A stretch of 64,000 nucleotides of DNA from Anaeroplasmataceae bacterium (GTDB lineage Bacteria; Bacillota_I; Bacilli_A; Acholeplasmatales; Anaeroplasmataceae). The translations under genes and the position numbers were made by a program. The notes under the pieces are model-generated. The model searched no databases. It was given only the letters and a program-made list of their open reading frames with translations, and was not told where the DNA came from. The DNA lies in the NCBI GenBank assembly GCA_029057785.1, contig JAIDZC010000038.1, positions 45,932-109,931 on the forward strand, read 5' to 3'. Positions 1 to 64,000 of the stretch are shown piece by piece. Position 1 is the stretch's first letter, and every line of letters starts with the position of its first letter.

Positions 1-3000
1 ATTCATTTGATGTACAAAATCTTGTTTCAACTCATGAAATGAAGGATTATTTACAATTGAAATATTCTGGAACTAAGACATATTTCAATATTACAGACTT
101 CCAGTGGATGGACTTCCAAACTAATAATCCTATTAATGGCAATCCAAAGATTTATGATGAGAATAACAATGAAGTACAAAATAACTACTTAATTGAGACT
201 TATCAAGTATTATTTGGCTTGACTACTGATGAATCAGCAATTGAGCGTGAAATTAGAGAAAACGTTGTACCTTATGATGGTGAACTTCATACATTCATTT
301 TCGAAATGGAAAATAAAGATGACTTCCTTATCTTCTATAAGGTTGGTGGAAAACTAGGTACAGGAAATAACTATGTAATTTCTTCAGACTTCCCTGGTGG
401 TCAACCTTCATTTAGAGAAGTTGGATATTATCCTGTAAATGTTTCTATTCGTGATTTATCTAATAAAGAGATCGTAAATGATTTGACTTATGTTCAAATT
501 TATGCTGCTGATCCACATCTAGAACCAGCTGATCTTGACTTTAGATTAGGTAAGGTTTATGATGGTAAGCCAGTAGAAAATCCTGAAATGACTTATGATG
601 GTAAGGTTGCAGGAGAAAATATTTTAAAATATATCTACTATAAGATAAATGAAGATGATCCAGATCATCCTATTGAGTTAGCAGAGGCTCCAAAAGAAGT
701 GGGCAGATATAAGCTAGTTGTAAAGATACCTGAAAGAGGTAATTATGCAGCCGCATCATATAGCGAAAGCTTTATATTCGATATTACACCAAGAAATATC
801 AAGGTGGTAATTCCTGCTAACATTGGTAGAAAACTATACGATGGTCTACCTTGGACAGCCACAATGACTGATGATAATATTGATGGTTCTGGTGATGAGG
901 GCTTAGCTCCAAATCAAACAATTCGTACACAAGAATTACGTTTGAATGCCGTAAATGCTAAGCAATATAATCCAAATGGAACTGACCATAATTTATTCCA
1001 ATGGTCTCCAGCAGGAACAGATATTTGTAAGATTTACGACGAGAATGGTAGAGAGGTACAATCAAACTATACAATTGAGTATTCTGGATATGTTGATATT
1101 CAGCAACGTCAATTTGCATTTGAATTTGATCCACTAGTTTCTAAGTATGATGTTACGAATACTACAGGCTACTTCGTTGCCGTAAAAATATTAGGTACTT
1201 ACGATGAAAATGGTAAGGTTGTTCCAACATATATCCAAAATGATGATATTCAAATTATCTATTCATTTAATAGTGATTTCTCTAATCCATCTACTACACC
1301 ACTTCCTGTGAAGAAATTAGGTCATACTCTAGTATGGGCTAAGATTGTAGATAAGAGTGGTAATATTGCCACAGCTACAACTTACACTATGGTTTACTTA
1401 TATGAGGATAATGGTGGAGAAGATGATCCTGATGAACCACTTGAGGGACCAGATGATGCAGAGAAAGATCCAGAGCATATTAAATTTGAAAAATTCAAGG
1501 TTTATAATGCTCAAGAATATGAATGGCCAGAGTGGCTTGGTACAACAGAAGGTAGATCATTTGAACTTCACTTCTATACTTTAGAGTATTGGAAACAATG
1601 CGATGCGGCTAATGTTGAATTAGATCCTGCTCAAGCTATTTCACGTCCAATTGATATAGGCGAATATGTATTCGACTATAAAGTTGGTAAGGATCCAAAT
1701 GATCCTGAGGATGTCGATAGAAGATATAAACAGGCATTCCGTGTAAAGCCTAAATATGTTTCTGCTGTTTGGTCAAACTTAATGGTATATATTCCAGATG
1801 GAGAAGACCAATTAGAAAATCCTACTTTACCTACAGCAACCTTTATTGATGCTGGAGGTAAGCTACAACATCTAGAAGTAGGACCACTTCCAGGATATGT
1901 AAGTGAAGGTGTTTATACAGTAAATGCTACAATTAAGGACAATGAAAAGGGCAACTATGTTCTAAAGAATCCAGGTAATATTTTCGAAATTACTAGTGAT
2001 AAGGATAAAAAGCCTAAGCCAAATGATGCAGAATTAAGAGGAGACATCGACTTCCAAAAGGATAAGGAATATGATACAGAAAAATATCCAGATCCAGTAT
2101 TTAAAGGTCATAATTATGAAAAGCGTCCTACAACTGTAAAATATTATGACTGGGATTATTATCAAGAACATTATCCTGATTTAGATCCAGAAAAGGCAAT
2201 TACTGCTCCAACAGATACAGGTAAGTATGTATTTGTTATGGATATCCCTGAAGATCCTGATGATCCGGATAATTATCCACCAGAGAAAGTATATCAATAC
2301 TTCACAGTTAGTCCACATGCAGTGGAAGTTACTTGGAGTGACCTTGAACATAACTTTGATGGTACGATGAAATATGCTCATGCTGAATTTAAGGGTATAG
2401 GCAAAGAAGCAGACCAAATTTTCCAATGTGAAGTAGTGCCTGGATATGATTATGTTGGTGATAAATTACCAGTATTGGCTAAGAGCCCTAGTAAGAACTA
2501 TACTATTTCTAATCCAAATGCAAATATGAGAATTACAGGCAATGTGGTTGAAGATATAGTTATAGCTCCAGGTCAAGAGTTCAAATATCAAGATCCTATT
2601 ATTCTTGAGGATACATCTCCAACTACAAATTACTATGTATCAAAGGATGATTATGAGAAGAATAATTCTATCTTAGATGCATTAGGAGATTTATCTCATG
2701 TCTTCTTAGTAGATAATGATGGTATTATTTACAAATGGGATGCTGTCTATGGAAGATGGGAAGAAGCTGATGTTCCATATAAGATGCATATCGATGTGAA
2801 CAGAGATGCTGGTACTCATAAGGTAACAACAGAATTAAAGGATAAGAAGCAATATTCTTGGAAGAACCATGGTACTGATGATATTGAAGAAACTTATAAG
2901 ATTAATGCTTTAGTTCTACCTGATGCTGATTATGACCTTGAATATAATTATGAAAAGGTATGGCAGTATAATGATGGAAAACCAATTGAGCCACCAGTAG

Positions 3001-3848
3001 AAGTTTATCTTGTGGATCGTGTAACTAAGATTAGAACTCAACTTGCTTCTGATCAATACAAGCTATCTTATAACAATAATACTGACCCAACTACAGAAGC
3101 AGAAATTATCATTGAAGGTCAAGGAAACTATTCTTTCAATACAGTTCAATTGTTTACAATAACTAAGACATTACGAATTCTTGAATTATTAGATGATGCT
3201 TTAGTTCAATGGACAACAATAAAATATGAGGATAAGATGGTAACAACTATGGGTGAAACTACTGACCCAGAAGATAAGGTTGAACATAAATCCACTGCTG
3301 ATATGGATCTATATTTAGGATGTATTCATCATCAGACTACAATTGAAGATATTTTGAAACAATTTAAGAATTATGCTGAGCATCCTGAATGGTTCGTTGT
3401 TAGACGTTTTGCTTATACAGATGAAGAACCAGATTATGTTGACAAGAATGATCCAACAAAGCAATATGTTGATATTGATCCTACATTCTATCAAGGATTC
3501 TTTGGATCCGGATATACAATCTTCTTAATCGATGAAGAAACTGATGATGTTCTAGACCAAGTGGCTGGTGTAGTATATGGCGACTTGGATGGTGACGGAT
3601 TAATCACAGCTTCAGATGCTGATAAGATTGATACATTCGTAAAACTTGGTGATGGTACTATAGATGACTTTGATCAACCTTGTTTCTATTTTGCCGGAAT
3701 AATGCCAAGAGATGTTGGTTTCATTACTGCAGCAGCTTCAGATTTAATTACTTCATATTTGGCAAATATTGAAAATGCCTTAAAGGGTGATGGAAATCCT
3801 GAAGATTATGACTTTAATACGTTTGGAGGTAAATACCAAGCAAGCTAA
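1..3848 (+). CDS. Large extracellular repeat protein with dockerin-like C terminus (5' partial)
   Basis: The reading frame is open from the left edge (codons in frame with the ATG at 39 continue upstream to base 3), so this is the C-terminal 1282 codons of a longer protein; the ATG at 39 is probably internal. It is rich in Asp, Tyr and Pro and contains several copies of a beta-sandwich module marked by Y-D/N-G/A-K/Q (for example VYDGKPVENP, LYDGLPW, VYNAQEYEWP, EYDTEKYPDP), typical of MBG or Ig-like modules of secreted proteins. Near the end (about 3579-3772) GDLDGDGLITASDADKID is a good dockerin type I calcium-binding loop; the second half (GFITAAASDLITSYL) is a degenerate copy. No transmembrane segment or LPXTG motif follows, so attachment could be non-covalent through the dockerin-like end. 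Function is inferred as cell surface or adhesion. Confidence 0.75.
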   Translation, partial: SFDVQNLVSTHEMKDYLQLKYSGTKTYFNITDFQWMDFQTNNPINGNPKIYDENNNEVQNNYLIETYQVLFGLTTDESAIEREIRENVVPYDGELHTFIFEMENKDDFLIFYKVGGKLGTGNNYVISSDFPGGQPSFREVGYYPVNVSIRDLSNKEIVNDLTYVQIYAADPHLEPADLDFRLGKVYDGKPVENPEMTYDGKVAGENILKYIYYKINEDDPDHPIELAEAPKEVGRYKLVVKIPERGNYAAASYSESFIFDITPRNIKVVIPANIGRKLYDGLPWTATMTDDNIDGSGDEGLAPNQTIRTQELRLNAVNAKQYNPNGTDHNLFQWSPAGTDICKIYDENGREVQSNYTIEYSGYVDIQQRQFAFEFDPLVSKYDVTNTTGYFVAVKILGTYDENGKVVPTYIQNDDIQIIYSFNSDFSNPSTTPLPVKKLGHTLVWAKIVDKSGNIATATTYTMVYLYEDNGGEDDPDEPLEGPDDAEKDPEHIKFEKFKVYNAQEYEWPEWLGTTEGRSFELHFYTLEYWKQCDAANVELDPAQAISRPIDIGEYVFDYKVGKDPNDPEDVDRRYKQAFRVKPKYVSAVWSNLMVYIPDGEDQLENPTLPTATFIDAGGKLQHLEVGPLPGYVSEGVYTVNATIKDNEKGNYVLKNPGNIFEITSDKDKKPKPNDAELRGDIDFQKDKEYDTEKYPDPVFKGHNYEKRPTTVKYYDWDYYQEHYPDLDPEKAITAPTDTGKYVFVMDIPEDPDDPDNYPPEKVYQYFTVSPHAVEVTWSDLEHNFDGTMKYAHAEFKGIGKEADQIFQCEVVPGYDYVGDKLPVLAKSPSKNYTISNPNANMRITGNVVEDIVIAPGQEFKYQDPIILEDTSPTTNYYVSKDDYEKNNSILDALGDLSHVFLVDNDGIIYKWDAVYGRWEEADVPYKMHIDVNRDAGTHKVTTELKDKKQYSWKNHGTDDIEETYKINALVLPDADYDLEYNYEKVWQYNDGKPIEPPVEVYLVDRVTKIRTQLASDQYKLSYNNNTDPTTEAEIIIEGQGNYSFNTVQLFTITKTLRILELLDDALVQWTTIKYEDKMVTTMGETTDPEDKVEHKSTADMDLYLGCIHHQTTIEDILKQFKNYAEHPEWFVVRRFAYTDEEPDYVDKNDPTKQYVDIDPTFYQGFFGSGYTIFLIDEETDDVLDQVAGVVYGDLDGDGLITASDADKIDTFVKLGDGTIDDFDQPCFYFAGIMPRDVGFITAAASDLITSYLANIENALKGDGNPEDYDFNTFGGKYQAS

Positions 3849-3868
3849 AAGATAATTAATTTATACAT

Positions 3869-3943
3869 AGGTAGAATGTCTATCTGTGCAACAAAACTAA
3901 AGATATTCTACCTTGTATTCATTAAATGTTTCGGCATTTAATG
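3869..3943 (+). other. Two stem-loops in the gap between the giant surface genes
   Basis: An 8-bp stem AGGTAGAA/TTCTACCT (3869-3876 with 3906-3913), continued by an inner TATCT/AGATA stem, is followed directly by a perfect 9-bp hairpin CATTAAATG/CATTTAATG (3920-3928 with 3935-3943, loop TTTCGG). There is no clean T-tract, so this is either an attenuating or processing element or a weak terminator in front of the next gene. Confidence 0.45.
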
Positions 3944-3973
3944 AGATATCTTTTAAAATTGGTGGAGGAAATT

Positions 3974-6900
3974 ATGAAAAAAATAAAAGGAATTAAAAAA
4001 ATATTAATAATGGTTCTACTGAGTGTTGCCTTGGTCTTTACAATTGGTGGATTTAAAAACACCTTCCAAGCACAAGCTGCAGGAGAAACATGTACATATA
4101 CTTATGCTGCTTACTCAAAAGAAGGCTATGAGACTTTACAAAACGCTAGAATTATAGATGAGGATGGCGATTGTTCTACTACAATTGATGACTTAAAGGC
4201 TTTGATAGCAACTTACGAGGCGTTAAAGACTACCGGTTCGGAAGGTAATAAGAAAAAGAAGTTCTGGACTGATGGTGATGGTAAAAGATTTAGAGGATAT
4301 ATTGACATTCCACAACTCCCTGATGGAAGTTATAATGAAGATGATGAAAATATAGACTGGGATACTATAATTCCTCGTGGTGATGGAACAAATGAAGGCA
4401 TATATAATGCATTAAAGGCAGAATTAGCTGCTTGGGAAGCAAAGAACCCACCTCTAACTGCTATTACTCCTGGACAAGAGATAGTAGTAGAAATCTATGC
4501 TGAACTTTCTACTAGTGGTCAAATTCGTGCGGTTGCTGCAACATTGGATTTAGAAGGAGCTATTGATTCTACAGCTGGTATAACTCCTTATTACAATAAA
4601 ACAGAAACTGCAAATGGAGCTACTACAACTTTACAAGGTATAAGTTCTACTAGTCCTACAATTGGTTGGCAGTATTCTGCAGCAACAGGAAAAGCTGCAG
4701 CAGCAGGTAAGGTTTTTGTAGGTGCATTTGGTGTTACTACATCCTCAACAGGTTCAGGATTTACAGTCACTCTTGCTGATGCTGCTACAAATAACAACTC
4801 TGGTAAGACATTGTTTATCCCACATGCAACTGGTGAGCAAGTAAACGACTCTTTTAATACACCTTCTAAAAACAGTAGATTCCTAGATGAGCCATTAGAG
4901 CTCGCAGGAGCTACAATTTCTGATGATACATCTTTAATGGTATTGACTGTGGATGGGAAATCTATATTAACTGGAACTGGTCCTCAGTATGCTGCTTCTG
5001 ATGAAATCACAGGAAATAAAGCCGCTGTCTTTGCTCAAGTTAAAGATAATGGTACAATTGAAAATACGGGATATGTTTATAAAACAAATCCAACATTACC
5101 TGCAACCGGAACTGCTAATGCACCTTCTGGAAGTACTGGTACAGTGTCTATTGCTGCTGGAAACTTTGACGTTGATATGTCAGGTGTTTCTGCAGGTGAT
5201 AGCGTATGGGTAGTATTTAGAGCAATTGCTTCTGATACAGTTGCAAAGAAATGGTACTCCGTACAGGTAACAAAAGCAAAAGATACAAATTGTGATCTTG
5301 AGGCTGTAGAAATTAAGGCTACAGTAAGTGGTACAAGTACACCTTTATTGACTGAAACTTCATCCCTTACTAGTCAAACAGAATTTAATGTTTACTATCC
5401 AAAGGGAACGACAACTTCTAATAGCTTTACTATAAAGCCAACATTTACGGCTCCTAAGACTGCAACACTTAATGGTGCTACAGCTACATCAAATGCTGTT
5501 ACACCATTAACGTCTATCTCTAATGGTAGTGTTGTAACTATTGTCGTAAAAGCTCAAGATACTTCAAAAACAAAAACATATAAATTTACTTTCTATGAAG
5601 CAGATACTAAGCCTATTAGTGTTACTGGTTATTCTGGACCTAGTTCAAATGTACAGTCTCAAACAGGTGAGTATGCTACAGCTTCTAAGAAGTTTACCTT
5701 AAATAATATGGCTTTAGGCCGTGATGGCTTCTGGTTAAATATAGTTTTACCAACAAACGCTTCAGCAGAATTATTTGATACAAACAAGACAACAAGTCTT
5801 GGAACGATAACTTCTGGTACAAATACTTCAACTATAAGTTATCCTACTACTGCAAATGATGCTGCAAGTACAAAAACTGTATGGATAAAGGTTACAAACA
5901 ATGGCTATACAGATTGGTATGAAGTAGAAGTAAATAGACCAAAAGCTGATAATGATAAATCAGGTGTAACTATTACAGCAATGGGATATGTTGATGCGAA
6001 TAATGCAAATCAAACATATACATTGCCTAGTGCACTTCCAACAAATAATTCTACGAACATTACAAATACTCCGAAGTTGACTTATAACTCTAAGACTGCT
6101 TCCTTTGTAATTAATGTTCCATCAGGTTCTAAGACTAAGATTTTAAATGCATCAGGTGTTGATATTACAGGACAAACTCAGACATTAACTTTAGATGCTG
6201 GGAAGACCAACCTTCAAAAAACATTTAATTTCTATGTTCAAACAGAATATGATAGAACACAATCACAGCCACAGAGCAATGGTACGCAATATACAATTGT
6301 AATTGAAGAAGAGCCAGCAAATGGAACTAAGACTCTAGATAAACTAGAGGTTAAGAATTCTTCTGGTGCAACTCTTCCTAAGCCTGCTCCAACTATGAGC
6401 GGTGGCGTTACGATTTATAATTATGACATTGATACTGATTTGAATGGTAATACATTTACTGTTGATTTAGCATGGAGCCCTGCAACAACTAAGGCATATG
6501 TTGGTAAAACTGTAAATCCATCAACTGAATACAATGCATCAACAACATATGATGTTGGCGATACTGTATACGTTAGACTTGTAGCAGAAGATGAAACAGT
6601 CTCAGAATATCGTATTGTGACTACTAAGGCAAAGAGCTCAAACAATAAGATTATAAGTATTATGCTAGAATATGAAGCAGAAGATGGTTCTAAGGTTACT
6701 GTTTTCCCGGCTTCAGCATTTAATCAAGGAACTACTACCTATAATACTAATCAAGTTTCATCACTTACTGTACCTTATTCAGTAAAGAGTGTTAACTATA
6801 CAGTAGTATTAGACGATGCTAAGTCATCTTTAAGTGTTGGTGGTGTCAATAATAACCAATCCAATATAACAACTAGAACAGGAACATATACATTATCTTC

Positions 6901-9900
6901 AACACTAAATAATCTGTGTATCGTCTATGCTACTGCTGAAAATGGAACAAGAGGTACACAATATACAATCACTATTTATCGTCAAACTGCTAAGTCAGGT
7001 AATTATATTGAATCTATTTCTATTGGTGGAGTAGATTGTACTGTTGCTAATGCAAATTACTTTAAAGATGGAATTCCATTTAATTTGAATCAGAGAGGGG
7101 CATCATATCATTTATATTTGCCATGTACTCAATCTTTAAATGGAGTAGAATTCACAATAAGTGATGGAGCAACAGCAACATGGACTGCTGCACTTTCTTC
7201 TGGTAATACTTTAACCTTCCCATTTGTAAGTAATGTTACTCATAATCTGAATTATACATTTACAATTAGAGTTGTTTCTGAACAGCAAAGAATAGACAAT
7301 CCTACTAATCCACAGAGCAATACATATACATTCAATGTACATGTAGCTGATCAAGATCATTCTCTTACAGATTTAGAATTACAGGATTCATCTGGCAATA
7401 TAGTTCCTAGTACATCTAATGTTTATTTAGATCTTACAAATATTGCTTCATATAGTAATCAGAATACTCCATTTGAAGTTCCATATGAAGTGGATAGTAT
7501 TGTGGTTGATGCTAAAAATACAAAACCTTCATTCCATGGTAAGATAAATGTAGAATATGGTGGAAATAGTAATGCACTTAATGCTGGTGCAACAAAGAAG
7601 GTTACAATTACTGTAACATCTGAAATGGCTGCTCTTGATACATCACGTACAGATTTAATTACAACATATACCTTATATGTAAGACGTAAAGATTGTGATC
7701 ACGATCAAACCTTAAAGACACTTACTGTTTCTATTGATGGAACTCCTGTTGGTGTTGCACTAGAGAATAATAAATATACATATGTTATTGATAGTTTAAC
7801 AGCAGGTGATACTGTAGACATTCAAGCTACTGTAAATGATTCATCTTCAACGATTACTGGTCAAACAGGACAACATACTATCACTGGATTACTTGATTAT
7901 ACAGGTAAGGATTCTACAAAGAGAGAATTGACATATCATATCTATGTATCTTGTAAGTGTGGAACTAAGACAGCTCAAGATTATGTAATCAAATTACAGA
8001 CAGATGAATATAAACCAGATACAACTCCTGGTGCAATTACTGCAATTACTGCAGAAACTAAAGAATCAGGTGGTTTGAATCCATCATATTCAACAGGGAC
8101 TACTAGTTATGAAGTAAATCTATCAAATAAAGATGGTGATGACTATGTTAAGTTTACAATTACTAAAGCCAATCCTTTATCATCACTACATTTTAGTATA
8201 GATGGCCAAGTTCAATCTCCTGTTTCAAAGGATGCTACTCAAATCTTTACAGTTTCTAATATTGCTTTAGCTTCTTCAAAAGAAATTAAAGTATGGACTG
8301 TTGCAGAAGATGGAACTACACTTGGAACAGTTTACACAATTACTATAAAGCGTGCAGAAGCTGCTAGTACAGCTAATGAAGCTACTATGATTTATTATAA
8401 TGGAACAAACCAAGTGCCAAACTTTAATAAGTCAAGTGGTGGACCTTATACTATTAATTTAGGAAATCAAAAAGAAATTTATTTCACAGTTGATTTAACT
8501 GGCGTTAAGAATGCAACCGTTAAGCAAAATGTTCATGATAGTTATGCAAATCGTTATCAATTTGCTGATGGCGTATTTACTGAAACCTTTACAATTATTG
8601 TAAAAGCTGAAAGTGGAGATGAAAAGAACTATAACATCATCGTAAATCGTGATGGTGATAAGGTACTTGATGGTTTAACTGCTACAATTGATTCAGATTC
8701 TACAGATAAATTAACACCTACGTTCAGTGTGGCTACACTAAAATATAAGGTTACTTTAACTTCTACACAAAAGAGTGTTACATTAACTTACGTACCAAAG
8801 GCTAACAATGGTGCTACTACAGTATCTTTCATTGATCCTAGTGGTACTCCAATTGCTTTACCTGCTGGAACTACGATGTATACTATTTCTAATATAATGC
8901 CTACATTTAATGCTGCTGGTGTAGATACACCATTAGTATATAAGGTTCGTGTTACTGCAGTAAGTGGTGCATACGAAGATTATGTAATAGAAATTAGTAA
9001 GGAAAGAGGTAGTGACACTGTATATATTGATTCATATACATATAAGGAAAATACTACTGATGCTGCTGAAAAGCCATTAGATGGTTTAAGTCCTGCAGTT
9101 ACTACTTATAGTTATCGTGTTGATAGAAATACTTTATATTTCAATCCAACAATTACATTAAATGATCCAAATGGTAAGGTTGTTTGGCCAACTAATAGAT
9201 CAATGATTGCTGGTCAAAGAAATGCTATGACAGTAAAGGTTATCCCAGCAAGTGGTGTTGGAAGCAAACCAGATGGTTCAGATGATGAATCAAACGCTGT
9301 TTATTATACATTCAATGTATATCCTTGTGATATTACATATGAGATTGATGATATCTTTGCATTATTAAGTGATCAAAGTGCTAATCTATTAGATAAGGAT
9401 GAAATAACTTATATCGATTATAGAAATAATGTTTTAGAAATCACAGTTCCATATGGTAAATCACCACAATTGGATACATATTTAGATATTAAATCTACTG
9501 CTGACAACTATACTATCTTCTTAAATGGCAATCCTATGACTAGTGCTAAACAAAGTCTAACGGTTGGAAGAAATGAATTTAAGATTCAAATTAAGAGTGA
9601 TTATGCTACAGCATATGATAAGGTAAATACAACTCCTATCACAGGATATAAATCTAATGTTATAACTGTAATTATTAATCGTGATACACAAAATGATGAT
9701 GCAACACTTAAAGATTTATGGGTAACTTATATAGATGCTAATGGTCAAGAACAAACTATTCATTGTTCTACATTACCTGGTAATGATACATTTGCCGTTC
9801 CATATCTTGGTGATGGTGTAACAGTTGTATCTGTTGGTGCAACTCCAAATGCTCAAACATCAACTGTTTCTGGAACAGGTACTATATCCTTATCTGGAAC

Positions 9901-11719
9901 AGGTACTACAGGACAGACCTTTAACATTTCTGTAACTTGTACAGCTGAATCTGGTAAGAAGATAACATATCCTATTACAATTGCTCGTGGTGCTATTGAT
10001 TTCGACAAGGATAATTCTATTTTGGAAATCATTGTAGAAGCTGATGGAAAAACTTATCTTGCCCAACCTGATTCAAATCCACAAACTAACTTCGATAAGG
10101 ATGTATTTGATTATGGTGTATTTAAGATTCCATTCTCAGCTAAAGACTACAAGATTACTGTAGTAAGACCAGATGGTACATATTCAACTACTTGGATTGA
10201 TGGCTCACCTCGTACATCTAACACATTAACTACTACAATCACATCTGCAATGAGAGGCGGTAGTAAGGATGTTGTTGTATATTGTGTTGCTAAAGATCCA
10301 GAAGTAGGCAAAGGTAATGAATATACAATTCATTTAGAATTTGAATCAGCATCTACTGATTCAACACTATCTAACTTAAAGGCTGATGGTACTACAGTTC
10401 CTGGATTTAGTCCAAATATAACTGAGTATACACTACCTTCAAGACCAAATACTACAGAAGTTATTGATATTGAATATGTGACAACTGATCCAAAAGCTAA
10501 GGTTTCTGGTGATATCGGTAGACAAGCATTGAAGCAAGGATTGAATACATTTGCAGTAACAGTTACTGCAGAAGATGGTTCATCTACAACTTATAAGATT
10601 AATGTTATTAGAGATTATCCATTACCTTATTTAACTGATTTAGGTGCTATTGGTGAAAAATTATTAGATGCTAACTATAAGACAACTACATTTGATAAGG
10701 AAGTTTATACTTATACAACAATTGTAAGCTATATGACTTTATATGCAACAATCAAAGCTGAAGTTGATAATCCTGATTTCGTTGTTTCTTGTAGTAATTC
10801 AACTCTAAATTCAAAGACTGATTTAGTAAGAATGTTTGATGTTAATCTAGCTGAAGGCAAGAATGAATTTACATTAACTGTAACTTCTAAGGAAGGTAAA
10901 ACAGTAGAGTATACTTTAATCATTAAGCGTCGTGGATTAGCTTCTACAAATACTGAAGTTGAATTCATTGATATTCTTCAAATTCCAGAATTCAAGGAAG
11001 CTTATACAGATGATGAAAGATATTATTCTTATGAAGTTCCAAATGGAATTAAGACATTAGATGTTAAGGTTACTCCAGCTCAAGGTCCAACTGAGGATGG
11101 AGATGGTGCTACTTTCAAGATTATCAATGGTAGAGAAAGTGGAGTATTAACTGATCAAAATGTTACCTTAAGAGTTGGTAAGAATACTTTAGTAATTTTA
11201 ATCATTGCTGAAGATGGAGAATCTACTCGTGCAATCGTAGTAGAAGTTACAAGAGCTCCTATGACCTTCTCTGTAGATACAGAAGCTTATTCTGAATATA
11301 CATGTGAAAAGAAGGAAAATGGTGAGTATGCTTACAAGATTAATTTGGTTGATAAGAGAGCTGCTGATATCCAAGATTATACTAAGTATATCGTATTTGA
11401 TGAAGAGTACTATGACTCTACAAATCAATACGTTGAAAAGCCTGAAGTAACAGTTATTTCTGATACTTCAAATAGAATGTGTACAGAAGTAATCGTACGT
11501 ATCTATGATGGCGATGAAGAAATCTTTGTTACCTTCGAGCTTGAATCAAAGGCATTACAGGGTGGAAACACAATTCCTGAAATTTTACAAATCATTATGC
11601 CTTGGATTTTACTTGCAATTGCAATTATCATCTTAATTATTATCTTAATTTGTGTTAATAGAGATAAGTTCGGTGCTATTAACAAGAAAAGAAAAAAAGA
11701 TGACGAACAAGAAGCATAA
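3974..11719 (+). CDS. Giant membrane-anchored cadherin-like repeat surface protein (2581 aa)
   Basis: I chose the ATG at 3974, not the upstream in-frame ATG at 3926, because GGTGGAGG sits 6 bases before it and it gives a proper signal peptide (MKKIKGIKKI, a hydrophobic core, then QAQA at about 33-36). Residues 61-75 (DEDGDCSTTIDDLKA) resemble a dockerin/EF-hand calcium loop. The body is about 18 tandem beta-sandwich modules of the cadherin-like (PF12733-type) kind, each ending in a strand such as YTITIKR, YKINVIR, YTLIIKR or YNIIVNR. Near the C terminus a transmembrane helix (about 2532-2560, WILLAIAIIILIIILICV) is followed by a Lys/Arg-rich cytosolic tail. The protein therefore projects outward from the membrane. 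It lies 14 bp before the EAL gene with which it is probably co-transcribed. Likely role is adhesion or surface structure; the ligand is unknown. Confidence 0.85.
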   Translation: MKKIKGIKKILIMVLLSVALVFTIGGFKNTFQAQAAGETCTYTYAAYSKEGYETLQNARIIDEDGDCSTTIDDLKALIATYEALKTTGSEGNKKKKFWTDGDGKRFRGYIDIPQLPDGSYNEDDENIDWDTIIPRGDGTNEGIYNALKAELAAWEAKNPPLTAITPGQEIVVEIYAELSTSGQIRAVAATLDLEGAIDSTAGITPYYNKTETANGATTTLQGISSTSPTIGWQYSAATGKAAAAGKVFVGAFGVTTSSTGSGFTVTLADAATNNNSGKTLFIPHATGEQVNDSFNTPSKNSRFLDEPLELAGATISDDTSLMVLTVDGKSILTGTGPQYAASDEITGNKAAVFAQVKDNGTIENTGYVYKTNPTLPATGTANAPSGSTGTVSIAAGNFDVDMSGVSAGDSVWVVFRAIASDTVAKKWYSVQVTKAKDTNCDLEAVEIKATVSGTSTPLLTETSSLTSQTEFNVYYPKGTTTSNSFTIKPTFTAPKTATLNGATATSNAVTPLTSISNGSVVTIVVKAQDTSKTKTYKFTFYEADTKPISVTGYSGPSSNVQSQTGEYATASKKFTLNNMALGRDGFWLNIVLPTNASAELFDTNKTTSLGTITSGTNTSTISYPTTANDAASTKTVWIKVTNNGYTDWYEVEVNRPKADNDKSGVTITAMGYVDANNANQTYTLPSALPTNNSTNITNTPKLTYNSKTASFVINVPSGSKTKILNASGVDITGQTQTLTLDAGKTNLQKTFNFYVQTEYDRTQSQPQSNGTQYTIVIEEEPANGTKTLDKLEVKNSSGATLPKPAPTMSGGVTIYNYDIDTDLNGNTFTVDLAWSPATTKAYVGKTVNPSTEYNASTTYDVGDTVYVRLVAEDETVSEYRIVTTKAKSSNNKIISIMLEYEAEDGSKVTVFPASAFNQGTTTYNTNQVSSLTVPYSVKSVNYTVVLDDAKSSLSVGGVNNNQSNITTRTGTYTLSSTLNNLCIVYATAENGTRGTQYTITIYRQTAKSGNYIESISIGGVDCTVANANYFKDGIPFNLNQRGASYHLYLPCTQSLNGVEFTISDGATATWTAALSSGNTLTFPFVSNVTHNLNYTFTIRVVSEQQRIDNPTNPQSNTYTFNVHVADQDHSLTDLELQDSSGNIVPSTSNVYLDLTNIASYSNQNTPFEVPYEVDSIVVDAKNTKPSFHGKINVEYGGNSNALNAGATKKVTITVTSEMAALDTSRTDLITTYTLYVRRKDCDHDQTLKTLTVSIDGTPVGVALENNKYTYVIDSLTAGDTVDIQATVNDSSSTITGQTGQHTITGLLDYTGKDSTKRELTYHIYVSCKCGTKTAQDYVIKLQTDEYKPDTTPGAITAITAETKESGGLNPSYSTGTTSYEVNLSNKDGDDYVKFTITKANPLSSLHFSIDGQVQSPVSKDATQIFTVSNIALASSKEIKVWTVAEDGTTLGTVYTITIKRAEAASTANEATMIYYNGTNQVPNFNKSSGGPYTINLGNQKEIYFTVDLTGVKNATVKQNVHDSYANRYQFADGVFTETFTIIVKAESGDEKNYNIIVNRDGDKVLDGLTATIDSDSTDKLTPTFSVATLKYKVTLTSTQKSVTLTYVPKANNGATTVSFIDPSGTPIALPAGTTMYTISNIMPTFNAAGVDTPLVYKVRVTAVSGAYEDYVIEISKERGSDTVYIDSYTYKENTTDAAEKPLDGLSPAVTTYSYRVDRNTLYFNPTITLNDPNGKVVWPTNRSMIAGQRNAMTVKVIPASGVGSKPDGSDDESNAVYYTFNVYPCDITYEIDDIFALLSDQSANLLDKDEITYIDYRNNVLEITVPYGKSPQLDTYLDIKSTADNYTIFLNGNPMTSAKQSLTVGRNEFKIQIKSDYATAYDKVNTTPITGYKSNVITVIINRDTQNDDATLKDLWVTYIDANGQEQTIHCSTLPGNDTFAVPYLGDGVTVVSVGATPNAQTSTVSGTGTISLSGTGTTGQTFNISVTCTAESGKKITYPITIARGAIDFDKDNSILEIIVEADGKTYLAQPDSNPQTNFDKDVFDYGVFKIPFSAKDYKITVVRPDGTYSTTWIDGSPRTSNTLTTTITSAMRGGSKDVVVYCVAKDPEVGKGNEYTIHLEFESASTDSTLSNLKADGTTVPGFSPNITEYTLPSRPNTTEVIDIEYVTTDPKAKVSGDIGRQALKQGLNTFAVTVTAEDGSSTTYKINVIRDYPLPYLTDLGAIGEKLLDANYKTTTFDKEVYTYTTIVSYMTLYATIKAEVDNPDFVVSCSNSTLNSKTDLVRMFDVNLAEGKNEFTLTVTSKEGKTVEYTLIIKRRGLASTNTEVEFIDILQIPEFKEAYTDDERYYSYEVPNGIKTLDVKVTPAQGPTEDGDGATFKIINGRESGVLTDQNVTLRVGKNTLVILIIAEDGESTRAIVVEVTRAPMTFSVDTEAYSEYTCEKKENGEYAYKINLVDKRAADIQDYTKYIVFDEEYYDSTNQYVEKPEVTVISDTSNRMCTEVIVRIYDGDEEIFVTFELESKALQGGNTIPEILQIIMPWILLAIAIIILIIILICVNRDKFGAINKKRKKDDEQEA

Positions 11720-11733
11720 GAGGAGTTAAAAAA

Positions 11734-14733
11734 ATGAATTTATTTAAAATTGGCGACTTTCAGGTTACTATAATTCATCTCATTTTGCTTTTGATAATTA
11801 TCATCTTGATTGTCGGCATTATTGCTTATCGATTTAACCATCGTAAGCAAACTAAAGCAAGTCAATATATGGATAATGAATGTATGATTTACAACAAAAA
11901 GGGAATTCTTAAATTTCTCGCCCGCAAGGGTGGGAAATTTACCAACCCTACTGTTGTGGTTGTCGAAATCAGAAATTTAAGTTATTTATATATCAATTAT
12001 GCCAAAAGAAATAAATTGCTTTATCAAATTTCAGATCATTTAACTAAGGGATTAACCAAAAGAGAAACCATAAGTAGAATTGAATTTGATAAATTCTTAA
12101 TTGTATTTAATGACAGAAGTAAAGAAGAAGTAAAGGCACAATGCCAAATTATGGAAAAACGTTTAGACGAAATGACCATTGATGGCTATGGAATGTATGA
12201 CTTCTATGTTTACTATGGTATATATGAACAGGCTCCACTAGAGGACCCAGAGTTAATCTATGTTGCAGCTGCAATTACTACTTTTTCTAAACTTATCGAG
12301 GATAATAACCAATATTTCTATACTGGTGAAGTAAGAGATATTTTAAATAAGTTTAGAAGAATGAATAGTGAAAAGGATGGAGATTTTGAACAAAATCGTT
12401 TCATCCCTTATATTCAGCCAAAGGTAGATTTGAAAACTGGTAAGGTTGTCGGTGGTGAAATTCTATGTCGTTGGATGGATGATTCTAATGGATTTAAATT
12501 TAGTCCAGCAGACTTTATTCCAATTTTTGAAAAGACAGGATTTATTCGTTTTATTGATGAAGCTATGCTAAAGGCTGCTTGTCAGTTTATGCAAGAGCTA
12601 ATACAACGTGGTAGAAGTGATTTAATCATTTCTGTAAATATATCTAAGATTCAATTTATGACTCCTAATTTTGAAAATAGAGTTATGGAGATTGTAAATC
12701 AATATCAAATTAATCCAAAGAATATCGAGTTAGAAATTTCTGAAGATACCTTCATGGAGAATACACATTATATTTCTAGTTGCATTATGAAACTACGTCA
12801 ATTTGGATTTAGTGTTGCTATGGATGATTTTGGTAAGGAACATTCTTCTATGGATTACATCTCAACTAATCCTTTTGATGTTGTTAAGCTAGACTTATTA
12901 TTCTTTAAAAATAGATTATCAACAGACAAGGATATGGCGATTGTTAAAAATATGCTTGATATGCTTGCAAAATTGAATTATGTTATGGTATGTGAGGGTG
13001 TATCTGATCGTCAAACTTTAGAGGCACTTGCTTCTATTCGACGTGATGTAATTGTACAAGGTTATGTAATTTCTCAACCAATACCATTACCTCAATTTGA
13101 AGCATTTGCTGGTACGATTTTTGACTTTAAACTTCCACCTCTTGAAGAGGAAGAAGATGAAGAAATCTCCACTAAGAGTAAAAAGATTATTGAAACAGAA
13201 ACGATTGAAGCAACTATTGGCAATACACCAAATGGTGGAACATCAATCAATATTTCAGGTTTAGGTGGAACGACTGTTGTTCCTGAGCATGATAAGGAAT
13301 TAGAAGAAATGCGTCGTCAGATGGATGAAATGCGTCATCAATTCCAGTTAACTATTGAAGAACAAAAACGTCTTGCTCATGAAGAAGAAGTAAAACGCCT
13401 AAAAGAACAAATGGAACGTATGCAGCATCAACCTCAACAACAACCTACTACGGTTACTATTAAGCAAAATGATGAGGAAATCAATGCATTACGACTTGAA
13501 ATTGAACGTTTGAAAAATCAAAAGAATCCAAATAGTTCTGAGATAGATGCTTTACGTTTAGAAATTGAACGTTTGAAGCTTCAACAACAGAATACTACAA
13601 ATACTACAACTTATATTCAAAGAGATTATCGTGATCGTGGTGAATTCTATGGATATCGTGATGATGAGGTCTCTCGTTTAAGACGTGAAGTGGATGATTT
13701 AAGATATTCTACACGAGACAGACGTTTCTATGATTATGATCGTTATCAAATTCATGTTTCTGATAATCGTGATAGAGAATTTGAGATTCTCCAAAAGCAA
13801 ATTGATGATTTGAAGGAAAATCAAAGAAATCAACCTGTATTTAATATTGATGAATTGATTGAAAAGCTATCTAAGACTCAAGATAATTCAAGATATGAAA
13901 TTGAAAAGGCTCAAGCTGAAGCTAAGAGTTTAAGAGAGCGCTTAGAGCATGAACGTAAAGAGCGCTTAGAATTAGAGGCTTTAATTGATGAACTTCAAAC
14001 GGCTCAAGCTGAAGAGGAAAAGGAAGAAGAAGTTGTTCCTGATGAAGCAGCACAAGCAAGAGAACAAGAAGAAGCAGATATGAATCTAAATCTAGATTTA
14101 TCTACTCTATCTAAATCTGATGCTGGTGATGATGATGAAGAAGACGATGACGAAGATGAAAAACTAGTTAAACCTACCTTATCCTTAGAGGAATTAGAGG
14201 CAATCATTCAATCATATCGTGATAAGTATGATGATGAATGGAATCAACATGCTAAGGAAGAATTACAGGATGGTTACTATGAAATCATTGATGGTTTAAA
14301 TTACTATCGACGTGCACGTTTGACATTTACAGAAAAGATTAGAAAAGCATCACCTGAGGTAAAGCAACTATTTAATATTGTAAAAAATGAATTGATGAAA
14401 TATAAGGGTGTAAACAACCGTTTAACAAATTATTATGATTGTTTCTATTTAGGAAGAAAACAGATTTGTAAGTTATCATTAACTTCTAAGAAGCTTAAGG
14501 TATATCTTGCTGCTGATCCTTCTAATTATCCTGATCGTCAATTCCCACATAAGGATGTTTCTGATAAGAAGGCTCATCAAAGAACACCTTATTATACAAT
14601 GGTAAAATCTCAGCTTTCTGTTCGCCGTATCAATAAGGTTATTGCAGACGTTATGGAAGAAGGTAATTCTTCTGTAAATGAAAGCTATAAACCTGTAGAT
14701 TATGCAACAAAGTTGAAATACCAGAAAAACTAA
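11734..14733 (+). CDS. Membrane EAL-domain (c-di-GMP phosphodiesterase-type) protein with coiled coil and C-terminal domain
   Basis: Start ATG has GAGGAG 8 bases upstream. Layout by residue: transmembrane helix 12-32; degenerate GGDEF-like domain about 45-200, with EFDKF (117-121) where GGDEF would be; EAL domain about 222-460; long charged coiled coil about 510-780 with a duplicated INALRLEIERLK/IDALRLEIERLK segment; an acidic Asp/Glu stretch near 800-820; and a separate basic domain about 830-990 (YYRRARLTF, YLGRKQICKL, KLKVYLAAD) that I recall from other Firmicutes proteins but cannot name. EAL catalytic residues look intact: E242 (EIL), N302, E334, D364-D365, K385, E421, Q442. It could hydrolyse c-di-GMP or act as a receptor. 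Position directly behind the anchored giant protein suggests control of that surface structure (inference). Confidence 0.85.
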   Translation: MNLFKIGDFQVTIIHLILLLIIIILIVGIIAYRFNHRKQTKASQYMDNECMIYNKKGILKFLARKGGKFTNPTVVVVEIRNLSYLYINYAKRNKLLYQISDHLTKGLTKRETISRIEFDKFLIVFNDRSKEEVKAQCQIMEKRLDEMTIDGYGMYDFYVYYGIYEQAPLEDPELIYVAAAITTFSKLIEDNNQYFYTGEVRDILNKFRRMNSEKDGDFEQNRFIPYIQPKVDLKTGKVVGGEILCRWMDDSNGFKFSPADFIPIFEKTGFIRFIDEAMLKAACQFMQELIQRGRSDLIISVNISKIQFMTPNFENRVMEIVNQYQINPKNIELEISEDTFMENTHYISSCIMKLRQFGFSVAMDDFGKEHSSMDYISTNPFDVVKLDLLFFKNRLSTDKDMAIVKNMLDMLAKLNYVMVCEGVSDRQTLEALASIRRDVIVQGYVISQPIPLPQFEAFAGTIFDFKLPPLEEEEDEEISTKSKKIIETETIEATIGNTPNGGTSINISGLGGTTVVPEHDKELEEMRRQMDEMRHQFQLTIEEQKRLAHEEEVKRLKEQMERMQHQPQQQPTTVTIKQNDEEINALRLEIERLKNQKNPNSSEIDALRLEIERLKLQQQNTTNTTTYIQRDYRDRGEFYGYRDDEVSRLRREVDDLRYSTRDRRFYDYDRYQIHVSDNRDREFEILQKQIDDLKENQRNQPVFNIDELIEKLSKTQDNSRYEIEKAQAEAKSLRERLEHERKERLELEALIDELQTAQAEEEKEEEVVPDEAAQAREQEEADMNLNLDLSTLSKSDAGDDDEEDDDEDEKLVKPTLSLEELEAIIQSYRDKYDDEWNQHAKEELQDGYYEIIDGLNYYRRARLTFTEKIRKASPEVKQLFNIVKNELMKYKGVNNRLTNYYDCFYLGRKQICKLSLTSKKLKVYLAADPSNYPDRQFPHKDVSDKKAHQRTPYYTMVKSQLSVRRINKVIADVMEEGNSSVNESYKPVDYATKLKYQKN

Positions 14734-14744
14734 AAAAATCTCAC

Positions 14745-14776
14745 AAGACTATCTTTCGGGATAGTCTTAGGTTTTA
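14745..14776 (+). terminator. Probable terminator after the EAL gene
   Basis: A 9-bp stem (14745-14753 with 14760-14768, loop TTTCGG) is followed by a weak run GGTTTT. A second imperfect stem, AAGTGAAAGA with TTTCTTTTACTT (about 14776-14808), lies just downstream. Confidence 0.5.
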
Positions 14777-14841
14777 AGTGAAAGAGATTAAAAAATTTCT
14801 TTTACTTAGAAGCTAAGGCATTATACAAAGGAAGGATATCT

Positions 14842-15957
14842 ATGAAAAAAATTTGGATATTACTAATCGTTTCATTCCTTTTTGTTCTTGCAGGTTGCAA
14901 AACAAATCAAGAGGATACGGATAAAATTTTATCCATCGAATTAAAGAACATAGAAAATATAGATGTATATCAAGGAGATGTTTATTCTCCTAGAAATGTG
15001 ATTGTATATGCAGTATATGAGAAGAAAAAGGTTGATGTAACTATAGATGCAAATTTTTCTGAAATAAGTACAGAAAACTTAGGTTATCAGACAGTTACAG
15101 TCACCTATTTGGAGTTTCGCGCAGACTATTCTGTAAGAGTAATAGAAAGGCCATATGAAATATCTTTATCATTACGCATAAAAGCTTTACCTGAAAAGAT
15201 TGAATACTATTCAGGAGAAGAATTAAGTATTTCTGGAATTCATGTTGTGATTGTTGAAAACGAGGAAGAACTTGGAAGAGTAGATTTATTCTCATTAAAA
15301 GTTTCTATAAAGTATTTTGGCACTATTGTATCTGGATTTTCAGAGATTGGACCTTATGAAATTATTGTTTCAACAGAATATAAATCGAAAACCTTGACAA
15401 CTAGTTTTTTTGTTGAAGTTGTTACGAATCCAAGTACTCAGCCAAGAGAACAATTAAGGGTGACCACAGATAATGTTAAAAAAGAATTTTTATTACATGA
15501 AGAATTTAACACAGATGGCTTAGTTATTTATATCCAAGATGAGACAGAAAATATTACGGAAATTAAACAGAATTTATGTAAAATAGAGCTTTCTTTAAAT
15601 GGTGTAATTAAAGAGGCATTAGATGAAGAAGGTGTTTATTCGGTTCATGTTTCTTTTGGGGACATGGATGCATATTATGGAATTACTGTTTTATATCGTG
15701 AGCCTGTAAAAAAGATTGTTGTAGATTATTCTGCTGCTAGACTTCAGTTTAATGTAGGAGAAGCCTATTCTTCAACTGGATTAGATATTTTATATTATGA
15801 AGATGATGTTTTGAAAAGACATATTCTTCCTGCTAATTGTAGAATTAGATTTGAACTAAGAGGAGTAGAAGTATATAATTTTGATTACGCTACAACATAT
15901 ACAATTATTATTGAATATGAAGGGCTTAAAGACAGCTATCGCATTTCTGTGGTTTAG
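14842..15957 (+). CDS. Lipoprotein with bacterial Ig-like (Big_3-type) domains
   Basis: 371 residues. A short signal peptide ends in the lipobox LAGC, so Cys19 should be lipidated and the protein tethered to the outer face of the membrane. The remainder is four or so beta modules of about 80-90 residues with the Big_3 pattern: an opening strand, Y/F-x-G-E/D, a hydrophobic turn (SISGIHVVI, NTDGLVIYI, SSTGLDILY), and a closing Y-x-I/V-x-V strand. No enzyme motif is visible. It is 20 bp from the next lipoprotein gene, with which it shares module type; the pair is probably one transcription unit and may be paralogous. Surface or matrix role is inferred. Confidence 0.8.
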   Translation: MKKIWILLIVSFLFVLAGCKTNQEDTDKILSIELKNIENIDVYQGDVYSPRNVIVYAVYEKKKVDVTIDANFSEISTENLGYQTVTVTYLEFRADYSVRVIERPYEISLSLRIKALPEKIEYYSGEELSISGIHVVIVENEEELGRVDLFSLKVSIKYFGTIVSGFSEIGPYEIIVSTEYKSKTLTTSFFVEVVTNPSTQPREQLRVTTDNVKKEFLLHEEFNTDGLVIYIQDETENITEIKQNLCKIELSLNGVIKEALDEEGVYSVHVSFGDMDAYYGITVLYREPVKKIVVDYSAARLQFNVGEAYSSTGLDILYYEDDVLKRHILPANCRIRFELRGVEVYNFDYATTYTIIIEYEGLKDSYRISVV

Positions 15958-15977
15958 TGAAAAGGAAGTGATATTCT

Positions 15978-18900
15978 ATGAAAAAAATTATGATTGGATT
16001 ATCCTTGATCGTTTTGATATTCCTTGTGGGTTGTAAGAAGAAAGTTGATCCAACCCCACCAGGACCAGGTCCAACACCAACAGTTGTTGAGGAGAGTATT
16101 TGTGTTACAAATCGAGCTGGTACTGTGATTGAATCCGATTCAGTTTATCAAAGTGATACGAGAACATACTCTCATCAAGAATTGTTTGTCTGGGTTATTT
16201 ATAGTGATAAATCTATGAAAAATATAACTCTTCATGCAACATTTTCGGATGTTTCCATCCTTGAACCAGGGGATGTAGTAGTAACTGTGTCCTATAAGGA
16301 ATTTACTACTACCTATACGGTTAAGGTTTTACCTAACGTAGTAAAGAGCATTTCTATAGATGAAACAAATTGTAAAATTTTATATCCAGTGGGTGCAATT
16401 TTTGATCCATCTGGATTAGTGGTTCGTGGAAGTCTTGCAGACGGACAAGAGATAACTCTAACAGAATATGATTTATCCTTGAAGGATGAGGATTTAACAC
16501 AGCCTTTATCAACGCCAGGAAAGAAGAACATTATTGTTTCTTATGGCGAAAGCATAACTGCAACATTTGAAATTATGGTATATGATCAAAGTTCTACAAA
16601 TAGTTATGTATATAAAATAGATTATTTAATGGATGAACTAAATCTAGATGAACAAGGCAACTATGAATTTACAACTTCCTATGAAGCAATGAATAACTCT
16701 GTTGCTAAAATCAAAGTGAATTCAACCATTTTAAAAACAAAAGAAGAAAATGGCAGTTCAGTAGAGCATACCTATAACACCGAAACTTACCATTCTTATA
16801 TCTCTATACCAACTACAGAAGGAATAGAAATTACTATCCCGTATCAAACGGATATCTTTATGGTAGTTGCAGATTTACATGAGACTACAGTTTCTTTTAA
16901 AAAGGATGGTCAAACCTATGAGGCTTTTGGTCATAAGAGTAATTATACCTCTATCTTGTATTGTAGATTGGAGGCAGGTACCTATCAGCTAATCTCTAGT
17001 AATGCATCTAATCGGTTATATAGTATTGCTTTTGAATCAAGTCGTGCAACCGCTAGTGGAGTGGAGATTGATACAACAGATGTGAAAAAAACCTATGCAA
17101 TAGGGGATACTTTAGATACTAGAGGATTAAAGGCATATTACATATGGGAAGATGGGGCGAAGTCGTTAGCCTCTATTAGCAATATTAGCTATCGTATTAC
17201 AGATGAAAATAACAAGAATGTTACAGTTTTTGAAAAAGAAGGAACATATACTGTTACTATCACTCTTGCTTCTTTCAGTGAGTCTTTTCGTGTTGAAGTT
17301 ACGGATAGCCGTAGTTTTACAGGAATTGAATTAGACACGACAAATGTGACCAAGGAATTTTATGGTACAACCTTTAATTTTGATAACTTAAAGGTCTATG
17401 GTATTGGAGCTACAGGTAGAGAATTATTAGTAGAAGGTACAGATTATCAAGTGACCTTATCTTATAATAATAAGGTGGTTTCAGGATTTTCAGAAGTGGG
17501 AACATACACTGTAACAATAACCTTTTTAGGTCCAAGCTGTGAAAATAATAAAAGCTTTTATACAGTAAAATTTATGAAGGAAGTATCTAGGATGTCTCTA
17601 GATACTTCTCTTGTAAAAAGCAATTATATTGTTGGAGAAAATTTAGATATTTCTAATTTAGGAGTTATATTAGAATATAAAGATAATACAACTGGTACAC
17701 TTTCTCTTTCTCAAATCAAAAGAGAACTTTTGAGAAATGGTGTAGTCGTAAATTCTTTATCCGAGGTTGGAGAGTATCAAGTAAAAATTATTTATGACAC
17801 TTTTGAGAGAACTTTCTCAATTTTTGTTTCAGCAGCAAGGCAATATCTAGGTCTTGAATTAGATACTACCAAAGTAGCAAAGACCTTCAATGGAACTCAA
17901 TTCAATAGCAATCAGTTAAAGGTTTATGGATTAGATACAGGCGGCAACAGAACAGAATTTTCTATGGGTGATTTGAAAATAGAGCTAACCTTTAATGGAG
18001 AAGAAGTAAGCGCCTTTTCTCTTTCAGGTACTTACGTTGTAAAGATAACCTACATTGGAAGCCTAGATATTCTTTCAAATACTGAGACCTATGAGGTAGA
18101 ATATACAGCTAAGCAAATTGAATTTGCATATTCTGGTCCCAATGTACCAATCGCTTCTTGGAAAGAAGATCTTCATTATCCTATAGACTATACGTCCTAT
18201 ATAAAAGTTCCTGATTCAACCTATGTTTTCTTAGGTTTTAGTGGAGATTTTGATGCTACAAATCCTTTTGTAAAGATTTATGTTGAAAAAAAGAAAACAG
18301 GTAGTGCCTGCATATATACTTATGTTACTCCTCGGTATGAATATATTTATTATGATACAGTAATGAATACTCCACAAGTACCTGCCTACCTTTTAAAGGA
18401 AAATGAGGTATTTGATCACTTTGAGCTTGAAGAGTCAAGAAGTAATGCAAATTATAAGCTTTATGTTGCAGTATGTGTCGAGCAAACGTTAGAACCTATC
18501 ATCTCTATCAGTTCTGTCCATACGGCAAGTATTACACTTCCAACTTATGAGAATGCTACTATACGTGGTGTAATTAAAGATAGTGATGGAAATACAAAGA
18601 CATTTTCTAATCCATCTCAAGAATTTACAAATCTTGATCCAAATCTGCAGTATACCATTTCTGGATCTATTGCAACAAGTAATGGTTCTTTAAAAATTGT
18701 GGAAACCACTTTTACTACAAATGTTGCATCTACATTATCTTCAATTACTGAGGACCAAGCAGTTCGACATCTTTCTGCAGGAAGCCTTGAAATAGATTGT
18801 GCCCCTTATCTCCAAGCAATACCTTATGGATATCAGTTTGTGGGCTTTCAATTAACAAATGAGGCTTTAGAGGTTGTTTCTGAAATTGCTTATACTCCCG

Positions 18901-20471
18901 GAATGGAAACTGCCTATTTTACCAATCTTGTTAACGACACAAAATACTATGTTCAATCCTGTTATAAGGAAGTAGGACCAGTTTCCTTTAGTTTAAGAGA
19001 AGAAAGTAAATTTACTTATAATTTCCGATTTGTAGGGTTCTGGATTATTTCCTATGGAGATGAACTATATCGAATTCGTATGCAATATCAGGGAGATACA
19101 TTATATACATGGTATGTCGGGGATTATAATTATTTAGATAATGTAGCGCTATGTCAATTTGTACTTCCTAATGAACTTAGAGATTATGTAGTAGTTGGAT
19201 GTGAAATACCTCTTTATAATATAACAGAAGATATTGATGTTGAAGTGATTTTAGTAAAAAAATCAGCAAGTCAAGAGTTGGTGGCTTTCTATGGTTTTCA
19301 ATATGTGCTTTTAGGCTATGAATTTGTTACTGCAGGGGCAACACCATCTTTTCCTGAAGCTCCAGAAACAGTAGATTGGGGAAAATACACCTATGAGTTT
19401 ACTTCTTGGAATGAAAATACAATGTTTATTGGAGACACATTCATCCAGGCATATAAGGCAGGATATAAATGTACAAATGAAACCGCCTTTAGCCTTGTAT
19501 ACCCTTATAAATTTTATATTTTCACAGATAAACTATATAGAGAGCGTGCCATTTATACTGGTTCAAAGTATTATGTAGATTATTATGAACGTATTTATTC
19601 TAGTACAGGTACAGATATTACAGATACTTTAACCTTTGTTCATACAAAAGGAACGCAAGGGGTAAATTGTGGAGATTATACTGGACTAAAGCCAGATACA
19701 GAGTATGTATTTAAAGGTTATTTAATCTATAATCTTTTAGACGGAAATGGAAATCAAACGAAAGAGTATAGCTATACCTTTAAGACAATGGCTTTAAATG
19801 CGACTAAAAATGTTACTATTTCTGTAAAAAGATCAACCATTTCAGCATATGGCCTACAGGTTTCTGCAAATAAAAATAATTTTAATACCTATGTATTCTA
19901 TTATGATCATTATATAGATGTTTTATATAATGATGAATATATAGAATGGGATTATTTTGATTTAGGAAAATTATCTAGTGTTGAAGAGATAAAAATATAT
20001 TATGCAGATCGAGAAGAATTAGAAGATCGTTCCTTGCTTGTTTATGTATATCCTTCTAAGTCTTTGACTTATCAGTTAAATGAGATAAGAGAAGTAGAAC
20101 TCGAATCCGTTTCAGTAGAGTATGGTTATGGACAATATGGATTAGAGTACGCAGATATTACGGTTAAGGGAAAGAATGTGGCTTATGCAAATATCAATCT
20201 TTTCTGCCCTGCAGATTATATTGAATTTGATGGTCAAGTACCAATTGGCATTGCGGTTGCAAGTTATTTAAAAACCGTATCCGATGATGAAGTTGTTTAT
20301 CGATGGAACGTTTTTTGGCCTATGGGATCTGATTACCCTTACGAATGTAGGAGAATGGATGTTAGTGATTTCTCTTATGAAGCAGCTGGAATATTCTATC
20401 ATGGATACTGTGAATTTGCAGGAGTGGAAGAAGGCAAATTAGTAGTAAACTACTCTGTCACCTTTTGGTAA
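15978..20471 (+). CDS. Large lipoprotein with many bacterial Ig-like domains (1497 aa)
   Basis: The N terminus is a lipoprotein signal with lipobox LVGC (Cys19), followed by Lys residues and a Pro/Gly/Thr-rich linker (about 23-36). The N-terminal half has repeated Big_3-type modules recognisable by ELDTTNVTKEF, LDTSLVKSNY and ELDTTKVAKTF openings and FSEVGTYTVTITF or LSEVGEYQVKIIY endings. The C-terminal half is different: beta-rich, very Tyr-rich, with fibronectin-type signatures such as LKPDTEYVFKGYL. No transmembrane helix or catalytic motif is visible. A GGAAGTGATATTCT leader precedes the ATG. It probably works with the preceding lipoprotein at the cell surface; the ligand is unknown. Confidence 0.8.
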   Translation: MKKIMIGLSLIVLIFLVGCKKKVDPTPPGPGPTPTVVEESICVTNRAGTVIESDSVYQSDTRTYSHQELFVWVIYSDKSMKNITLHATFSDVSILEPGDVVVTVSYKEFTTTYTVKVLPNVVKSISIDETNCKILYPVGAIFDPSGLVVRGSLADGQEITLTEYDLSLKDEDLTQPLSTPGKKNIIVSYGESITATFEIMVYDQSSTNSYVYKIDYLMDELNLDEQGNYEFTTSYEAMNNSVAKIKVNSTILKTKEENGSSVEHTYNTETYHSYISIPTTEGIEITIPYQTDIFMVVADLHETTVSFKKDGQTYEAFGHKSNYTSILYCRLEAGTYQLISSNASNRLYSIAFESSRATASGVEIDTTDVKKTYAIGDTLDTRGLKAYYIWEDGAKSLASISNISYRITDENNKNVTVFEKEGTYTVTITLASFSESFRVEVTDSRSFTGIELDTTNVTKEFYGTTFNFDNLKVYGIGATGRELLVEGTDYQVTLSYNNKVVSGFSEVGTYTVTITFLGPSCENNKSFYTVKFMKEVSRMSLDTSLVKSNYIVGENLDISNLGVILEYKDNTTGTLSLSQIKRELLRNGVVVNSLSEVGEYQVKIIYDTFERTFSIFVSAARQYLGLELDTTKVAKTFNGTQFNSNQLKVYGLDTGGNRTEFSMGDLKIELTFNGEEVSAFSLSGTYVVKITYIGSLDILSNTETYEVEYTAKQIEFAYSGPNVPIASWKEDLHYPIDYTSYIKVPDSTYVFLGFSGDFDATNPFVKIYVEKKKTGSACIYTYVTPRYEYIYYDTVMNTPQVPAYLLKENEVFDHFELEESRSNANYKLYVAVCVEQTLEPIISISSVHTASITLPTYENATIRGVIKDSDGNTKTFSNPSQEFTNLDPNLQYTISGSIATSNGSLKIVETTFTTNVASTLSSITEDQAVRHLSAGSLEIDCAPYLQAIPYGYQFVGFQLTNEALEVVSEIAYTPGMETAYFTNLVNDTKYYVQSCYKEVGPVSFSLREESKFTYNFRFVGFWIISYGDELYRIRMQYQGDTLYTWYVGDYNYLDNVALCQFVLPNELRDYVVVGCEIPLYNITEDIDVEVILVKKSASQELVAFYGFQYVLLGYEFVTAGATPSFPEAPETVDWGKYTYEFTSWNENTMFIGDTFIQAYKAGYKCTNETAFSLVYPYKFYIFTDKLYRERAIYTGSKYYVDYYERIYSSTGTDITDTLTFVHTKGTQGVNCGDYTGLKPDTEYVFKGYLIYNLLDGNGNQTKEYSYTFKTMALNATKNVTISVKRSTISAYGLQVSANKNNFNTYVFYYDHYIDVLYNDEYIEWDYFDLGKLSSVEEIKIYYADREELEDRSLLVYVYPSKSLTYQLNEIREVELESVSVEYGYGQYGLEYADITVKGKNVAYANINLFCPADYIEFDGQVPIGIAVASYLKTVSDDEVVYRWNVFWPMGSDYPYECRRMDVSDFSYEAAGIFYHGYCEFAGVEEGKLVVNYSVTFW

Positions 20472-20484
20472 TCAATTAAAAACT

Positions 20485-20526
20485 AAGACTATGAAATAGG
20501 TTATCTATTTTATAGTCTTTTTGTTT
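20485..20526 (+). terminator. Intrinsic terminator of the surface-protein block
   Basis: A 15-bp stem with a single G-T wobble (20485-20499 with 20505-20519, loop GTTAT) is followed by TTTTTG. Confidence 0.88.
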
Positions 20527-20586
20527 TGTAAAAAAATATATTTAACAATGGTTGTAATTTCAAAAAAAGTGATATAATGATATTGT

Positions 20587-20605
20587 AATTCAAAAATTTT
20601 GAATT
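20587..20605. promoter_or_regulatory. 19-bp palindrome upstream of the decayed locus
   Basis: AATTCAAAA and TTTTGAATT are perfect 9-base arms around one A. It lies 18 bp before the remnant start codon and just after a TATAAT at 20573-20578, an operator-like position. A TTGTAA at 20552-20557 could serve as -35, though spacing is only 15. Confidence 0.4.
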
Positions 20606-20623
20606 TAGAGAGGAAGAAAACAA

Positions 20624-21049
20624 ATGATTATACTAAATTTACGTTTAAATAATATATTAGCCTTTAATGATGCTAACGCCTAATACAACAATTGTGTTAG
20701 TATATGATATAGATGTCGAAGATACACATATTTTAGAAAAAAATATAATGACACTAAAAAAAATGGATTCAAAGAAATTTACCATACACAATCTATAAAA
20801 AATTTTGAGGATGAGCTTTTATATTCCAGTAAATTAAAAAACATCAATGACTTGTTTAATACAGAAGGAGTCAAAGAGTTCAAATTGGCCTTTCTATAGC
20901 ATAAGGATATATGCAGTAAATTAGAAGTAGTAGATTTTAGCACTGAAAAGATCTGGTCAAGGGAAAATAAAAAGCCTCCCTTGGACAAGTATTCCAATCA
21001 GCAATCTTTAGATTTTATTAGAAGTCATAATTTAGTATATTCAAAATAA
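20624..21049 (+). pseudogene. Decayed remnant of an ATPase/partner accessory gene pair
   Basis: A GAGAGGAAG ribosome site precedes an ATG reading MIILNLRLNNILAFND before a stop at 20681; this resembles the first strand of SMC/AAA-type ATPases found in abortive-infection-like operons. Directly after, in another frame (about 20667-20770), is LTPNTTIVLVYDIDVEDTHI and onward. After a further frameshift, frame 20771-21049 reads KEIYHTQSIKNFEDELLYSS and on through KIWSRENKKPP, with an internal TAG at 20897, ending at TAA 21047-21049. The last two pieces read as one continuous protein when joined. The simplest reading is an internal deletion fusing the head of an ATPase gene to the tail of its partner, then point decay. 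The family call rests on memory of similar sequences; the broken state is directly visible. Confidence 0.65.
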
Positions 21050-21083
21050 CCTATAAGGAAGATGGAATTTTATTTAAAATATA

Positions 21084-21112
21084 TTTACTTTTTCTTTAAT
21101 TTGTTGTATTAT
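21084..21112 (+). promoter_or_regulatory. Candidate promoter of the ileS T-box transcript
   Basis: TTTACT (21084-21089) and TATTAT (21107-21112) are separated by 17 bp, about 25 bp ahead of the T-box stem I. Confidence 0.45.
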
Positions 21113-21133
21113 TAGTATTGTAAAATCAAAGAT

Positions 21134-21347
21134 ATTAGACGGAATTATGCTGTAGGTAAAGAGAACTACTGTTTGGTGGAATGTAGTCGAAGCACATAGT
21201 TCGAATCACTAATGGAGATGATACATGCAAAGTGTATTCGTTTTGGCTCTGCGTTAAAGAGAAATGAGTGCTTGAAATAAGGTTTTATTTCTTGAACAAG
21301 GGTGGTAACACGTAAAACATGCGTCCTTTGATTAGGACGCTTTTTTT
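21134..21347 (+). promoter_or_regulatory. T-box leader (isoleucine type) with terminator
   Basis: The T-box core AAGGGTGGTAACACG lies at 21298-21312, a slightly diverged version of the usual AGGGTGGNACCGCG. It is followed by a terminator hairpin GCGTCCT/AGGACGC (21321-21327 with 21334-21340) and seven T residues. The stem I region holds GAATCAC with ATC at 21205-21207, which fits an isoleucine specifier codon, matching the ileS gene that starts 19 bp downstream. Uncharged tRNA-Ile should promote readthrough into ileS. Confidence 0.93.
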
Positions 21348-21365
21348 AATTATAGGAGGGAAAAT

Positions 21366-24062
21366 ATGGATTACAAAGACACATTATTTATGGGGAAAAC
21401 AGATTTTGAAATGCGAGGAAACCTAAATGTAAAGGAACCAAATATTCAAAAGAAATGGCATGATATGCACCTATATGAGGAAGTAATAAAGAAAAATGCG
21501 AATAAGAGAGAATATACACTACATGATGGTCCACCATATGCCAATGGAGATATTCATCTAGGCCATGCATTAAATAAAATCTTAAAGGATTTTGTAGTAC
21601 GTTATAAGAATATGAATGGCTTTAAATCCGTTTATATTCCTGGATGGGATACACATGGTTTACCTATTGAAAATCAACTTCAAAAATCTGGTGTAAAGCG
21701 TAAAGAAATGAGTACAGCAGATTTTAGAAAGTTATGTGAAGAATATGCCTATAAGCAGGTTGAACGTCAAAAGACAGGATTCTTAAGACTAGGAGTATTA
21801 GGCGATTTTGATCATCCTTATATTACTTTACAAAAAGATTATGAAAAGGATCAAATATTAATTTTTACTAAAATGGCAGAACGTGGTTTAATCTATAAGG
21901 GATTAAAACCAGTTTACTGGTCTTATTCTAGTGAATCTGCCTTAGCAGAAGCAGAGATTGAATATCAGGATAAAGAAGACTTCTCTATTTACTTTAGTCT
22001 TCCAATTGTAGAAAATAAGGACTTAGAGGGAGCATCCTTCTTAGTTTGGACAACAACTCCTTGGACACTTCCAGCAAACCTTGCTGTCTGTGCTGGGCCT
22101 GATATTGAGTATGTCTTAGCAAAAACAGATAAAGGAACCTTTATCTTTGGTCTTGAACTTTTAGAAAAACTGAAAGAGCTTTTAGAGCTCGGTACAGTGG
22201 AAGTACTTAAACATTTTAAAGGAACAGAGCTAGAAGGCTTAAAATATAAGCATCCACTTTATGATAGAATTTCTCCATGCATTTTAGGAGATTATGTATC
22301 TACATCAGATGGTACAGGATTAGTTCATATTGCACCAGGACATGGTGAAGATGACTATATGGTCGGTAAAAACTATGGATTAGATATTTTATGTCCAGTA
22401 GATTATCGTGGCTATATGACGAAAGAAGCAGGAAAGTATGAAGGTATGTTCTATCAGGATTGCAATCTACAGGTTATAGAGGATATGGAAGCTTGTGGCT
22501 GCTTACTAAAGACTGTAAAGATTTGCCATAGTTATCCTCATGACTGGCGTACTCATAAGCCTGTTATCTTTAGAGCAACACCACAATGGTTTGCCTCAAT
22601 TGATCCTATTAAGGATGAAATACTAGATGCAATTTCTAAAACAACATGGAATCCAAAATGGGGAGATGTACGTATTTCTAATATGATTAAGGATCGTCAT
22701 GATTGGTGTATTTCAAGACAAAGAGCTTGGGGTGTACCTATTCCAATTTTCTATGCTGAAAATGGAGAGCCTGTTTTAGATCAGAAGGTATTTGCTCATA
22801 TTGCAGATTTATTTGGAGAATATGGTTCTAATATATGGTTCCAAAAAGAAGCAAAAGATTTACTTCCAAAAGGCTATACACACCCAGGTAGTCCTAATGG
22901 TGTATTCACAAAGGAAAAAGACATTATGGATGTTTGGTTTGATAGTGGTTCTTCCTATATGCTTTTAAACAGAAGAGGGCTATCCTATCCTGCAGATTTA
23001 TATCTAGAAGGTTCCGATCAATATCGTGGTTGGTTTAATGCCTCTTTAATTACAGGTGTTGCAACAACAGGTAAGGCTCCATTTAAAACGGTTGTTTCTC
23101 ATGGCTTTACTCTAGATGGTACAGGTGTAAAGATGAGTAAGTCTTTAGGAAATACAGTTGATCCTATCAAGGCATGTAATGAGTATGGAGCAGATATCCT
23201 AAGACTATGGGTAGCTTCCATTGAGTATCGTGCAGATATGCCACTATCTAAGGATATTTTAAAACAGGTATCTGAATCCTATCGTAAGATAAGAAATACA
23301 CTTCGTTTCTTGATGGCAAACACTTCAGATTTCGATCCAAAGAATGCACTCTCTTATGAAGAACTTACTAATGTCGATAAGTATATGCATATTAAGCTTC
23401 TAAGATTTATTGCAGATATTAAAAAGCATTACGATAACTTTGATTTTGGTGAGGTGTATCGTGCTACAAATACTTACATTGCCAATACACTTTCTGCATT
23501 TTATTTAGATTTTACAAAGGATATCTTATATATAGAAGCTCCAACAAGCAAGAAGAGATTATCTTGCCAGACTGTCTTCTATGAGGTACTAGATGCATTA
23601 ATGAAATTACTAGCACCAATCTTACCTCATACAATGAGTGAGGCTTACGATTTACTTCCAAGCAAAACAGAACAAGATATCTATTTGACTGATATGCCTA
23701 CTGCTAAAGAAGTAGATGAAAAGTTAGAAGAGACCTTTGATACATTTATGAAGTATCGTGATGAAATCTTAAAGGCTTTAGAGGAGGCTCGTGCTGCAAA
23801 GGTCATTGGAAAGAGTTTTAATGCAAAACTAATTTTAACTCTAGATGCAAAAGCTAAATCAATTTTTGATAGTTTAAATTCTGATTTAGCACAAATTTTA
23901 ATTGTTTCACAGCTAGAATTAAAAGATGGTAATGCCTTTAGTGTTACAGTAGAGAAGGCAGAAGGACCAACCTGTGAGCGTTGTTGGATGATAGTTCCTG
24001 CCGTAAATGCAAATGGACTATGCCCAAGATGCTCCACAATAGTCAAGAATTTAACAAAGTAG
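21366..24062 (+). CDS. ileS: Isoleucyl-tRNA synthetase
   Basis: 898 residues, usual length for bacterial IleRS; charges tRNA-Ile with isoleucine in the cytoplasm. Class I signatures are present: HLGH at 64-67 (the HIGH motif, after DGPPYANGDI) and KMSKS at 589-593. The editing (CP1) domain carries VWTTTPWTLPANLA, and the C terminus has the zinc-binding pair C870-x2-C873 and C886-x2-C889 seen in long bacterial IleRS. GGAGGG precedes the ATG. It is controlled by the T-box leader directly upstream and is followed by its own strong terminator, so it is a single-gene unit. Confidence 0.98.
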   Translation: MDYKDTLFMGKTDFEMRGNLNVKEPNIQKKWHDMHLYEEVIKKNANKREYTLHDGPPYANGDIHLGHALNKILKDFVVRYKNMNGFKSVYIPGWDTHGLPIENQLQKSGVKRKEMSTADFRKLCEEYAYKQVERQKTGFLRLGVLGDFDHPYITLQKDYEKDQILIFTKMAERGLIYKGLKPVYWSYSSESALAEAEIEYQDKEDFSIYFSLPIVENKDLEGASFLVWTTTPWTLPANLAVCAGPDIEYVLAKTDKGTFIFGLELLEKLKELLELGTVEVLKHFKGTELEGLKYKHPLYDRISPCILGDYVSTSDGTGLVHIAPGHGEDDYMVGKNYGLDILCPVDYRGYMTKEAGKYEGMFYQDCNLQVIEDMEACGCLLKTVKICHSYPHDWRTHKPVIFRATPQWFASIDPIKDEILDAISKTTWNPKWGDVRISNMIKDRHDWCISRQRAWGVPIPIFYAENGEPVLDQKVFAHIADLFGEYGSNIWFQKEAKDLLPKGYTHPGSPNGVFTKEKDIMDVWFDSGSSYMLLNRRGLSYPADLYLEGSDQYRGWFNASLITGVATTGKAPFKTVVSHGFTLDGTGVKMSKSLGNTVDPIKACNEYGADILRLWVASIEYRADMPLSKDILKQVSESYRKIRNTLRFLMANTSDFDPKNALSYEELTNVDKYMHIKLLRFIADIKKHYDNFDFGEVYRATNTYIANTLSAFYLDFTKDILYIEAPTSKKRLSCQTVFYEVLDALMKLLAPILPHTMSEAYDLLPSKTEQDIYLTDMPTAKEVDEKLEETFDTFMKYRDEILKALEEARAAKVIGKSFNAKLILTLDAKAKSIFDSLNSDLAQILIVSQLELKDGNAFSVTVEKAEGPTCERCWMIVPAVNANGLCPRCSTIVKNLTK

Positions 24063-24083
24063 AAAAGTAAATTCATACAGAAT

Positions 24084-24130
24084 AAAATGTTTATAGACAA
24101 AATACCATATATGTCTATAAACATTTTTAT
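24084..24130 (+). terminator. Intrinsic terminator of ileS
   Basis: A perfect 16-bp stem (24084-24099 with 24112-24127) ends in a T-run. Confidence 0.92.
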
Positions 24131-24145
24131 TTCTCTATAGAAGTT

Positions 24146-24174
24146 TTGACAATTTCCTATAAAAATGGTAAAAT
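24146..24174 (+). promoter_or_regulatory. Strong vegetative promoter
   Basis: TTGACA (24146-24151), 17 bp, TAAAAT (24169-24174) with an extended TGG just before the -10. It drives the unknown gene at 24203 and possibly deoC-deoD. Confidence 0.75.
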
Positions 24175-24202
24175 AATATAGATAGATTTGGTGGTGAAGT
24201 AT

Positions 24203-25057
24203 ATGCAATTTAAATTCTATTATTTGAAAGAGGGTACAAGAGTTTTTGACCGTACAGAGCTTTTAACATTTTTTCAGTCTAATCCAAATATAACTTTGGA
24301 AAGAAACGGAGAAAATAGGGACTATACCTTTCACCATCCAATATTAGATTTTGATGCTCATTTTATACTTTCTTCCAAAAGTGCAATTCCTCATCTTGAA
24401 CGTTTGAACCCAAAATTTTTTGATGTAAACTTTAGGGTGGAATTCGATATTAAGCTTTCTACATATTGTGTAGAACTTATTTTAGATATGGCAGATGAAA
24501 TTGCTAAAATGTTTAAATTTGCAGTATATAATGAATCTTATGAGGATGTTGTAACCTTTAGAAAAAATACTTTAGCCAAAACATTTGATATTTGGAAAAA
24601 TGCCTATAAAAATAAAAATGAAGAAGAAATCGCAAGCTATAGTCGTATAGACCCTGCTTTACTTGCTCAAATTTATAATTATATTTTAAGAAAACCAAAG
24701 CTTGAGGTTCTATTGGATAGAAATAAAGTACAAATATCTGATTATTTTTTTATGCGTGCAGATAAATCTAGAACCGCATTCGTTTGTATGTCTTGGGATG
24801 GAGAAAATCCATTTATTATTCCACCAGGAATAGATATCTTATATTATAATGATCCAAAATCTCCAAAGTATGTGGCTATGCAGGAGCTTGCAGTGAAGGC
24901 AGATAAGCTTTTAAAAATGATTGATGGCTATGGAAATATCAAAATGGTAGATATGAAATCCATAGGTAAACTAAGAAAGATTATAACCAAATCTAAATTT
25001 GCTCCTCTTACTGTTGAATTAAAGGAAATTAAACTAAAGAATATTTTAGATATTTAA
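24203..25057 (+). CDS. Hypothetical protein, 284 aa
   Basis: The ATG at 24203 is preferred to the in-frame TTG at 24188, because GGTGGTGAAG lies just in front of it and the promoter -10 is at 24169. I do not recognise the family. The protein is soluble (no signal peptide or transmembrane helix), with an N-terminal alpha/beta half containing DFDAHFILSSKS and a helical middle around EEEIASYSRIDPALLAQIYN. The C-terminal half is basic and contains FIIPPGIDILYYNDP. It stands between ileS and deoC under its own promoter, with only a 30-bp gap to deoC. The DFDAHF and IIPPG segments could be used to look for relatives. Confidence 0.8.
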   Translation: MQFKFYYLKEGTRVFDRTELLTFFQSNPNITLERNGENRDYTFHHPILDFDAHFILSSKSAIPHLERLNPKFFDVNFRVEFDIKLSTYCVELILDMADEIAKMFKFAVYNESYEDVVTFRKNTLAKTFDIWKNAYKNKNEEEIASYSRIDPALLAQIYNYILRKPKLEVLLDRNKVQISDYFFMRADKSRTAFVCMSWDGENPFIIPPGIDILYYNDPKSPKYVAMQELAVKADKLLKMIDGYGNIKMVDMKSIGKLRKIITKSKFAPLTVELKEIKLKNILDI

Positions 25058-25087
25058 AATAAAAATAATAAAAAGGAAGGAATACAT

Positions 25088-25741
25088 ATGGAAAAATCAA
25101 AGTATATTGACCACACAAATTTAAAGGCAACCGCAACCTATGATGACATTTTAAAGCTTTGCAATGAAGCAAATGAACATCATTTTGCTTCTGTTTGCGT
25201 AAACCCTAGTAATGTGAGTTTAGCTCATAAGCTACTTACAGATACAGGTGTTTTAACTTGTACAGTAGTAGGATTTCCACTAGGTGCAACTCCAAGTGAG
25301 GTAAAAGCCTATGAAACTACTAAGGCCATTGCTGATGGTGCAGATGAGATTGATATGGTCATCAATATTGGTATGGCAAAGGCACACAACTGGGACTATG
25401 TTTATGAAGATATTAAAGCTGTAGTAGAGGCAGCACAAGGTGTATTAGTGAAGGTAATCATTGAATGCTGCTATCTTACAGATGAAGAAAAGGTGGAAGC
25501 ATGCAAGGCATCTATGAAGGCACATGCTGATTTTGTTAAAACATCTACAGGCTTTGGTACAAGTGGTGCTACAGTAGAAGATGTTGCATTAATGAAGAAA
25601 ACTGTTGGAACAGTTTGCAAGGTTAAGGCTGCTGGAGGAATTCGTGATAAGAAGACTTTTGAGGAAATGATTGCTGCAGGAGCTGATCGTATTGGCTGTA
25701 GCTGTGGCGCTAAAATTATGGAGGAATACAAAAATGAGTAA
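25088..25741 (+). CDS. deoC: Deoxyribose-phosphate aldolase
   Basis: 217 residues, normal for the family; cleaves 2-deoxyribose-5-phosphate to glyceraldehyde-3-phosphate and acetaldehyde in deoxynucleoside salvage. The Schiff-base lysine is K151 in VKTSTGFG; the other catalytic residues D89 (DEIDMVIN) and K180 (CKVKAAGG) are in place. AAGGAAGG precedes the ATG. Its 3' end overlaps the deoD start by 8 bp, so the two are translationally linked and act in consecutive steps once a phosphopentomutase, not seen in this window, has converted deoxyribose-1-phosphate. Confidence 0.97.
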
Positions 25742-26456
25742 AATCCCTACCCCACATATTGCCTGTGCGGACGCATCCTTAATTGCAAAAACAGTATTAA
25801 TGCCAGGTGATCCTCTTCGTGCAAAATTTATTGCAGATACATTTTTAACAGAAGTTGTATGCTTCACTTCAACGAGAAATATGTTCGGCTTTACAGGTAA
25901 ATATCATGGAAAAAGAATTTCTGTTATGGGTTCTGGTATGGGTATGCCTTCTATTGGTATTTATTCTTATGAATTGTTTGAGTTTTATGGTGTTGAAACT
26001 ATTATTAGAATTGGTTCAGCTGGTTCATATGACGCAGATTTAAAGGTATATGATACAGTTTTAGTAACAGAAGCTTATTCAGAATCTTCTTTTGCAAAGA
26101 CTGCATTCGGGATTAGAGGAAAATCTTTAAAAAGTTCTAATTCTGTTAACAATAAGCTTAGAAAGGCTGCAGAGGAATTAGGTATTCCTCTAAAGGAGGC
26201 TAAGATTCATTCTAGTGATGTATTTTATTCTTCTAATCTAGATCATTGGAAGGAAGTTCATGATACGCATGGCTGTAAATGTGTAGAAATGGAGAGCTTC
26301 GCTTTATTTGCAAATGCTAAGGCTACTGGCAAGAAGGCAGCTTGCCTATTAACTATTTCAGATTCCTTTATCAGTCATGAGGTTACCTCTAGTGAAGAGC
26401 GTCAGAAGAACTTTACAAATATGATGAAGATTGCTTTGGAACTTGCCAGCAAATAA
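25734..26456 (+). CDS. deoD: Purine-nucleoside phosphorylase (DeoD type)
   Basis: The start is ATG 25734, giving the normal N terminus [15 protein letters not shown]; the frame is open further upstream inside deoC but that part is not protein-like. GGAGGAATAC serves as ribosome site inside the deoC 3' end. 240 residues, hexameric PNP family: phosphate-binding [26 protein letters not shown], nucleoside-binding MESFAL and LTISDSF with the catalytic-type Asp. It splits purine (deoxy)nucleosides with phosphate. It overlaps deoC and is followed by a terminator. Confidence 0.97.
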
Positions 26457-26458
26457 GA

Positions 26459-26484
26459 AAGAAGATGCATATCTTCTTTTTTTT
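26459..26484 (+). terminator. Intrinsic terminator of deoC-deoD
   Basis: An 8-bp stem AAGAAGAT/ATCTTCTT with loop GCAT (26459-26478) runs into eight T residues. Confidence 0.88.
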
Positions 26485-26514
26485 CGAAAAAAATAAAGGT
26501 TAGGAGGCTTTTTT

Positions 26515-27717
26515 ATGGATATTTATATCAAGCAGGATAAATTTCATCAGATAATGCTTAAAAAATATTATGTCACTCCTATTGTAAAGGAAGACCAAAC
26601 GATAAGAAGGCTTTTATGCTATTATCAAGAGCTTGCATGCGAGGCATATCCTACAGAGGCCAAGATGAATTCTATCTTAGGAGATTTATATGATGCAAAA
26701 TTTCATGTCTATTTAACAACCTTTGGCTCATATAGTGTTTTTGTTTATAGCCTATGTGCTGTTGATCCTTCCTATGTTGATGATCATACCTATACACTGA
26801 AGCGTCTAGAAGAAGAATTTGAGACTTTTTTAGAAGCGAGAATGAATTCTGCTACAGCAGACAAGTCACTATTCGAAAGAGCTTATGAAATCTTTGAAAG
26901 CGATCTTTTAAGTTTGAAAGAAAATCTACAATCCATTTCTATAGAAAATACATTTCTTCATTATTTTAAAGGAACTACAAGAGAGTATTCTCGATTTGGC
27001 ACATTAGAGGAATTAGAAAAAATCACTCCTAAACAGCTTTTTCTTTATTACCAAAAATTGAAAAAGGAAGAGACAATTTCTATAGGTTCTGGTCATCTTC
27101 CTTTTAAAGAAAACCCAAAAAACATCACACTTACTCCAAAGAGAAACTACTTTTTTAAGAATCGTGGAAATCCTCCTTCTATTTTGTCTGAATCCAGCAA
27201 AAGTAAGCAATGTTATTTAAATGTCATTTATGAAACAAATACATTCTCAGATGATAGACTCTTTTCTGCTTGTGCATTTTTAAATCATATTTTAGGAGAT
27301 GGAGGGGCCTCCTATTTATTCCGTAAGGTAAGGGAAGAATACGGGTTATGCTATTCAATAAGCTCTAACTATATGGGAGCTTCTGGTATTATTCTGATTA
27401 CTTGTGTTTTGGATCCTAAAAATGTAAAAAAAGGAATAGAAGCAATTGAAGAAGCAGTAAAAGAAATAGAAAAGTTAGATTTCGATTTAGAAGAAATAAG
27501 AAATGTTTTTATTTCTAGAACACGTCTTATGGAGGATTATCTAGATACCGCTATTGAAAATTATTTTATGGATACTTATTTTTTAGATACACCGAAATCA
27601 AGCCAAGCAATAAAGTCATATAAAAATGTAACAATGGAAGATGTTTTAGAGGTTTACAAGCGTTTAAAAAAATCATTTGTATATGTTTTAGGAGGAAAAG
27701 TATATGCAAAAAAATGA
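26515..27717 (+). CDS. ymfF: M16-family peptidase-like protein, inactive partner (YmfF-like)
   Basis: 400 residues with the two-lobed M16 layout: N-terminal LEEEFETFLEARMN and C-terminal LFSACAFLNHILGDGGASYLF and VREEYGLCYSISSNY, the latter typical of the R/Y-containing non-catalytic half. The zinc motif HxxEH is missing at the expected N-terminal place, so this should be the non-catalytic subunit. It overlaps the next gene, which keeps the motif, by 14 bp; the same paired arrangement (YmfF/YmfH) is common in Bacilli. TAGGAGG precedes the ATG. Physiological substrate unknown. Confidence 0.88.
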   Translation: MDIYIKQDKFHQIMLKKYYVTPIVKEDQTIRRLLCYYQELACEAYPTEAKMNSILGDLYDAKFHVYLTTFGSYSVFVYSLCAVDPSYVDDHTYTLKRLEEEFETFLEARMNSATADKSLFERAYEIFESDLLSLKENLQSISIENTFLHYFKGTTREYSRFGTLEELEKITPKQLFLYYQKLKKEETISIGSGHLPFKENPKNITLTPKRNYFFKNRGNPPSILSESSKSKQCYLNVIYETNTFSDDRLFSACAFLNHILGDGGASYLFRKVREEYGLCYSISSNYMGASGIILITCVLDPKNVKKGIEAIEEAVKEIEKLDFDLEEIRNVFISRTRLMEDYLDTAIENYFMDTYFLDTPKSSQAIKSYKNVTMEDVLEVYKRLKKSFVYVLGGKVYAKK

Positions 27718-28933
27718 TGTATTTCAAACGAAAAACGGACTTAGAGTAAGCTATGTGGAAAAGCCTGATTTTCATAAGAGCTATGTTGGTATTGGGGTAA
27801 ATTATGGAAGTAGGGATTTGAATTTTCAATTAAAAGGAGAGAGCATTACTTCGTTTGAAGGAACAGCTCATTTTATTGAGCATAAGCTATTTCAAATGCC
27901 TTATGGAGATGCCTTCAAAGAATTTTCTAAATTAAATGCTTCTGCAAATGCATACACGGATTTAGAAAAAACAATTTACTATTTTACTACTACAGAAGAT
28001 CTATACGCTCCACTTGAACTTTTGTTGAGGATGTATTTTACACCTTATTTTAAAAAGGAAGACGTTGAAAGAGAAAAGGATATTATTACATCTGAAATTA
28101 AGATGTATGATGATGTAGTAGAATCTAGATTCACAAGAAAAATACTAAAAGAATTATATCCTAAAAGTAGCTTATCAAGTAATGTTGCAGGAACTGTAAA
28201 AAGCGTCACACAAACGAGTTTTGAGGATTTAAACAAAGCCTATCAAGCCTTTTACACAACAGATAATTCCTACATGGTTATTGTTTCTCATGAGCCAAGA
28301 GAAAAGGTATATCAGTTTGTTGAAGATGTGATGCAGAGTTTAAGTGTAAATAGAGGAATTCCTGAAAGGAAAGAAGCTCCTTTAAAGATAGGCTCTAGCT
28401 TTTCAATGAAAGCCAATTGTGAACAAACAACTGCAGCCTTAGCAATACGCTTTTCTGCAAATCAAGATTCCCATTTATTTTGTAACTTTATTATAGGATT
28501 GCTAGATGGACTCATTTCACCTTCTACAAAGTATTATAATGAACTATACACTAAAAAAGCTTTTATTGCGGATATAGATTATTATGTTATGACACTTAGA
28601 GATACGAGCTATGCAGTAATTTCTACAACATCGCTTCATCCTAAATCATTCTTAGCAGATATTGAGCATAAACTCAAAAACCTTTCAAAAAAGGATTTAG
28701 ATAAAGTCTCTTTAGGACAATATATTAAGCATTTAAAGGCAAGAAGTATTCGTGCATTAGATTCAGTTGAAGAATTAGGAGAAGAAATATTAGTTCTAGC
28801 TTTAGAAAATGCATCTTATTTAGATGAACTAGAACAGAGTCAATCTTTACAAATAGAAGATTTTTATGATTATATCGACTATTTTAGAAATGCAGAATAT
28901 ATTCAAGCAATTTGTGAAAAAAGTAAAGAATAA
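27704..28933 (+). CDS. ymfH: M16-family zinc peptidase (YmfH-like)
   Basis: 409 residues. The inverted zinc motif HFIEH is at 56-60 (H56, E59, H60), and the third ligand is likely E131 in SEIKMYDD, as in M16 peptidases. The C-terminal lobe is weaker. The start ATG at 27704 has AGGAGG within the end of the upstream gene and overlaps it by 14 bp, indicating coupled synthesis of a heterodimer with the YmfF-like protein. It probably works in the cytoplasm; no signal peptide is present. Confidence 0.92.
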   Translation: MQKNDVFQTKNGLRVSYVEKPDFHKSYVGIGVNYGSRDLNFQLKGESITSFEGTAHFIEHKLFQMPYGDAFKEFSKLNASANAYTDLEKTIYYFTTTEDLYAPLELLLRMYFTPYFKKEDVEREKDIITSEIKMYDDVVESRFTRKILKELYPKSSLSSNVAGTVKSVTQTSFEDLNKAYQAFYTTDNSYMVIVSHEPREKVYQFVEDVMQSLSVNRGIPERKEAPLKIGSSFSMKANCEQTTAALAIRFSANQDSHLFCNFIIGLLDGLISPSTKYYNELYTKKAFIADIDYYVMTLRDTSYAVISTTSLHPKSFLADIEHKLKNLSKKDLDKVSLGQYIKHLKARSIRALDSVEELGEEILVLALENASYLDELEQSQSLQIEDFYDYIDYFRNAEYIQAICEKSKE

Positions 28934-28967
28934 AAGGGAAAATGGTCATTTTTCCAAAAAAGATATG

Positions 28968-29004
28968 AAGTAAGAGGATTCTTTTAAGTGAAGAATACTT
29001 TTTT
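28968..29004 (+). terminator. Probable terminator after ymfH
   Basis: ATTCTT/AAGAAT (28978-28983 with 28991-28996) with an outer AAGT/ACTT is followed by six T residues. The remaining gap to 29150 is AT-rich and shows no gene. Confidence 0.5.
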
Positions 29005-29150
29005 ATATGTTTTTATAGAAAAATTTAGAATAAAAATTAGCTGAATGCTAAAATCGAAATTAGGTAATTTAAGAATTATTTGATATAGTATGAGCGAAGG
29101 GAGGAAAACTTTTTAAAGCATATATTTTTTACAAAAGAAAGGAGGAAAAA

Positions 29151-29474
29151 ATGTATAACTATTTTATGCTGATGGGACGCCTTGTCAAGGATCCAGAGGT
29201 GAAAGAACTCGCTGACGGCAAACGAGTAATGAATCTAAAACTGGCTGTTAATCGTAGTTTCCAAAATATGAAGGGAGAATATGATACAGATTTTTTCACT
29301 ATAGTATTTTGGGATTATTTGATTGAGTTTGCTCAAGAAAACCTAAAGAAAGGACAGCCAATTTTAGTAAAGGGACGTCTGCAAACTCAGAAAGAAGAAC
29401 TTGCAAATGGATATCAATTGGCTTATCCAACACTTGTTGGAGAGCGTATCTTCAGCTTTAGTAATTCTAATTAA
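29151..29474 (+). CDS. ssb: Short single-stranded DNA-binding protein
   Basis: 107 residues forming one OB-fold: MLMGRLVKDPEVK, NLKLAVNRSFQN, TDFFTIVFWDYLIEFA and KGQPILVKGRLQTQ are standard SSB strands. It ends in FSFSNSN and lacks the acidic DDDIPF-type tail that recruits partners in the main replicative SSB. It therefore looks like a short SsbB-type protein, which in Bacilli is often competence-linked; the main SSB may lie elsewhere. A perfect GGAGG ribosome site is present and the gene stands alone. Confidence 0.92.
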   Translation: MYNYFMLMGRLVKDPEVKELADGKRVMNLKLAVNRSFQNMKGEYDTDFFTIVFWDYLIEFAQENLKKGQPILVKGRLQTQKEELANGYQLAYPTLVGERIFSFSNSN

Positions 29475-29512
29475 AAACTTCATGAGAATGATTACCCTCC
29501 CAATTTGCTTCG

Positions 29513-29545
29513 AAAGGCTAGAATTTCTAGCCTTTTCTTTTTGAT
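29513..29545 (+). terminator. Intrinsic terminator of ssb
   Basis: 9-bp stem AAAGGCTAG/CTAGCCTTT (29513-29521 with 29527-29535) followed by TCTTTTT. Confidence 0.88.
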
Positions 29546-29552
29546 GTGCAAA

Positions 29553-29584
29553 TTAAAAAAATAAGAACCGATGAGATTCTTATT
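29553..29584 (-). terminator. Terminator of the minus-strand gene 29580-30458
   Basis: On the minus strand AATAAGAA/TTCTTATT (29584-29577 with 29567-29560) is followed by a T-run. The first arm covers the stop codon. Confidence 0.7.
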
Positions 29585-30458
29585 CTTTGCTTTTTGTATT
29601 AAAATATTTTTCTAAAGGCTTAAGATTTTGATTTCCAGTAAAATAACTATTTAAAGCCTCACAACCTCTCCTACAGTCCTTGAGAATTTCTTTATAAAGA
29701 TCATCAAAAGAATAATTCTGTGTTTCATCTTTGAGAGTGTATTCTTGTTTTGTCAAATTGAGAACAGTAGTATCCAGTCGTCTAGGATAAAGAAATGTTC
29801 TAGCTTTTCTCTTGCTTTTACGATGATTTAAGAATACATCATACAAAAAGAAGAGAGGTCTTTTTATTCTAGTTGTGCTATTTGCAAGATGGTCAAAGTA
29901 AAATCTTGCAGATTGATAGCATTCTAAATAGTAGTTTCTTGTACAGAAAAAACCAAATAATCTTTTGATAGGTTTTTCTAGTAAAGCAATATCCTCTGGA
30001 TTCAGTTCAAAGGAATCGAAGAAGTAATCGGCAATATTTGTTTTATGTAGCTTTAGCTTTTCATTCTTATTAAAAAGGTAAGTTTCCAACATACTTTCCA
30101 CATAGCTTATATTTCTTTTCTTATCTGTCATTGAGGTGGCATAATCCTTGAAATATTGATTTGAAATAAATGATATTAGAATGTAGTAGCAAAATAATTG
30201 TTCTCCTAAATCAGCATGGAAATAAGCTGTATTCATACATTCTTTTAAAAATTCTAAAAATTGATCTTGAATTTTATGGGAAATTTGATAGGGATCCTTT
30301 TTTAAGGGGTGAAAGATTTTATAGAAGCTATCTGCATCATAAAATAGAGCGTACTTAAACAATGCTTGATTGGAAGTATCCTGCATATAGGTTATATTTG
30401 AGTTGATAAAACGTAGAGAATCCTTAATTATATAATATCTTAAAAAATGAATACTCAT
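29580..30458 (-). CDS. Hypothetical protein, possibly zinc-dependent phospholipase C-like without metal site
   Basis: 292 residues, no signal peptide. Tentative resemblance to the Firmicutes zinc-dependent phospholipase C-like family comes from layout: ALFYDADSFY and a HPLKKDP segment near 35-55, a central helix pair FCYYILISFISNQYF (about 108-122), and a C-terminal VLNLTKQEY then YSFDDLYKEIL, where relatives usually read LNLxHxxW and SFxELY. The His/Asp metal ligands expected in the central helix and in the LNL motif are not there, so if related it is a pseudoenzyme. It is transcribed opposite to its neighbours and ends against the ssb terminator. The ribosome site is GGTGGTGATTTGAG before ATG. 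Family call is uncertain. Confidence 0.7.
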   Translation of the reverse strand: MSIHFLRYYIIKDSLRFINSNITYMQDTSNQALFKYALFYDADSFYKIFHPLKKDPYQISHKIQDQFLEFLKECMNTAYFHADLGEQLFCYYILISFISNQYFKDYATSMTDKKRNISYVESMLETYLFNKNEKLKLHKTNIADYFFDSFELNPEDIALLEKPIKRLFGFFCTRNYYLECYQSARFYFDHLANSTTRIKRPLFFLYDVFLNHRKSKRKARTFLYPRRLDTTVLNLTKQEYTLKDETQNYSFDDLYKEILKDCRRGCEALNSYFTGNQNLKPLEKYFNTKSKE

Positions 30459-30592
30459 CTCAAATCACCACCTATCTACATCTTATTTTACCACAGGTTG
30501 AATTATGTTTAAACTATTTCTGCAAGGAAATTATAAACTTCATCTTTATTTTTATTTATTTTTATTATAAAATTAGAAAAGAGGTGAAAAAA

Positions 30593-31513
30593 ATGGTTAT
30601 ATTAACAAAAGACGACTTATCAACCATTGAACGATTATTATACAATAAAGCGAGAGATATTGATGTATCCATTTATAATGCTTTACAAGATGAAACGTAT
30701 AAGGATTTTATCTTAGATTCTTTAACTCTTTATTTTACAAAGGATGGAGGCATAGGGAATGCCTTAGAGATTGACAACTATAATCCAAATGCAAGTGTAT
30801 ATCAAACTTATGAGGCTTTAAGAATTTTATCAGCACTAAATTTTGATAAGCATTATGATCATGAATTGTATATTCAAATTCTAAACAAAATTGGAAACTA
30901 TCTGTTTAATCGTTGTCCTATAGAAAATGGCTTATGGAATCCGCTAGTAGAAACAAATGATGATTATGCACATAGTGAAGAATATTCATATATGAAAAAT
31001 CCTTTTTCTATTTGGGGTGTTCATCCTACAGTTGCAATACTTGGTTATATTCTAGAATTGATGCCAGAATCAAAGGCTTACTACAAGAAGGCATTAAAAC
31101 AGATAGGATATATTTTTGCTTATTTAGATAATGACGATGTATGGACAAACTATACCTTTACAAGTTTTAGTGCCTTGTATGCATCCTTAAAGAAGATAGG
31201 ATTATTTCCTTTAGAATGCAAGAAAATCGAAGAACGAATGAAAAAGGAAGCCTTGAAACAGCTTGCAGATGATACACTGAATTTCCCTCTATACTTTTTA
31301 GGTGTAGAAGTAGAAGGAGATCTCAAGAATAGAATAGAGGATCAATTGGATGAGCTTATTGCGAAACGGGCTAAGCATGGTTTGTGGGAACATGAAAAGA
31401 GCTGGGGGAACAATCGTTATCCTGAAGAAGATAGTGCTAGCCTAAAATGGTTAGGTGCTGAGACAGTTTGGAACCTGTATCTTTTAAAAGAATATGGGAG
31501 AATAGAGTCATGA
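30593..31513 (+). CDS. Hypothetical helical (alpha/alpha-barrel-like) protein, 306 aa
   Basis: The ATG at 30593 is preferred over an in-frame GTG at 30584, because that GTG is part of the ribosome site GAGGTG. The protein is helical and rich in aromatic residues, with recurrent GLWNP, IWGVHPTVAILGYI, WTNYTFTSFSALYASL and GLWEHEKSWG segments; such spaced W/H motifs occur in terpene-cyclase-like alpha/alpha toroids, but I do not recognise the family. No signal peptide. Its stop overlaps the start of the downstream flavodoxin (ATGA), so the two are co-translated and may share a redox task (inference). Confidence 0.82.
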   Translation: MVILTKDDLSTIERLLYNKARDIDVSIYNALQDETYKDFILDSLTLYFTKDGGIGNALEIDNYNPNASVYQTYEALRILSALNFDKHYDHELYIQILNKIGNYLFNRCPIENGLWNPLVETNDDYAHSEEYSYMKNPFSIWGVHPTVAILGYILELMPESKAYYKKALKQIGYIFAYLDNDDVWTNYTFTSFSALYASLKKIGLFPLECKKIEERMKKEALKQLADDTLNFPLYFLGVEVEGDLKNRIEDQLDELIAKRAKHGLWEHEKSWGNNRYPEEDSASLKWLGAETVWNLYLLKEYGRIES

Positions 31514-31980
31514 AGCTAATTCTTTATTTTGGTCATACGGGTACAACAGAAAAAGCTGCAGGTCTTCTGGCAAACGAATTAGATGAGAGCATAGTTTTAA
31601 ATGGAATGAAAAAAAATAAAATCGATTTTTCTAGCTATGACAGCATCATTTTTGGTGTAAATGTTCATATGGGAAAATTGAATAAGAAGTTTTTAAAGTT
31701 CTATAAAAAATTAAAAAAGAAGAAAATCCCTACAGAATTTGCTTGTTTTGTCATTGCCGCAGATGAACATCAAAAAACAAAATATATGAATATGGCAAAA
31801 GAAGTATTACCAGAAGATTCCTACATAGGCTTCTTTGGCGGAGAATTTGATCCAACTAGAGCGAAAGGCTTAAACAGGGCAGTCATTAAATCCTGTATCA
31901 ATCAATTTATGGAACAAGGATTACCACTGCCTAGTCTAGATATGGATGCAATCAAGGATTTTGCCGAACATTTACAATAA
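31510..31980 (+). CDS. Flavodoxin-domain protein
   Basis: The start at ATG 31510 overlaps the previous stop; it gives the canonical flavodoxin N terminus MKLILYFGHTGTTEKAA, the FMN phosphate-binding loop. 156 residues, close to flavodoxin length. SYDSIIFGVNVHMGKL is the second flavin loop. The closest type is the Flavodoxin_5 group related to HemG-like protoporphyrinogen oxidase; the electron partner is not evident. A 55-residue ferredoxin is encoded 430 bp downstream but in a separate unit. Confidence 0.88.
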   Translation: MKLILYFGHTGTTEKAAGLLANELDESIVLNGMKKNKIDFSSYDSIIFGVNVHMGKLNKKFLKFYKKLKKKKIPTEFACFVIAADEHQKTKYMNMAKEVLPEDSYIGFFGGEFDPTRAKGLNRAVIKSCINQFMEQGLPLPSLDMDAIKDFAEHLQ

Positions 31981-32005
31981 AAAAAGGTCCAATTGGACCT
32001 TTTTT
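31981..32005. terminator. Bidirectional intrinsic terminator
   Basis: The perfect palindrome AGGTCCAATTGGACCT (31985-32000) is flanked by A5 and T6, so it can end both the flavodoxin transcript and the minus-strand yneF transcript. Confidence 0.9.
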
Positions 32006-32227
32006 CTATTTTGCATCTTCCATAGATTTCATCACAGCACGAACTTGCTTCTCAGAAGGAGTACGTCCCATTTGTGTCATCATAGCACGAATCATTTTTT
32101 CATTGATAGGTGGATTCTTTTTAAGTTGATTAGCAAAAATCTTTCTTACAACGAAGAATGTAGCAATTGCTACAACGATTAACTCTAACAAAACAATTAA
32201 AATAAACTGCCAAATTTCTAATGTCAT
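32006..32227 (-). CDS. yneF: UPF0154 (YneF-type) small membrane protein
   Basis: 73 residues: one N-terminal transmembrane helix (about 8-29) followed by a cytosolic helix pair with the family signature NPPINEKMIRAMMTQMGRTP and SEKQVRAVMKSM. This matches the UPF0154/YneF family of Bacilli, whose function is not established. Ribosome site TAGGAG on the minus strand. Monocistronic, convergent with the flavodoxin gene. Confidence 0.93.
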   Translation of the reverse strand: MTLEIWQFILIVLLELIVVAIATFFVVRKIFANQLKKNPPINEKMIRAMMTQMGRTPSEKQVRAVMKSMEDAK

Positions 32228-32348
32228 ATTTTATCACTCCTAACTTATATTGTACACTTTTTTATATCTAATTTCAAGGTTCAAACAGAATATTAGAAAC
32301 TTTTCATATTTATATCGTTTCAAAAAATGATAACGTATAAAAACATAG

Positions 32349-32377
32349 TAGACAAAATTTAAAAAAAATGGTAAAAT
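32349..32377 (+). promoter_or_regulatory. Promoter of the ferredoxin gene
   Basis: TAGACA (32349-32354), 17 bp, TAAAAT (32372-32377) with extended TGG. The same TAGACA-17-TAAAAT arrangement precedes the lysine riboswitch. Confidence 0.7.
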
Positions 32378-32406
32378 AAGGTATAACAATTAAAGGAGGA
32401 AAAGAG

Positions 32407-32574
32407 ATGCCTAGATTTGTTAATGATACTTGTATCGCATGTGGTTCTTGTGCTGATCAATGCCCAGTTTCAGCAATTACAGTAAATGATGCTGCAGTAA
32501 TCGACGAAGATACTTGTATTGACTGTGGAGCTTGTGAAGCTGTTTGTCCAGTTTCTGCAATCTCTGAAAGATAA
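32407..32574 (+). CDS. 2[4Fe-4S] ferredoxin, 55 aa
   Basis: Small gene with AAAGGAGG ahead of the ATG. Two complete cluster motifs, CIACGSCADQCP and CIDCGACEAVCP, each CxxCxxCxxxCP, give eight cysteines for two [4Fe-4S] clusters, as in clostridial-type ferredoxins. Length and the internal near-duplication are typical. It is a low-potential electron carrier, fitting an anaerobic lifestyle. Own promoter and own terminator. Confidence 0.97.
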   Translation: MPRFVNDTCIACGSCADQCPVSAITVNDAAVIDEDTCIDCGACEAVCPVSAISER

Positions 32575-32583
32575 AAAAAGAAA

Positions 32584-32617
32584 TTAGCTGACTATTATGT
32601 CAGCTTTTCTTTTTTTA
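32584..32617 (+). terminator. Intrinsic terminator of the ferredoxin gene
   Basis: AGCTGAC/GTCAGCT stem (32586-32592 with 32599-32605), loop TATTAT, then TTTTCTTTTTTT. Confidence 0.88.
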
Positions 32618-32988
32618 TGTCTTAGGAAATTCTATTTGAAAATATCATTATAAGAATAAAAATAAAGAAATATAAAAGTGACACAAATAAGTCTAAATAT
32701 ATAGGCTATATGTGTAGAGGGCTAACAAACCCAAGTAGGGTACAGGTTAAACTATAGGAATATAGAATAACTAATATAATCACTAAATTAGAGGTTTTTA
32801 CCTCTCGAGAAATATTTTTATTCCTTTTGTTCTTATTAAAGAATGGATGAAAAGTTTACTGAAAATAAAAATATGCAACTTTCTTTGACTTTTATCAAAA
32901 ATGAATAAAAAAACTATAATTCATAATATTTATTTTGCCTAGATAAGATCAGGGCAAATTCATATTATAGATATGGGAGTGATTAAGT
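32618..32988 (+). other. 371-bp gap with possible RNA structure
   Basis: No convincing gene (only a 21-codon frame at about 32841 without a ribosome site). Visible structure: CTATAT/ATATAG arms (32706-32711 with 32760-32765) enclosing mutually exclusive GGG/CCC and CCC/GGG hairpins (32719-32740), then AGAGGT/ACCTCT (32790-32805). ATA near 32943 and CATATTAT at 32961 could form a SigE-like sporulation promoter for the cotJ genes. Confidence 0.35.
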
Positions 32989-33360
32989 GTGAAAACCTTA
33001 GAAATTAACTCTCAAGCATTTGTATTAGATAGTGATATAGAGAAGGGCTTTTTGAAAGGCTCTATATGGGAAAATCTATTCTCTGGTTATAAATTCATAT
33101 TGACGGATGTCCATGATTTAACTGAAGAAGAACAATACTTATTTATGCTACAGGTTTATACCTTTGCATCTATAGAATTATCCTTATTCATTTGTACTCA
33201 TCCAGATAATAAAGAAGCTATCGAAACCTTAAAGAAGGTTAATCTAGAAAAAAGTAAGGTTTGTGACTTTATTGAAACAAAGTATGGGGCTTTGAAGTCA
33301 TGTTCTGTTGTCTTTGATGGTTTCTTGGAAAGAAAAAGTACATGGGAGGTAACAAAATAA
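32989..33360 (+). CDS. CotJA-CotJB fusion, spore coat peptide assembly protein
   Basis: 123 residues from a GTG start with GGGAG 9 bases upstream. Residues about 10-36 (QAFVLDSDIEKGFLKGSIWE and following) match the CotJA pattern of Q-A-Y/F-V, then E-G-x-L-x-G-T/S. Residues about 47-105 match CotJB well: an EEQYLFMLQVYTFASIELSL helix, then THPDNKEAIE and KYGAL. CotJA and CotJB are normally separate genes ahead of cotJC, so this single frame appears to be a fusion. The stop overlaps the downstream cotJC start by one base (TAATG). Implies spore formation or a retained coat module. Confidence 0.68.
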   Translation: MKTLEINSQAFVLDSDIEKGFLKGSIWENLFSGYKFILTDVHDLTEEEQYLFMLQVYTFASIELSLFICTHPDNKEAIETLKKVNLEKSKVCDFIETKYGALKSCSVVFDGFLERKSTWEVTK

Positions 33361-33929
33361 TGTGGACATATGAGAAGAAACTTGAATTTCCAGTTCATAT
33401 TACAAAAAGGAATTTATGGTTTGCCAAGGAGCTTATTACAGCAATTGGTGGACCAGGAGGCGAGCTAGCTGCTGCAATACGTTACTTTATACAGGCACCT
33501 ACAATGCCAGATAAAATAGGTCAAAATCTTCTTGTTGAGATAGGTACAGAAGAACTTGCCCATGTTGAAATCCTAGTTGCTATGATGAAGGGATTAACAG
33601 CTGGAGCCACCCTAGAAGAAGTAAAGAAGTATGGCTTTGAAGGCATTTATGCGGATCATGGTCTAGGGGTTTATCCAACGGATGCAGGAGCAAATCCATT
33701 TACGGTTTCTTATCTAGCTTCAACAGGTAATCCAGTCAGTGACTTAAATGAAGATTTGGCTGCAGAAGCTAAAGCAAGAGCTGGCTATGAGCATTTAATG
33801 GATTTAACAGATGATCCAGAAATTTTAGCACCGCTTTCTTTTTTAAGACAAAGAGAAATCATTCACTATCAAAGATTTGCTGAGGCGTTAAAGCATTATC
33901 AAGAAATGCTAAAAGAGTATCAAGGATAG
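33360..33929 (+). CDS. cotJC: CotJC, manganese-catalase-like spore coat protein
   Basis: Start is ATG 33360 (ribosome site GGGAGG at 33343-33348), not the in-frame ATG at 33342. 189 residues, the normal CotJC length. Metal ligands of the di-manganese catalase fold are visible: E35, E65 and H68 (GTEELAHVE), E136 (AAEAKAR), and E166 with H169 (REIIHYQRF). In spore formers CotJC is a coat or inner-coat protein with probable catalase activity. Coupled to the cotJAB fusion gene. Confidence 0.95.
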   Translation: MWTYEKKLEFPVHITKRNLWFAKELITAIGGPGGELAAAIRYFIQAPTMPDKIGQNLLVEIGTEELAHVEILVAMMKGLTAGATLEEVKKYGFEGIYADHGLGVYPTDAGANPFTVSYLASTGNPVSDLNEDLAAEAKARAGYEHLMDLTDDPEILAPLSFLRQREIIHYQRFAEALKHYQEMLKEYQG

Positions 33930-33956
33930 AAGCTTTTAAAAAGCTTTTTTATTTTT
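33930..33956 (+). terminator. Short terminator of the cotJ genes
   Basis: AAGCTT/AAGCTT (33930-33935 with 33941-33946) runs directly into six T residues. Confidence 0.6.
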
Positions 33957-34030
33957 ACATGGTTTTTGAGGTGCCAATTTGACTTCCCTAATATAAAACT
34001 GTATAATATTATGCAAGAGGAAGTGTGCCT

Positions 34031-34401
34031 ATGGAAAATAGAAAAACTACGATGAAAGAACATATTTTTATCTGTATGATTTCCTTAGCTCTTATTGTGG
34101 CACTTATTATTTTGACGATTCATTTTTTTAGAAACAACGAATTTCATTCTGCCTATATTACAGGATTCGTTATTTGTTATTTATGGATTCCATCTGTCCT
34201 CCCTGCTGGATATTATTATGTGAGAGCGGAGGCAAATAGTTTTTATAAAAGGCAACCAAAGTTTATATTTCATTTAGATAATTATAGCTATTTGTGATTC
34301 TTATTCTTATTGCCCCCTTCTTAGTTCCAAATTATATTTGGCTGCTATACGTAGATATTAAAAACTATAAAAGAAATAAAGCTTGGGAAAAGCAAAAATA
34401 A
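34031..34401 (+). pseudogene. Small membrane protein gene split by a frameshift
   Basis: From ATG 34031 (after AGAGGAAG) the frame encodes 88 residues with two transmembrane segments (HIFICMISLALIVALIILTI and YITGFVICYLWIPSVLPAGY) and stops at TGA 34295-34297. In the neighbouring frame the sequence continues without a stop from the same point: FVILILIAPFLVPNYIWLLY, then a basic tail KNYKRNKAWEKQK ending at TAA 34399-34401. The second piece is a third membrane helix plus a normal cytosolic end, so one base change of frame near 34280-34297 splits one gene. It could be real decay, sequencing error or recoding. Family not recognised. Confidence 0.6.
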
Positions 34402-34402
34402 A

Positions 34403-34423
34403 AACCTCATTTCAAATGAGGTT
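34403..34423 (-). terminator. Terminator of plsY
   Basis: On the minus strand AACCTCAT/ATGAGGTT (34423-34416 with 34410-34403) is followed by TTTTTATTTTT. Confidence 0.85.
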
Positions 34424-34433
34424 AAGGGTTGTT

Positions 34434-35120
34434 TTATGCAGCCTTTTTCTTTTTGAAGCTATTTTCAGTTCCATTTAAAAGTCGTTTATAATTTTTGATA
34501 TGCTTAAATAAAATCATACCTGCCAAAATGGTATATAATATAGATAGTACTAAAGAAGGCTTAGCTATAAAGTATAGACCAAAGTTTGTAACATCTTGAA
34601 CGCCAAATGCAAAGAGTAACCATGTTGTAAGAATTACTGTAAAGGTAGCTCCCGTAGAAGCTAAGGATACATATTTTGTAGAATAGAATATAATTGCAAA
34701 TGTAATGAGACAAGCAATTGCAGGAATTGGTGTTAGAAATAAAACTACGCCTAAAGAAGTAGCCACTGCCTTACCACCTTTAAAATCCAAGAAAATAGAG
34801 AAGGAGTGTCCTATAATAGCAGGAGCTCCATATATGAACAAATCAATTTCTTCTGGACTGACCCAAACCTTAGTAGCACCCAAAATTTTTATAATTATTA
34901 ATACAAATGCGCCTTTTAAAACATCACAGAAGAAGACAAGAAAACCCACCTTTTTTCCTAGAACTCTGATAGCATTTGTTGTACCTATATTTTTACTTCC
35001 GTATTCGCGGATATCTTTTTTACAAATCAGTTTTCCAAATACTACACCAAAGGGGATAGAACCAATGAGATAGGATAGAATAATAAATAAAATGCTAATA
35101 ACGATATCTAATGCTTGCAT
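34434..35120 (-). CDS. plsY: Acyl-phosphate:glycerol-3-phosphate acyltransferase
   Basis: The start is taken as the ATG at 35120 (MQALDIVISILFIILSYLIG); an in-frame ATG at 35159 would add 13 charged residues atypical for the family and spanning a palindrome. 228 residues, polytopic membrane protein with the PlsY motifs: SYLIGSIPFGVVFGK, then DIREYGSKNIGTTNA (the glycerol-3-phosphate site, usually SGNxGATN), then GHSFSIFLDFKGGKAVATSLG. It acylates sn-glycerol-3-phosphate using acyl-phosphate, the first step of phospholipid synthesis. In Bacilli plsY often stands next to parE-parC, as here (divergent). Confidence 0.96.
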   Translation of the reverse strand: MQALDIVISILFIILSYLIGSIPFGVVFGKLICKKDIREYGSKNIGTTNAIRVLGKKVGFLVFFCDVLKGAFVLIIIKILGATKVWVSPEEIDLFIYGAPAIIGHSFSIFLDFKGGKAVATSLGVVLFLTPIPAIACLITFAIIFYSTKYVSLASTGATFTVILTTWLLFAFGVQDVTNFGLYFIAKPSLVLSILYTILAGMILFKHIKNYKRLLNGTENSFKKKKAA

Positions 35121-35129
35121 AGTGTCTAT

Positions 35130-35147
35130 ATAGCTCCTAGGAGCTAT
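35130..35147. promoter_or_regulatory. 18-bp perfect palindrome over the plsY ribosome site
   Basis: ATAGCTCCTAGGAGCTAT is identical on both strands. In the plsY transcript it can fold to a 7-bp hairpin with loop CTAG whose 3' arm contains the only nearby Shine-Dalgarno-like GGAG, 10-14 bases before the start codon. It could be an operator or a translational switch. It does not match the FapR consensus as I remember it. Confidence 0.5.
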
Positions 35148-35209
35148 CCTCCTTAGCACTATTATAAACTTTTTTTTGTTTTAAGTCAAAGAAAATGCAC
35201 TTTGAATTC

Positions 35210-35238
35210 TTGAGAAAAATGTAATTTTATGGTAATAT
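35210..35238 (+). promoter_or_regulatory. Candidate promoter of parE-parC
   Basis: TTGAGA (35210-35215), 17 bp, TAATAT (35233-35238). Confidence 0.5.
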
Positions 35239-35268
35239 ATATATAATAATGAAAAAAGGGTGATTTTA

Positions 35269-37173
35269 ATGGCAGCAAATACTTACAATGACGACTCCAT
35301 AACCGTTCTAGAAGGTCTAGAACATGTTCGTAAGCGTCCTGGTATGTATATTGGTTCCACGGATGAACGTGGACTACACCATTTAGTTTGGGAAATAGTA
35401 GATAATGCAATAGATGAGGCATTATCTGGATATGGTAGAGAAATTGTTTTAACAATCAATCATGATAACTCCATCACGGTTTCTGACCAAGGACGTGGTG
35501 TTCCTTGTGGTAAGCATGCAACTGGTAAAAATACAATGGAAATTATTTATACAAAGCTAAATGCCGGTGGAAAATTTGGTGGTAATGGATATAAAACCTC
35601 AGGAGGTCTACATGGTGTAGGTGGATCAGTAGTTAATGCGCTATCTACATTTATGGAAGTTACTTCTATGCGTGAGGGAAAAATTCATAGAATGCGTTTT
35701 GAAAAGGGAGGCTCCAAGGTTGGTCCATTAGAGATTTTAGGAGATACTAAAAAGACAGGTACGACTGTAACCTTTAAGCCAGATCCTGAAGTGTTTTCAA
35801 CAACGCTATATAATTATGATACAATTAAGACTAGATTGAGAGAGAGTGCATTTTTAATTAAAAATCTTAAGATGGTTTTAATCGATAAAAGAAGTGGCAA
35901 GTCTGATACCTTTATGTATGAAAATGGTATCTCTGAATACGTGACCTTCCTAGATGCAAATAAGCATCCAGCTCATCCTGTTGCTTATTTTGAGGGCACT
36001 TATGAAACGATAGAGGTAGAGGTTGCCTTACAATTTGTAGATACTTATAGTGAAACAATAGTATCTTTTGTTAACAATGTACGTACATCTGATGGTGGTT
36101 CTCACGAAACAGGATTTAAATCTGCTTTAACAAGAGCCTTTAATGACTATGCGAAAAAATTTAATTTACTTGGTAGAATTCAAGCCCTAGATGGAACTGA
36201 TATTCGTGCTGGTATGACAGCAGTTGTATCTGTAAGAATTACAGAAAATTTACTTGAATTTGAAGGTCAAACAAAAGGCAAACTTGGTACACCTTTAGCT
36301 AAAACAGCAGTAGATACTGTTCTTTATGACAAATTATCTTTCTATTTAATTGAAAATAAGAGTTTATCTGAGGCAATCGTTAAGAAGGCAATAAAAGAAG
36401 CAGAAGCTAGAGAGGAAGCTCGTAAGGCAAGAAATCAGGCTCGTTTAGATAAAAAGGACAAGAAAGAAATGAACCTTTCTACTAAATTAGCACCTACGAG
36501 TGAAAAGAATAAAGAAATTAATGAGCTTTATTTGGTAGAGGGAGATTCAGCCGGTGGTTCAGCTAAACAAGGCCGTGACCGTAGATATCAAGCTATTTTA
36601 CCTTTACGTGGTAAGGTATTAAATACAGAGCGTGCTTCTGCAGATGCTGTACTTAAAAATGAAGAAATTGCAACTATGATTTATACGATAGGTGCTGATT
36701 ATGGTAGTGATTTTGATTTAAAGAAATGTAACTATAAGAAGATTATTATCATGACCGATGCTGATGATGATGGTGCCCACATTCAGGTACTATTATTGAC
36801 CTTCTTCTTTAGATATATGCGTCCTTTAATAGAAGATGGAAGAGTCTATATTGCTTGTCCTCCGCTATTTAAAATAACAAAGCGTGGCAAAAAAGAAGAA
36901 ATCATCTATGCTTGGACAAATGAAGAAAAAGATCAAATCCTATCTAAATGTAATACCCAAACCTTAGTTCAACGTTACAAAGGTCTAGGTGAAATGAATG
37001 CAGAACAGCTTTGGGATACGACAATGAATCCAGAAACAAGAAGCTTAATTCAGGTGAAACTAGAGGATTTAACTGAGGCTGAGGCTGAAATTGATATCCT
37101 AATGGGAAATGATGCAATGCGTCGTAGAGATTGGTTAGAAAACCATGTTCAGTTCACATTAGAGGAAGTATAG
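35269..37173 (+). CDS. parE: DNA topoisomerase IV subunit B
   Basis: ATG 35269 is preferred; the in-frame GTG at 35260 is part of the AAAAGGGTG ribosome site. 634 residues. GHKL ATPase motifs: EIVDNAIDEALSGYG, SDQGRGVP, GGLHGVGGSVVNAL. TOPRIM: LVEGDSAGGSAKQGRDRRYQ and MTDADDDGAHI. RGLHHLVWEIVDNAIDEAL is the ParE rather than GyrB form, and the partner downstream is ParC-like. Supplies ATP-driven strand passage for decatenation. It is 9 bp from parC. Confidence 0.95.
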   Translation: MAANTYNDDSITVLEGLEHVRKRPGMYIGSTDERGLHHLVWEIVDNAIDEALSGYGREIVLTINHDNSITVSDQGRGVPCGKHATGKNTMEIIYTKLNAGGKFGGNGYKTSGGLHGVGGSVVNALSTFMEVTSMREGKIHRMRFEKGGSKVGPLEILGDTKKTGTTVTFKPDPEVFSTTLYNYDTIKTRLRESAFLIKNLKMVLIDKRSGKSDTFMYENGISEYVTFLDANKHPAHPVAYFEGTYETIEVEVALQFVDTYSETIVSFVNNVRTSDGGSHETGFKSALTRAFNDYAKKFNLLGRIQALDGTDIRAGMTAVVSVRITENLLEFEGQTKGKLGTPLAKTAVDTVLYDKLSFYLIENKSLSEAIVKKAIKEAEAREEARKARNQARLDKKDKKEMNLSTKLAPTSEKNKEINELYLVEGDSAGGSAKQGRDRRYQAILPLRGKVLNTERASADAVLKNEEIATMIYTIGADYGSDFDLKKCNYKKIIIMTDADDDGAHIQVLLLTFFFRYMRPLIEDGRVYIACPPLFKITKRGKKEEIIYAWTNEEKDQILSKCNTQTLVQRYKGLGEMNAEQLWDTTMNPETRSLIQVKLEDLTEAEAEIDILMGNDAMRRRDWLENHVQFTLEEV

Positions 37174-37182
37174 GAGGGTATT

Positions 37183-40100
37183 ATGGCTAAGAATATTAAA
37201 GATAAATTAGATAAATTTCTGGCAGAAACCTTCCAAGAAACCAAACTAGAAGATGTTGTTGGCGACCGCTTTGGTAGATATTCTAAATATATTATTCAAG
37301 AGCGTGCTATTCCAGATATTAGAGATGGTTTAAAGCCAGTTCAAAGACGTATTTTATATGCGATGAATGAACTAAAGATTACGGCAAATGCTCCTTATAA
37401 AAAGTCTGCTCGTATTACTGGTGAGGTAATGGGTAAATACCATCCTCATGGAGATTCCTCTATTTATGAGGCCTTAGTTCGTATGAGTCAAAGCTGGAAG
37501 ATGGGAGTAAGCTTAATTGATATGCATGGTAACAATGGTAGTATGGATGGTGATGGTCCAGCTGCTATGCGTTATACTGAAGCCCGTATGAGTAAGAATG
37601 CTGAGTTCTTACTAAAGGATATAGATAAAAATACGGTTCCTTTCATTCCTAACTTTGATGAGGAAGAAGTAGAGCCAACAGTATTACCTGCAAAATTTCC
37701 AAATCTTTTAGTCAATGGTTGTATGGGTATTTCTTCAGGTTATGCTACCTATATTCCAACACATAACTTTAATGAGGTTATCAATGCCACTATCGCAAGA
37801 TTACAAAATCCTGAAATGACTCTAGATGATTTGTTAGAGATTATGCCAGGACCAGATTTTCCAACAGGTGGTATTATTCTAGGAACAGAGGGCATTAGAG
37901 AAGCCTTCTTAACAGGTGCAGGTGCCGTTATTGTTCGTTCTAAATACAATTTAGAGGATATGGGCAATGGTTGTAAGCGCGTTGTTGTTACAGAGATACC
38001 ATATGATACAATAAAATCTAAAACAGTAGAAAAAATCGAACAGCTACGTATGGATGGAAAGATTCCAGATGTGGCTGAGGTGAGAGATGAATCAGGTCGT
38101 GATGGTTTAAGAATTGCAATCGATTTAAAGAAAAATGCTAATGTCTCTGCTATAATGGCATACCTATTTAAAAACACAGATTTACAAGTTTCTGTAAATT
38201 ATAATATGGTATCTATTTGTGAACGTAGACCAATGCGTCTAGGAGTAATTCCTATCTTAGATGCCTATATCAATCATTACAAAGAGGTTGTTACAAATCG
38301 AACAAATTTTGATTTGATTAAGGCTCGTAAAAGATTACATATTGTAGAAGGTTTAGTGAAGATGATTTCTGTATTAGATGAAGTCATCAAGACCATCCGT
38401 GCTAGTAAGAATAAAGCAGATTCTAAACAAAATTTGATGGCTCAATTTGATTTTACCGAAGAACAAGCAGAAGCTATCGTAATGATGCAATTATATAAAT
38501 TATCTAATCAAGATATCACAATCCTAATGGAAGAGGATAAAGAGCTTCATGAAAATATTGAGATTTATGAAAGAATTCTAAGCTCTGAACGTGAGCTTGT
38601 TAAAGTAATCATTAAAGAACTTGCTGAAGTTAGTAAGGCAGTTACTGTTGAGCGTAGAACACAGATTGATAAAGAAGCATCTACAACTATAAAGTATGAT
38701 GAAGCAGATTTAATTTCTAAAGAACAAGTCATGATTTCTATATCTCGTGATGGATATATGAAGCGTGCTTCTCTAAAGGCATTTAATGCTGCTAGATCAA
38801 ATGGTCTAAAAGAAAATGATGCTGTTCTATATTTGGGCGAGGTTTCTACATTAGATACTTTAATTATTTTTACCTCTTTAGGTAATTTCATTTACTTGCC
38901 CGTTCATAAAATTGCTGAATGTAAGTTTAAAGATGTAGGTACTTACATCAATAGCGTAGTAGCTATAGCTCCTAAGGAAAAGCTAATCCGTTGTTTTGTT
39001 ATCTCTAAGTTTAATACAGGAGAAACTGTATTATTATGTACAGCAAAGGGAGCAATGAAGCAAACCTTACTTTCTGAATTTAATGTTAATCGTTACACAA
39101 AGCCAGTTCGTGCAATGAAGTTAACTTCCGATGATACACTTGTGTCAGCGGATATCATAGATAATCCTTTAGAAATTCTAGTATTTACAAAGAATTGTGA
39201 AGGATTACGCTTTAGAGCAAGTGAAATTTCATTATATGGCTGTAATGCAGGTGGTGTGAAAGCCATTAATCTTAGACCAAAGGACACTGTTGTTTCTGCA
39301 TTCTATGCAAACAAAGAAGATGATTTCTTATTGTTATCAACACGTTATACACTAAAAAGAATGCGTGTTACAGATATAGTTATTACCAGACGTGCTCGAG
39401 CTGGTTCAACAATGATTAAGCCAGTAAAGACAAATCCTATATATTTAGTAGATGCTGCTAAAATGACACCAAATCAATTTAGAGAAAATGTTAAAGTGGA
39501 TATACGTTATCTTAATGGTAATGATGGAATAGAAGCTCGCTCCTTAAAATATAATGTCTCAGATACAGGAAGAAGCATTCAAATTGATGGCTTAACTAAG
39601 CCAGAGGCTTTATGGTTGCCAAAACCAACAAAACCAGATGATATTGTTTCAGGAGACTATTTAATAGAAGAACGTCAAACTTTATTTAATTTAGATGATG
39701 GTGCGGAAAATGAAAAACCATTAGTGTCTTCTAAGAAGCAAGATAATATTTTGGATGAATTGGATAAAATTTTAGCAACCGAATTTCAAAATGCATCCAA
39801 GGAGAAGGAACTAGAAGATGAACTTCCCTCTCAAACACCTGTTCAATCAGTTCACTCCTCCAAAAAAGTAGAGTCTCCAAAGTCTAGCCCACTCAATTTA
39901 TGGGATTTACCTTTAGAAGAATCTAAGGAAGAAATTGCAAAAGAGGAGAATGAAGATTCTGTTCAAGAAAATACACCTCAAGTATTTACTGATTTTCCTT
40001 CAGAAGAACCTATAGAGGAACCTGAAAGTTTCGAGGAAGACTTCCTAGAAGAACAAGAAGACTCACTTCAAGAACCACAGGATATCCTTGTAGAAGAGGT

Positions 40101-40683
40101 TTTAGAAGAACCTATAAGCTTTGAAGAAGACTTCCTAGAAGAACAAGAAGACTCACTTCAAGAGCCACAGAATATCCTTGTAGAAGAGGTTTTAGAAGAA
40201 CCTAAGGAAGAACCTATAAGCTTTGAAGAAGACTTCCTAGAAGAACAAGAAGACTCACTTCAAGAACCACAGAATATCCTTGCAGAAGAGGTTTTAGAAG
40301 AACCTATAGAGGAACCTGAAAGTTTCGAGGAAGGTTTCCCCGAAGAAGAATATGAAGAACCACTTCAAGAAGCACCTGCAGACGAGCCTATAAGCTTTGA
40401 AGAGGACTTACTTGAAGATGAGGAACCACAGGATTCTTGGATAGATGATGACTCAAATGAAGAGTCTATGGAGGATTCCTATGCGTTTGAGGAAAGAGAA
40501 GATGAGGAAGTTCCTCCTACTCCTCCTAAAAAAGAAGTCAAGATTATTGAAGGAGAAAAATATATTGTGAAGGAAACGAAATCTTCATTATTTATACGTG
40601 AAAAGGACCCACTTCGCGAAATAGATGAGAGTGAAGATGAGGAAGAAGAGATTCCTTTACGAAAAATCAATATATTTGATTAA
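37183..40683 (+). CDS. parC: DNA topoisomerase IV subunit A with long acidic C-terminal tail
   Basis: 1166 residues, about 350 more than usual. The catalytic part is normal: RYSKYIIQERAIPDIRDGLK, the QRDR region HPHGDSSIYEALVRM with Ser92 and Ser93, and active tyrosine Y131 in AAMRYTEARMS. The beta-pinwheel domain runs to about residue 845. The rest is a low-complexity, Glu-rich, presumably disordered tail with three full 30-residue repeats (from EEDFLEEQEDSLQEPQ-type units), ending in a distinct KIIEGEKYIVKETKSSLFIR and acidic segment. It forms the heterotetramer with ParE and is followed by a strong terminator. The tail resembles a DNA mimic or docking region (inference). Confidence 0.93.
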   Translation: MAKNIKDKLDKFLAETFQETKLEDVVGDRFGRYSKYIIQERAIPDIRDGLKPVQRRILYAMNELKITANAPYKKSARITGEVMGKYHPHGDSSIYEALVRMSQSWKMGVSLIDMHGNNGSMDGDGPAAMRYTEARMSKNAEFLLKDIDKNTVPFIPNFDEEEVEPTVLPAKFPNLLVNGCMGISSGYATYIPTHNFNEVINATIARLQNPEMTLDDLLEIMPGPDFPTGGIILGTEGIREAFLTGAGAVIVRSKYNLEDMGNGCKRVVVTEIPYDTIKSKTVEKIEQLRMDGKIPDVAEVRDESGRDGLRIAIDLKKNANVSAIMAYLFKNTDLQVSVNYNMVSICERRPMRLGVIPILDAYINHYKEVVTNRTNFDLIKARKRLHIVEGLVKMISVLDEVIKTIRASKNKADSKQNLMAQFDFTEEQAEAIVMMQLYKLSNQDITILMEEDKELHENIEIYERILSSERELVKVIIKELAEVSKAVTVERRTQIDKEASTTIKYDEADLISKEQVMISISRDGYMKRASLKAFNAARSNGLKENDAVLYLGEVSTLDTLIIFTSLGNFIYLPVHKIAECKFKDVGTYINSVVAIAPKEKLIRCFVISKFNTGETVLLCTAKGAMKQTLLSEFNVNRYTKPVRAMKLTSDDTLVSADIIDNPLEILVFTKNCEGLRFRASEISLYGCNAGGVKAINLRPKDTVVSAFYANKEDDFLLLSTRYTLKRMRVTDIVITRRARAGSTMIKPVKTNPIYLVDAAKMTPNQFRENVKVDIRYLNGNDGIEARSLKYNVSDTGRSIQIDGLTKPEALWLPKPTKPDDIVSGDYLIEERQTLFNLDDGAENEKPLVSSKKQDNILDELDKILATEFQNASKEKELEDELPSQTPVQSVHSSKKVESPKSSPLNLWDLPLEESKEEIAKEENEDSVQENTPQVFTDFPSEEPIEEPESFEEDFLEEQEDSLQEPQDILVEEVLEEPISFEEDFLEEQEDSLQEPQNILVEEVLEEPKEEPISFEEDFLEEQEDSLQEPQNILAEEVLEEPIEEPESFEEGFPEEEYEEPLQEAPADEPISFEEDLLEDEEPQDSWIDDDSNEESMEDSYAFEEREDEEVPPTPPKKEVKIIEGEKYIVKETKSSLFIREKDPLREIDESEDEEEEIPLRKINIFD
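40018..40335 (+). repeat. 90-bp tandem repeats in parC
   Basis: Three full 90-bp units start at 40018, 40108 and 40210; copies two and three are nearly identical, and a 12-bp spacer lies between them. A partial fourth copy begins near 40312. Each encodes 30 residues. Such repeats expand or contract by slippage. Confidence 0.85.
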
Positions 40684-40692
40684 TTCAATTTT

Positions 40693-40730
40693 AAAGGTAA
40701 AGCATTTCATTATGCTTTACCTTTTTTCTG
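40693..40730 (+). terminator. Intrinsic terminator of parE-parC
   Basis: 13-bp stem AAAGGTAAAGCAT/ATGCTTTACCTTT (40693-40705 with 40712-40724) followed by a T-run. Confidence 0.92.
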
Positions 40731-40768
40731 TATAAGAATATTTTTTCTTTCAATTCTATATTATTATC

Positions 40769-40797
40769 TTTTCATTCTTATATATATATGATATAAT
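40769..40797 (+). promoter_or_regulatory. Candidate promoter of the EF-G-like gene
   Basis: TTTTCA (40769-40774), 17 bp, TATAAT (40792-40797). Confidence 0.5.
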
Positions 40798-40838
40798 AAA
40801 ACAAAAGAAAGCGTTTACAATAGAAAGGAAAATAAAAT

Positions 40839-42878
40839 ATGAGTGAGAAAACAATCCGTAATGTAGCTGTTTTAGGACATCAGGGGAGTGGTAAAACTTC
40901 TTTAGTAGAAGCTCTATATTCAGTAGCGGCTGAGCGGCCAAAGGGCAGCATAGAAAGAAAAAATACAGTAAGTGATTATTTGGCAGAAGAACAAAATAGA
41001 TTAGGCTCTGTAAGACTATCTGTTGTTCCTGTGGATACAGAAAATTGTACAATCAATTTGATCGATATTCCAGGCAACGATGATTTTATTGGAGAGGCAA
41101 TCTCTGCAGCTAATGTAGTTAAGGGGGCCATCTTAGTTATGGATGCTTCTAGTGGTGTAGAGGTTGAAACCATTAAGCATTGGAATCTTTTAAGAAAAAA
41201 GAATATTCCAACAATTTTGTTTGTAAATAAAATGGATAAGGAAAATGTTATATTTGATAATATTTTATCAGAAATTCGTGAAAAGCTTGGAAAAAATGCT
41301 ATACCATTTTGTTATCCAATGGGACATAATGATGATTTTGATGGTTTTGTGAATGTGGTTACCTTAAAGGCCAGAAAATATAATGGTCATGATTGTGAAG
41401 ATGCAGAAATCTATGATGATAAGAAATTAAAAGTTTTTGAGTTAAACAATATGATGGTAGAGGCAGTTGCACAAACATCAGAAGAACTATTAGATAAATT
41501 TTTTATGGGCGAAGCTCTAACGCATGAAGAGATTCAAAAGGGTTTGCGTTCTGGTGTACTTGCAGGGGAATTGATTCCTGTTTTAGTAGGCTGTGCAACC
41601 AAAAATATAGGTATCCATACCACCCTTAAAATGCTAGAGGATTATCTACCAAATCCTTCCGATTTAAACCCTATTATTGGTTATGATGCTTCATCAAATG
41701 AAATTCAACGTAAAACATTAAATGATGAACCTTTTTCAGCATTTGTCTTTAAGACTTATGTAGATTCCTATTCTGGAACAACTAGTATTTTCAAAGTGAA
41801 TTCAGGAGTTTTAACAGCTGGTGATGAGGTTTTAATTGCAAATACAAATAAAACTTTTACTGCAGGACAGCTATTCAAAATTTGTGGAAATAAACAAACT
41901 GCTGTCCGTAAACTGATGGCAGGTGAAATTGGTGTAATCAATAAAATAGAAGGTCTAGAGACCTCTATGACTCTTTGTTCTCCTAAGAATTTTATAAAGT
42001 ATCCAGAAATTGAATTTCCAGGTGCAGTTTATTTTAAATCCTTAGAAGCAAAGAGTAAGAGTGATGTAGACAAGCTTGGTGGAGTTTTAGCTAAAATGAT
42101 GCTAGAAGATAAGTCTCTAGAGGTGAGAAGAAACATTGAAACCAATCAGCTTCTTTTAGGTACTTTAGGAGTAGGACACTTGACCTACATCCTAGAGCGT
42201 ATGAAGAATGCGTATAAGTTAGACGTTTCAACCAGTGAATACAAAGTAGTATACCGTGAAACGATTAAGACTTCTGCACATGGTACAGGAAGATATATTA
42301 AGCAAAGTGGTGGGTCAGGCTTTTATGGAGTAGTAGAAATGGATTTTTCACCTGCCAAGGAAAATGCATTTACTGAAGAAGTATTTGGTGGTACGGTTCC
42401 TAAAAACTATTTTCCAGCTGTTGAAAAGGGATTTAATGAGGCATGTGAAAAAGGCCTTTTGGCAGGATTTCCAGTTATTGGGGTTCATGCATGTCTAAAG
42501 GATGGAAAATATCATGCAGTAGATTCTAATGAACTATCCTTTAAGATAGCATCTATTCTAGCTTTTAAGGATGCCTATCTAAAATGTAAGCCAGTTATTT
42601 TAGAACCTATTTTACAGGTAACTATTACAGTTCATAGTGATGATGTAGGTACAATTCTATCTGATTTGAATTCTAGAAGAGGAAGAATTACAGGAATGGA
42701 AATTAATTCTGTAAAAGATCAAAAAATAACAGCTTTAGTTCCTGAACGTGAAATTCTAGAATATGTAAATGACTTAAAATCAATGACTCAAGGAAGCGGT
42801 TATTTCTATCAACAATTCTTTAGCTATGAAGAAGCACCAAACCACATTCAAGAAAAAATCTTAAAAGAAACTCAATAG
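40839..42878 (+). CDS. EF-G-like translational GTPase (EF-G2 type)
   Basis: 679 residues with EF-G domain order. G1 GHQGSGKT (13-20) and G4 NKMDK are intact; G3 reads DIPGNDDF, so the catalytic histidine of DTPGH is Asn. Such replacements occur in the EF-G2 paralogue group, distinct from the essential fusA product. Domain IV carries GSGFYGVVEMDFSP, and domain V the usual VTVHSDDVGTILSDLNSRRGRI form. It may act on ribosomes with slow GTP turnover; exact function of the group is unsettled. Monocistronic. Confidence 0.9.
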   Translation: MSEKTIRNVAVLGHQGSGKTSLVEALYSVAAERPKGSIERKNTVSDYLAEEQNRLGSVRLSVVPVDTENCTINLIDIPGNDDFIGEAISAANVVKGAILVMDASSGVEVETIKHWNLLRKKNIPTILFVNKMDKENVIFDNILSEIREKLGKNAIPFCYPMGHNDDFDGFVNVVTLKARKYNGHDCEDAEIYDDKKLKVFELNNMMVEAVAQTSEELLDKFFMGEALTHEEIQKGLRSGVLAGELIPVLVGCATKNIGIHTTLKMLEDYLPNPSDLNPIIGYDASSNEIQRKTLNDEPFSAFVFKTYVDSYSGTTSIFKVNSGVLTAGDEVLIANTNKTFTAGQLFKICGNKQTAVRKLMAGEIGVINKIEGLETSMTLCSPKNFIKYPEIEFPGAVYFKSLEAKSKSDVDKLGGVLAKMMLEDKSLEVRRNIETNQLLLGTLGVGHLTYILERMKNAYKLDVSTSEYKVVYRETIKTSAHGTGRYIKQSGGSGFYGVVEMDFSPAKENAFTEEVFGGTVPKNYFPAVEKGFNEACEKGLLAGFPVIGVHACLKDGKYHAVDSNELSFKIASILAFKDAYLKCKPVILEPILQVTITVHSDDVGTILSDLNSRRGRITGMEINSVKDQKITALVPEREILEYVNDLKSMTQGSGYFYQQFFSYEEAPNHIQEKILKETQ

Positions 42879-42889
42879 ATATTTTAAAT

Positions 42890-42924
42890 GGACACTTTTC
42901 TTTATTCTTAAGTGTCCTTTTCTT
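42890..42924 (+). terminator. Intrinsic terminator of the EF-G-like gene
   Basis: GGACACTT/AAGTGTCC (42890-42897 with 42910-42917) followed by TTTTCTT. Confidence 0.85.
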
Positions 42925-42975
42925 GTATATCTTAAGTTTTTTTGATATACTAATGATAAATAAGGAGACAAATAT

Positions 42976-43854
42976 ATGAGAACAAAAGTTTATTTTACTA
43001 GAAGAACAGATAGCGAAGCTCTTTTAGAATTATATAAGGCATTAGGCTTTACGTTAAAGGGAAATGTTGCAGTTAAACTCCATTCAGGTGAAAAAGGAAA
43101 TCAAAATTTTGTCAAGCCTGAATTTGTACGTCCGATAATTGAGCATGTGGGTGGAACAGTAGTTGAATGTAACACTGCTTACGAAGGTGCAAGAAACACA
43201 ACAGATAAGCATCTTGAATTGATGAAATATCATGGCTGGACAAAATATTTTAGAGTGGATATCTTAGATGCAAAAGAAGATTTGGAGCTTGCAATTCCTA
43301 AGGGGCAAGCAATTCAAAAAAATATTGTAGGAAAAGATATTACAAAATATGATGCAATGCTTGTATTATCCCATTTTAAGGGACATCCTATGGGTGGCTT
43401 TGGAGGAGCAATCAAGCAATTATCCATCGGCTGTGCCTCCTCTAGAGGTAAGGCATATATTCATTCAGCAGGTGTTACAGAAGATCAAACAAAGGTTTGG
43501 GACAATGTTGCAAAGCAGGATGAATTCTTAGAGTCTATGGCAGACGCTGCATTATCTATAGTAGATTTTTTCAAAGGAAATATAGTTTATATTAATATGC
43601 TTGTGAATTTAAGTGTGGATTGTGATTGTTGTGCAGTAGCTGAGGATCCTTGTATGCAAGATATTGGAATGATGATTTCCTTAGACCCTCTAGCTATTGA
43701 TCAGGCTTCTATTGATATGGTATATCAATCAAAGGATAGAGGAAGAGATCACTTTGTTCAAAGAGTAGAGCGTCAGCATGGTCTACATACTCTTGAAGCT
43801 GCAGAAGAAATCGGCTTAGGAAGTAGAGAATACGAGCTTATTTCAATTGATTAG
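42976..43854 (+). CDS. DUF362-family protein
   Basis: 292 residues. The DUF362 core is clear: VAVKLHSGEKGNQNFVKPEF, GGTVVECNTAYEGARN, LSHFKGHPMGGFGGAIKQLSIG. The C-terminal part has SVDCDCCAVAEDPCMQDIG, a cysteine cluster that could hold a metal or iron-sulfur centre, but no classical ferredoxin CxxCxxCxxxCP pair, unlike many DUF362 proteins with fused ferredoxin domains. The family role is not established. GGAGA lies before the ATG. It precedes the bile-salt-hydrolase-type gene by 58 bp on the same strand. Confidence 0.88.
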   Translation: MRTKVYFTRRTDSEALLELYKALGFTLKGNVAVKLHSGEKGNQNFVKPEFVRPIIEHVGGTVVECNTAYEGARNTTDKHLELMKYHGWTKYFRVDILDAKEDLELAIPKGQAIQKNIVGKDITKYDAMLVLSHFKGHPMGGFGGAIKQLSIGCASSRGKAYIHSAGVTEDQTKVWDNVAKQDEFLESMADAALSIVDFFKGNIVYINMLVNLSVDCDCCAVAEDPCMQDIGMMISLDPLAIDQASIDMVYQSKDRGRDHFVQRVERQHGLHTLEAAEEIGLGSREYELISID

Positions 43855-43912
43855 AGATAGATCATTATAAAAACTATATTTGATTTAAACTATAAAAAAG
43901 GGAAGCGATATT

Positions 43913-44869
43913 ATGTGTACAGCAGTGAGCTATAAAACAAAGGATTTCTATTTTGGAAGAACGTTAGATTATGATTATTCCTATCATGAAGAAGTTGTCA
44001 TAACTCCAAGAGGATATTCTTTTAATTGGAAGAGTAATTATGCCATCATAGGTATGGCCTATGTTCAAAATAATTATCCCCTTTATTATGATGCCTGCAA
44101 TGAAAAAGGTCTTGCGATGGCAGGATTAAACTTTGTTGGGAATGCAGTCTATTTTGAAGAAAAGGTGGATAAAATTAATGTTGCTCAGTATGAATTTATT
44201 CCATATATCCTATCTACCTGTGCTACAGTTGCGGAAGCCAAAAAACTCCTTAAAGATATGAATATCACAAATAAGAGCTTCTCTAAGGAATTACCTACCT
44301 CCCAGCTCCACTATATGATTGCAGATGCTAAGGAGGCTATCACAGTAGAATCAGTTGCAGATGGATTAAAGGTTTATGATAATCCTGTAGGTGTTTTAAC
44401 GAATAACCCGCCTTTCCCATTTCAGTTATTGGAACTCAATCGCTATATGGCCTTAACTCCTGAAACACCTAAATCAACCTTTTGTAAGGAAATCCAGTTT
44501 AAGCCCTACAGTAGAGGTATGGGGGCTATTGGATTACCAGGAGATTTATCCTCAAGTTCTAGATTTGTAAGAGCAGCTTTTGTGAAGCTCAATTCTAAAT
44601 CCCTTGATACAGAAGAGGAAAGTGTAAGTCAGTTTTTTCATATTTTAGGCTCAGTAGATCAGCAAAGAGGCTGTTGTATATTAGAAAATGAGTCCTATGA
44701 GATTACAATTTATACCTCTTGTATGAATACAACTAAAGGAATCTATTATTACACTACTTATGATAATCATCAAATCACAGCGGTGAATCTACATCATGAA
44801 AATTTAAATGAGGATAAACTGATTCGTTATCCTTTAATTCTTTCACAAAGAATCTGTAATCAAAATTAA
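43913..44869 (+). CDS. cbh: Choloylglycine hydrolase family enzyme, probable bile salt hydrolase
   Basis: 318 residues, the usual BSH length. This is an Ntn hydrolase with catalytic Cys2, exposed after Met removal. The other catalytic residues align with characterised BSHs as I recall them: R16 and D19 (FGRTLDYDYS), N73 (AGLNFVGNAVY, the Asn form typical of BSH rather than penicillin V acylase), N164 (GVLTNNP), and R217 (SSSRFVRAAF). No signal peptide, so cytoplasmic. Expected to deconjugate glyco- or tauro-bile acids. This is the best niche indicator in the window; substrate preference cannot be read from sequence alone. Confidence 0.9.
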   Translation: MCTAVSYKTKDFYFGRTLDYDYSYHEEVVITPRGYSFNWKSNYAIIGMAYVQNNYPLYYDACNEKGLAMAGLNFVGNAVYFEEKVDKINVAQYEFIPYILSTCATVAEAKKLLKDMNITNKSFSKELPTSQLHYMIADAKEAITVESVADGLKVYDNPVGVLTNNPPFPFQLLELNRYMALTPETPKSTFCKEIQFKPYSRGMGAIGLPGDLSSSSRFVRAAFVKLNSKSLDTEEESVSQFFHILGSVDQQRGCCILENESYEITIYTSCMNTTKGIYYYTTYDNHQITAVNLHHENLNEDKLIRYPLILSQRICNQN

Positions 44870-44889
44870 TTTATAGGAGTAAAAGCGGT

Positions 44890-45471
44890 ATGAATAAGTT
44901 ATCTTTACGTAAGACTCAGGAATGGACAAGAGAAATTTTAAAGGATTATTTTATTGTTGAAGGAAATACTTTGACTGCAGAGTTATATTATGATACCTTT
45001 GCAGAGCTGATTGACCAGAATATGGGCAATGATAAGGTTGAAAAACTTAACGAAATACTCTTTGATAAAATCAATGAAATTTTAACCTTAGTTCCTAGAA
45101 AATATCAAATCCATTTTTTGATCCATATTAGAGACTTAGGAGAGTATGAATTTGAAGAAGTAGAACGAATCTTAAAACAAAATCTAATGCTAAAAATCTA
45201 TGGATTTACATTAGAAAGAAAAAGAAGACATATCACAAGTTTGTCTTTACTTTTTGGTGGTATTCTTTTATTATTAGCTAGTTATTTTTTAAGTCGCCTA
45301 GAATGGCCACAGATTATTTTTGATGTGATTAATATTAGTGGTACACTTCTTGTATGGGAAGCGGCAGATGTCAGTTTGATAGAGCGTAATGAAGAGATTA
45401 AAAAAGTAAAACAATATGTTACAAAGTTTAAAGATATTCGTTTGATTCAAGAACAATCACAAAAAAATTAA
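44890..45471 (+). CDS. Hypothetical membrane-associated protein, 193 aa
   Basis: The N-terminal two thirds are soluble and helical (SLRKTQEWTREILKDYFIVE, then charged helices), and residues about 118-138 (LSLLFGGILLLLASYFLSRL) and 145-160 form one or two membrane segments before a charged tail. I do not recognise the family. It follows the bile-salt-hydrolase-type gene by 20 bp with its own GGAG site, and the next gene is another small membrane protein 36 bp on, so the three look like one operon. A link to bile-acid response would be speculation. Confidence 0.8.
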   Translation: MNKLSLRKTQEWTREILKDYFIVEGNTLTAELYYDTFAELIDQNMGNDKVEKLNEILFDKINEILTLVPRKYQIHFLIHIRDLGEYEFEEVERILKQNLMLKIYGFTLERKRRHITSLSLLFGGILLLLASYFLSRLEWPQIIFDVINISGTLLVWEAADVSLIERNEEIKKVKQYVTKFKDIRLIQEQSQKN

Positions 45472-45507
45472 TCAGATTGCAATATTTATTAAGATAGGAG
45501 TAGTACT

Positions 45508-45942
45508 ATGAAACATCTTAGTTTTTTAAGCATTACACTTGCGTTAATACTATCATATGTTTTACTATCGATTTATGTACCAATGTATTACTTAGTATTT
45601 ATGATAGTATATCTTTACCTTTTTTGGATGAATGTGAATACCTTTTATATTAAGAAAGAATCTATGCCACTAAAAGTCATTAATAGTATATTAATATTAA
45701 CCCTTTTTGATCCTTACGTATATATAACGCAATTATTTATTTGTCATCAAGGAATTGGTATATTTTTGGCAATTCTATCTACGCTTATTATAGCTCTAGA
45801 TATAGGATATATACTCTATTGTTTGATAAAGAAAATAAAATTAAATCAGTTATTCTATAGTGGTTGTTTAATCATGAGCTTAATCATTTTAAGTGGAGCA
45901 TTTAGTTATTTTATCTATTTAATGAATTTAAGTGGGGATTAA
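45508..45942 (+). CDS. Hypothetical four-helix membrane protein, 144 aa
   Basis: Almost entirely hydrophobic, with about four transmembrane helices (near 5-45, 55-75, 83-108 and 117-140) and few charges. AGGAG precedes the ATG. No family recognised. Third gene in the putative operon with the bile-salt-hydrolase-type gene; ends at a bidirectional terminator. Confidence 0.75.
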   Translation: MKHLSFLSITLALILSYVLLSIYVPMYYLVFMIVYLYLFWMNVNTFYIKKESMPLKVINSILILTLFDPYVYITQLFICHQGIGIFLAILSTLIIALDIGYILYCLIKKIKLNQLFYSGCLIMSLIILSGAFSYFIYLMNLSGD

Positions 45943-45950
45943 AAAAATTT

Positions 45951-45973
45951 AGGGGTGTCAATTTGACACCCCT
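45951..45973. terminator. Bidirectional terminator
   Basis: Stem AGGGGTGTCA/TGACACCCCT (45951-45960 with 45964-45973). The minus-strand side has a long T-run; the plus side is weaker. Confidence 0.88.
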
Positions 45974-45995
45974 TATTTATTGAACAGAATATGTT

Positions 45996-46595
45996 TTATT
46001 CTGTTGTCTGATATAAAAATTGTTCTGGACCAGTATCCCTCATAAGAAGGGTTTTATCTTTATATTTAAATAAGAATAAAGTAAACATATACAAATCTCC
46101 GATACATCCACCTACATGAATAGAAAACAGAAGAGACATCAGAAGAAATAAAGTACCATCCAAAAAGTAAAACCAAATCACTAAACCACCAAATAAAAGA
46201 CCAAATACTGTAAATGGTGCAATAAGTGCTATCATTGATGCTTTACGATAAACATAAATATTAGGTACTCCACAATACGCACAGCTCCAGCTGATACCAA
46301 AGGTAAGCTTCTGTTTGGTAAGAGCTTTATAAGCTATACCATGAACTAGCTCATGTAGTACCATATAAAGTATCATAGCTACTGCCAGTCCTAATAAATA
46401 TAGTGAAGTTCGATAGGAAAATTCAAATTCAAACTTCTTTGTACAGAAGTAGATTGGTAAGAGAATAGCTAGTGGTATTAGTGTTAATATTAAAGAAAAT
46501 AAAGTGAGTATTAAACCTGTTTTTTTCTCTTTGGCATCAATATGGAAAATCTCATTATAGCCTTCTGGTAATATTTCCTCGTAATTTTTTGACAT
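45996..46595 (-). CDS. DUF3267 membrane zinc-metalloprotease-like protein
   Basis: The ATG at 46595 is taken, since the in-frame GTG at 46604 lies in the ribosome site GAGGTG. 199 residues, about four transmembrane helices. The zinc motif HELVH sits after a membrane helix (YMVLHELVHGIAYKAL), as in DUF3267 and site-2-protease-like families. It is transcribed divergently from the MarR-ABC operon across 124 bp. Substrate unknown. Confidence 0.88.
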   Translation of the reverse strand: MSKNYEEILPEGYNEIFHIDAKEKKTGLILTLFSLILTLIPLAILLPIYFCTKKFEFEFSYRTSLYLLGLAVAMILYMVLHELVHGIAYKALTKQKLTFGISWSCAYCGVPNIYVYRKASMIALIAPFTVFGLLFGGLVIWFYFLDGTLFLLMSLLFSIHVGGCIGDLYMFTLFLFKYKDKTLLMRDTGPEQFLYQTTE

Positions 46596-46664
46596 AAAAT
46601 TCACCTCATATCATTATTTTATAATAAGTATCCGTCTTTGTCAAATTTCTATAAAATATATTAG

Positions 46665-46672
46665 TTAGGTAC
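46665..46672. promoter_or_regulatory. Candidate MarR operator half-palindrome
   Basis: AGGTACCT, a perfect 8-bp palindrome, lies immediately before the -35 box of the marR promoter, a position suited to autorepression. Short, so uncertain. Confidence 0.25.
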
Positions 46673-46673
46673 C

Positions 46674-46702
46674 TTGATATTTAATGCAAATTGGTGTAAA
46701 AT
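46674..46702 (+). promoter_or_regulatory. Promoter of marR-ABC operon
   Basis: TTGATA (46674-46679), 17 bp, TAAAAT (46697-46702). Confidence 0.65.
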
Positions 46703-46719
46703 GGACTAGGTGATACTTT

Positions 46720-47139
46720 ATGGAAAGAAGAGAATTACTTGGTTTATTACAGAAGTGTGGACACTTTTTACATCATCAAAAGGGAAAGAAACTTGGACAA
46801 TATAGAATTCTTTTGATTTTAAAAAATCATCCAATGCTTCCCCAAGGTGAGTTATTAGACTGTTTGCATATTCAGCCAGGTTCCTTATCAGAAATATTGT
46901 TAAAGATGGAATCAAGTGGGCTGATTACAAGAACTAAGGATCCTAAAGATAAAAGAAGAGTATTATTAGAATTGACAGAATCAGGTCTAATGAAAGTAAA
47001 TTCTTTAATAGAAGAATATGAATCTGAGAATGCTATACTTTTTTCTTCTTTAAGTGATAAGGAATGTGAAGAATTGTTTGATTTATTAGCTCGACTTTAT
47101 AAAAGCTGGAAAGGAGAAGACTATGCTCAAGTATATTAA
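46720..47139 (+). CDS. MarR-family transcriptional regulator
   Basis: 139 residues, typical MarR size. The winged-helix core is clear: LPQGELLDCLHIQPGSLSEILLKM as helix-turn-helix and TRTKDPKDKRRVLLELTESG as the wing. It overlaps the first ABC gene by 17 bp and is the first gene of the operon, so it most likely represses its own promoter and the exporter until a small molecule binds. AGGTGAT precedes the ATG. Confidence 0.94.
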   Translation: MERRELLGLLQKCGHFLHHQKGKKLGQYRILLILKNHPMLPQGELLDCLHIQPGSLSEILLKMESSGLITRTKDPKDKRRVLLELTESGLMKVNSLIEEYESENAILFSSLSDKECEELFDLLARLYKSWKGEDYAQVY

Positions 47140-48865
47140 AAAGTACTGGTATTTTGCAATATGGGCCCCTATTTTTATGATTGGCGAAGTATGTATGGAT
47201 TTACTTCAGCCTAGCTTTTTAACCAAAATTATAGATGAAGGTGTCAATGGACTCAACAACAATGGAATGCCTGATTTAAATATTATATTAACTAATGGTC
47301 TGATTATGATTGGATTAGTTATATTAGGTGGTATATTTGGTGTGCTAAGTGGTGTATTTGCAAATCTTTGTAGCCAAAATTTCGCCAATGATTTAAGATG
47401 TGATTGCTTTAGAAGAGTTATGCATTTATCCTTTGAACAAACCGATTATTTTGAGACCGGTTCTTTAGTAACGAGAATTACAAATGATGTAACACAAATT
47501 CAAAATTTAGTTGGTCTTTTAATTCGTGGCTTCGTTCGTACATTTATGCTGTTTGGTGGCGGAATATTTTGTATGCTGATGCTAGACTTAAGTTTTGGTA
47601 TAGTACTCGCATGTGCGCTTCCTCTTGTCATCATTTTCGTAATTATTTTCATTCGTAAAGCGAGTCCGAAATTTAAAATTCTTCAAAAGAAAATTGATGA
47701 TTTGAATTCCGTTCTTCAGGAAAATGTTTCTGGGGCTAGAGTAGTTAAAGCCTATGTAAAAGAAGAATATGAGGAAAATCGATTTGAAGAGGCTAACACA
47801 AGCTTAGTAGGAACTCAGAAGTATGTTTTAAAGCTATTTAGCTTGATGCAGCCAATAACCAATATCATCTTGAATTTAAGTATTGTTGCTATTATCTATG
47901 TTGGAGGAATTAATGTTAAGACGAATCAAGGAATGACGACAGGTCAAATTATGGCAGCAATTACCTACATTTCTAGAATTTTGATGGCAGTTTTAAATAT
48001 GGCTAATTTATTCCAAACTGCCTCTCGTGCTCAAGCATCTAGTATCAGAATTAAAGAAATTCTTCGTACACTTCCTGTTATTTCAGATGGAGCATTTCAA
48101 GAACAGACTTCATCCTTTGGTAAGATTGAATTTCAAAATGTTAGTTTTTCTTATCCAGATCAAGTAGATGTTCCTGTCCTTCAGAATTTAAGCTTTACAA
48201 TTGAAAGCGGACAGACAGTTGGAATATTGGGCTCTACAGGAAGTGGGAAATCTTCTTTAGTACAATTAATTCCTCGATTTTATGATGTGAGTGCTGGAAA
48301 TATTCTTATTGATGATGTGGACATTAAAGAGTACTCCTTAGAGTATTTAAGAAGTAAGATATCTATTGCTTTACAAAAAAGTGAATTATTTTCTAAAACC
48401 ATTTATGAAAATATTGCCTTCAGTAAACCTACTGCAACAAAAGAAGAAATTATAGATGCGGCCAAAATTGCCTGTGCAGATGATTTCATAAGTTCTAAGG
48501 AATCTGGGTATTATACAGTTGTTGCTGAAAAGGGAATGAGTCTTTCTGGCGGGCAGAAACAAAGATTGAGTATTGCAAGAGCGATTTTAAAGCCATCAGA
48601 GATTCTTATCTTTGATGATACAACGAGTGCCCTGGATTTGAAAACAGAAGCTAAGGTATTCCAAAACTTAAATGAAAAGCATAAACGAAAAACGAAAATT
48701 ATTATTGCTCAAAGAATTTCTACTGTTATGAATGCAGATATTATTTTTGTTTTAGAACATGGTAAAATTGTTGATAGAGGAAATCATAAAGAGCTTTTAG
48801 AAAGTAGTAAAATCTATCAAGAAATCTATAACTCTCAATTAAAAGGGGGTGTAGCAAATGAATAA
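47123..48865 (+). CDS. ABC exporter half-transporter with degenerate ATP site
   Basis: 580 residues: six-helix membrane domain then an ATPase domain. Walker A GSTGSGKSS is intact, and the signature LSGGQKQRLSIARA is canonical, but Walker B ends in FDD (ILIFDDTTSALD) instead of the catalytic Glu, and the H-loop has Gln (IIIAQRIST) instead of His. This is the degenerate-site partner of a heterodimeric exporter of the BmrC/D or LmrC/D type. It overlaps marR by 17 bp and its partner by 8 bp. Substrate probably a toxic hydrophobic compound (inference from family and MarR control). Confidence 0.95.
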   Translation: MLKYIKKYWYFAIWAPIFMIGEVCMDLLQPSFLTKIIDEGVNGLNNNGMPDLNIILTNGLIMIGLVILGGIFGVLSGVFANLCSQNFANDLRCDCFRRVMHLSFEQTDYFETGSLVTRITNDVTQIQNLVGLLIRGFVRTFMLFGGGIFCMLMLDLSFGIVLACALPLVIIFVIIFIRKASPKFKILQKKIDDLNSVLQENVSGARVVKAYVKEEYEENRFEEANTSLVGTQKYVLKLFSLMQPITNIILNLSIVAIIYVGGINVKTNQGMTTGQIMAAITYISRILMAVLNMANLFQTASRAQASSIRIKEILRTLPVISDGAFQEQTSSFGKIEFQNVSFSYPDQVDVPVLQNLSFTIESGQTVGILGSTGSGKSSLVQLIPRFYDVSAGNILIDDVDIKEYSLEYLRSKISIALQKSELFSKTIYENIAFSKPTATKEEIIDAAKIACADDFISSKESGYYTVVAEKGMSLSGGQKQRLSIARAILKPSEILIFDDTTSALDLKTEAKVFQNLNEKHKRKTKIIIAQRISTVMNADIIFVLEHGKIVDRGNHKELLESSKIYQEIYNSQLKGGVANE

Positions 48866-50849
48866 GAAAGAATTTTTAGAGCTTCTCAATCAATCTAAAA
48901 AAGAAATGAATCAGGAAGGAAAGCTTTCTGAAGAAACAAAAGCTTTGATTTTAAAAGAAAAGGATCCTTTATTAAATGATCTTTCAGAAAATGAGAAAAT
49001 AGAACTTTATAAACTCCTTCAAGCAACCAATAAAAAAGACAATCCAACTTCTGTAGCTCAGCCATCTCTTCGTTTTGGTGGAAGAGGACCTAGAAGCTTT
49101 GGTATGGGAGAAAAAGCTGAAAACAGAAGGGGAACTATTTTAAGACTCCTTAGATATTTTCAAAGAGAAATACCTCTTGTTTCTATTTTGTTTTTAGCAA
49201 TACTAGTTGTTGTTTTATGTAATGTAATTACACCAAGATTACAAAGTGCTGCAATAGATTCTATTGATAATAAAGACTTTAATGCCTTATATCCATACTT
49301 ATTTTGGATGATAGGTGCGTTTGTTCTCTTATCTTTATTCAACTTGGTTCAAGGTTTAATTAGTGCTATCTTATCTCAAAAAATAGTTAAGAGAATGAGA
49401 AGTGATTTGTTTCATAAAATCATTCATCTACCGATTGTCTATTTTGATACACATTCCCATGGAGATATTATGAGTAGAATGACAAATGATGTAGATAATA
49501 TATCAAACACACTTGCTCAAAGTCTAAGCTCTTTATTTAATGGTGTAATGATGATAATCGGAACACTGATTATGATGTTTATTACCTCCTGGCAGCTTGC
49601 GAGTCTTTCTCTAGTTGTAATTTTATTAACAGTTGTTGCTACTAAGATATTATCTAAGGCAATGAAAAAATACTTTAAGCGTAGACAAATCCTTTTAGGA
49701 AAATTAAATGGTACAGTAGAAGAAATGGTAACAAGCTATCGTACGGTTGCAAGCTACTCTAAGGCTGAAGATATAATAGAAGAATTTGCAGACACCTCAA
49801 AACAATTAACCAAGACGGGAATCATTGCAGAGATATTAGGTGGTTCTATGGGACCAATTATGAATGCCATCAGTAATATCGGATTTGTTATTATTGCTGC
49901 CTTTGGCGGATACTTTGCAACAAAGGATATTGTATCTATTGGAGTCATTTCTGCCTTCATCATATACGCTAAGGAATTTTCAAGACCATTAAATGAGATT
50001 GCCTCTTTATATGGGCAGCTTCAAACTGCAATTGCCTCTGCTGAACGTGTGTTTATCATTTTTGATAGTCAAGAAGAGAATAATTCAGGAACAGAGGATA
50101 TGGAAAGCAAGGAAGGGAATATTACTTTCTCTAATGTAAACTTTTCTTATGCAAATGGGAAACAAGTTTTATTTGATTTTAATTTAGATATCCATAGTGG
50201 TGAAAAAATAGCTCTTGTAGGGCATACTGGTTCTGGTAAGACAACAGTTGTAAATCTTTTAATGCGTTTCTATGATGTGAATCAAGGCAATATCTTAATT
50301 GATGGGGTCGATGTTCAAGACATAGATAAAGAAGAACTAAGAAGAAATACAGCGATTGTTTTACAAGATACCGTATTATTTCACGATACTATAAGGAATA
50401 ACCTTATGTATTCAAATAGTTCTGCAACAGAGGAAGACATAATAGATGCTGCTAAAAAATGTCATTGTGATTCCTTTATTGAACAGATGAAGGGTGGCTA
50501 TGATGCTATTCTTTCAGAGGGAGGATCTAACTTAAGTCAGGGACAGCGTCAACTTTTAAGTATCGCAAGAGCCTTCATTGCTAAGCCTAAAATCTTAATT
50601 TTAGATGAAGCTACCTCAAGTGTAGATACAAGAACAGAAAAGCTGATTCAGGATGCTATGGTACAGCTTATGAAAAATAAAACCAGCTTGATTATTGCGC
50701 ATAGACTTTCTACAATTTTAGATGCCGATAAGATTATAGTTATGGATCAAGGCCGCATTGTAGAAGTAGGAAATCACAATGCCTTAATGAAGCAAAAGGG
50801 AAAATATTATGAGCTTTATATGACACAATTTGCAGGAAATGCATTATAA
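48858..50849 (+). CDS. ABC exporter half-transporter with canonical ATP site
   Basis: 663 residues, longer than its partner by an N-terminal extension of about 110 residues carrying a charged, helical LSEETKALILKEKDPLL segment and a Gly/Arg-rich linker. Six-helix membrane domain; Walker A GHTGSGKTT, signature LSQGQRQLLSIARA, Walker B ILILDEATSSVD with catalytic Glu, and H-loop His (LIIAHRLST). It pairs with the preceding subunit. The signature LSQGQ deviates from LSGGQ, as expected for the half that faces the degenerate site. Confidence 0.95.
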   Translation: MNKKEFLELLNQSKKEMNQEGKLSEETKALILKEKDPLLNDLSENEKIELYKLLQATNKKDNPTSVAQPSLRFGGRGPRSFGMGEKAENRRGTILRLLRYFQREIPLVSILFLAILVVVLCNVITPRLQSAAIDSIDNKDFNALYPYLFWMIGAFVLLSLFNLVQGLISAILSQKIVKRMRSDLFHKIIHLPIVYFDTHSHGDIMSRMTNDVDNISNTLAQSLSSLFNGVMMIIGTLIMMFITSWQLASLSLVVILLTVVATKILSKAMKKYFKRRQILLGKLNGTVEEMVTSYRTVASYSKAEDIIEEFADTSKQLTKTGIIAEILGGSMGPIMNAISNIGFVIIAAFGGYFATKDIVSIGVISAFIIYAKEFSRPLNEIASLYGQLQTAIASAERVFIIFDSQEENNSGTEDMESKEGNITFSNVNFSYANGKQVLFDFNLDIHSGEKIALVGHTGSGKTTVVNLLMRFYDVNQGNILIDGVDVQDIDKEELRRNTAIVLQDTVLFHDTIRNNLMYSNSSATEEDIIDAAKKCHCDSFIEQMKGGYDAILSEGGSNLSQGQRQLLSIARAFIAKPKILILDEATSSVDTRTEKLIQDAMVQLMKNKTSLIIAHRLSTILDADKIIVMDQGRIVEVGNHNALMKQKGKYYELYMTQFAGNAL

Positions 50850-50850
50850 A

Positions 50851-50885
50851 AAGGATTGGGATAGTTTTATCCCATTCTTTTTTTG
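50851..50885 (+). terminator. Intrinsic terminator of the ABC operon
   Basis: TGGGATA/TATCCCA (50857-50863 with 50868-50874) followed by TTCTTTTTTT. Confidence 0.85.
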
Positions 50886-50931
50886 ACATTAGTTTGGATA
50901 TCGAGTATAATAAAAAAGTGAGGTTATTGTT

Positions 50932-51552
50932 ATGCTACTATTTACTTTAATTGATTTTAATTTAACACCACTAGAAATTGCTGGAAATATTCTAACCTTC
51001 ATAGGAATGGTTTTATTTTTGACAAGCTCGTTTTGTAGAAAGAAAAAAAATATCTTACTCTTTCAAACGGGAAACCATTTCTTAAGCAGTATAGGAGAGA
51101 TTTTTTTAGGTCAGATTTCAGGTGCTATTCAAGATGTAATAAGCATTGTAAGAAATATATTTATTCTATTAAATAAGAATAATAAAATTTGGAATATCAT
51201 CTTTATTGCATCAGCTGCAATTTTAGGAATAGTCTTTAATATTGTTTTTCAATTGGATGATCCAGTTTTAATCGCAATTGGGTTTCTACCTGTTATTGCT
51301 TCCTTTCAGTATTCTATTGTTGTATTATTGCCGAATATCAAGGTTCCCTATATTAAAGCTTCTATGGCTTTTTCATCCATCTGCTGGTTGATTTATGGTT
51401 TGTTTTTAAAGAATTATGCTATGGCAATTTTTAATGCAGCAATTTTTATAGTTTCTATAGGTTCAATCCTACAGTATTTTGTTCATAAGAAGAAAGGAAA
51501 TATGGAAGAAGAACAGGCATTAGAAGAGGATCAAAATCCTATAGAAGAATAG
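50932..51552 (+). CDS. YgjV-family membrane protein
   Basis: 206 residues with about six transmembrane helices. LEIAGNILTFIGMVLFLTSS, SIGEIFLGQISGAIQDVIS and VRNIFILL match the YgjV family (an uncharacterised bacterial membrane family with a SWEET/semiSWEET-like pattern). The C-terminal tail is acidic and cytosolic (EEEQALEEDQNPIEE). Monocistronic, with its own terminator. Confidence 0.82.
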   Translation: MLLFTLIDFNLTPLEIAGNILTFIGMVLFLTSSFCRKKKNILLFQTGNHFLSSIGEIFLGQISGAIQDVISIVRNIFILLNKNNKIWNIIFIASAAILGIVFNIVFQLDDPVLIAIGFLPVIASFQYSIVVLLPNIKVPYIKASMAFSSICWLIYGLFLKNYAMAIFNAAIFIVSIGSILQYFVHKKKGNMEEEQALEEDQNPIEE

Positions 51553-51559
51553 ACTAAAC

Positions 51560-51605
51560 AATCTACTGACATTCTTAAATAAGGGAATAAGTAGGTTTTT
51601 TCTTT
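51560..51605 (+). terminator. Intrinsic terminator
   Basis: AATCTACT/AGTAGGTT (51560-51567 with 51590-51597, one wobble) with an inner ATTC/GAAT pairing, then TTTTTTC. Confidence 0.75.
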
Positions 51606-51670
51606 TTATATGTCACTAAATTTCATTGGAAATTGTTTTATAATTGGAAAGAGAAAAGGATGTGAGGAAT

Positions 51671-52150
51671 ATGACAGAACAGGAGTTTTCTATAAAATAT
51701 CAAAAATATAGTCAGGAATTATATACAATTTGTTATGGATATACTAAGAATCCCTTTGACGCAGAAGATATTTTACAAGACGTGTTTTTGAAATATTTAA
51801 AATGCAAATATGTATTTACAGATGAATTACAGGAAAAATACTGGTTAATTCGCGTATGCATTAATGTTTGTAAGAACTATGTGAAATCATCCTATTACAT
51901 TAAGGTAACCCTTTCCCAAGAAATTTTAGAAGCTTATCCGGATAAAAGCTTAAAAAAAGAAACCGATGTTTTAGCACGAATTGTAAAGCATCTTCCAAAA
52001 AAGTATAAAGAGGTTATAATTCTATATTATTATAATTCTTTAAAAACAAATGAAATCGCTCATATCTTAAATATTTCTTTATCTGCAGTAAAGAAGCGTT
52101 TAGAAAGAGCACGGAATATCATTTTAGAAGAAATGGAGAAATATTTATGA
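51671..52150 (+). CDS. ECF-type RNA polymerase sigma factor
   Basis: The ATG at 51671 (after GTGAGGA) is preferred to an in-frame TTG at 51644. 159 residues, ECF size. Region 2 includes ELYTICYGYTKNPFDAEDIL and QDVFLKYLK; region 4 includes LPKKYKEVIILYYYNSLKTN and EIAHILNISLSAVKKRLERA, a clear helix-turn-helix. No region 3 and no extra domain. Its stop overlaps the next start as ATGA, the classic arrangement of an ECF sigma factor with its membrane anti-sigma factor; here the partner is a membrane-tethered serpin. Confidence 0.95.
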   Translation: MTEQEFSIKYQKYSQELYTICYGYTKNPFDAEDILQDVFLKYLKCKYVFTDELQEKYWLIRVCINVCKNYVKSSYYIKVTLSQEILEAYPDKSLKKETDVLARIVKHLPKKYKEVIILYYYNSLKTNEIAHILNISLSAVKKRLERARNIILEEMEKYL

Positions 52151-53580
52151 ATTTAGAGGATAAATTAAAAGAATTAAAAGAGGAAGTTCCTAAAGTGAAT
52201 TCCTCGTTAGAAAGTGAAATTTATTTAAAAAGTATAAAAAAGAAAACAGGTAGAAATCCTTTTTTCAATAAACTAACACTTTCCATAGCTGGAATAGTTT
52301 CAATTGTTTTGCTTCTTACGATTGGGCTAGTGACTTTTAGACAAGTAGAAAACAATAAAATGAATTCAGCAGTTCATTTATTGAAGAAAGTTACAGAACC
52401 AGATGATTTGGCAAATCCATCAGACTCTTACGTAGAGTTTTGTGATGCAGTCAATTTTTTCTCAGGTGAGCTTGCCTCTTTGGCTGTAGAAGAGCTTCCC
52501 TCATCTGAAAATACGGTTGTATCCCCAGTGTCTTTATTTAGTGCCTTGGCACTTGCGGTAGAATGTAGTGATGGTTCTTCAAGACAACAGCTCTTGGACG
52601 CTATGAGAATGAATTATGACACCTTGATTTTAAATTATGAAAAGCTATATCAAGAAATTAATCGTGTTGGACTACATGATGATTCATCCAAAACAAAATG
52701 TAAGCTTACCAATTCCATTTGGCTTGATGAAAATGTCACCTTTAAAGAAGTAGGATTAAACAACCTTGCCAATCATTATTATAGTTATTCTCATAGCCTA
52801 GATATGAAGAAAAAGGAATATGTGAATCGTTACATAAAAACTTTTATCAGTAAGCAAACAGATGGATTTTTAAAACCAGACTTTTCCATATCAGAAGATA
52901 CGATTTTCCTTTTGATGAACACCTTGTATTTAAAAGATGTTTGGCAATCCACAGGAAAAGAAATAAAATTAACAGATGCAAAATATGATTTTACCAATGC
53001 GGATGGAAGTAAAATAACTAAAAAACTTATGATGGGTAAGTATATTTTAGGTAAGGCTTATGAACAAGAAGAATATAGAGAGTTTTACACCTCCACATCA
53101 TCTGGATATAAAGTACATTTTATTGTTCCAAAGGAAGGATATGGAATAGACCAAATATTTACAAGTGAGGCAATTTCTGCTCTTTGCAAGCGAGAGTATG
53201 AAAAAAAAAATGAAGAAGCAAAGGAACGATATTTTACTCGTACTCTCTTTCCCGAATTTCAGGCAGAAAGTAGCCTACATTTAGAGGAGATTCTTACAAA
53301 GTTAGGTATATCAGATATCTTCCATATCGAAACATCTGACTTCTCTAATCTTTCAGATGGAAAACTCGTTTGTAATGGTGTAAGTCAATCTGCAAAGCTT
53401 GTTGTGAATCGTAAAGGAATAGAAGGTGGTGCAGTAACCTTCTTGGAAGGAGCAGGCGCTGCTGGTCCAAGTGAGGTAAAGGAAATCTTTTATGATTTTG
53501 TAGTTGATAAAAGCTTTGGCTATGTCATAACGAACTCTAAAGGAATCAATCTATTTAGCGGAATTATTCGTTATATTTAA
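52147..53580 (+). CDS. Transmembrane serpin, candidate anti-sigma factor
   Basis: 477 residues. Residues 1-42 are charged and, by the positive-inside rule (KSIKKKTGRNPFFNK), cytosolic. A single transmembrane helix lies at about 43-64 (LTLSIAGIVSIVLLLTIGLV), so the rest is outside. From about 90 to the end is a full serpin: NTVVSPVSLFSALALAVECS (helix B region), DGSSRQQLL, FLLMNTLYLKDVW, and near the C terminus the hinge and reactive loop NRKGIEGGAVTFLEGAGAAG (421-440) followed by FYDFVVDKSFGYVI and LFSGIIRYI. The hinge (EGGAVT) has small residues as in inhibitory serpins. It overlaps the sigma gene by 4 bp. The N-terminal 42 residues are in the position of an anti-sigma domain but show no recognisable zinc motif. 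Confidence 0.9.
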   Translation: MNLEDKLKELKEEVPKVNSSLESEIYLKSIKKKTGRNPFFNKLTLSIAGIVSIVLLLTIGLVTFRQVENNKMNSAVHLLKKVTEPDDLANPSDSYVEFCDAVNFFSGELASLAVEELPSSENTVVSPVSLFSALALAVECSDGSSRQQLLDAMRMNYDTLILNYEKLYQEINRVGLHDDSSKTKCKLTNSIWLDENVTFKEVGLNNLANHYYSYSHSLDMKKKEYVNRYIKTFISKQTDGFLKPDFSISEDTIFLLMNTLYLKDVWQSTGKEIKLTDAKYDFTNADGSKITKKLMMGKYILGKAYEQEEYREFYTSTSSGYKVHFIVPKEGYGIDQIFTSEAISALCKREYEKKNEEAKERYFTRTLFPEFQAESSLHLEEILTKLGISDIFHIETSDFSNLSDGKLVCNGVSQSAKLVVNRKGIEGGAVTFLEGAGAAGPSEVKEIFYDFVVDKSFGYVITNSKGINLFSGIIRYI

Positions 53581-53590
53581 TCATCATTTT

Positions 53591-53622
53591 ATGGCTACTT
53601 AAGAAGAGTAGCCATTTTTTTC
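53591..53622 (+). terminator. Intrinsic terminator of the sigma-serpin operon
   Basis: ATGGCTAC/GTAGCCAT (53591-53598 with 53608-53615) followed by seven T residues. Confidence 0.9.
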
Positions 53623-53653
53623 TTTCTTGAAAACATTTTACTAAAAGATTTCC

Positions 53654-53682
53654 TTTTCAATTTTTTAAAAATATGCTATTAT
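53654..53682 (+). promoter_or_regulatory. Candidate promoter of hup
   Basis: TTTTCA (53654-53659), 17 bp, TATTAT (53677-53682) with an extended TGC; the same TTTTCA -35 occurs before the EF-G-like gene. Confidence 0.55.
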
Positions 53683-53719
53683 TTGTCATATACGAGTTTC
53701 ACAGTGGAGGATTTTGTCG

Positions 53720-53998
53720 ATGAATAAACCAGAATTAGTAACAAGGATAGCAGATAGAACAAATTACACAAAAAAGCAAGTTGAAGAAATTACCGCAGCG
53801 CTATTTGATGTGATTACTGAAGCATTAATCAGTGGAGATAAGGCTGTAATTTCTGGCTTTGGCACATTTGAAGTTCATGAGCGTGCAAAAAAGACAGGTA
53901 GAAATCCTCAAACAGGAGAAGAAATATTGATTGAAGGCTCAAAGGCTCCTGTTTTTAAATCAGCAAAAGTATTTAAGGATGCAGTAAATAAAAGATGA
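53720..53998 (+). CDS. hup: HU-family DNA-binding protein
   Basis: The ATG at 53720 (MNKPELVTRIADRTN) has GTGGAGG upstream; an in-frame TTG at 53714 is too close to the ribosome site. 92 residues, HU size, with ALISGDKAVISGFGTFEVHE and AKKTGRNPQTGEEI (the DNA-wrapping arm with its Pro) and the C-terminal PVFKSAKVFKDAVN. Nucleoid protein that bends DNA. Its stop overlaps the next start (ATGA). Confidence 0.97.
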   Translation: MNKPELVTRIADRTNYTKKQVEEITAALFDVITEALISGDKAVISGFGTFEVHERAKKTGRNPQTGEEILIEGSKAPVFKSAKVFKDAVNKR

Positions 53999-54975
53999 TC
54001 AATCCATTTCAAGCTATTTTAGATCAAAATTGGAAACAACTAAATAGCTATTTAGACCATGGAAATGTCAATATAGTGGATACAAAGGGAATGTCACTCC
54101 TTTGTTATGCTATCAAGCTTCAGTCTAATGATGCTGTACAAATTTTACTTCGTGCCTATATTGATGTTGATTTGGCAGATAAAAAAGGAAATACTAGCTT
54201 TCATTATGCTGTTTTATATAATCGATTAAATTACCTTCGTGTTTTAATGACGACAAATGGAAATCCAATGCAAAAGAATAAGGATGGGCATACCCCCTTG
54301 TATCTTGCTTGTAGGTATCGCAAAGAAAAGATGATTGATTTATATTTAGAAAAGTATAAGTTAGATATGGGTGAAAAGGACATAAATGAAGAAACGATTT
54401 GTATGGCGTTTGTTCGTGCTAAGGCCCCTCTCCTTTTGAAAAAGTATGGTGGCTTTGAGGCATGGCTAGAGGAGACAAATTATATCGGAAATCCACCGCT
54501 CATAGTAGCAGCAGAACGAAATTCAATTGCTATGGTTAAATTCATCTTAGAATATCCAGTGTTTATCAATAGGAAAAATCATATGAATGAAACAGCTTTA
54601 TTCTATGCAGTTAGGAATGAAAATAAAGAATTGATTAATCTCTTATTAAGTTATGGTGCATTTTTGGATTTTAAAAACAAAAATGCTGAAACGATATATG
54701 ATATTGCATCCAACGAAATTAAAGAGTACATCGAAGAACGTAGAAGAGCTTATAAAATGACAACCTATCATAGAAGATATCCACTGCACTATGCAATATA
54801 TATGAATGATTCTAGACTCATAGAAAAAGCTATGAGTTTAAAGAATGTTAATTTGGTTGATTCTTATCATTTTACTCCCTTAAAGTTAGCTAAGCTTTAT
54901 CATAATAAACAAGCAATAGAGGGGATTAAAGCATTAGAAAGAGTTGCAAAAATTGCAACACTAGAAACAAAATGA
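53995..54975 (+). CDS. Ankyrin-repeat protein
   Basis: 326 residues, made of about eight ankyrin-like repeats: GMSLLCYAIKLQSNDAVQIL, GNTSFHYAVLYNRLNYLRVL, GHTPLYLACRYRKEKMIDLY, then GNPPLIVAAERNSIAMVKFI, ETALFYAVRNENKELINLLL and YPLHYAIYMNDSRLIEKA. The middle repeat around EETICMAFVRAKAPLLLKKY is degenerate. No signal peptide or membrane segment, so a cytosolic protein-binding scaffold with unknown partner. It begins within the HU stop codon, which makes its translation dependent on HU. Confidence 0.9.
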   Translation: MINPFQAILDQNWKQLNSYLDHGNVNIVDTKGMSLLCYAIKLQSNDAVQILLRAYIDVDLADKKGNTSFHYAVLYNRLNYLRVLMTTNGNPMQKNKDGHTPLYLACRYRKEKMIDLYLEKYKLDMGEKDINEETICMAFVRAKAPLLLKKYGGFEAWLEETNYIGNPPLIVAAERNSIAMVKFILEYPVFINRKNHMNETALFYAVRNENKELINLLLSYGAFLDFKNKNAETIYDIASNEIKEYIEERRRAYKMTTYHRRYPLHYAIYMNDSRLIEKAMSLKNVNLVDSYHFTPLKLAKLYHNKQAIEGIKALERVAKIATLETK

Positions 54976-55004
54976 TAGACAATTTTAAAGTAATATGATA
55001 AAAT
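54976..55004 (+). promoter_or_regulatory. Promoter of the lysine operon
   Basis: TAGACA (54976-54981), 17 bp, TAAAAT (54999-55004), about 20 bp upstream of the riboswitch. Confidence 0.7.
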
Positions 55005-55021
55005 AAATATGTTATATTTAA

Positions 55022-55220
55022 ATCATAGAGGTAGCAATGTAAATGAGTAATCTATGGAGAAGGCATTCTGTGAAGTAGAGGAAAGGTAACCATTGCCGAA
55101 TAAAAATTCTAGGCATAGAGTTTTTATGGGGATATAGGAAACACCTATATCACTCCTACATAATCCTATGTAGAGGCGCTAGAAAAAGAAAAACCTTAAG
55201 CGCTATAAGCGCTTATTTTT
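55022..55220 (+). promoter_or_regulatory. Lysine riboswitch (L box) with terminator
   Basis: The conserved L-box blocks AGAGGTAGC (55027-55035), GAAGTAGAGGAAAGGTAACC and ATTGCCGAA (to about 55100) are present. A short P1 helix pairs CATAG near 55024 with CTATG near 55166. Downstream an intrinsic terminator TAAGCGCT/AGCGCTTA (55197-55204 with 55208-55215) ends in TTTTT. GGCGCT at 55174-55179 can pair with the 5' terminator arm as the antiterminator. Lysine binding should stop transcription of the lysine operon. Confidence 0.95.
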
Positions 55221-55236
55221 ATTAATGAGGTAAAAT

Positions 55237-56457
55237 ATGAACTATCAAAATTTAAAAGAAAAATATGGAACACCCTTATATATTTATAATGTAGATATGA
55301 TGAAGGATATTATTTGTAAATACCAAAATAACTTCAAATCAAATCAATTTGAAACAGAATTAATCTATGCATCTAAGGCTCTAAACATTAAGGCAATGCT
55401 AAGACTACTTATGCGATATAATCTATCCCTAGATGTGGTATCCTTAGGAGAATTATTTACAGCAAAGATGGTAGGATTTCCTATGGAAAAAATTTATTTT
55501 CATGGAAATAATAAAAGCTTAGAAGAGCTTACCTTTGCTGTTAAAGAATCCGTTGGAACAATTGTGGTTGATAATTTGATGGAACTAGAGCTTCTTGAGC
55601 AGATTACACAAGAGTTAAAAAAGGATGTAACCATCTATATTCGTCTAAATGTTGGTGTAGAAGCTCATACACATAAATATATCGTTACTGCTCATGTTGA
55701 TTCTAAATTTGGAGTGCTTTATCAAGGAAAAGAATATATCAAGATGCTAGATCTTCTAAAGCACTCTAGCTATATTCATCTTCAAGGCTTTCATTCTCAC
55801 ATTGGTTCACAAATTTTTGATTTAGCTCCTTATGATGCAGCAATTAAAAAATTAGTAGAAATTGTAAAGACATTTGATCAAACCTTAGATATCAATTTAG
55901 GTGGAGGATTTGGCACCGCCTATACAGATGCGGATCATCCGATACCTTATGAGGAGGTATCTAAGCATCTAGTTCAAACTATGGAAAACGAGCTTAGGAA
56001 GCAGAATGCTCAGCTCCATAAGCTATGTATTGAACCAGGAAGAAGTATTGTTGCCGAGGCAGGACAAACTCTATATACGATAGGTGGAATTAAACAAACT
56101 CCAAATAAGCTTTATTATTTTATAGATGGTGGTATGACAGATAACATCAGACCTGCTTTATATCAGGCACTATACAAGGCAGATATCGTTGGTAAAGAAA
56201 ATCAATTTAAGAATAAAATCGTAACTATTGCAGGAAAGTGCTGTGAAAGTGGAGATATTATCATAGAAAATATTTTACTTCCAGAAGCTAAACGTAATGA
56301 TTTATTAATTACCTATTCTACAGGTGCTTATGGATATTCTATGAGCAGTAATTACAATAAGGCATTGACTCCTGCAGTTGTATTTATTGAGGATGGCAAG
56401 GATGAGCTTGTTGTGAGACGGCAGTCCTTAACAGAGCTTTTAGAAAGGGAAATTTAA
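55237..56457 (+). CDS. lysA: Diaminopimelate decarboxylase
   Basis: 406 residues, alanine-racemase-fold PLP enzyme making L-lysine from meso-diaminopimelate. PLP lysine K47 in YASKALN; GFHSHIGSQ, LGGGFG, EPGRS and CCESGD motifs are all present. GAGG precedes the ATG. First gene under the L-box, so it controls the final step of the pathway; dapF follows with no gap. Confidence 0.97.
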   Translation: MNYQNLKEKYGTPLYIYNVDMMKDIICKYQNNFKSNQFETELIYASKALNIKAMLRLLMRYNLSLDVVSLGELFTAKMVGFPMEKIYFHGNNKSLEELTFAVKESVGTIVVDNLMELELLEQITQELKKDVTIYIRLNVGVEAHTHKYIVTAHVDSKFGVLYQGKEYIKMLDLLKHSSYIHLQGFHSHIGSQIFDLAPYDAAIKKLVEIVKTFDQTLDINLGGGFGTAYTDADHPIPYEEVSKHLVQTMENELRKQNAQLHKLCIEPGRSIVAEAGQTLYTIGGIKQTPNKLYYFIDGGMTDNIRPALYQALYKADIVGKENQFKNKIVTIAGKCCESGDIIIENILLPEAKRNDLLITYSTGAYGYSMSSNYNKALTPAVVFIEDGKDELVVRRQSLTELLEREI

Positions 56458-57273
56458 ATGGAATTTTATAAGATGCATGGCTGTGGCAATGATTTTTGTA
56501 TAATTGAATATGAAGAGAATGTAGAATATTCATCTCTTGCTAAAAAACTTTGTGACAGACGTTTTGGCATCGGAGCAGATGGGCTAATTATTGTCAAAAG
56601 GAATCCACTTGAAATGATATTTTATAATCAGGACGGCTCAAGGGCAAGTATGTGTGGAAATGGAATACGTTGTTTTGCAAGGTATGTTTATGAAAAGAAA
56701 ATCGTACTAACAAAACGTTTTGATTGTTTTACATTAGCAGGAATGATGAAAATTGAAATTACGAGTGAAGACCCATTCTTATGCAAAATAGATATGGGCA
56801 AACCAAGCTTTTCTAATGCTATGATTCATGTTTCTGATGATATTAAATCTTTTGGTAGGCTTTTAACGATTGATAAGTATTCCTTAACCATTTATTCCTT
56901 TTTTATGGGAACGATTCATACTGTGATTTTTGTAGATAGCTTAGAATCAGAAGTGCTAAATTGTGCTGAAAAGATTTGTAAAAATCGTCTTTTTAAAAAA
57001 CAGACGAATGTAAATTTTGTTCATCTCGTAGATGAAAACCATATTGAGGTAAAAACCTATGAACGTGGAGTAGGATGGACACTTGCTTGTGGCACAGGGG
57101 CTTGTGCAAGTGTTGTTACCTGTACAAGATTGAAATTGACAAAGAATAAAGTGTCCGTACTATTACCATATGGAAGTTTAAAAATAGAAGTAACAAAAAA
57201 AGAAAATGTCTTGATGGAAGGACCAACAGTTCTTTCTTATATTGGACAGGTAAAGGAGTGTTTAGAATGTTAA
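56458..57273 (+). CDS. dapF: Diaminopimelate epimerase
   Basis: 271 residues, normal length. Both catalytic cysteines are present: C66 in MCGNGIRC and C211 in ACGTGACAS. The N-terminal MHGCGNDF is the usual opening. Converts LL- to meso-diaminopimelate for both lysine and cell wall. Starts directly after the lysA stop. Confidence 0.97.
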   Translation: MEFYKMHGCGNDFCIIEYEENVEYSSLAKKLCDRRFGIGADGLIIVKRNPLEMIFYNQDGSRASMCGNGIRCFARYVYEKKIVLTKRFDCFTLAGMMKIEITSEDPFLCKIDMGKPSFSNAMIHVSDDIKSFGRLLTIDKYSLTIYSFFMGTIHTVIFVDSLESEVLNCAEKICKNRLFKKQTNVNFVHLVDENHIEVKTYERGVGWTLACGTGACASVVTCTRLKLTKNKVSVLLPYGSLKIEVTKKENVLMEGPTVLSYIGQVKECLEC

Positions 57274-58148
57274 AAGGAAGTTTAGTCGCATTGGTGACAC
57301 CATTTTTAGCAGATGGTAAAGTGAATTATTCTGAACTGAAGAAGCTTTTAGAATATCATATCAAAAATCAAACAGATGGCATTGTAATTTTAGGTACTAC
57401 AGCTGAGGCAACAACGCTTTCTTTAGAAGAACAGCTAGAAATTATAAAGTTTACCATCTCTATAGTAAATAAGAGAATTCCTATCATTGTTGGAGCTGGG
57501 TCTAATGACACATCTAAGGCAATAGAGAAAGCCAAACTTTTTTCTACCTTAGGAGTAGATTATTTACTTGTCATTACACCATACTATAATAAAACGAATG
57601 AAAAAGGTTTGATTCATCATTTTGAAAGTATTGCTGAGATCTCAAGTGTACCAATTATTTTATATAATGTCCCATCAAGAACAGGAATGTCTATCAGCTT
57701 ATCTGCAGTAGAAATCCTTTCTAAACACAAGAATATCTGTGGAATTAAGGAGGCTTCTGGAAATATGAGCTATGCTGTGGGAGTTTCTAAATTCTTAAAT
57801 CAAGATTTTGTAATGCTTTCAGGAAATGATGATATTATTGTACCTATGATGTCTATAGGTGCAACAGGTGTGATTTCTGTTTTAGCAAATATTTGCCCTA
57901 AGCAAACTCATAGTTTATGTGAGCTTTGTTTAGAGGAAAGATATAAAGAAGCAAAAGAGCTTCAAGGAAAGCTTCTTCCTATCGCTAATTCTTTATTCTT
58001 TGAAACGAATCCAATTCCTGTGAAGGCTGCCATGAATTATTTAGGCTTTTCTGTTGGAAACTATAGAATGCCATTATATCCAATGGATGATGAATTGTAT
58101 AAAAGGATGATTCATATTTTAGATGAGAATAAGGAGTTGTTGAACTAA
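57267..58148 (+). CDS. dapA: 4-hydroxy-tetrahydrodipicolinate synthase
   Basis: The ATG at 57267 (after AAAGGAG) is preferred over an in-frame GTG at 57258. 293 residues. Aldolase-type TIM barrel with Schiff-base lysine K161 (GIKEASGN), Y133 in YNVPSRTG and T45 in GTTAEATT, the catalytic triad. Condenses pyruvate with aspartate semialdehyde. Overlaps dapF by 7 bp and dapB by one base. Confidence 0.97.
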   Translation: MLKGSLVALVTPFLADGKVNYSELKKLLEYHIKNQTDGIVILGTTAEATTLSLEEQLEIIKFTISIVNKRIPIIVGAGSNDTSKAIEKAKLFSTLGVDYLLVITPYYNKTNEKGLIHHFESIAEISSVPIILYNVPSRTGMSISLSAVEILSKHKNICGIKEASGNMSYAVGVSKFLNQDFVMLSGNDDIIVPMMSIGATGVISVLANICPKQTHSLCELCLEERYKEAKELQGKLLPIANSLFFETNPIPVKAAMNYLGFSVGNYRMPLYPMDDELYKRMIHILDENKELLN

Positions 58149-58867
58149 TGAAAGCATGTGTTGTAGGCTATGGAGCAATGGGACATATTGTATGTGAGCT
58201 TTTAGCAAGTGAACTTGCATATCCTGTAGCTTTAGAATGTGAATATAAAAATCTAGAAGAAACAGATAAAAATTTTGATTGTATTATTGATTTTTCTAAC
58301 CCAGCGAATTTAGAGATGATTGTTGAATTTGCTAAAAAGTATAAGAAGCCAGTTGTGTTTGCAACTACAGGATATAAAGAAGAGGAATTATTAAAAATCA
58401 AAGATTTATCTAAATCTGTTCCTGTTTTGCGTAGTGCAAACTTCTCTTTAGGTGTAATTTTACTCAATCGTCTTGTAAAGGAAATTACACCAATATTAAA
58501 AGATAGCTTTGATATAGAAATCCTAGAGGCTCATCATCATCATAAGGTGGATAGTCCTAGTGGAACTGCTAAGATGTTACTCAATAGTGCAATTGAGGCA
58601 ACAGATTTCACACCAAATTATGAGCGTTTAGGCTATAGTCCACGTAAACCAAATGAAATAGGCGTGCATTCTATAAGAGGAGGCTCAATCGTAGGGGAGC
58701 ATGAGGTGCTTTATTGTGGAGAAGATGAGACGATTTCCTTGAAACATAGTGCCCAATCCAAAAAGATTTTTGCTGTAGGTGCAATTAAGGCAGCACACTT
58801 CCTTGTAGAACAACCTGTCGGATATTATGATATGGAAGATGTTTTATTTGGAGGAAGCAAAGCGTGA
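58148..58867 (+). CDS. dapB: 4-hydroxy-tetrahydrodipicolinate reductase
   Basis: 239 residues. Shortened N-terminal Rossmann motif VVGYGAMG and catalytic [14 protein letters not shown], the conserved His-Lys motif of DapB. NAD(P)H-dependent reduction to tetrahydrodipicolinate. Start overlaps the dapA stop (TAATG); its own stop overlaps the dapH GTG. Confidence 0.97.
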
Positions 58868-59565
58868 ATGCAGAAGAAATTATAAATCTTATTCATACCT
58901 CTCCTAAAAAGACTCCAGTAAAATGCTATCTAAAAAGCAAGGCAAAACTTAATTTTAAGGAAAGTGAGATTCATTTTTTTGGAGAGCCTAGCCTTTATGT
59001 TTTATTTGGAGAATATCATGTAATTCAGGAGTTTATAGAAAAGAATAAAAATTTAATTTTAGATGTGGTTTTTGAGGGTGATTCTGTTAATTCGGCAATT
59101 CCACTATTAGATATAAGAAAATGCAATGCCCGTATTGAACCAGGTGCAATCATAAGAGATATGGTTGAAATTCATGATCATGCAGTAATTATGATGGGAG
59201 CAATCCTAAACATAGGTGCAGTAGTTGGTGAAAATACGATGATTGATATGGGGGCTGTATTAGGTGGAAGAGCCATTGTGGGGAAAAACTGTCATATCGG
59301 GGCAGGAGCTGTTTTGGCTGGTGTTGTTGAACCTGCTTCGAAAGAACCAGTCGTTGTAGAAGATGATGTTTTAATAGGTGCTAATGCTGTAGTTATTGAG
59401 GGAGTAAGAGTTGGCAAGGGTGCTGTTGTTGCTGCAGGTTCAGTAGTAATAGCAGATGTTGCCCCTAATACAGTTGTTGGAGGAGTTCCCGCCAAGGTTT
59501 TAAAGATGAAGGATGAAAGGACAATAACAAAGACAGCTTTAATTGATGGTCTGAGGTCTTTGTAA
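58864..59565 (+). CDS. dapH: Tetrahydrodipicolinate N-acetyltransferase
   Basis: 233 residues, GTG start overlapping the dapB stop (GTGA). The C-terminal half is a left-handed beta helix of hexapeptide repeats ([52 protein letters not shown]). The length and sequence match the acetyl-branch DapH/DapD of Bacilli rather than the succinylase form. Acetylates tetrahydrodipicolinate, committing to the acetylase pathway. Confidence 0.95.
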
Positions 59566-59653
59566 TATACAAAAATAAAAGTAATGCATTAAATAATACT
59601 GGACGGCTAGTTTTTAGCGGTTGTATTTTGATGAAAATAAAGGAGTAGTAAAG

Positions 59654-60664
59654 ATGAAGAAGTATAGAGTAGGCATTCTAGGTGCTACAGGAGCTGTAGG
59701 AAGAGAGATGCTTAAAATCTTAGAAGAATATGATTTTCCTTTAGAGGAATTAAGGCTACTTGCAAGTAAGCGTAGCGTTGGGAAGACAATGATCTTTAAA
59801 GGAAAAGAGTATAATATAGAGGAAGCAACCAAAACATCATTTGAAGGATTAGACTTTGTTTTAGGTGCTGCATCTAATGAGATAGCTAAGGCTTTTAGCG
59901 AGGATATTGTCAAATCAGGTGCCGTCTTTATTGACAATTCTAGTGCTTTTCGAATGAAGGATTCTGTTCCTCTGGTTGTACCTGAAATTAATGGTGAAGA
60001 TGTTTTTTCTAACCAAGGAATTATTGCAAATCCAAACTGCTCCACCATCATTGCACTTATGGCAGTAAAAGCCATCCATAAGCTATCTCCAATAGAATCT
60101 ATGGTGGTTTCTACTTATCAAGCAACAAGTGGTGCGGGAGCTCAAGGACCAGTAGAATTAAAGAATCAAATGGAGTCTATCTTGAAAAATGAAGCAATTG
60201 TGCCTAAAGTTTTTCAGCATCAAATCGTAGAAAATGTTATTCCTCATATTGGATCATTTTTAGATAATGGATATACAACAGAAGAAATGAAAATGCAAAA
60301 TGAAGGAAGAAAAATCTTACATCATCCTTCATTAAAGGTATCCTGTACCTGTGTACGTGTTCCTGTTGTGAGATCTCACTCTATATCAATTGATTTAGTG
60401 ACAAAAGACTATTTAGATATAAATATGGTGAAAGAGGCTATCTCTAAAGAAAAGGGCTGTAGGCTATATGATACTCCACAGGATAATATTTATCCTATGC
60501 CTATTGTTACCTCTAATCAAGATTTAGTCTATGTTGGAAGAATTAGAAGATGCTTGATACAGGATAACGGAATTAGTCTGTGGTGTTCTGGAGATCAGGT
60601 TAGAAAGGGTGCAGCCACAAACGCTGTCCAAATTATGATGAAGCTTATAGGGCTTGAATTTTAG
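59654..60664 (+). CDS. asd: Aspartate-semialdehyde dehydrogenase
   Basis: The ATG at 59654 (after AAAGGAG) starts the canonical MKKYRVGILGATGAVG; the in-frame upstream ATG at 59621 is not used. 336 residues. Nucleophile C129 in NPNCSTI; FIDNSSAFR and the substrate-binding RVPVVRSHS segment present. Reduces aspartyl phosphate to aspartate semialdehyde, upstream of dapA. An 88-bp gap from dapH shows no terminator. Confidence 0.96.
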   Translation: MKKYRVGILGATGAVGREMLKILEEYDFPLEELRLLASKRSVGKTMIFKGKEYNIEEATKTSFEGLDFVLGAASNEIAKAFSEDIVKSGAVFIDNSSAFRMKDSVPLVVPEINGEDVFSNQGIIANPNCSTIIALMAVKAIHKLSPIESMVVSTYQATSGAGAQGPVELKNQMESILKNEAIVPKVFQHQIVENVIPHIGSFLDNGYTTEEMKMQNEGRKILHHPSLKVSCTCVRVPVVRSHSISIDLVTKDYLDINMVKEAISKEKGCRLYDTPQDNIYPMPIVTSNQDLVYVGRIRRCLIQDNGISLWCSGDQVRKGAATNAVQIMMKLIGLEF

Positions 60665-60674
60665 GAGGGAGTAT

Positions 60675-61979
60675 ATGTTAGTAGTGACTAAATTTGGGGG
60701 TTCATCATTATCATGTGCTACCCAGTTTGCTAAAGTAAAAAAAATTGTAGAATCTGATGCAAAAAGAAAAATTGTTGTAGTTTCAGCACTAGGTAAAAGA
60801 GATTCATCTGATACGAAGATTACAGACTTACTCTATATTTTGCATGCACATATAAAATATGGTGTGCCATATGAAGATATATGGGAAATGCTAAAATCAC
60901 GGTTTCTTACAATCAAGGAGGAACTAAAATTGCATTATGCGATTGAAGATGATTTGGCGATTTTAAAGACCGAATTAAATAAAACTATTTCAGAGGATTA
61001 TTTGGTTTCACGTGGCGAATACCTTACGGCAAAGCTTATGAGTAGTTATTTAGGCTATCAGTTTGTTGATGCAAAGGATTTAATTTGTTTTAATTATGAT
61101 GGAAAAATAGATTATAATTTGACAGAGAAAAAGGTTCGATTGGCCTTTTCTGAGTATGGAGTTTTGGTCGTTCCAGGATTTTATGGGGCATATCCAAATG
61201 GAAGTATTAAGCTTTTAAGTAGAGGTGGTTCTGATGTCACGGGATCTATATTAGCAAAATGCTTAAATGTATCTTTATATGAAAACTGGACTGATGTCCC
61301 AGGAATTCTAGCCGCAGATCCAAGGATCATTGATCATCCTAGAGCAATCAAAGAAATCACCTATGAAGAGTTGAGAGAGCTTTCTTATATGGGAGCAAAT
61401 GTCTTGCATGAAGAAACAGTCTTTCCTGTACAAAGCTTAAATATTCCAATTAATCTAAAGAACACAAATGATCCAGAACATCCTGGAACACTTATAAAAA
61501 ATGTTTGTGAGGATACCTCAGAAATTATCACAGGTCTTGCTGGTAAAAAGGAGTTTGTATCCTTTAATATCACTAAGGATCATATGTCGAATGAGGTTGG
61601 TTTTTTAAGAAAGGCTTTGGCTATTTTTGAAAAGTATAATGTATCTGTAGATCATATACCTTCTGGTATAGATACCTTTTCTGTTATTGTTTCCACTGCG
61701 AATATTGAAAAATGTCAGTTTGAAATTATTACTGATTTGAAGGCAGAGCTTGGAGCTGATGTTAGTCTAGATTCTGACATTGCCTTAATTGCAGTAGTAG
61801 GTCGAAATATGGCAAGAAAAAGTGGTATCTGTGGATCGATTTTTCAGACTTTAGGAAAAGAGAATATTAGTGTTAAGCTATTAGCTCAGGGGCCATCTGA
61901 ATTAAATATCATTATTGGTGTTTCTCAAAAAGATTATGAAAAAACTTTAAAATCCTTATATAAAAATTTAATTGCTTAA
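60675..61979 (+). CDS. lysC: Aspartokinase
   Basis: The ATG at 60675 (after AGGAGGG) starts MLVVTKFGGSSLS; the in-frame upstream ATG at 60654 overlaps asd. 434 residues. Kinase motifs KFGGSS and SRGGSDVTGS; two ACT domains at the C terminus (about 295-434: EVGFLRKALAIFEKYNVSVD and SGICGSIFQTLGKENISVK) indicate feedback control, probably by lysine given the L-box context. Phosphorylates aspartate, the first step of the pathway. Confidence 0.96.
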   Translation: MLVVTKFGGSSLSCATQFAKVKKIVESDAKRKIVVVSALGKRDSSDTKITDLLYILHAHIKYGVPYEDIWEMLKSRFLTIKEELKLHYAIEDDLAILKTELNKTISEDYLVSRGEYLTAKLMSSYLGYQFVDAKDLICFNYDGKIDYNLTEKKVRLAFSEYGVLVVPGFYGAYPNGSIKLLSRGGSDVTGSILAKCLNVSLYENWTDVPGILAADPRIIDHPRAIKEITYEELRELSYMGANVLHEETVFPVQSLNIPINLKNTNDPEHPGTLIKNVCEDTSEIITGLAGKKEFVSFNITKDHMSNEVGFLRKALAIFEKYNVSVDHIPSGIDTFSVIVSTANIEKCQFEIITDLKAELGADVSLDSDIALIAVVGRNMARKSGICGSIFQTLGKENISVKLLAQGPSELNIIIGVSQKDYEKTLKSLYKNLIA

Positions 61980-61984
61980 AAATT

Positions 61985-63064
61985 ATGAGTGTAGAAGAAA
62001 TTAGAATGAATTTACATACTATTCCAGAAATTGGAAAGTGTGAACTTAAAACAAAAGAATATATAAAAAACGAGCTAATAAAACTCACCTGCAAGATCTA
62101 TGAACCTACTCCAACAGGACTTGTTGCCTACTTTAATGCCCATAGAAGTAAGACGATATGTTTTCGTGCGGATATGGATGGATTAAAGATAATGGAGAAG
62201 ACAAATCTACCTTTTTCCTCCATCCATCCAGGTTATATGCATGCTTGTGGACATGACGGGCATATGGCTATGCTTTTGGAATTTGCAATATGGGCTGATC
62301 GGCATATTTCAGAACTTAAGTATAATATAGTATGCTTATTTCAGCCCTCTGAGGAAGAACATGCAGGAGCTCTTGATATTCTAAATAGTGGTATTTTAGA
62401 CCAGCTTCAAGTGGAAGAAATCTATGGGATCCATATATGGCCCCAGCTTAAAAAGAAACAGCTATTTACTATGTCTGGAGGATTACTTGCCTCCTCTAGT
62501 GAGGTTGATATAGAGTTTTTAGGCAAAGGAGTTCATGCAGCAAATCGAAACAAAGGAATTGATGCTTTAAAAATTGCGAGTTCCTTTTTATTAGAGTGCT
62601 ATCAAAAATTTGATAAGATAAAAGGAAAACATTTACTTTCCTTTGGTACAATGCATTCAGGTAATGCAAGGAATATAGTTAGTGATTATGCAAAACTAGA
62701 AGCAACTATTCGAAATTTTGATGATACTGTATTTTTGGAAATGAAAGAAATCCTTTATGAATTGAAGCAAAAATACGAAAAAGAAACAGATATTCGTATT
62801 CGGATTACTCTAGATGATTTATATAAGAGTGTCATTAATGATTATTCTTTAATTTCCAAATACAAAGATTTGTTGCAGCTTGAACTTTTAGTAAGCCCAT
62901 TTATGCAAGCAGAGGATTTTGGCTGTTATACAAGGAAATATAAAAGTATGTTTATGCTGTTAGGTTCAGGGGATAAGCACTTACTCCATACAGATACATT
63001 TGATTTTGATATGGATATTTTAGCTACTGGCGTAGAAGCATATAAAACTATTGCAACAAATTAA
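61985..63064 (+). CDS. N-acetyldiaminopimelate deacetylase (M20D family)
   Basis: 359 residues. M20D amidohydrolase: FRADMDGL, HACGHDGHMA (metal Cys-His site), PSEEEHAGA, GIHIWPQL and LLHTDTFDFD. Position at the end of the lysine operon, with dapH of the acetyl type, makes N-acetyl-LL-diaminopimelate the likely substrate. The start follows the lysC stop by 5 bp. The aminotransferase that should act between DapH and this enzyme is not in the window. Confidence 0.93.
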   Translation: MSVEEIRMNLHTIPEIGKCELKTKEYIKNELIKLTCKIYEPTPTGLVAYFNAHRSKTICFRADMDGLKIMEKTNLPFSSIHPGYMHACGHDGHMAMLLEFAIWADRHISELKYNIVCLFQPSEEEHAGALDILNSGILDQLQVEEIYGIHIWPQLKKKQLFTMSGGLLASSSEVDIEFLGKGVHAANRNKGIDALKIASSFLLECYQKFDKIKGKHLLSFGTMHSGNARNIVSDYAKLEATIRNFDDTVFLEMKEILYELKQKYEKETDIRIRITLDDLYKSVINDYSLISKYKDLLQLELLVSPFMQAEDFGCYTRKYKSMFMLLGSGDKHLLHTDTFDFDMDILATGVEAYKTIATN

Positions 63065-63068
63065 GATG

Positions 63069-63098
63069 AAGGATACTTACTATAGTATCCTTTTTCAT
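63069..63098 (+). terminator. Intrinsic terminator of the lysine operon
   Basis: AAGGATACT/AGTATCCTT (63069-63077 with 63084-63092) followed by TTTTT, 4 bp after the last stop. Confidence 0.9.
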
Positions 63099-64000
63099 TT
63101 TATATTTTTTAATCTTTTACTCAAATATTCAGGTAATTCCTCCAAGAATTTGTATTTAGAAATCCCAACAGGAATAGAAGAGCCTTTTAATGTAGTTTCT
63201 GCAACAAACCGATTGGCATCCTTGCATAATAAAAGACCTATTGTAGGATTATCCCCATCTGTCTTTTCTAAACTATCAATCGCGTTCACATAAAAGATGA
63301 GCTGACCATAATCTTTAGGCTGAAATTTTCCAATCTTTACTTCAATGACAACATAGGCATGTATCTTAGTGTGATAAAGAAGTAAATCAATCTTATAGAT
63401 TTCGTTATCATCTACTTTAATTTCAAATTCTTTTCCTACTAAGCTAAAACCATTTCCCAATTCTTTTAATACCTCAAGAATATGATTCAGCATCTTATTT
63501 TTCAAATCCTTTTCATTCTTGATATGGTTAGAATCAATAAAATCAAAAACATAAGTATCTTTAAATAACTCTTTGGTTAAATCAGAATCCTTGTTGTCGG
63601 TAATATAAGAAGAAGTCATAGGTTCAAGAAGACTTCTTTCATAGGTTTTAAGCTTAAACTGATTGAATACCATACTTCTAGACCAACCATTCTTATAAGT
63701 CTCATTGATATACCATAACATCTCTTCATGGGAACTTGACTTTGGTAATATTATTGTTACAATTGTACCCCAAGGAATTTGTGTCACAGGTTGTGACATA
63801 ATTTCATCTCGAGTAAATTCTTTTGCGAATTTTGTCATCCTATAAAGATTTTCATAAGAATATCCCTTATATTCCTTTAAGTGTTCCGCTAGGAATTGGA
63901 TATACTTATTTCCCCAAGCTTTCCTTTGGTTAATAATAGTACCAATCTCATAGTAGGTAAGAATCATTGTACTATTGACAACAACCATAGCTTTATACTG
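63095..64000 (-). CDS. DUF1016 (YhcG-type) PD-(D/E)XK nuclease-like protein (5' partial)
   Basis: The frame is open through the right edge (codons Q-Y-K-A precede the internal ATG at 63988), so the N terminus is outside. 301 codons visible. The N-terminal helical DUF1016_N region has VVNSTMILTYYEIGTIINQ; the C-terminal nuclease-like domain has IYKIDLLLYHTKIHAYVVIE and VKIGKF (the D-(D/E)XK pattern), then DYGQLIFYVNAID and NPTIGLLLCKD. Family members are often carried on mobile or defence islands and their role is not firmly known. It converges with the lysine operon. Confidence 0.9.
   Translation of the reverse strand, partial: QYKAMVVVNSTMILTYYEIGTIINQRKAWGNKYIQFLAEHLKEYKGYSYENLYRMTKFAKEFTRDEIMSQPVTQIPWGTIVTIILPKSSSHEEMLWYINETYKNGWSRSMVFNQFKLKTYERSLLEPMTSSYITDNKDSDLTKELFKDTYVFDFIDSNHIKNEKDLKNKMLNHILEVLKELGNGFSLVGKEFEIKVDDNEIYKIDLLLYHTKIHAYVVIEVKIGKFQPKDYGQLIFYVNAIDSLEKTDGDNPTIGLLLCKDANRFVAETTLKGSSIPVGISKYKFLEELPEYLSKRLKNIK

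Follow-up and report, generated by a model that had tools for sequence, protein, structure and literature searches.

The window, by which we mean the whole 64,000-nucleotide stretch of DNA analysed, encodes an ECF sigma factor and, in the overlapping downstream gene, a membrane-spanning serpin that very probably acts as its anti-sigma factor. This assignment is based on comparison of sequences: the pair is conserved, its members are present or absent jointly, the arrangement recurs in a second ECF lineage, and sister sigma factors are followed by membrane proteins bearing other ectodomains on similar stubs, all of which supported the sigma/anti-sigma relationship originally predicted for the two genes. 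The simplest reading, drawn by analogy, is of an anti-sigma factor with the serpin as its sensor and main product, in which RsiV-like logic would be applied to a suicide inhibitor.

The sigma gene (51671-52150, + strand) starts with ATG at 51671 and stops at 52148-52150; translation might instead begin at an in-frame TTG (51644). Its 159-residue product, assigned from Pfam and its position on the sigma tree, matched PF04542 (E 9.5e-10) and PF08281 (E 9.8e-14), both over the cut-off, and contains sigma-70 regions 2 and 4 only, the composition of an ECF sigma factor. The serpin gene (52147-53580, + strand; 477 residues) shares with it the four bases ATGA, an overlap that the original prediction had given correctly. 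Upstream lies a predicted ECF promoter (51611-51640, + strand) with the clade-wide motif and spacing, TGTCAC (51611-51616) and GTTTTA (51635-51640) separated by 18 bases, and a terminator-like hairpin (53591-53615, + strand) that would close a two-gene operon follows the serpin gene. With this putative promoter and hairpin at its ends, the locus looks like a closed operon.

Hydropathy, the PF00079 match and structural modelling bore out the expected layout of a short N-terminus, one transmembrane helix and a serpin, the cytosolic and outer sides being predicted. All parts are encoded on the + strand. Residues 1-42 (52147-52272) form a stub predicted to be cytosolic and sigma-binding from its conservation, its weak similarity to the stubs of sister partners and its modelled helices. 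The transmembrane helix spans about residues 45-63 (52279-52335) by hydropathy and falls within a helix of residues 39-69 in the AlphaFold2 model. The serpin domain (PF00079, E 1.4e-43) covers residues 102-472 (52450-53562) and includes the hinge P15-P8, GIEGGAVT (residues 424-431; 53416-53439), and the reactive centre loop (residues 432-446; 53440-53484), in which P1, counted from P15, is about Ala438. AlphaFold2 modelling of the 477-residue protein (45 rows) gave a serpin fold with a mean pLDDT of 81, and the first Foldseek match of the model was tengpin in its native state (2pee); Pfam, AlphaFold2 and Foldseek thus all placed the protein in the serpin superfamily. Loop residues 430-441 had pLDDT under 50, and the stub was modelled with low confidence as helices at 3-12 and 19-31 (block pLDDT 43-64). 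As had been claimed, the N-terminus showed no known anti-sigma motif: searches of residues 1-66 against Pfam and PDB sequences matched no anti-sigma domain.

The association of this serpin type with ECF genes was assessed in 128 distinct full-length serpin frames from the collected loci, 9 of which span the membrane internally; among the 119 others, the 110 with at least 500 bases of upstream sequence served for comparison. After correction by eye, an ECF gene lay directly upstream of all 9 membrane-spanning serpins and of none of the 110 others (9/9 vs 0/110). The rule before correction returned 8/8 vs 1/111 (Fisher p 1e-11, only indicative since the rows are related and represent two ECF lineages), and the lone exception was the membrane-spanning serpin of G007, misfiled owing to a Met in its helix. 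Six of the 110 had an ECF gene within 2 kb, none directly upstream.

Within the genus, serpins were found in 8 of 11 genomes and the overlapping sigma/serpin pair in 6 (G000, G001, G002, G005, G006 and G007, counting G002, whose sigma gene is truncated by the contig end). The pair is accessory: searches of G004, G008, G009 and G010 found neither the sigma factor nor the membrane serpin. G010 does have a lipoprotein-type serpin, and in G004 a distant ECF gene is paired with a partner of its own. In both, the YgjV and HU genes that flank the pair elsewhere adjoin each other without it; other genes stand before HU in G008 and G009. At the same genomic place, G003 (C151; L010/L229) retains the promoter motif and a single short frame with a sigma-like start and a serpin-like end, which looks like a deletion product. 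A second serpin of G003 (L008) is cut by the contig end, leaving its N-terminus uncovered. Elsewhere in the family, G111, which belongs to a different genus, has a pair that overlaps by 8 bases, so that at least 7 of 160 genomes of the order carry one; the names of near relatives were mostly Anaeroplasmataceae or Mollicutes. The membrane partner is thus co-encoded and co-inherited with the sigma factor, as in ECF sigma/anti-sigma pairs generally. Co-occurrence of ECF genes and transmembrane serpins across genomes, suggested as a check, was observed: the pair is conserved, genomes of the genus have both partners or neither, and a second ECF lineage shows the same pairing, so that uniqueness to one genome was refuted.

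That second lineage was seen in a scan of the genome collection from which the best 80 of 155 relatives were taken. At one locus (L128) a single base separates an ECF gene from the gene after it, which encodes a membrane-spanning serpin carrying a different stub. When 224 genomes from one other family were searched, 25 had a match, and two of these showed the arrangement: G654, with the L128 serpin again (L178), and G645, another species (L183); a class-wide search of 395 genomes gave no further case among the matches listed. The sigma factors of the second lineage (L128/L178 and L183) fell far from the window clade on the sigma tree and were joined as a pair with 100/100 support. The promoter motif was not found within the stretch tested for this lineage, where the best candidate had 3 mismatches. 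On the serpin tree, the 15 membrane-spanning rows (the doubtful P0048 included) require four label changes, of which well-supported branches force at least two. P0048 was dropped from the argument as a relative, given its E value of 5e-4 and very long branch. Two other membrane-spanning serpins, P0022 and P0025, have a third kind of stub and are nested among lipoprotein-type serpins; they enter no pair count because their gene neighbours are not covered by the sequence at hand.

Close relatives of the window sigma factor were identified in six further genomes (G106, G124, G115, G148, G117 and G118; L033-L038), where the gene that follows encodes a single-pass membrane protein combining a short stub with a different ectodomain. 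Three of these six partners were searched against Pfam: two gave nothing, and one an MscL match below threshold. The sister sigma factors share the promoter motif of the window clade. On the sigma tree, six serpin-paired sigmas formed one clade (85/88) adjoining four of the sisters, with those of G118 and G148 branching outside this grouping. In the closest stubs the pattern P-x-x-(D/N)...IY recurs, about equally far from the membrane. When stubs were compared by hhalign, the score was 13.94, which none of 200 column shuffles reached (best 13.84), yet the hhalign probability was 1.85%, so the likeness is suggestive. A similar stub joined to different ectodomains suggests that the ectodomain is the sensor, and the sister pairs are as expected of sensors swapped on a similar stub. 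Among six membrane serpins of the genus, mean pairwise identity was 75% in the stub, 66% in the membrane helix, 42% in the stalk, 56% in the serpin core, 86% in the hinge (the highest of the seven regions), 44% in the reactive loop and 72% in the C-terminus; dN/dS was below 0.5 in every region for the four pairs computed.

A search for a shared promoter motif had been suggested as a check, and one was found across the clade: TGTCAC-N18-GTTTTA stood upstream of each of the 12 sigma genes examined, exactly in 11 and with one mismatch in L038, and of none of 25 other ECF genes used as controls. The test left out G002, in which the contig ends inside the sigma gene, and the second copy in G115. 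A motif upstream of the sigma gene and shared by the clade is the arrangement of an autoregulated ECF operon. Within the genus, single exact sites occurred at the sigma gene in G000, G001, G005, G006 and G007, with none elsewhere in G000. G003 had two, one at the remnant and one at C21:5442-5472 (L195/L204) that precedes no sigma gene, lies in no long frame and has only a 70-residue frame downstream; this site lies in a genome whose own sigma gene is a remnant. G004 had one, antisense inside a long frame, and the remaining genus genomes had none; the reversed control gave one. With up to 1 of the 14 letters wrong, 22 sites were found in the 11 genomes, against 7 in the reversed control. Six were at the sigma gene or its remnant. 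All but one of the other 16 were inside or antisense to reading frames longer than 100 residues (for L216 and L217, a frame also starts 283 and 248 bases downstream, respectively), and the last was the unexplained L204. Since non-sigma sites lay nearly all within or across long frames, a wider regulon was rejected, weaker promoters being beyond the reach of this search, and the clearest predicted target is the sigma operon itself. It is the only clear target predicted in the genus, bar the one unexplained exact match in G003. With this operon as the only clear target, the serpin seems to serve as sensor and output alike.

Inhibitory serpins, when cut in the reactive loop, pass to a relaxed form with the protease attached, and each molecule is used once. 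From the pairing of the genes, their shared pattern of occurrence and the conservation of the stub, the 42-residue cytosolic stub probably tethers the sigma factor at the membrane. If the membrane serpin is such an inhibitor, an outside protease would cut the reactive loop, and the serpin would snap to its relaxed form with the protease attached. By analogy with RsiV, the stalk (residues 66-95) might thereby be exposed to a site-1 cut, after which an RseP/RasP-type protease would cut in the membrane and the stub would be degraded. The window genome encodes a RasP/RseP-type site-2 protease with HEGGH; in the stalk, inspection by eye found no conserved signal-peptidase-like site. The freed sigma factor would then bind TGTCAC-N18-GTTTTA, a role suggested by the motif, and yield more sigma factor and serpin. 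Because the serpin is single-use, a cell that linked its consumption to new synthesis would not run short of it at the surface. We hold with moderate confidence that this full loop operates, in which the serpin is the anti-sigma factor and a trapped protease frees a sigma factor that chiefly renews its own operon. More tentatively, and with the chances just short of even, the serpin may be a one-shot mechanical receptor, in which the stressed-to-relaxed snap, available once per molecule, carries a signal across the membrane, registering each protease hit and calling for a new serpin by way of a dedicated sigma factor whose regulon is nearly limited to one operon; such receptors would have arisen at least twice by joining of a serpin to an anti-sigma stub.

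The nearest known parallel, in the accessible parts of the reports, is SigV/RsiV of Bacillus subtilis and Clostridioides difficile. RsiV is likewise a single-pass anti-sigma factor, its ectodomain binds and inhibits the attacking enzyme lysozyme, and its operon is transcribed by its own sigma factor to give more inhibitor (PMC5014341); once bound to lysozyme, RsiV is cut by signal peptidase and RasP (PMC5014341, PMC6066255). RsiV is built of DUF4163/DUF3298 and DUF4179 regions and responds to lysozyme, whereas the window protein is a serpin, a single-use protease-trap fold; Pfam searches of the complete window protein, and of N-terminal segments from 13 proteins, matched neither DUF4179 nor DUF3298. 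The SigI/RsgI sets of Clostridium thermocellum and Acetivibrio cellulolyticus similarly comprise paralogous pairs with differing extracellular sensors, such as carbohydrate-binding modules, but are of SigI type and sense carbohydrates, and the accessible text mentions no serpin sensor (PMC3413522, PMC12484212). Class I anti-sigma domains are described as at least 50 residues long, with a mean of 101, and class II (CnrY-like) domains as under 50, with two helices gripping sigma2 and sigma4 (PMC7406223, accessible sections). The window protein, with about 42 residues before the membrane, is too short for class I; its length fits class II, and two helices, as in that class, are predicted at low confidence; a search of PDB sequences gave no CnrY-type match to the stub.

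It is unlikely, but the strongest of the alternatives, that the protein is a true anti-sigma factor with the serpin only as a regulated product, and that the stalk or transmembrane helix senses the trigger, some other envelope stress such as bile or membrane damage. Precedent for a serpin as product comes from six loci (L103, L104, L118, L121, L123 and L124) with the order ECF gene, separate membrane protein, lipoprotein-type serpin; they are the six counted above as having an ECF gene no more than 2 kb away, are labelled Clostridia, Eubacteriales, Firmicutes or Gallimonas, and probably have the serpin as the third gene of an ECF operon. Against it, the partners of sister sigmas in the same clade combine a similar stub with other ectodomains, which points to the ectodomain as sensor, and fusion to a serpin occurs in two ECF lineages. 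Least probable is a plain surface protease inhibitor co-transcribed with its sigma factor, the N-terminus serving as anchor only. Such a role would suit an N-terminus without a known anti-sigma motif, and membrane-anchored prokaryotic serpins are already noted as a class in the accessible part of a serpin phylogeny (PMC8233489), so that anchoring alone is not new. The stub is, however, better conserved than the serpin core in the six genus proteins, and 109 of the 110 other serpins start signal-type (by a crude hydropathy rule, with one unclear), which indicates that an anchor needs no conserved cytosolic stub.

We consider it improbable that the serpin domain, rather than inhibiting proteases, binds a ligand that alters the anti-sigma factor reversibly. 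The window hinge at P17-P9, RKGIEGGAV, does depart from the canonical inhibitory ExGTEAAAA at five of the eight fixed positions (P17, P14, P12, P11 and P9). Small residues are nevertheless kept at P12-P10, conservation peaks in the hinge, and the loop is variable as in inhibitors. The window GIEGGAVT also fits the consensus of its own group, GIEGAAVT (67-76, per position, of the 96 other serpins whose loop the search pattern found). Moreover, the accessible text on siropins describes gut serpins with Gly/Ala-rich hinges that inhibit proteases nonetheless (PMC5127057). The reactive loop contains many small residues, among them AGAAG in the window, and might be a target for an elastase-like protease or another that prefers small residues; siropins are reported there not to inhibit pancreatic elastase or subtilisin (PMC5127057). 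Siropins and miropin resemble the window serpin in fold, small-residue hinge and variable loop, but the accessible parts of these papers mention no link to a sigma factor (PMC5127057, PMC8233489).

Under the preferred reading, an anti-sigma factor with a serpin as its sensor, the irreversible refolding of a serpin would serve bacteria as a signal, and they could sense host or rival proteases directly at the surface. The RsiV principle that the inhibitor is the receptor would extend to proteases, the means by which a cell stocks a suicide inhibitor would be explained, and a ready protease biosensor would be at hand. The original prediction held that no anti-sigma factor with a serpin sensor had been described, and none was found in the accessible open-access literature.

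A wall-less lifestyle was considered as the reason for a surface serpin and rejected for the window genome, in which three transpeptidase matches were over the cut-off; peptidoglycan genes are reported in 40-60% of Anaeroplasmataceae genomes (PMC10868615, accessible text). Elsewhere in the window, a choloylglycine hydrolase family gene (43913-44869; PF02275, E 1e-98) is consistent with a gut bacterium. An ankyrin-repeat gene (53720-54975) overlaps its upstream HU gene by four bases, and the two adjoin in all 8 genus genomes searched. Two very large proteins of 2597 and 1497 residues (3926-11719 and 15978-20471) contain cadherin-like and Ig-like domains and are perhaps surface proteins.
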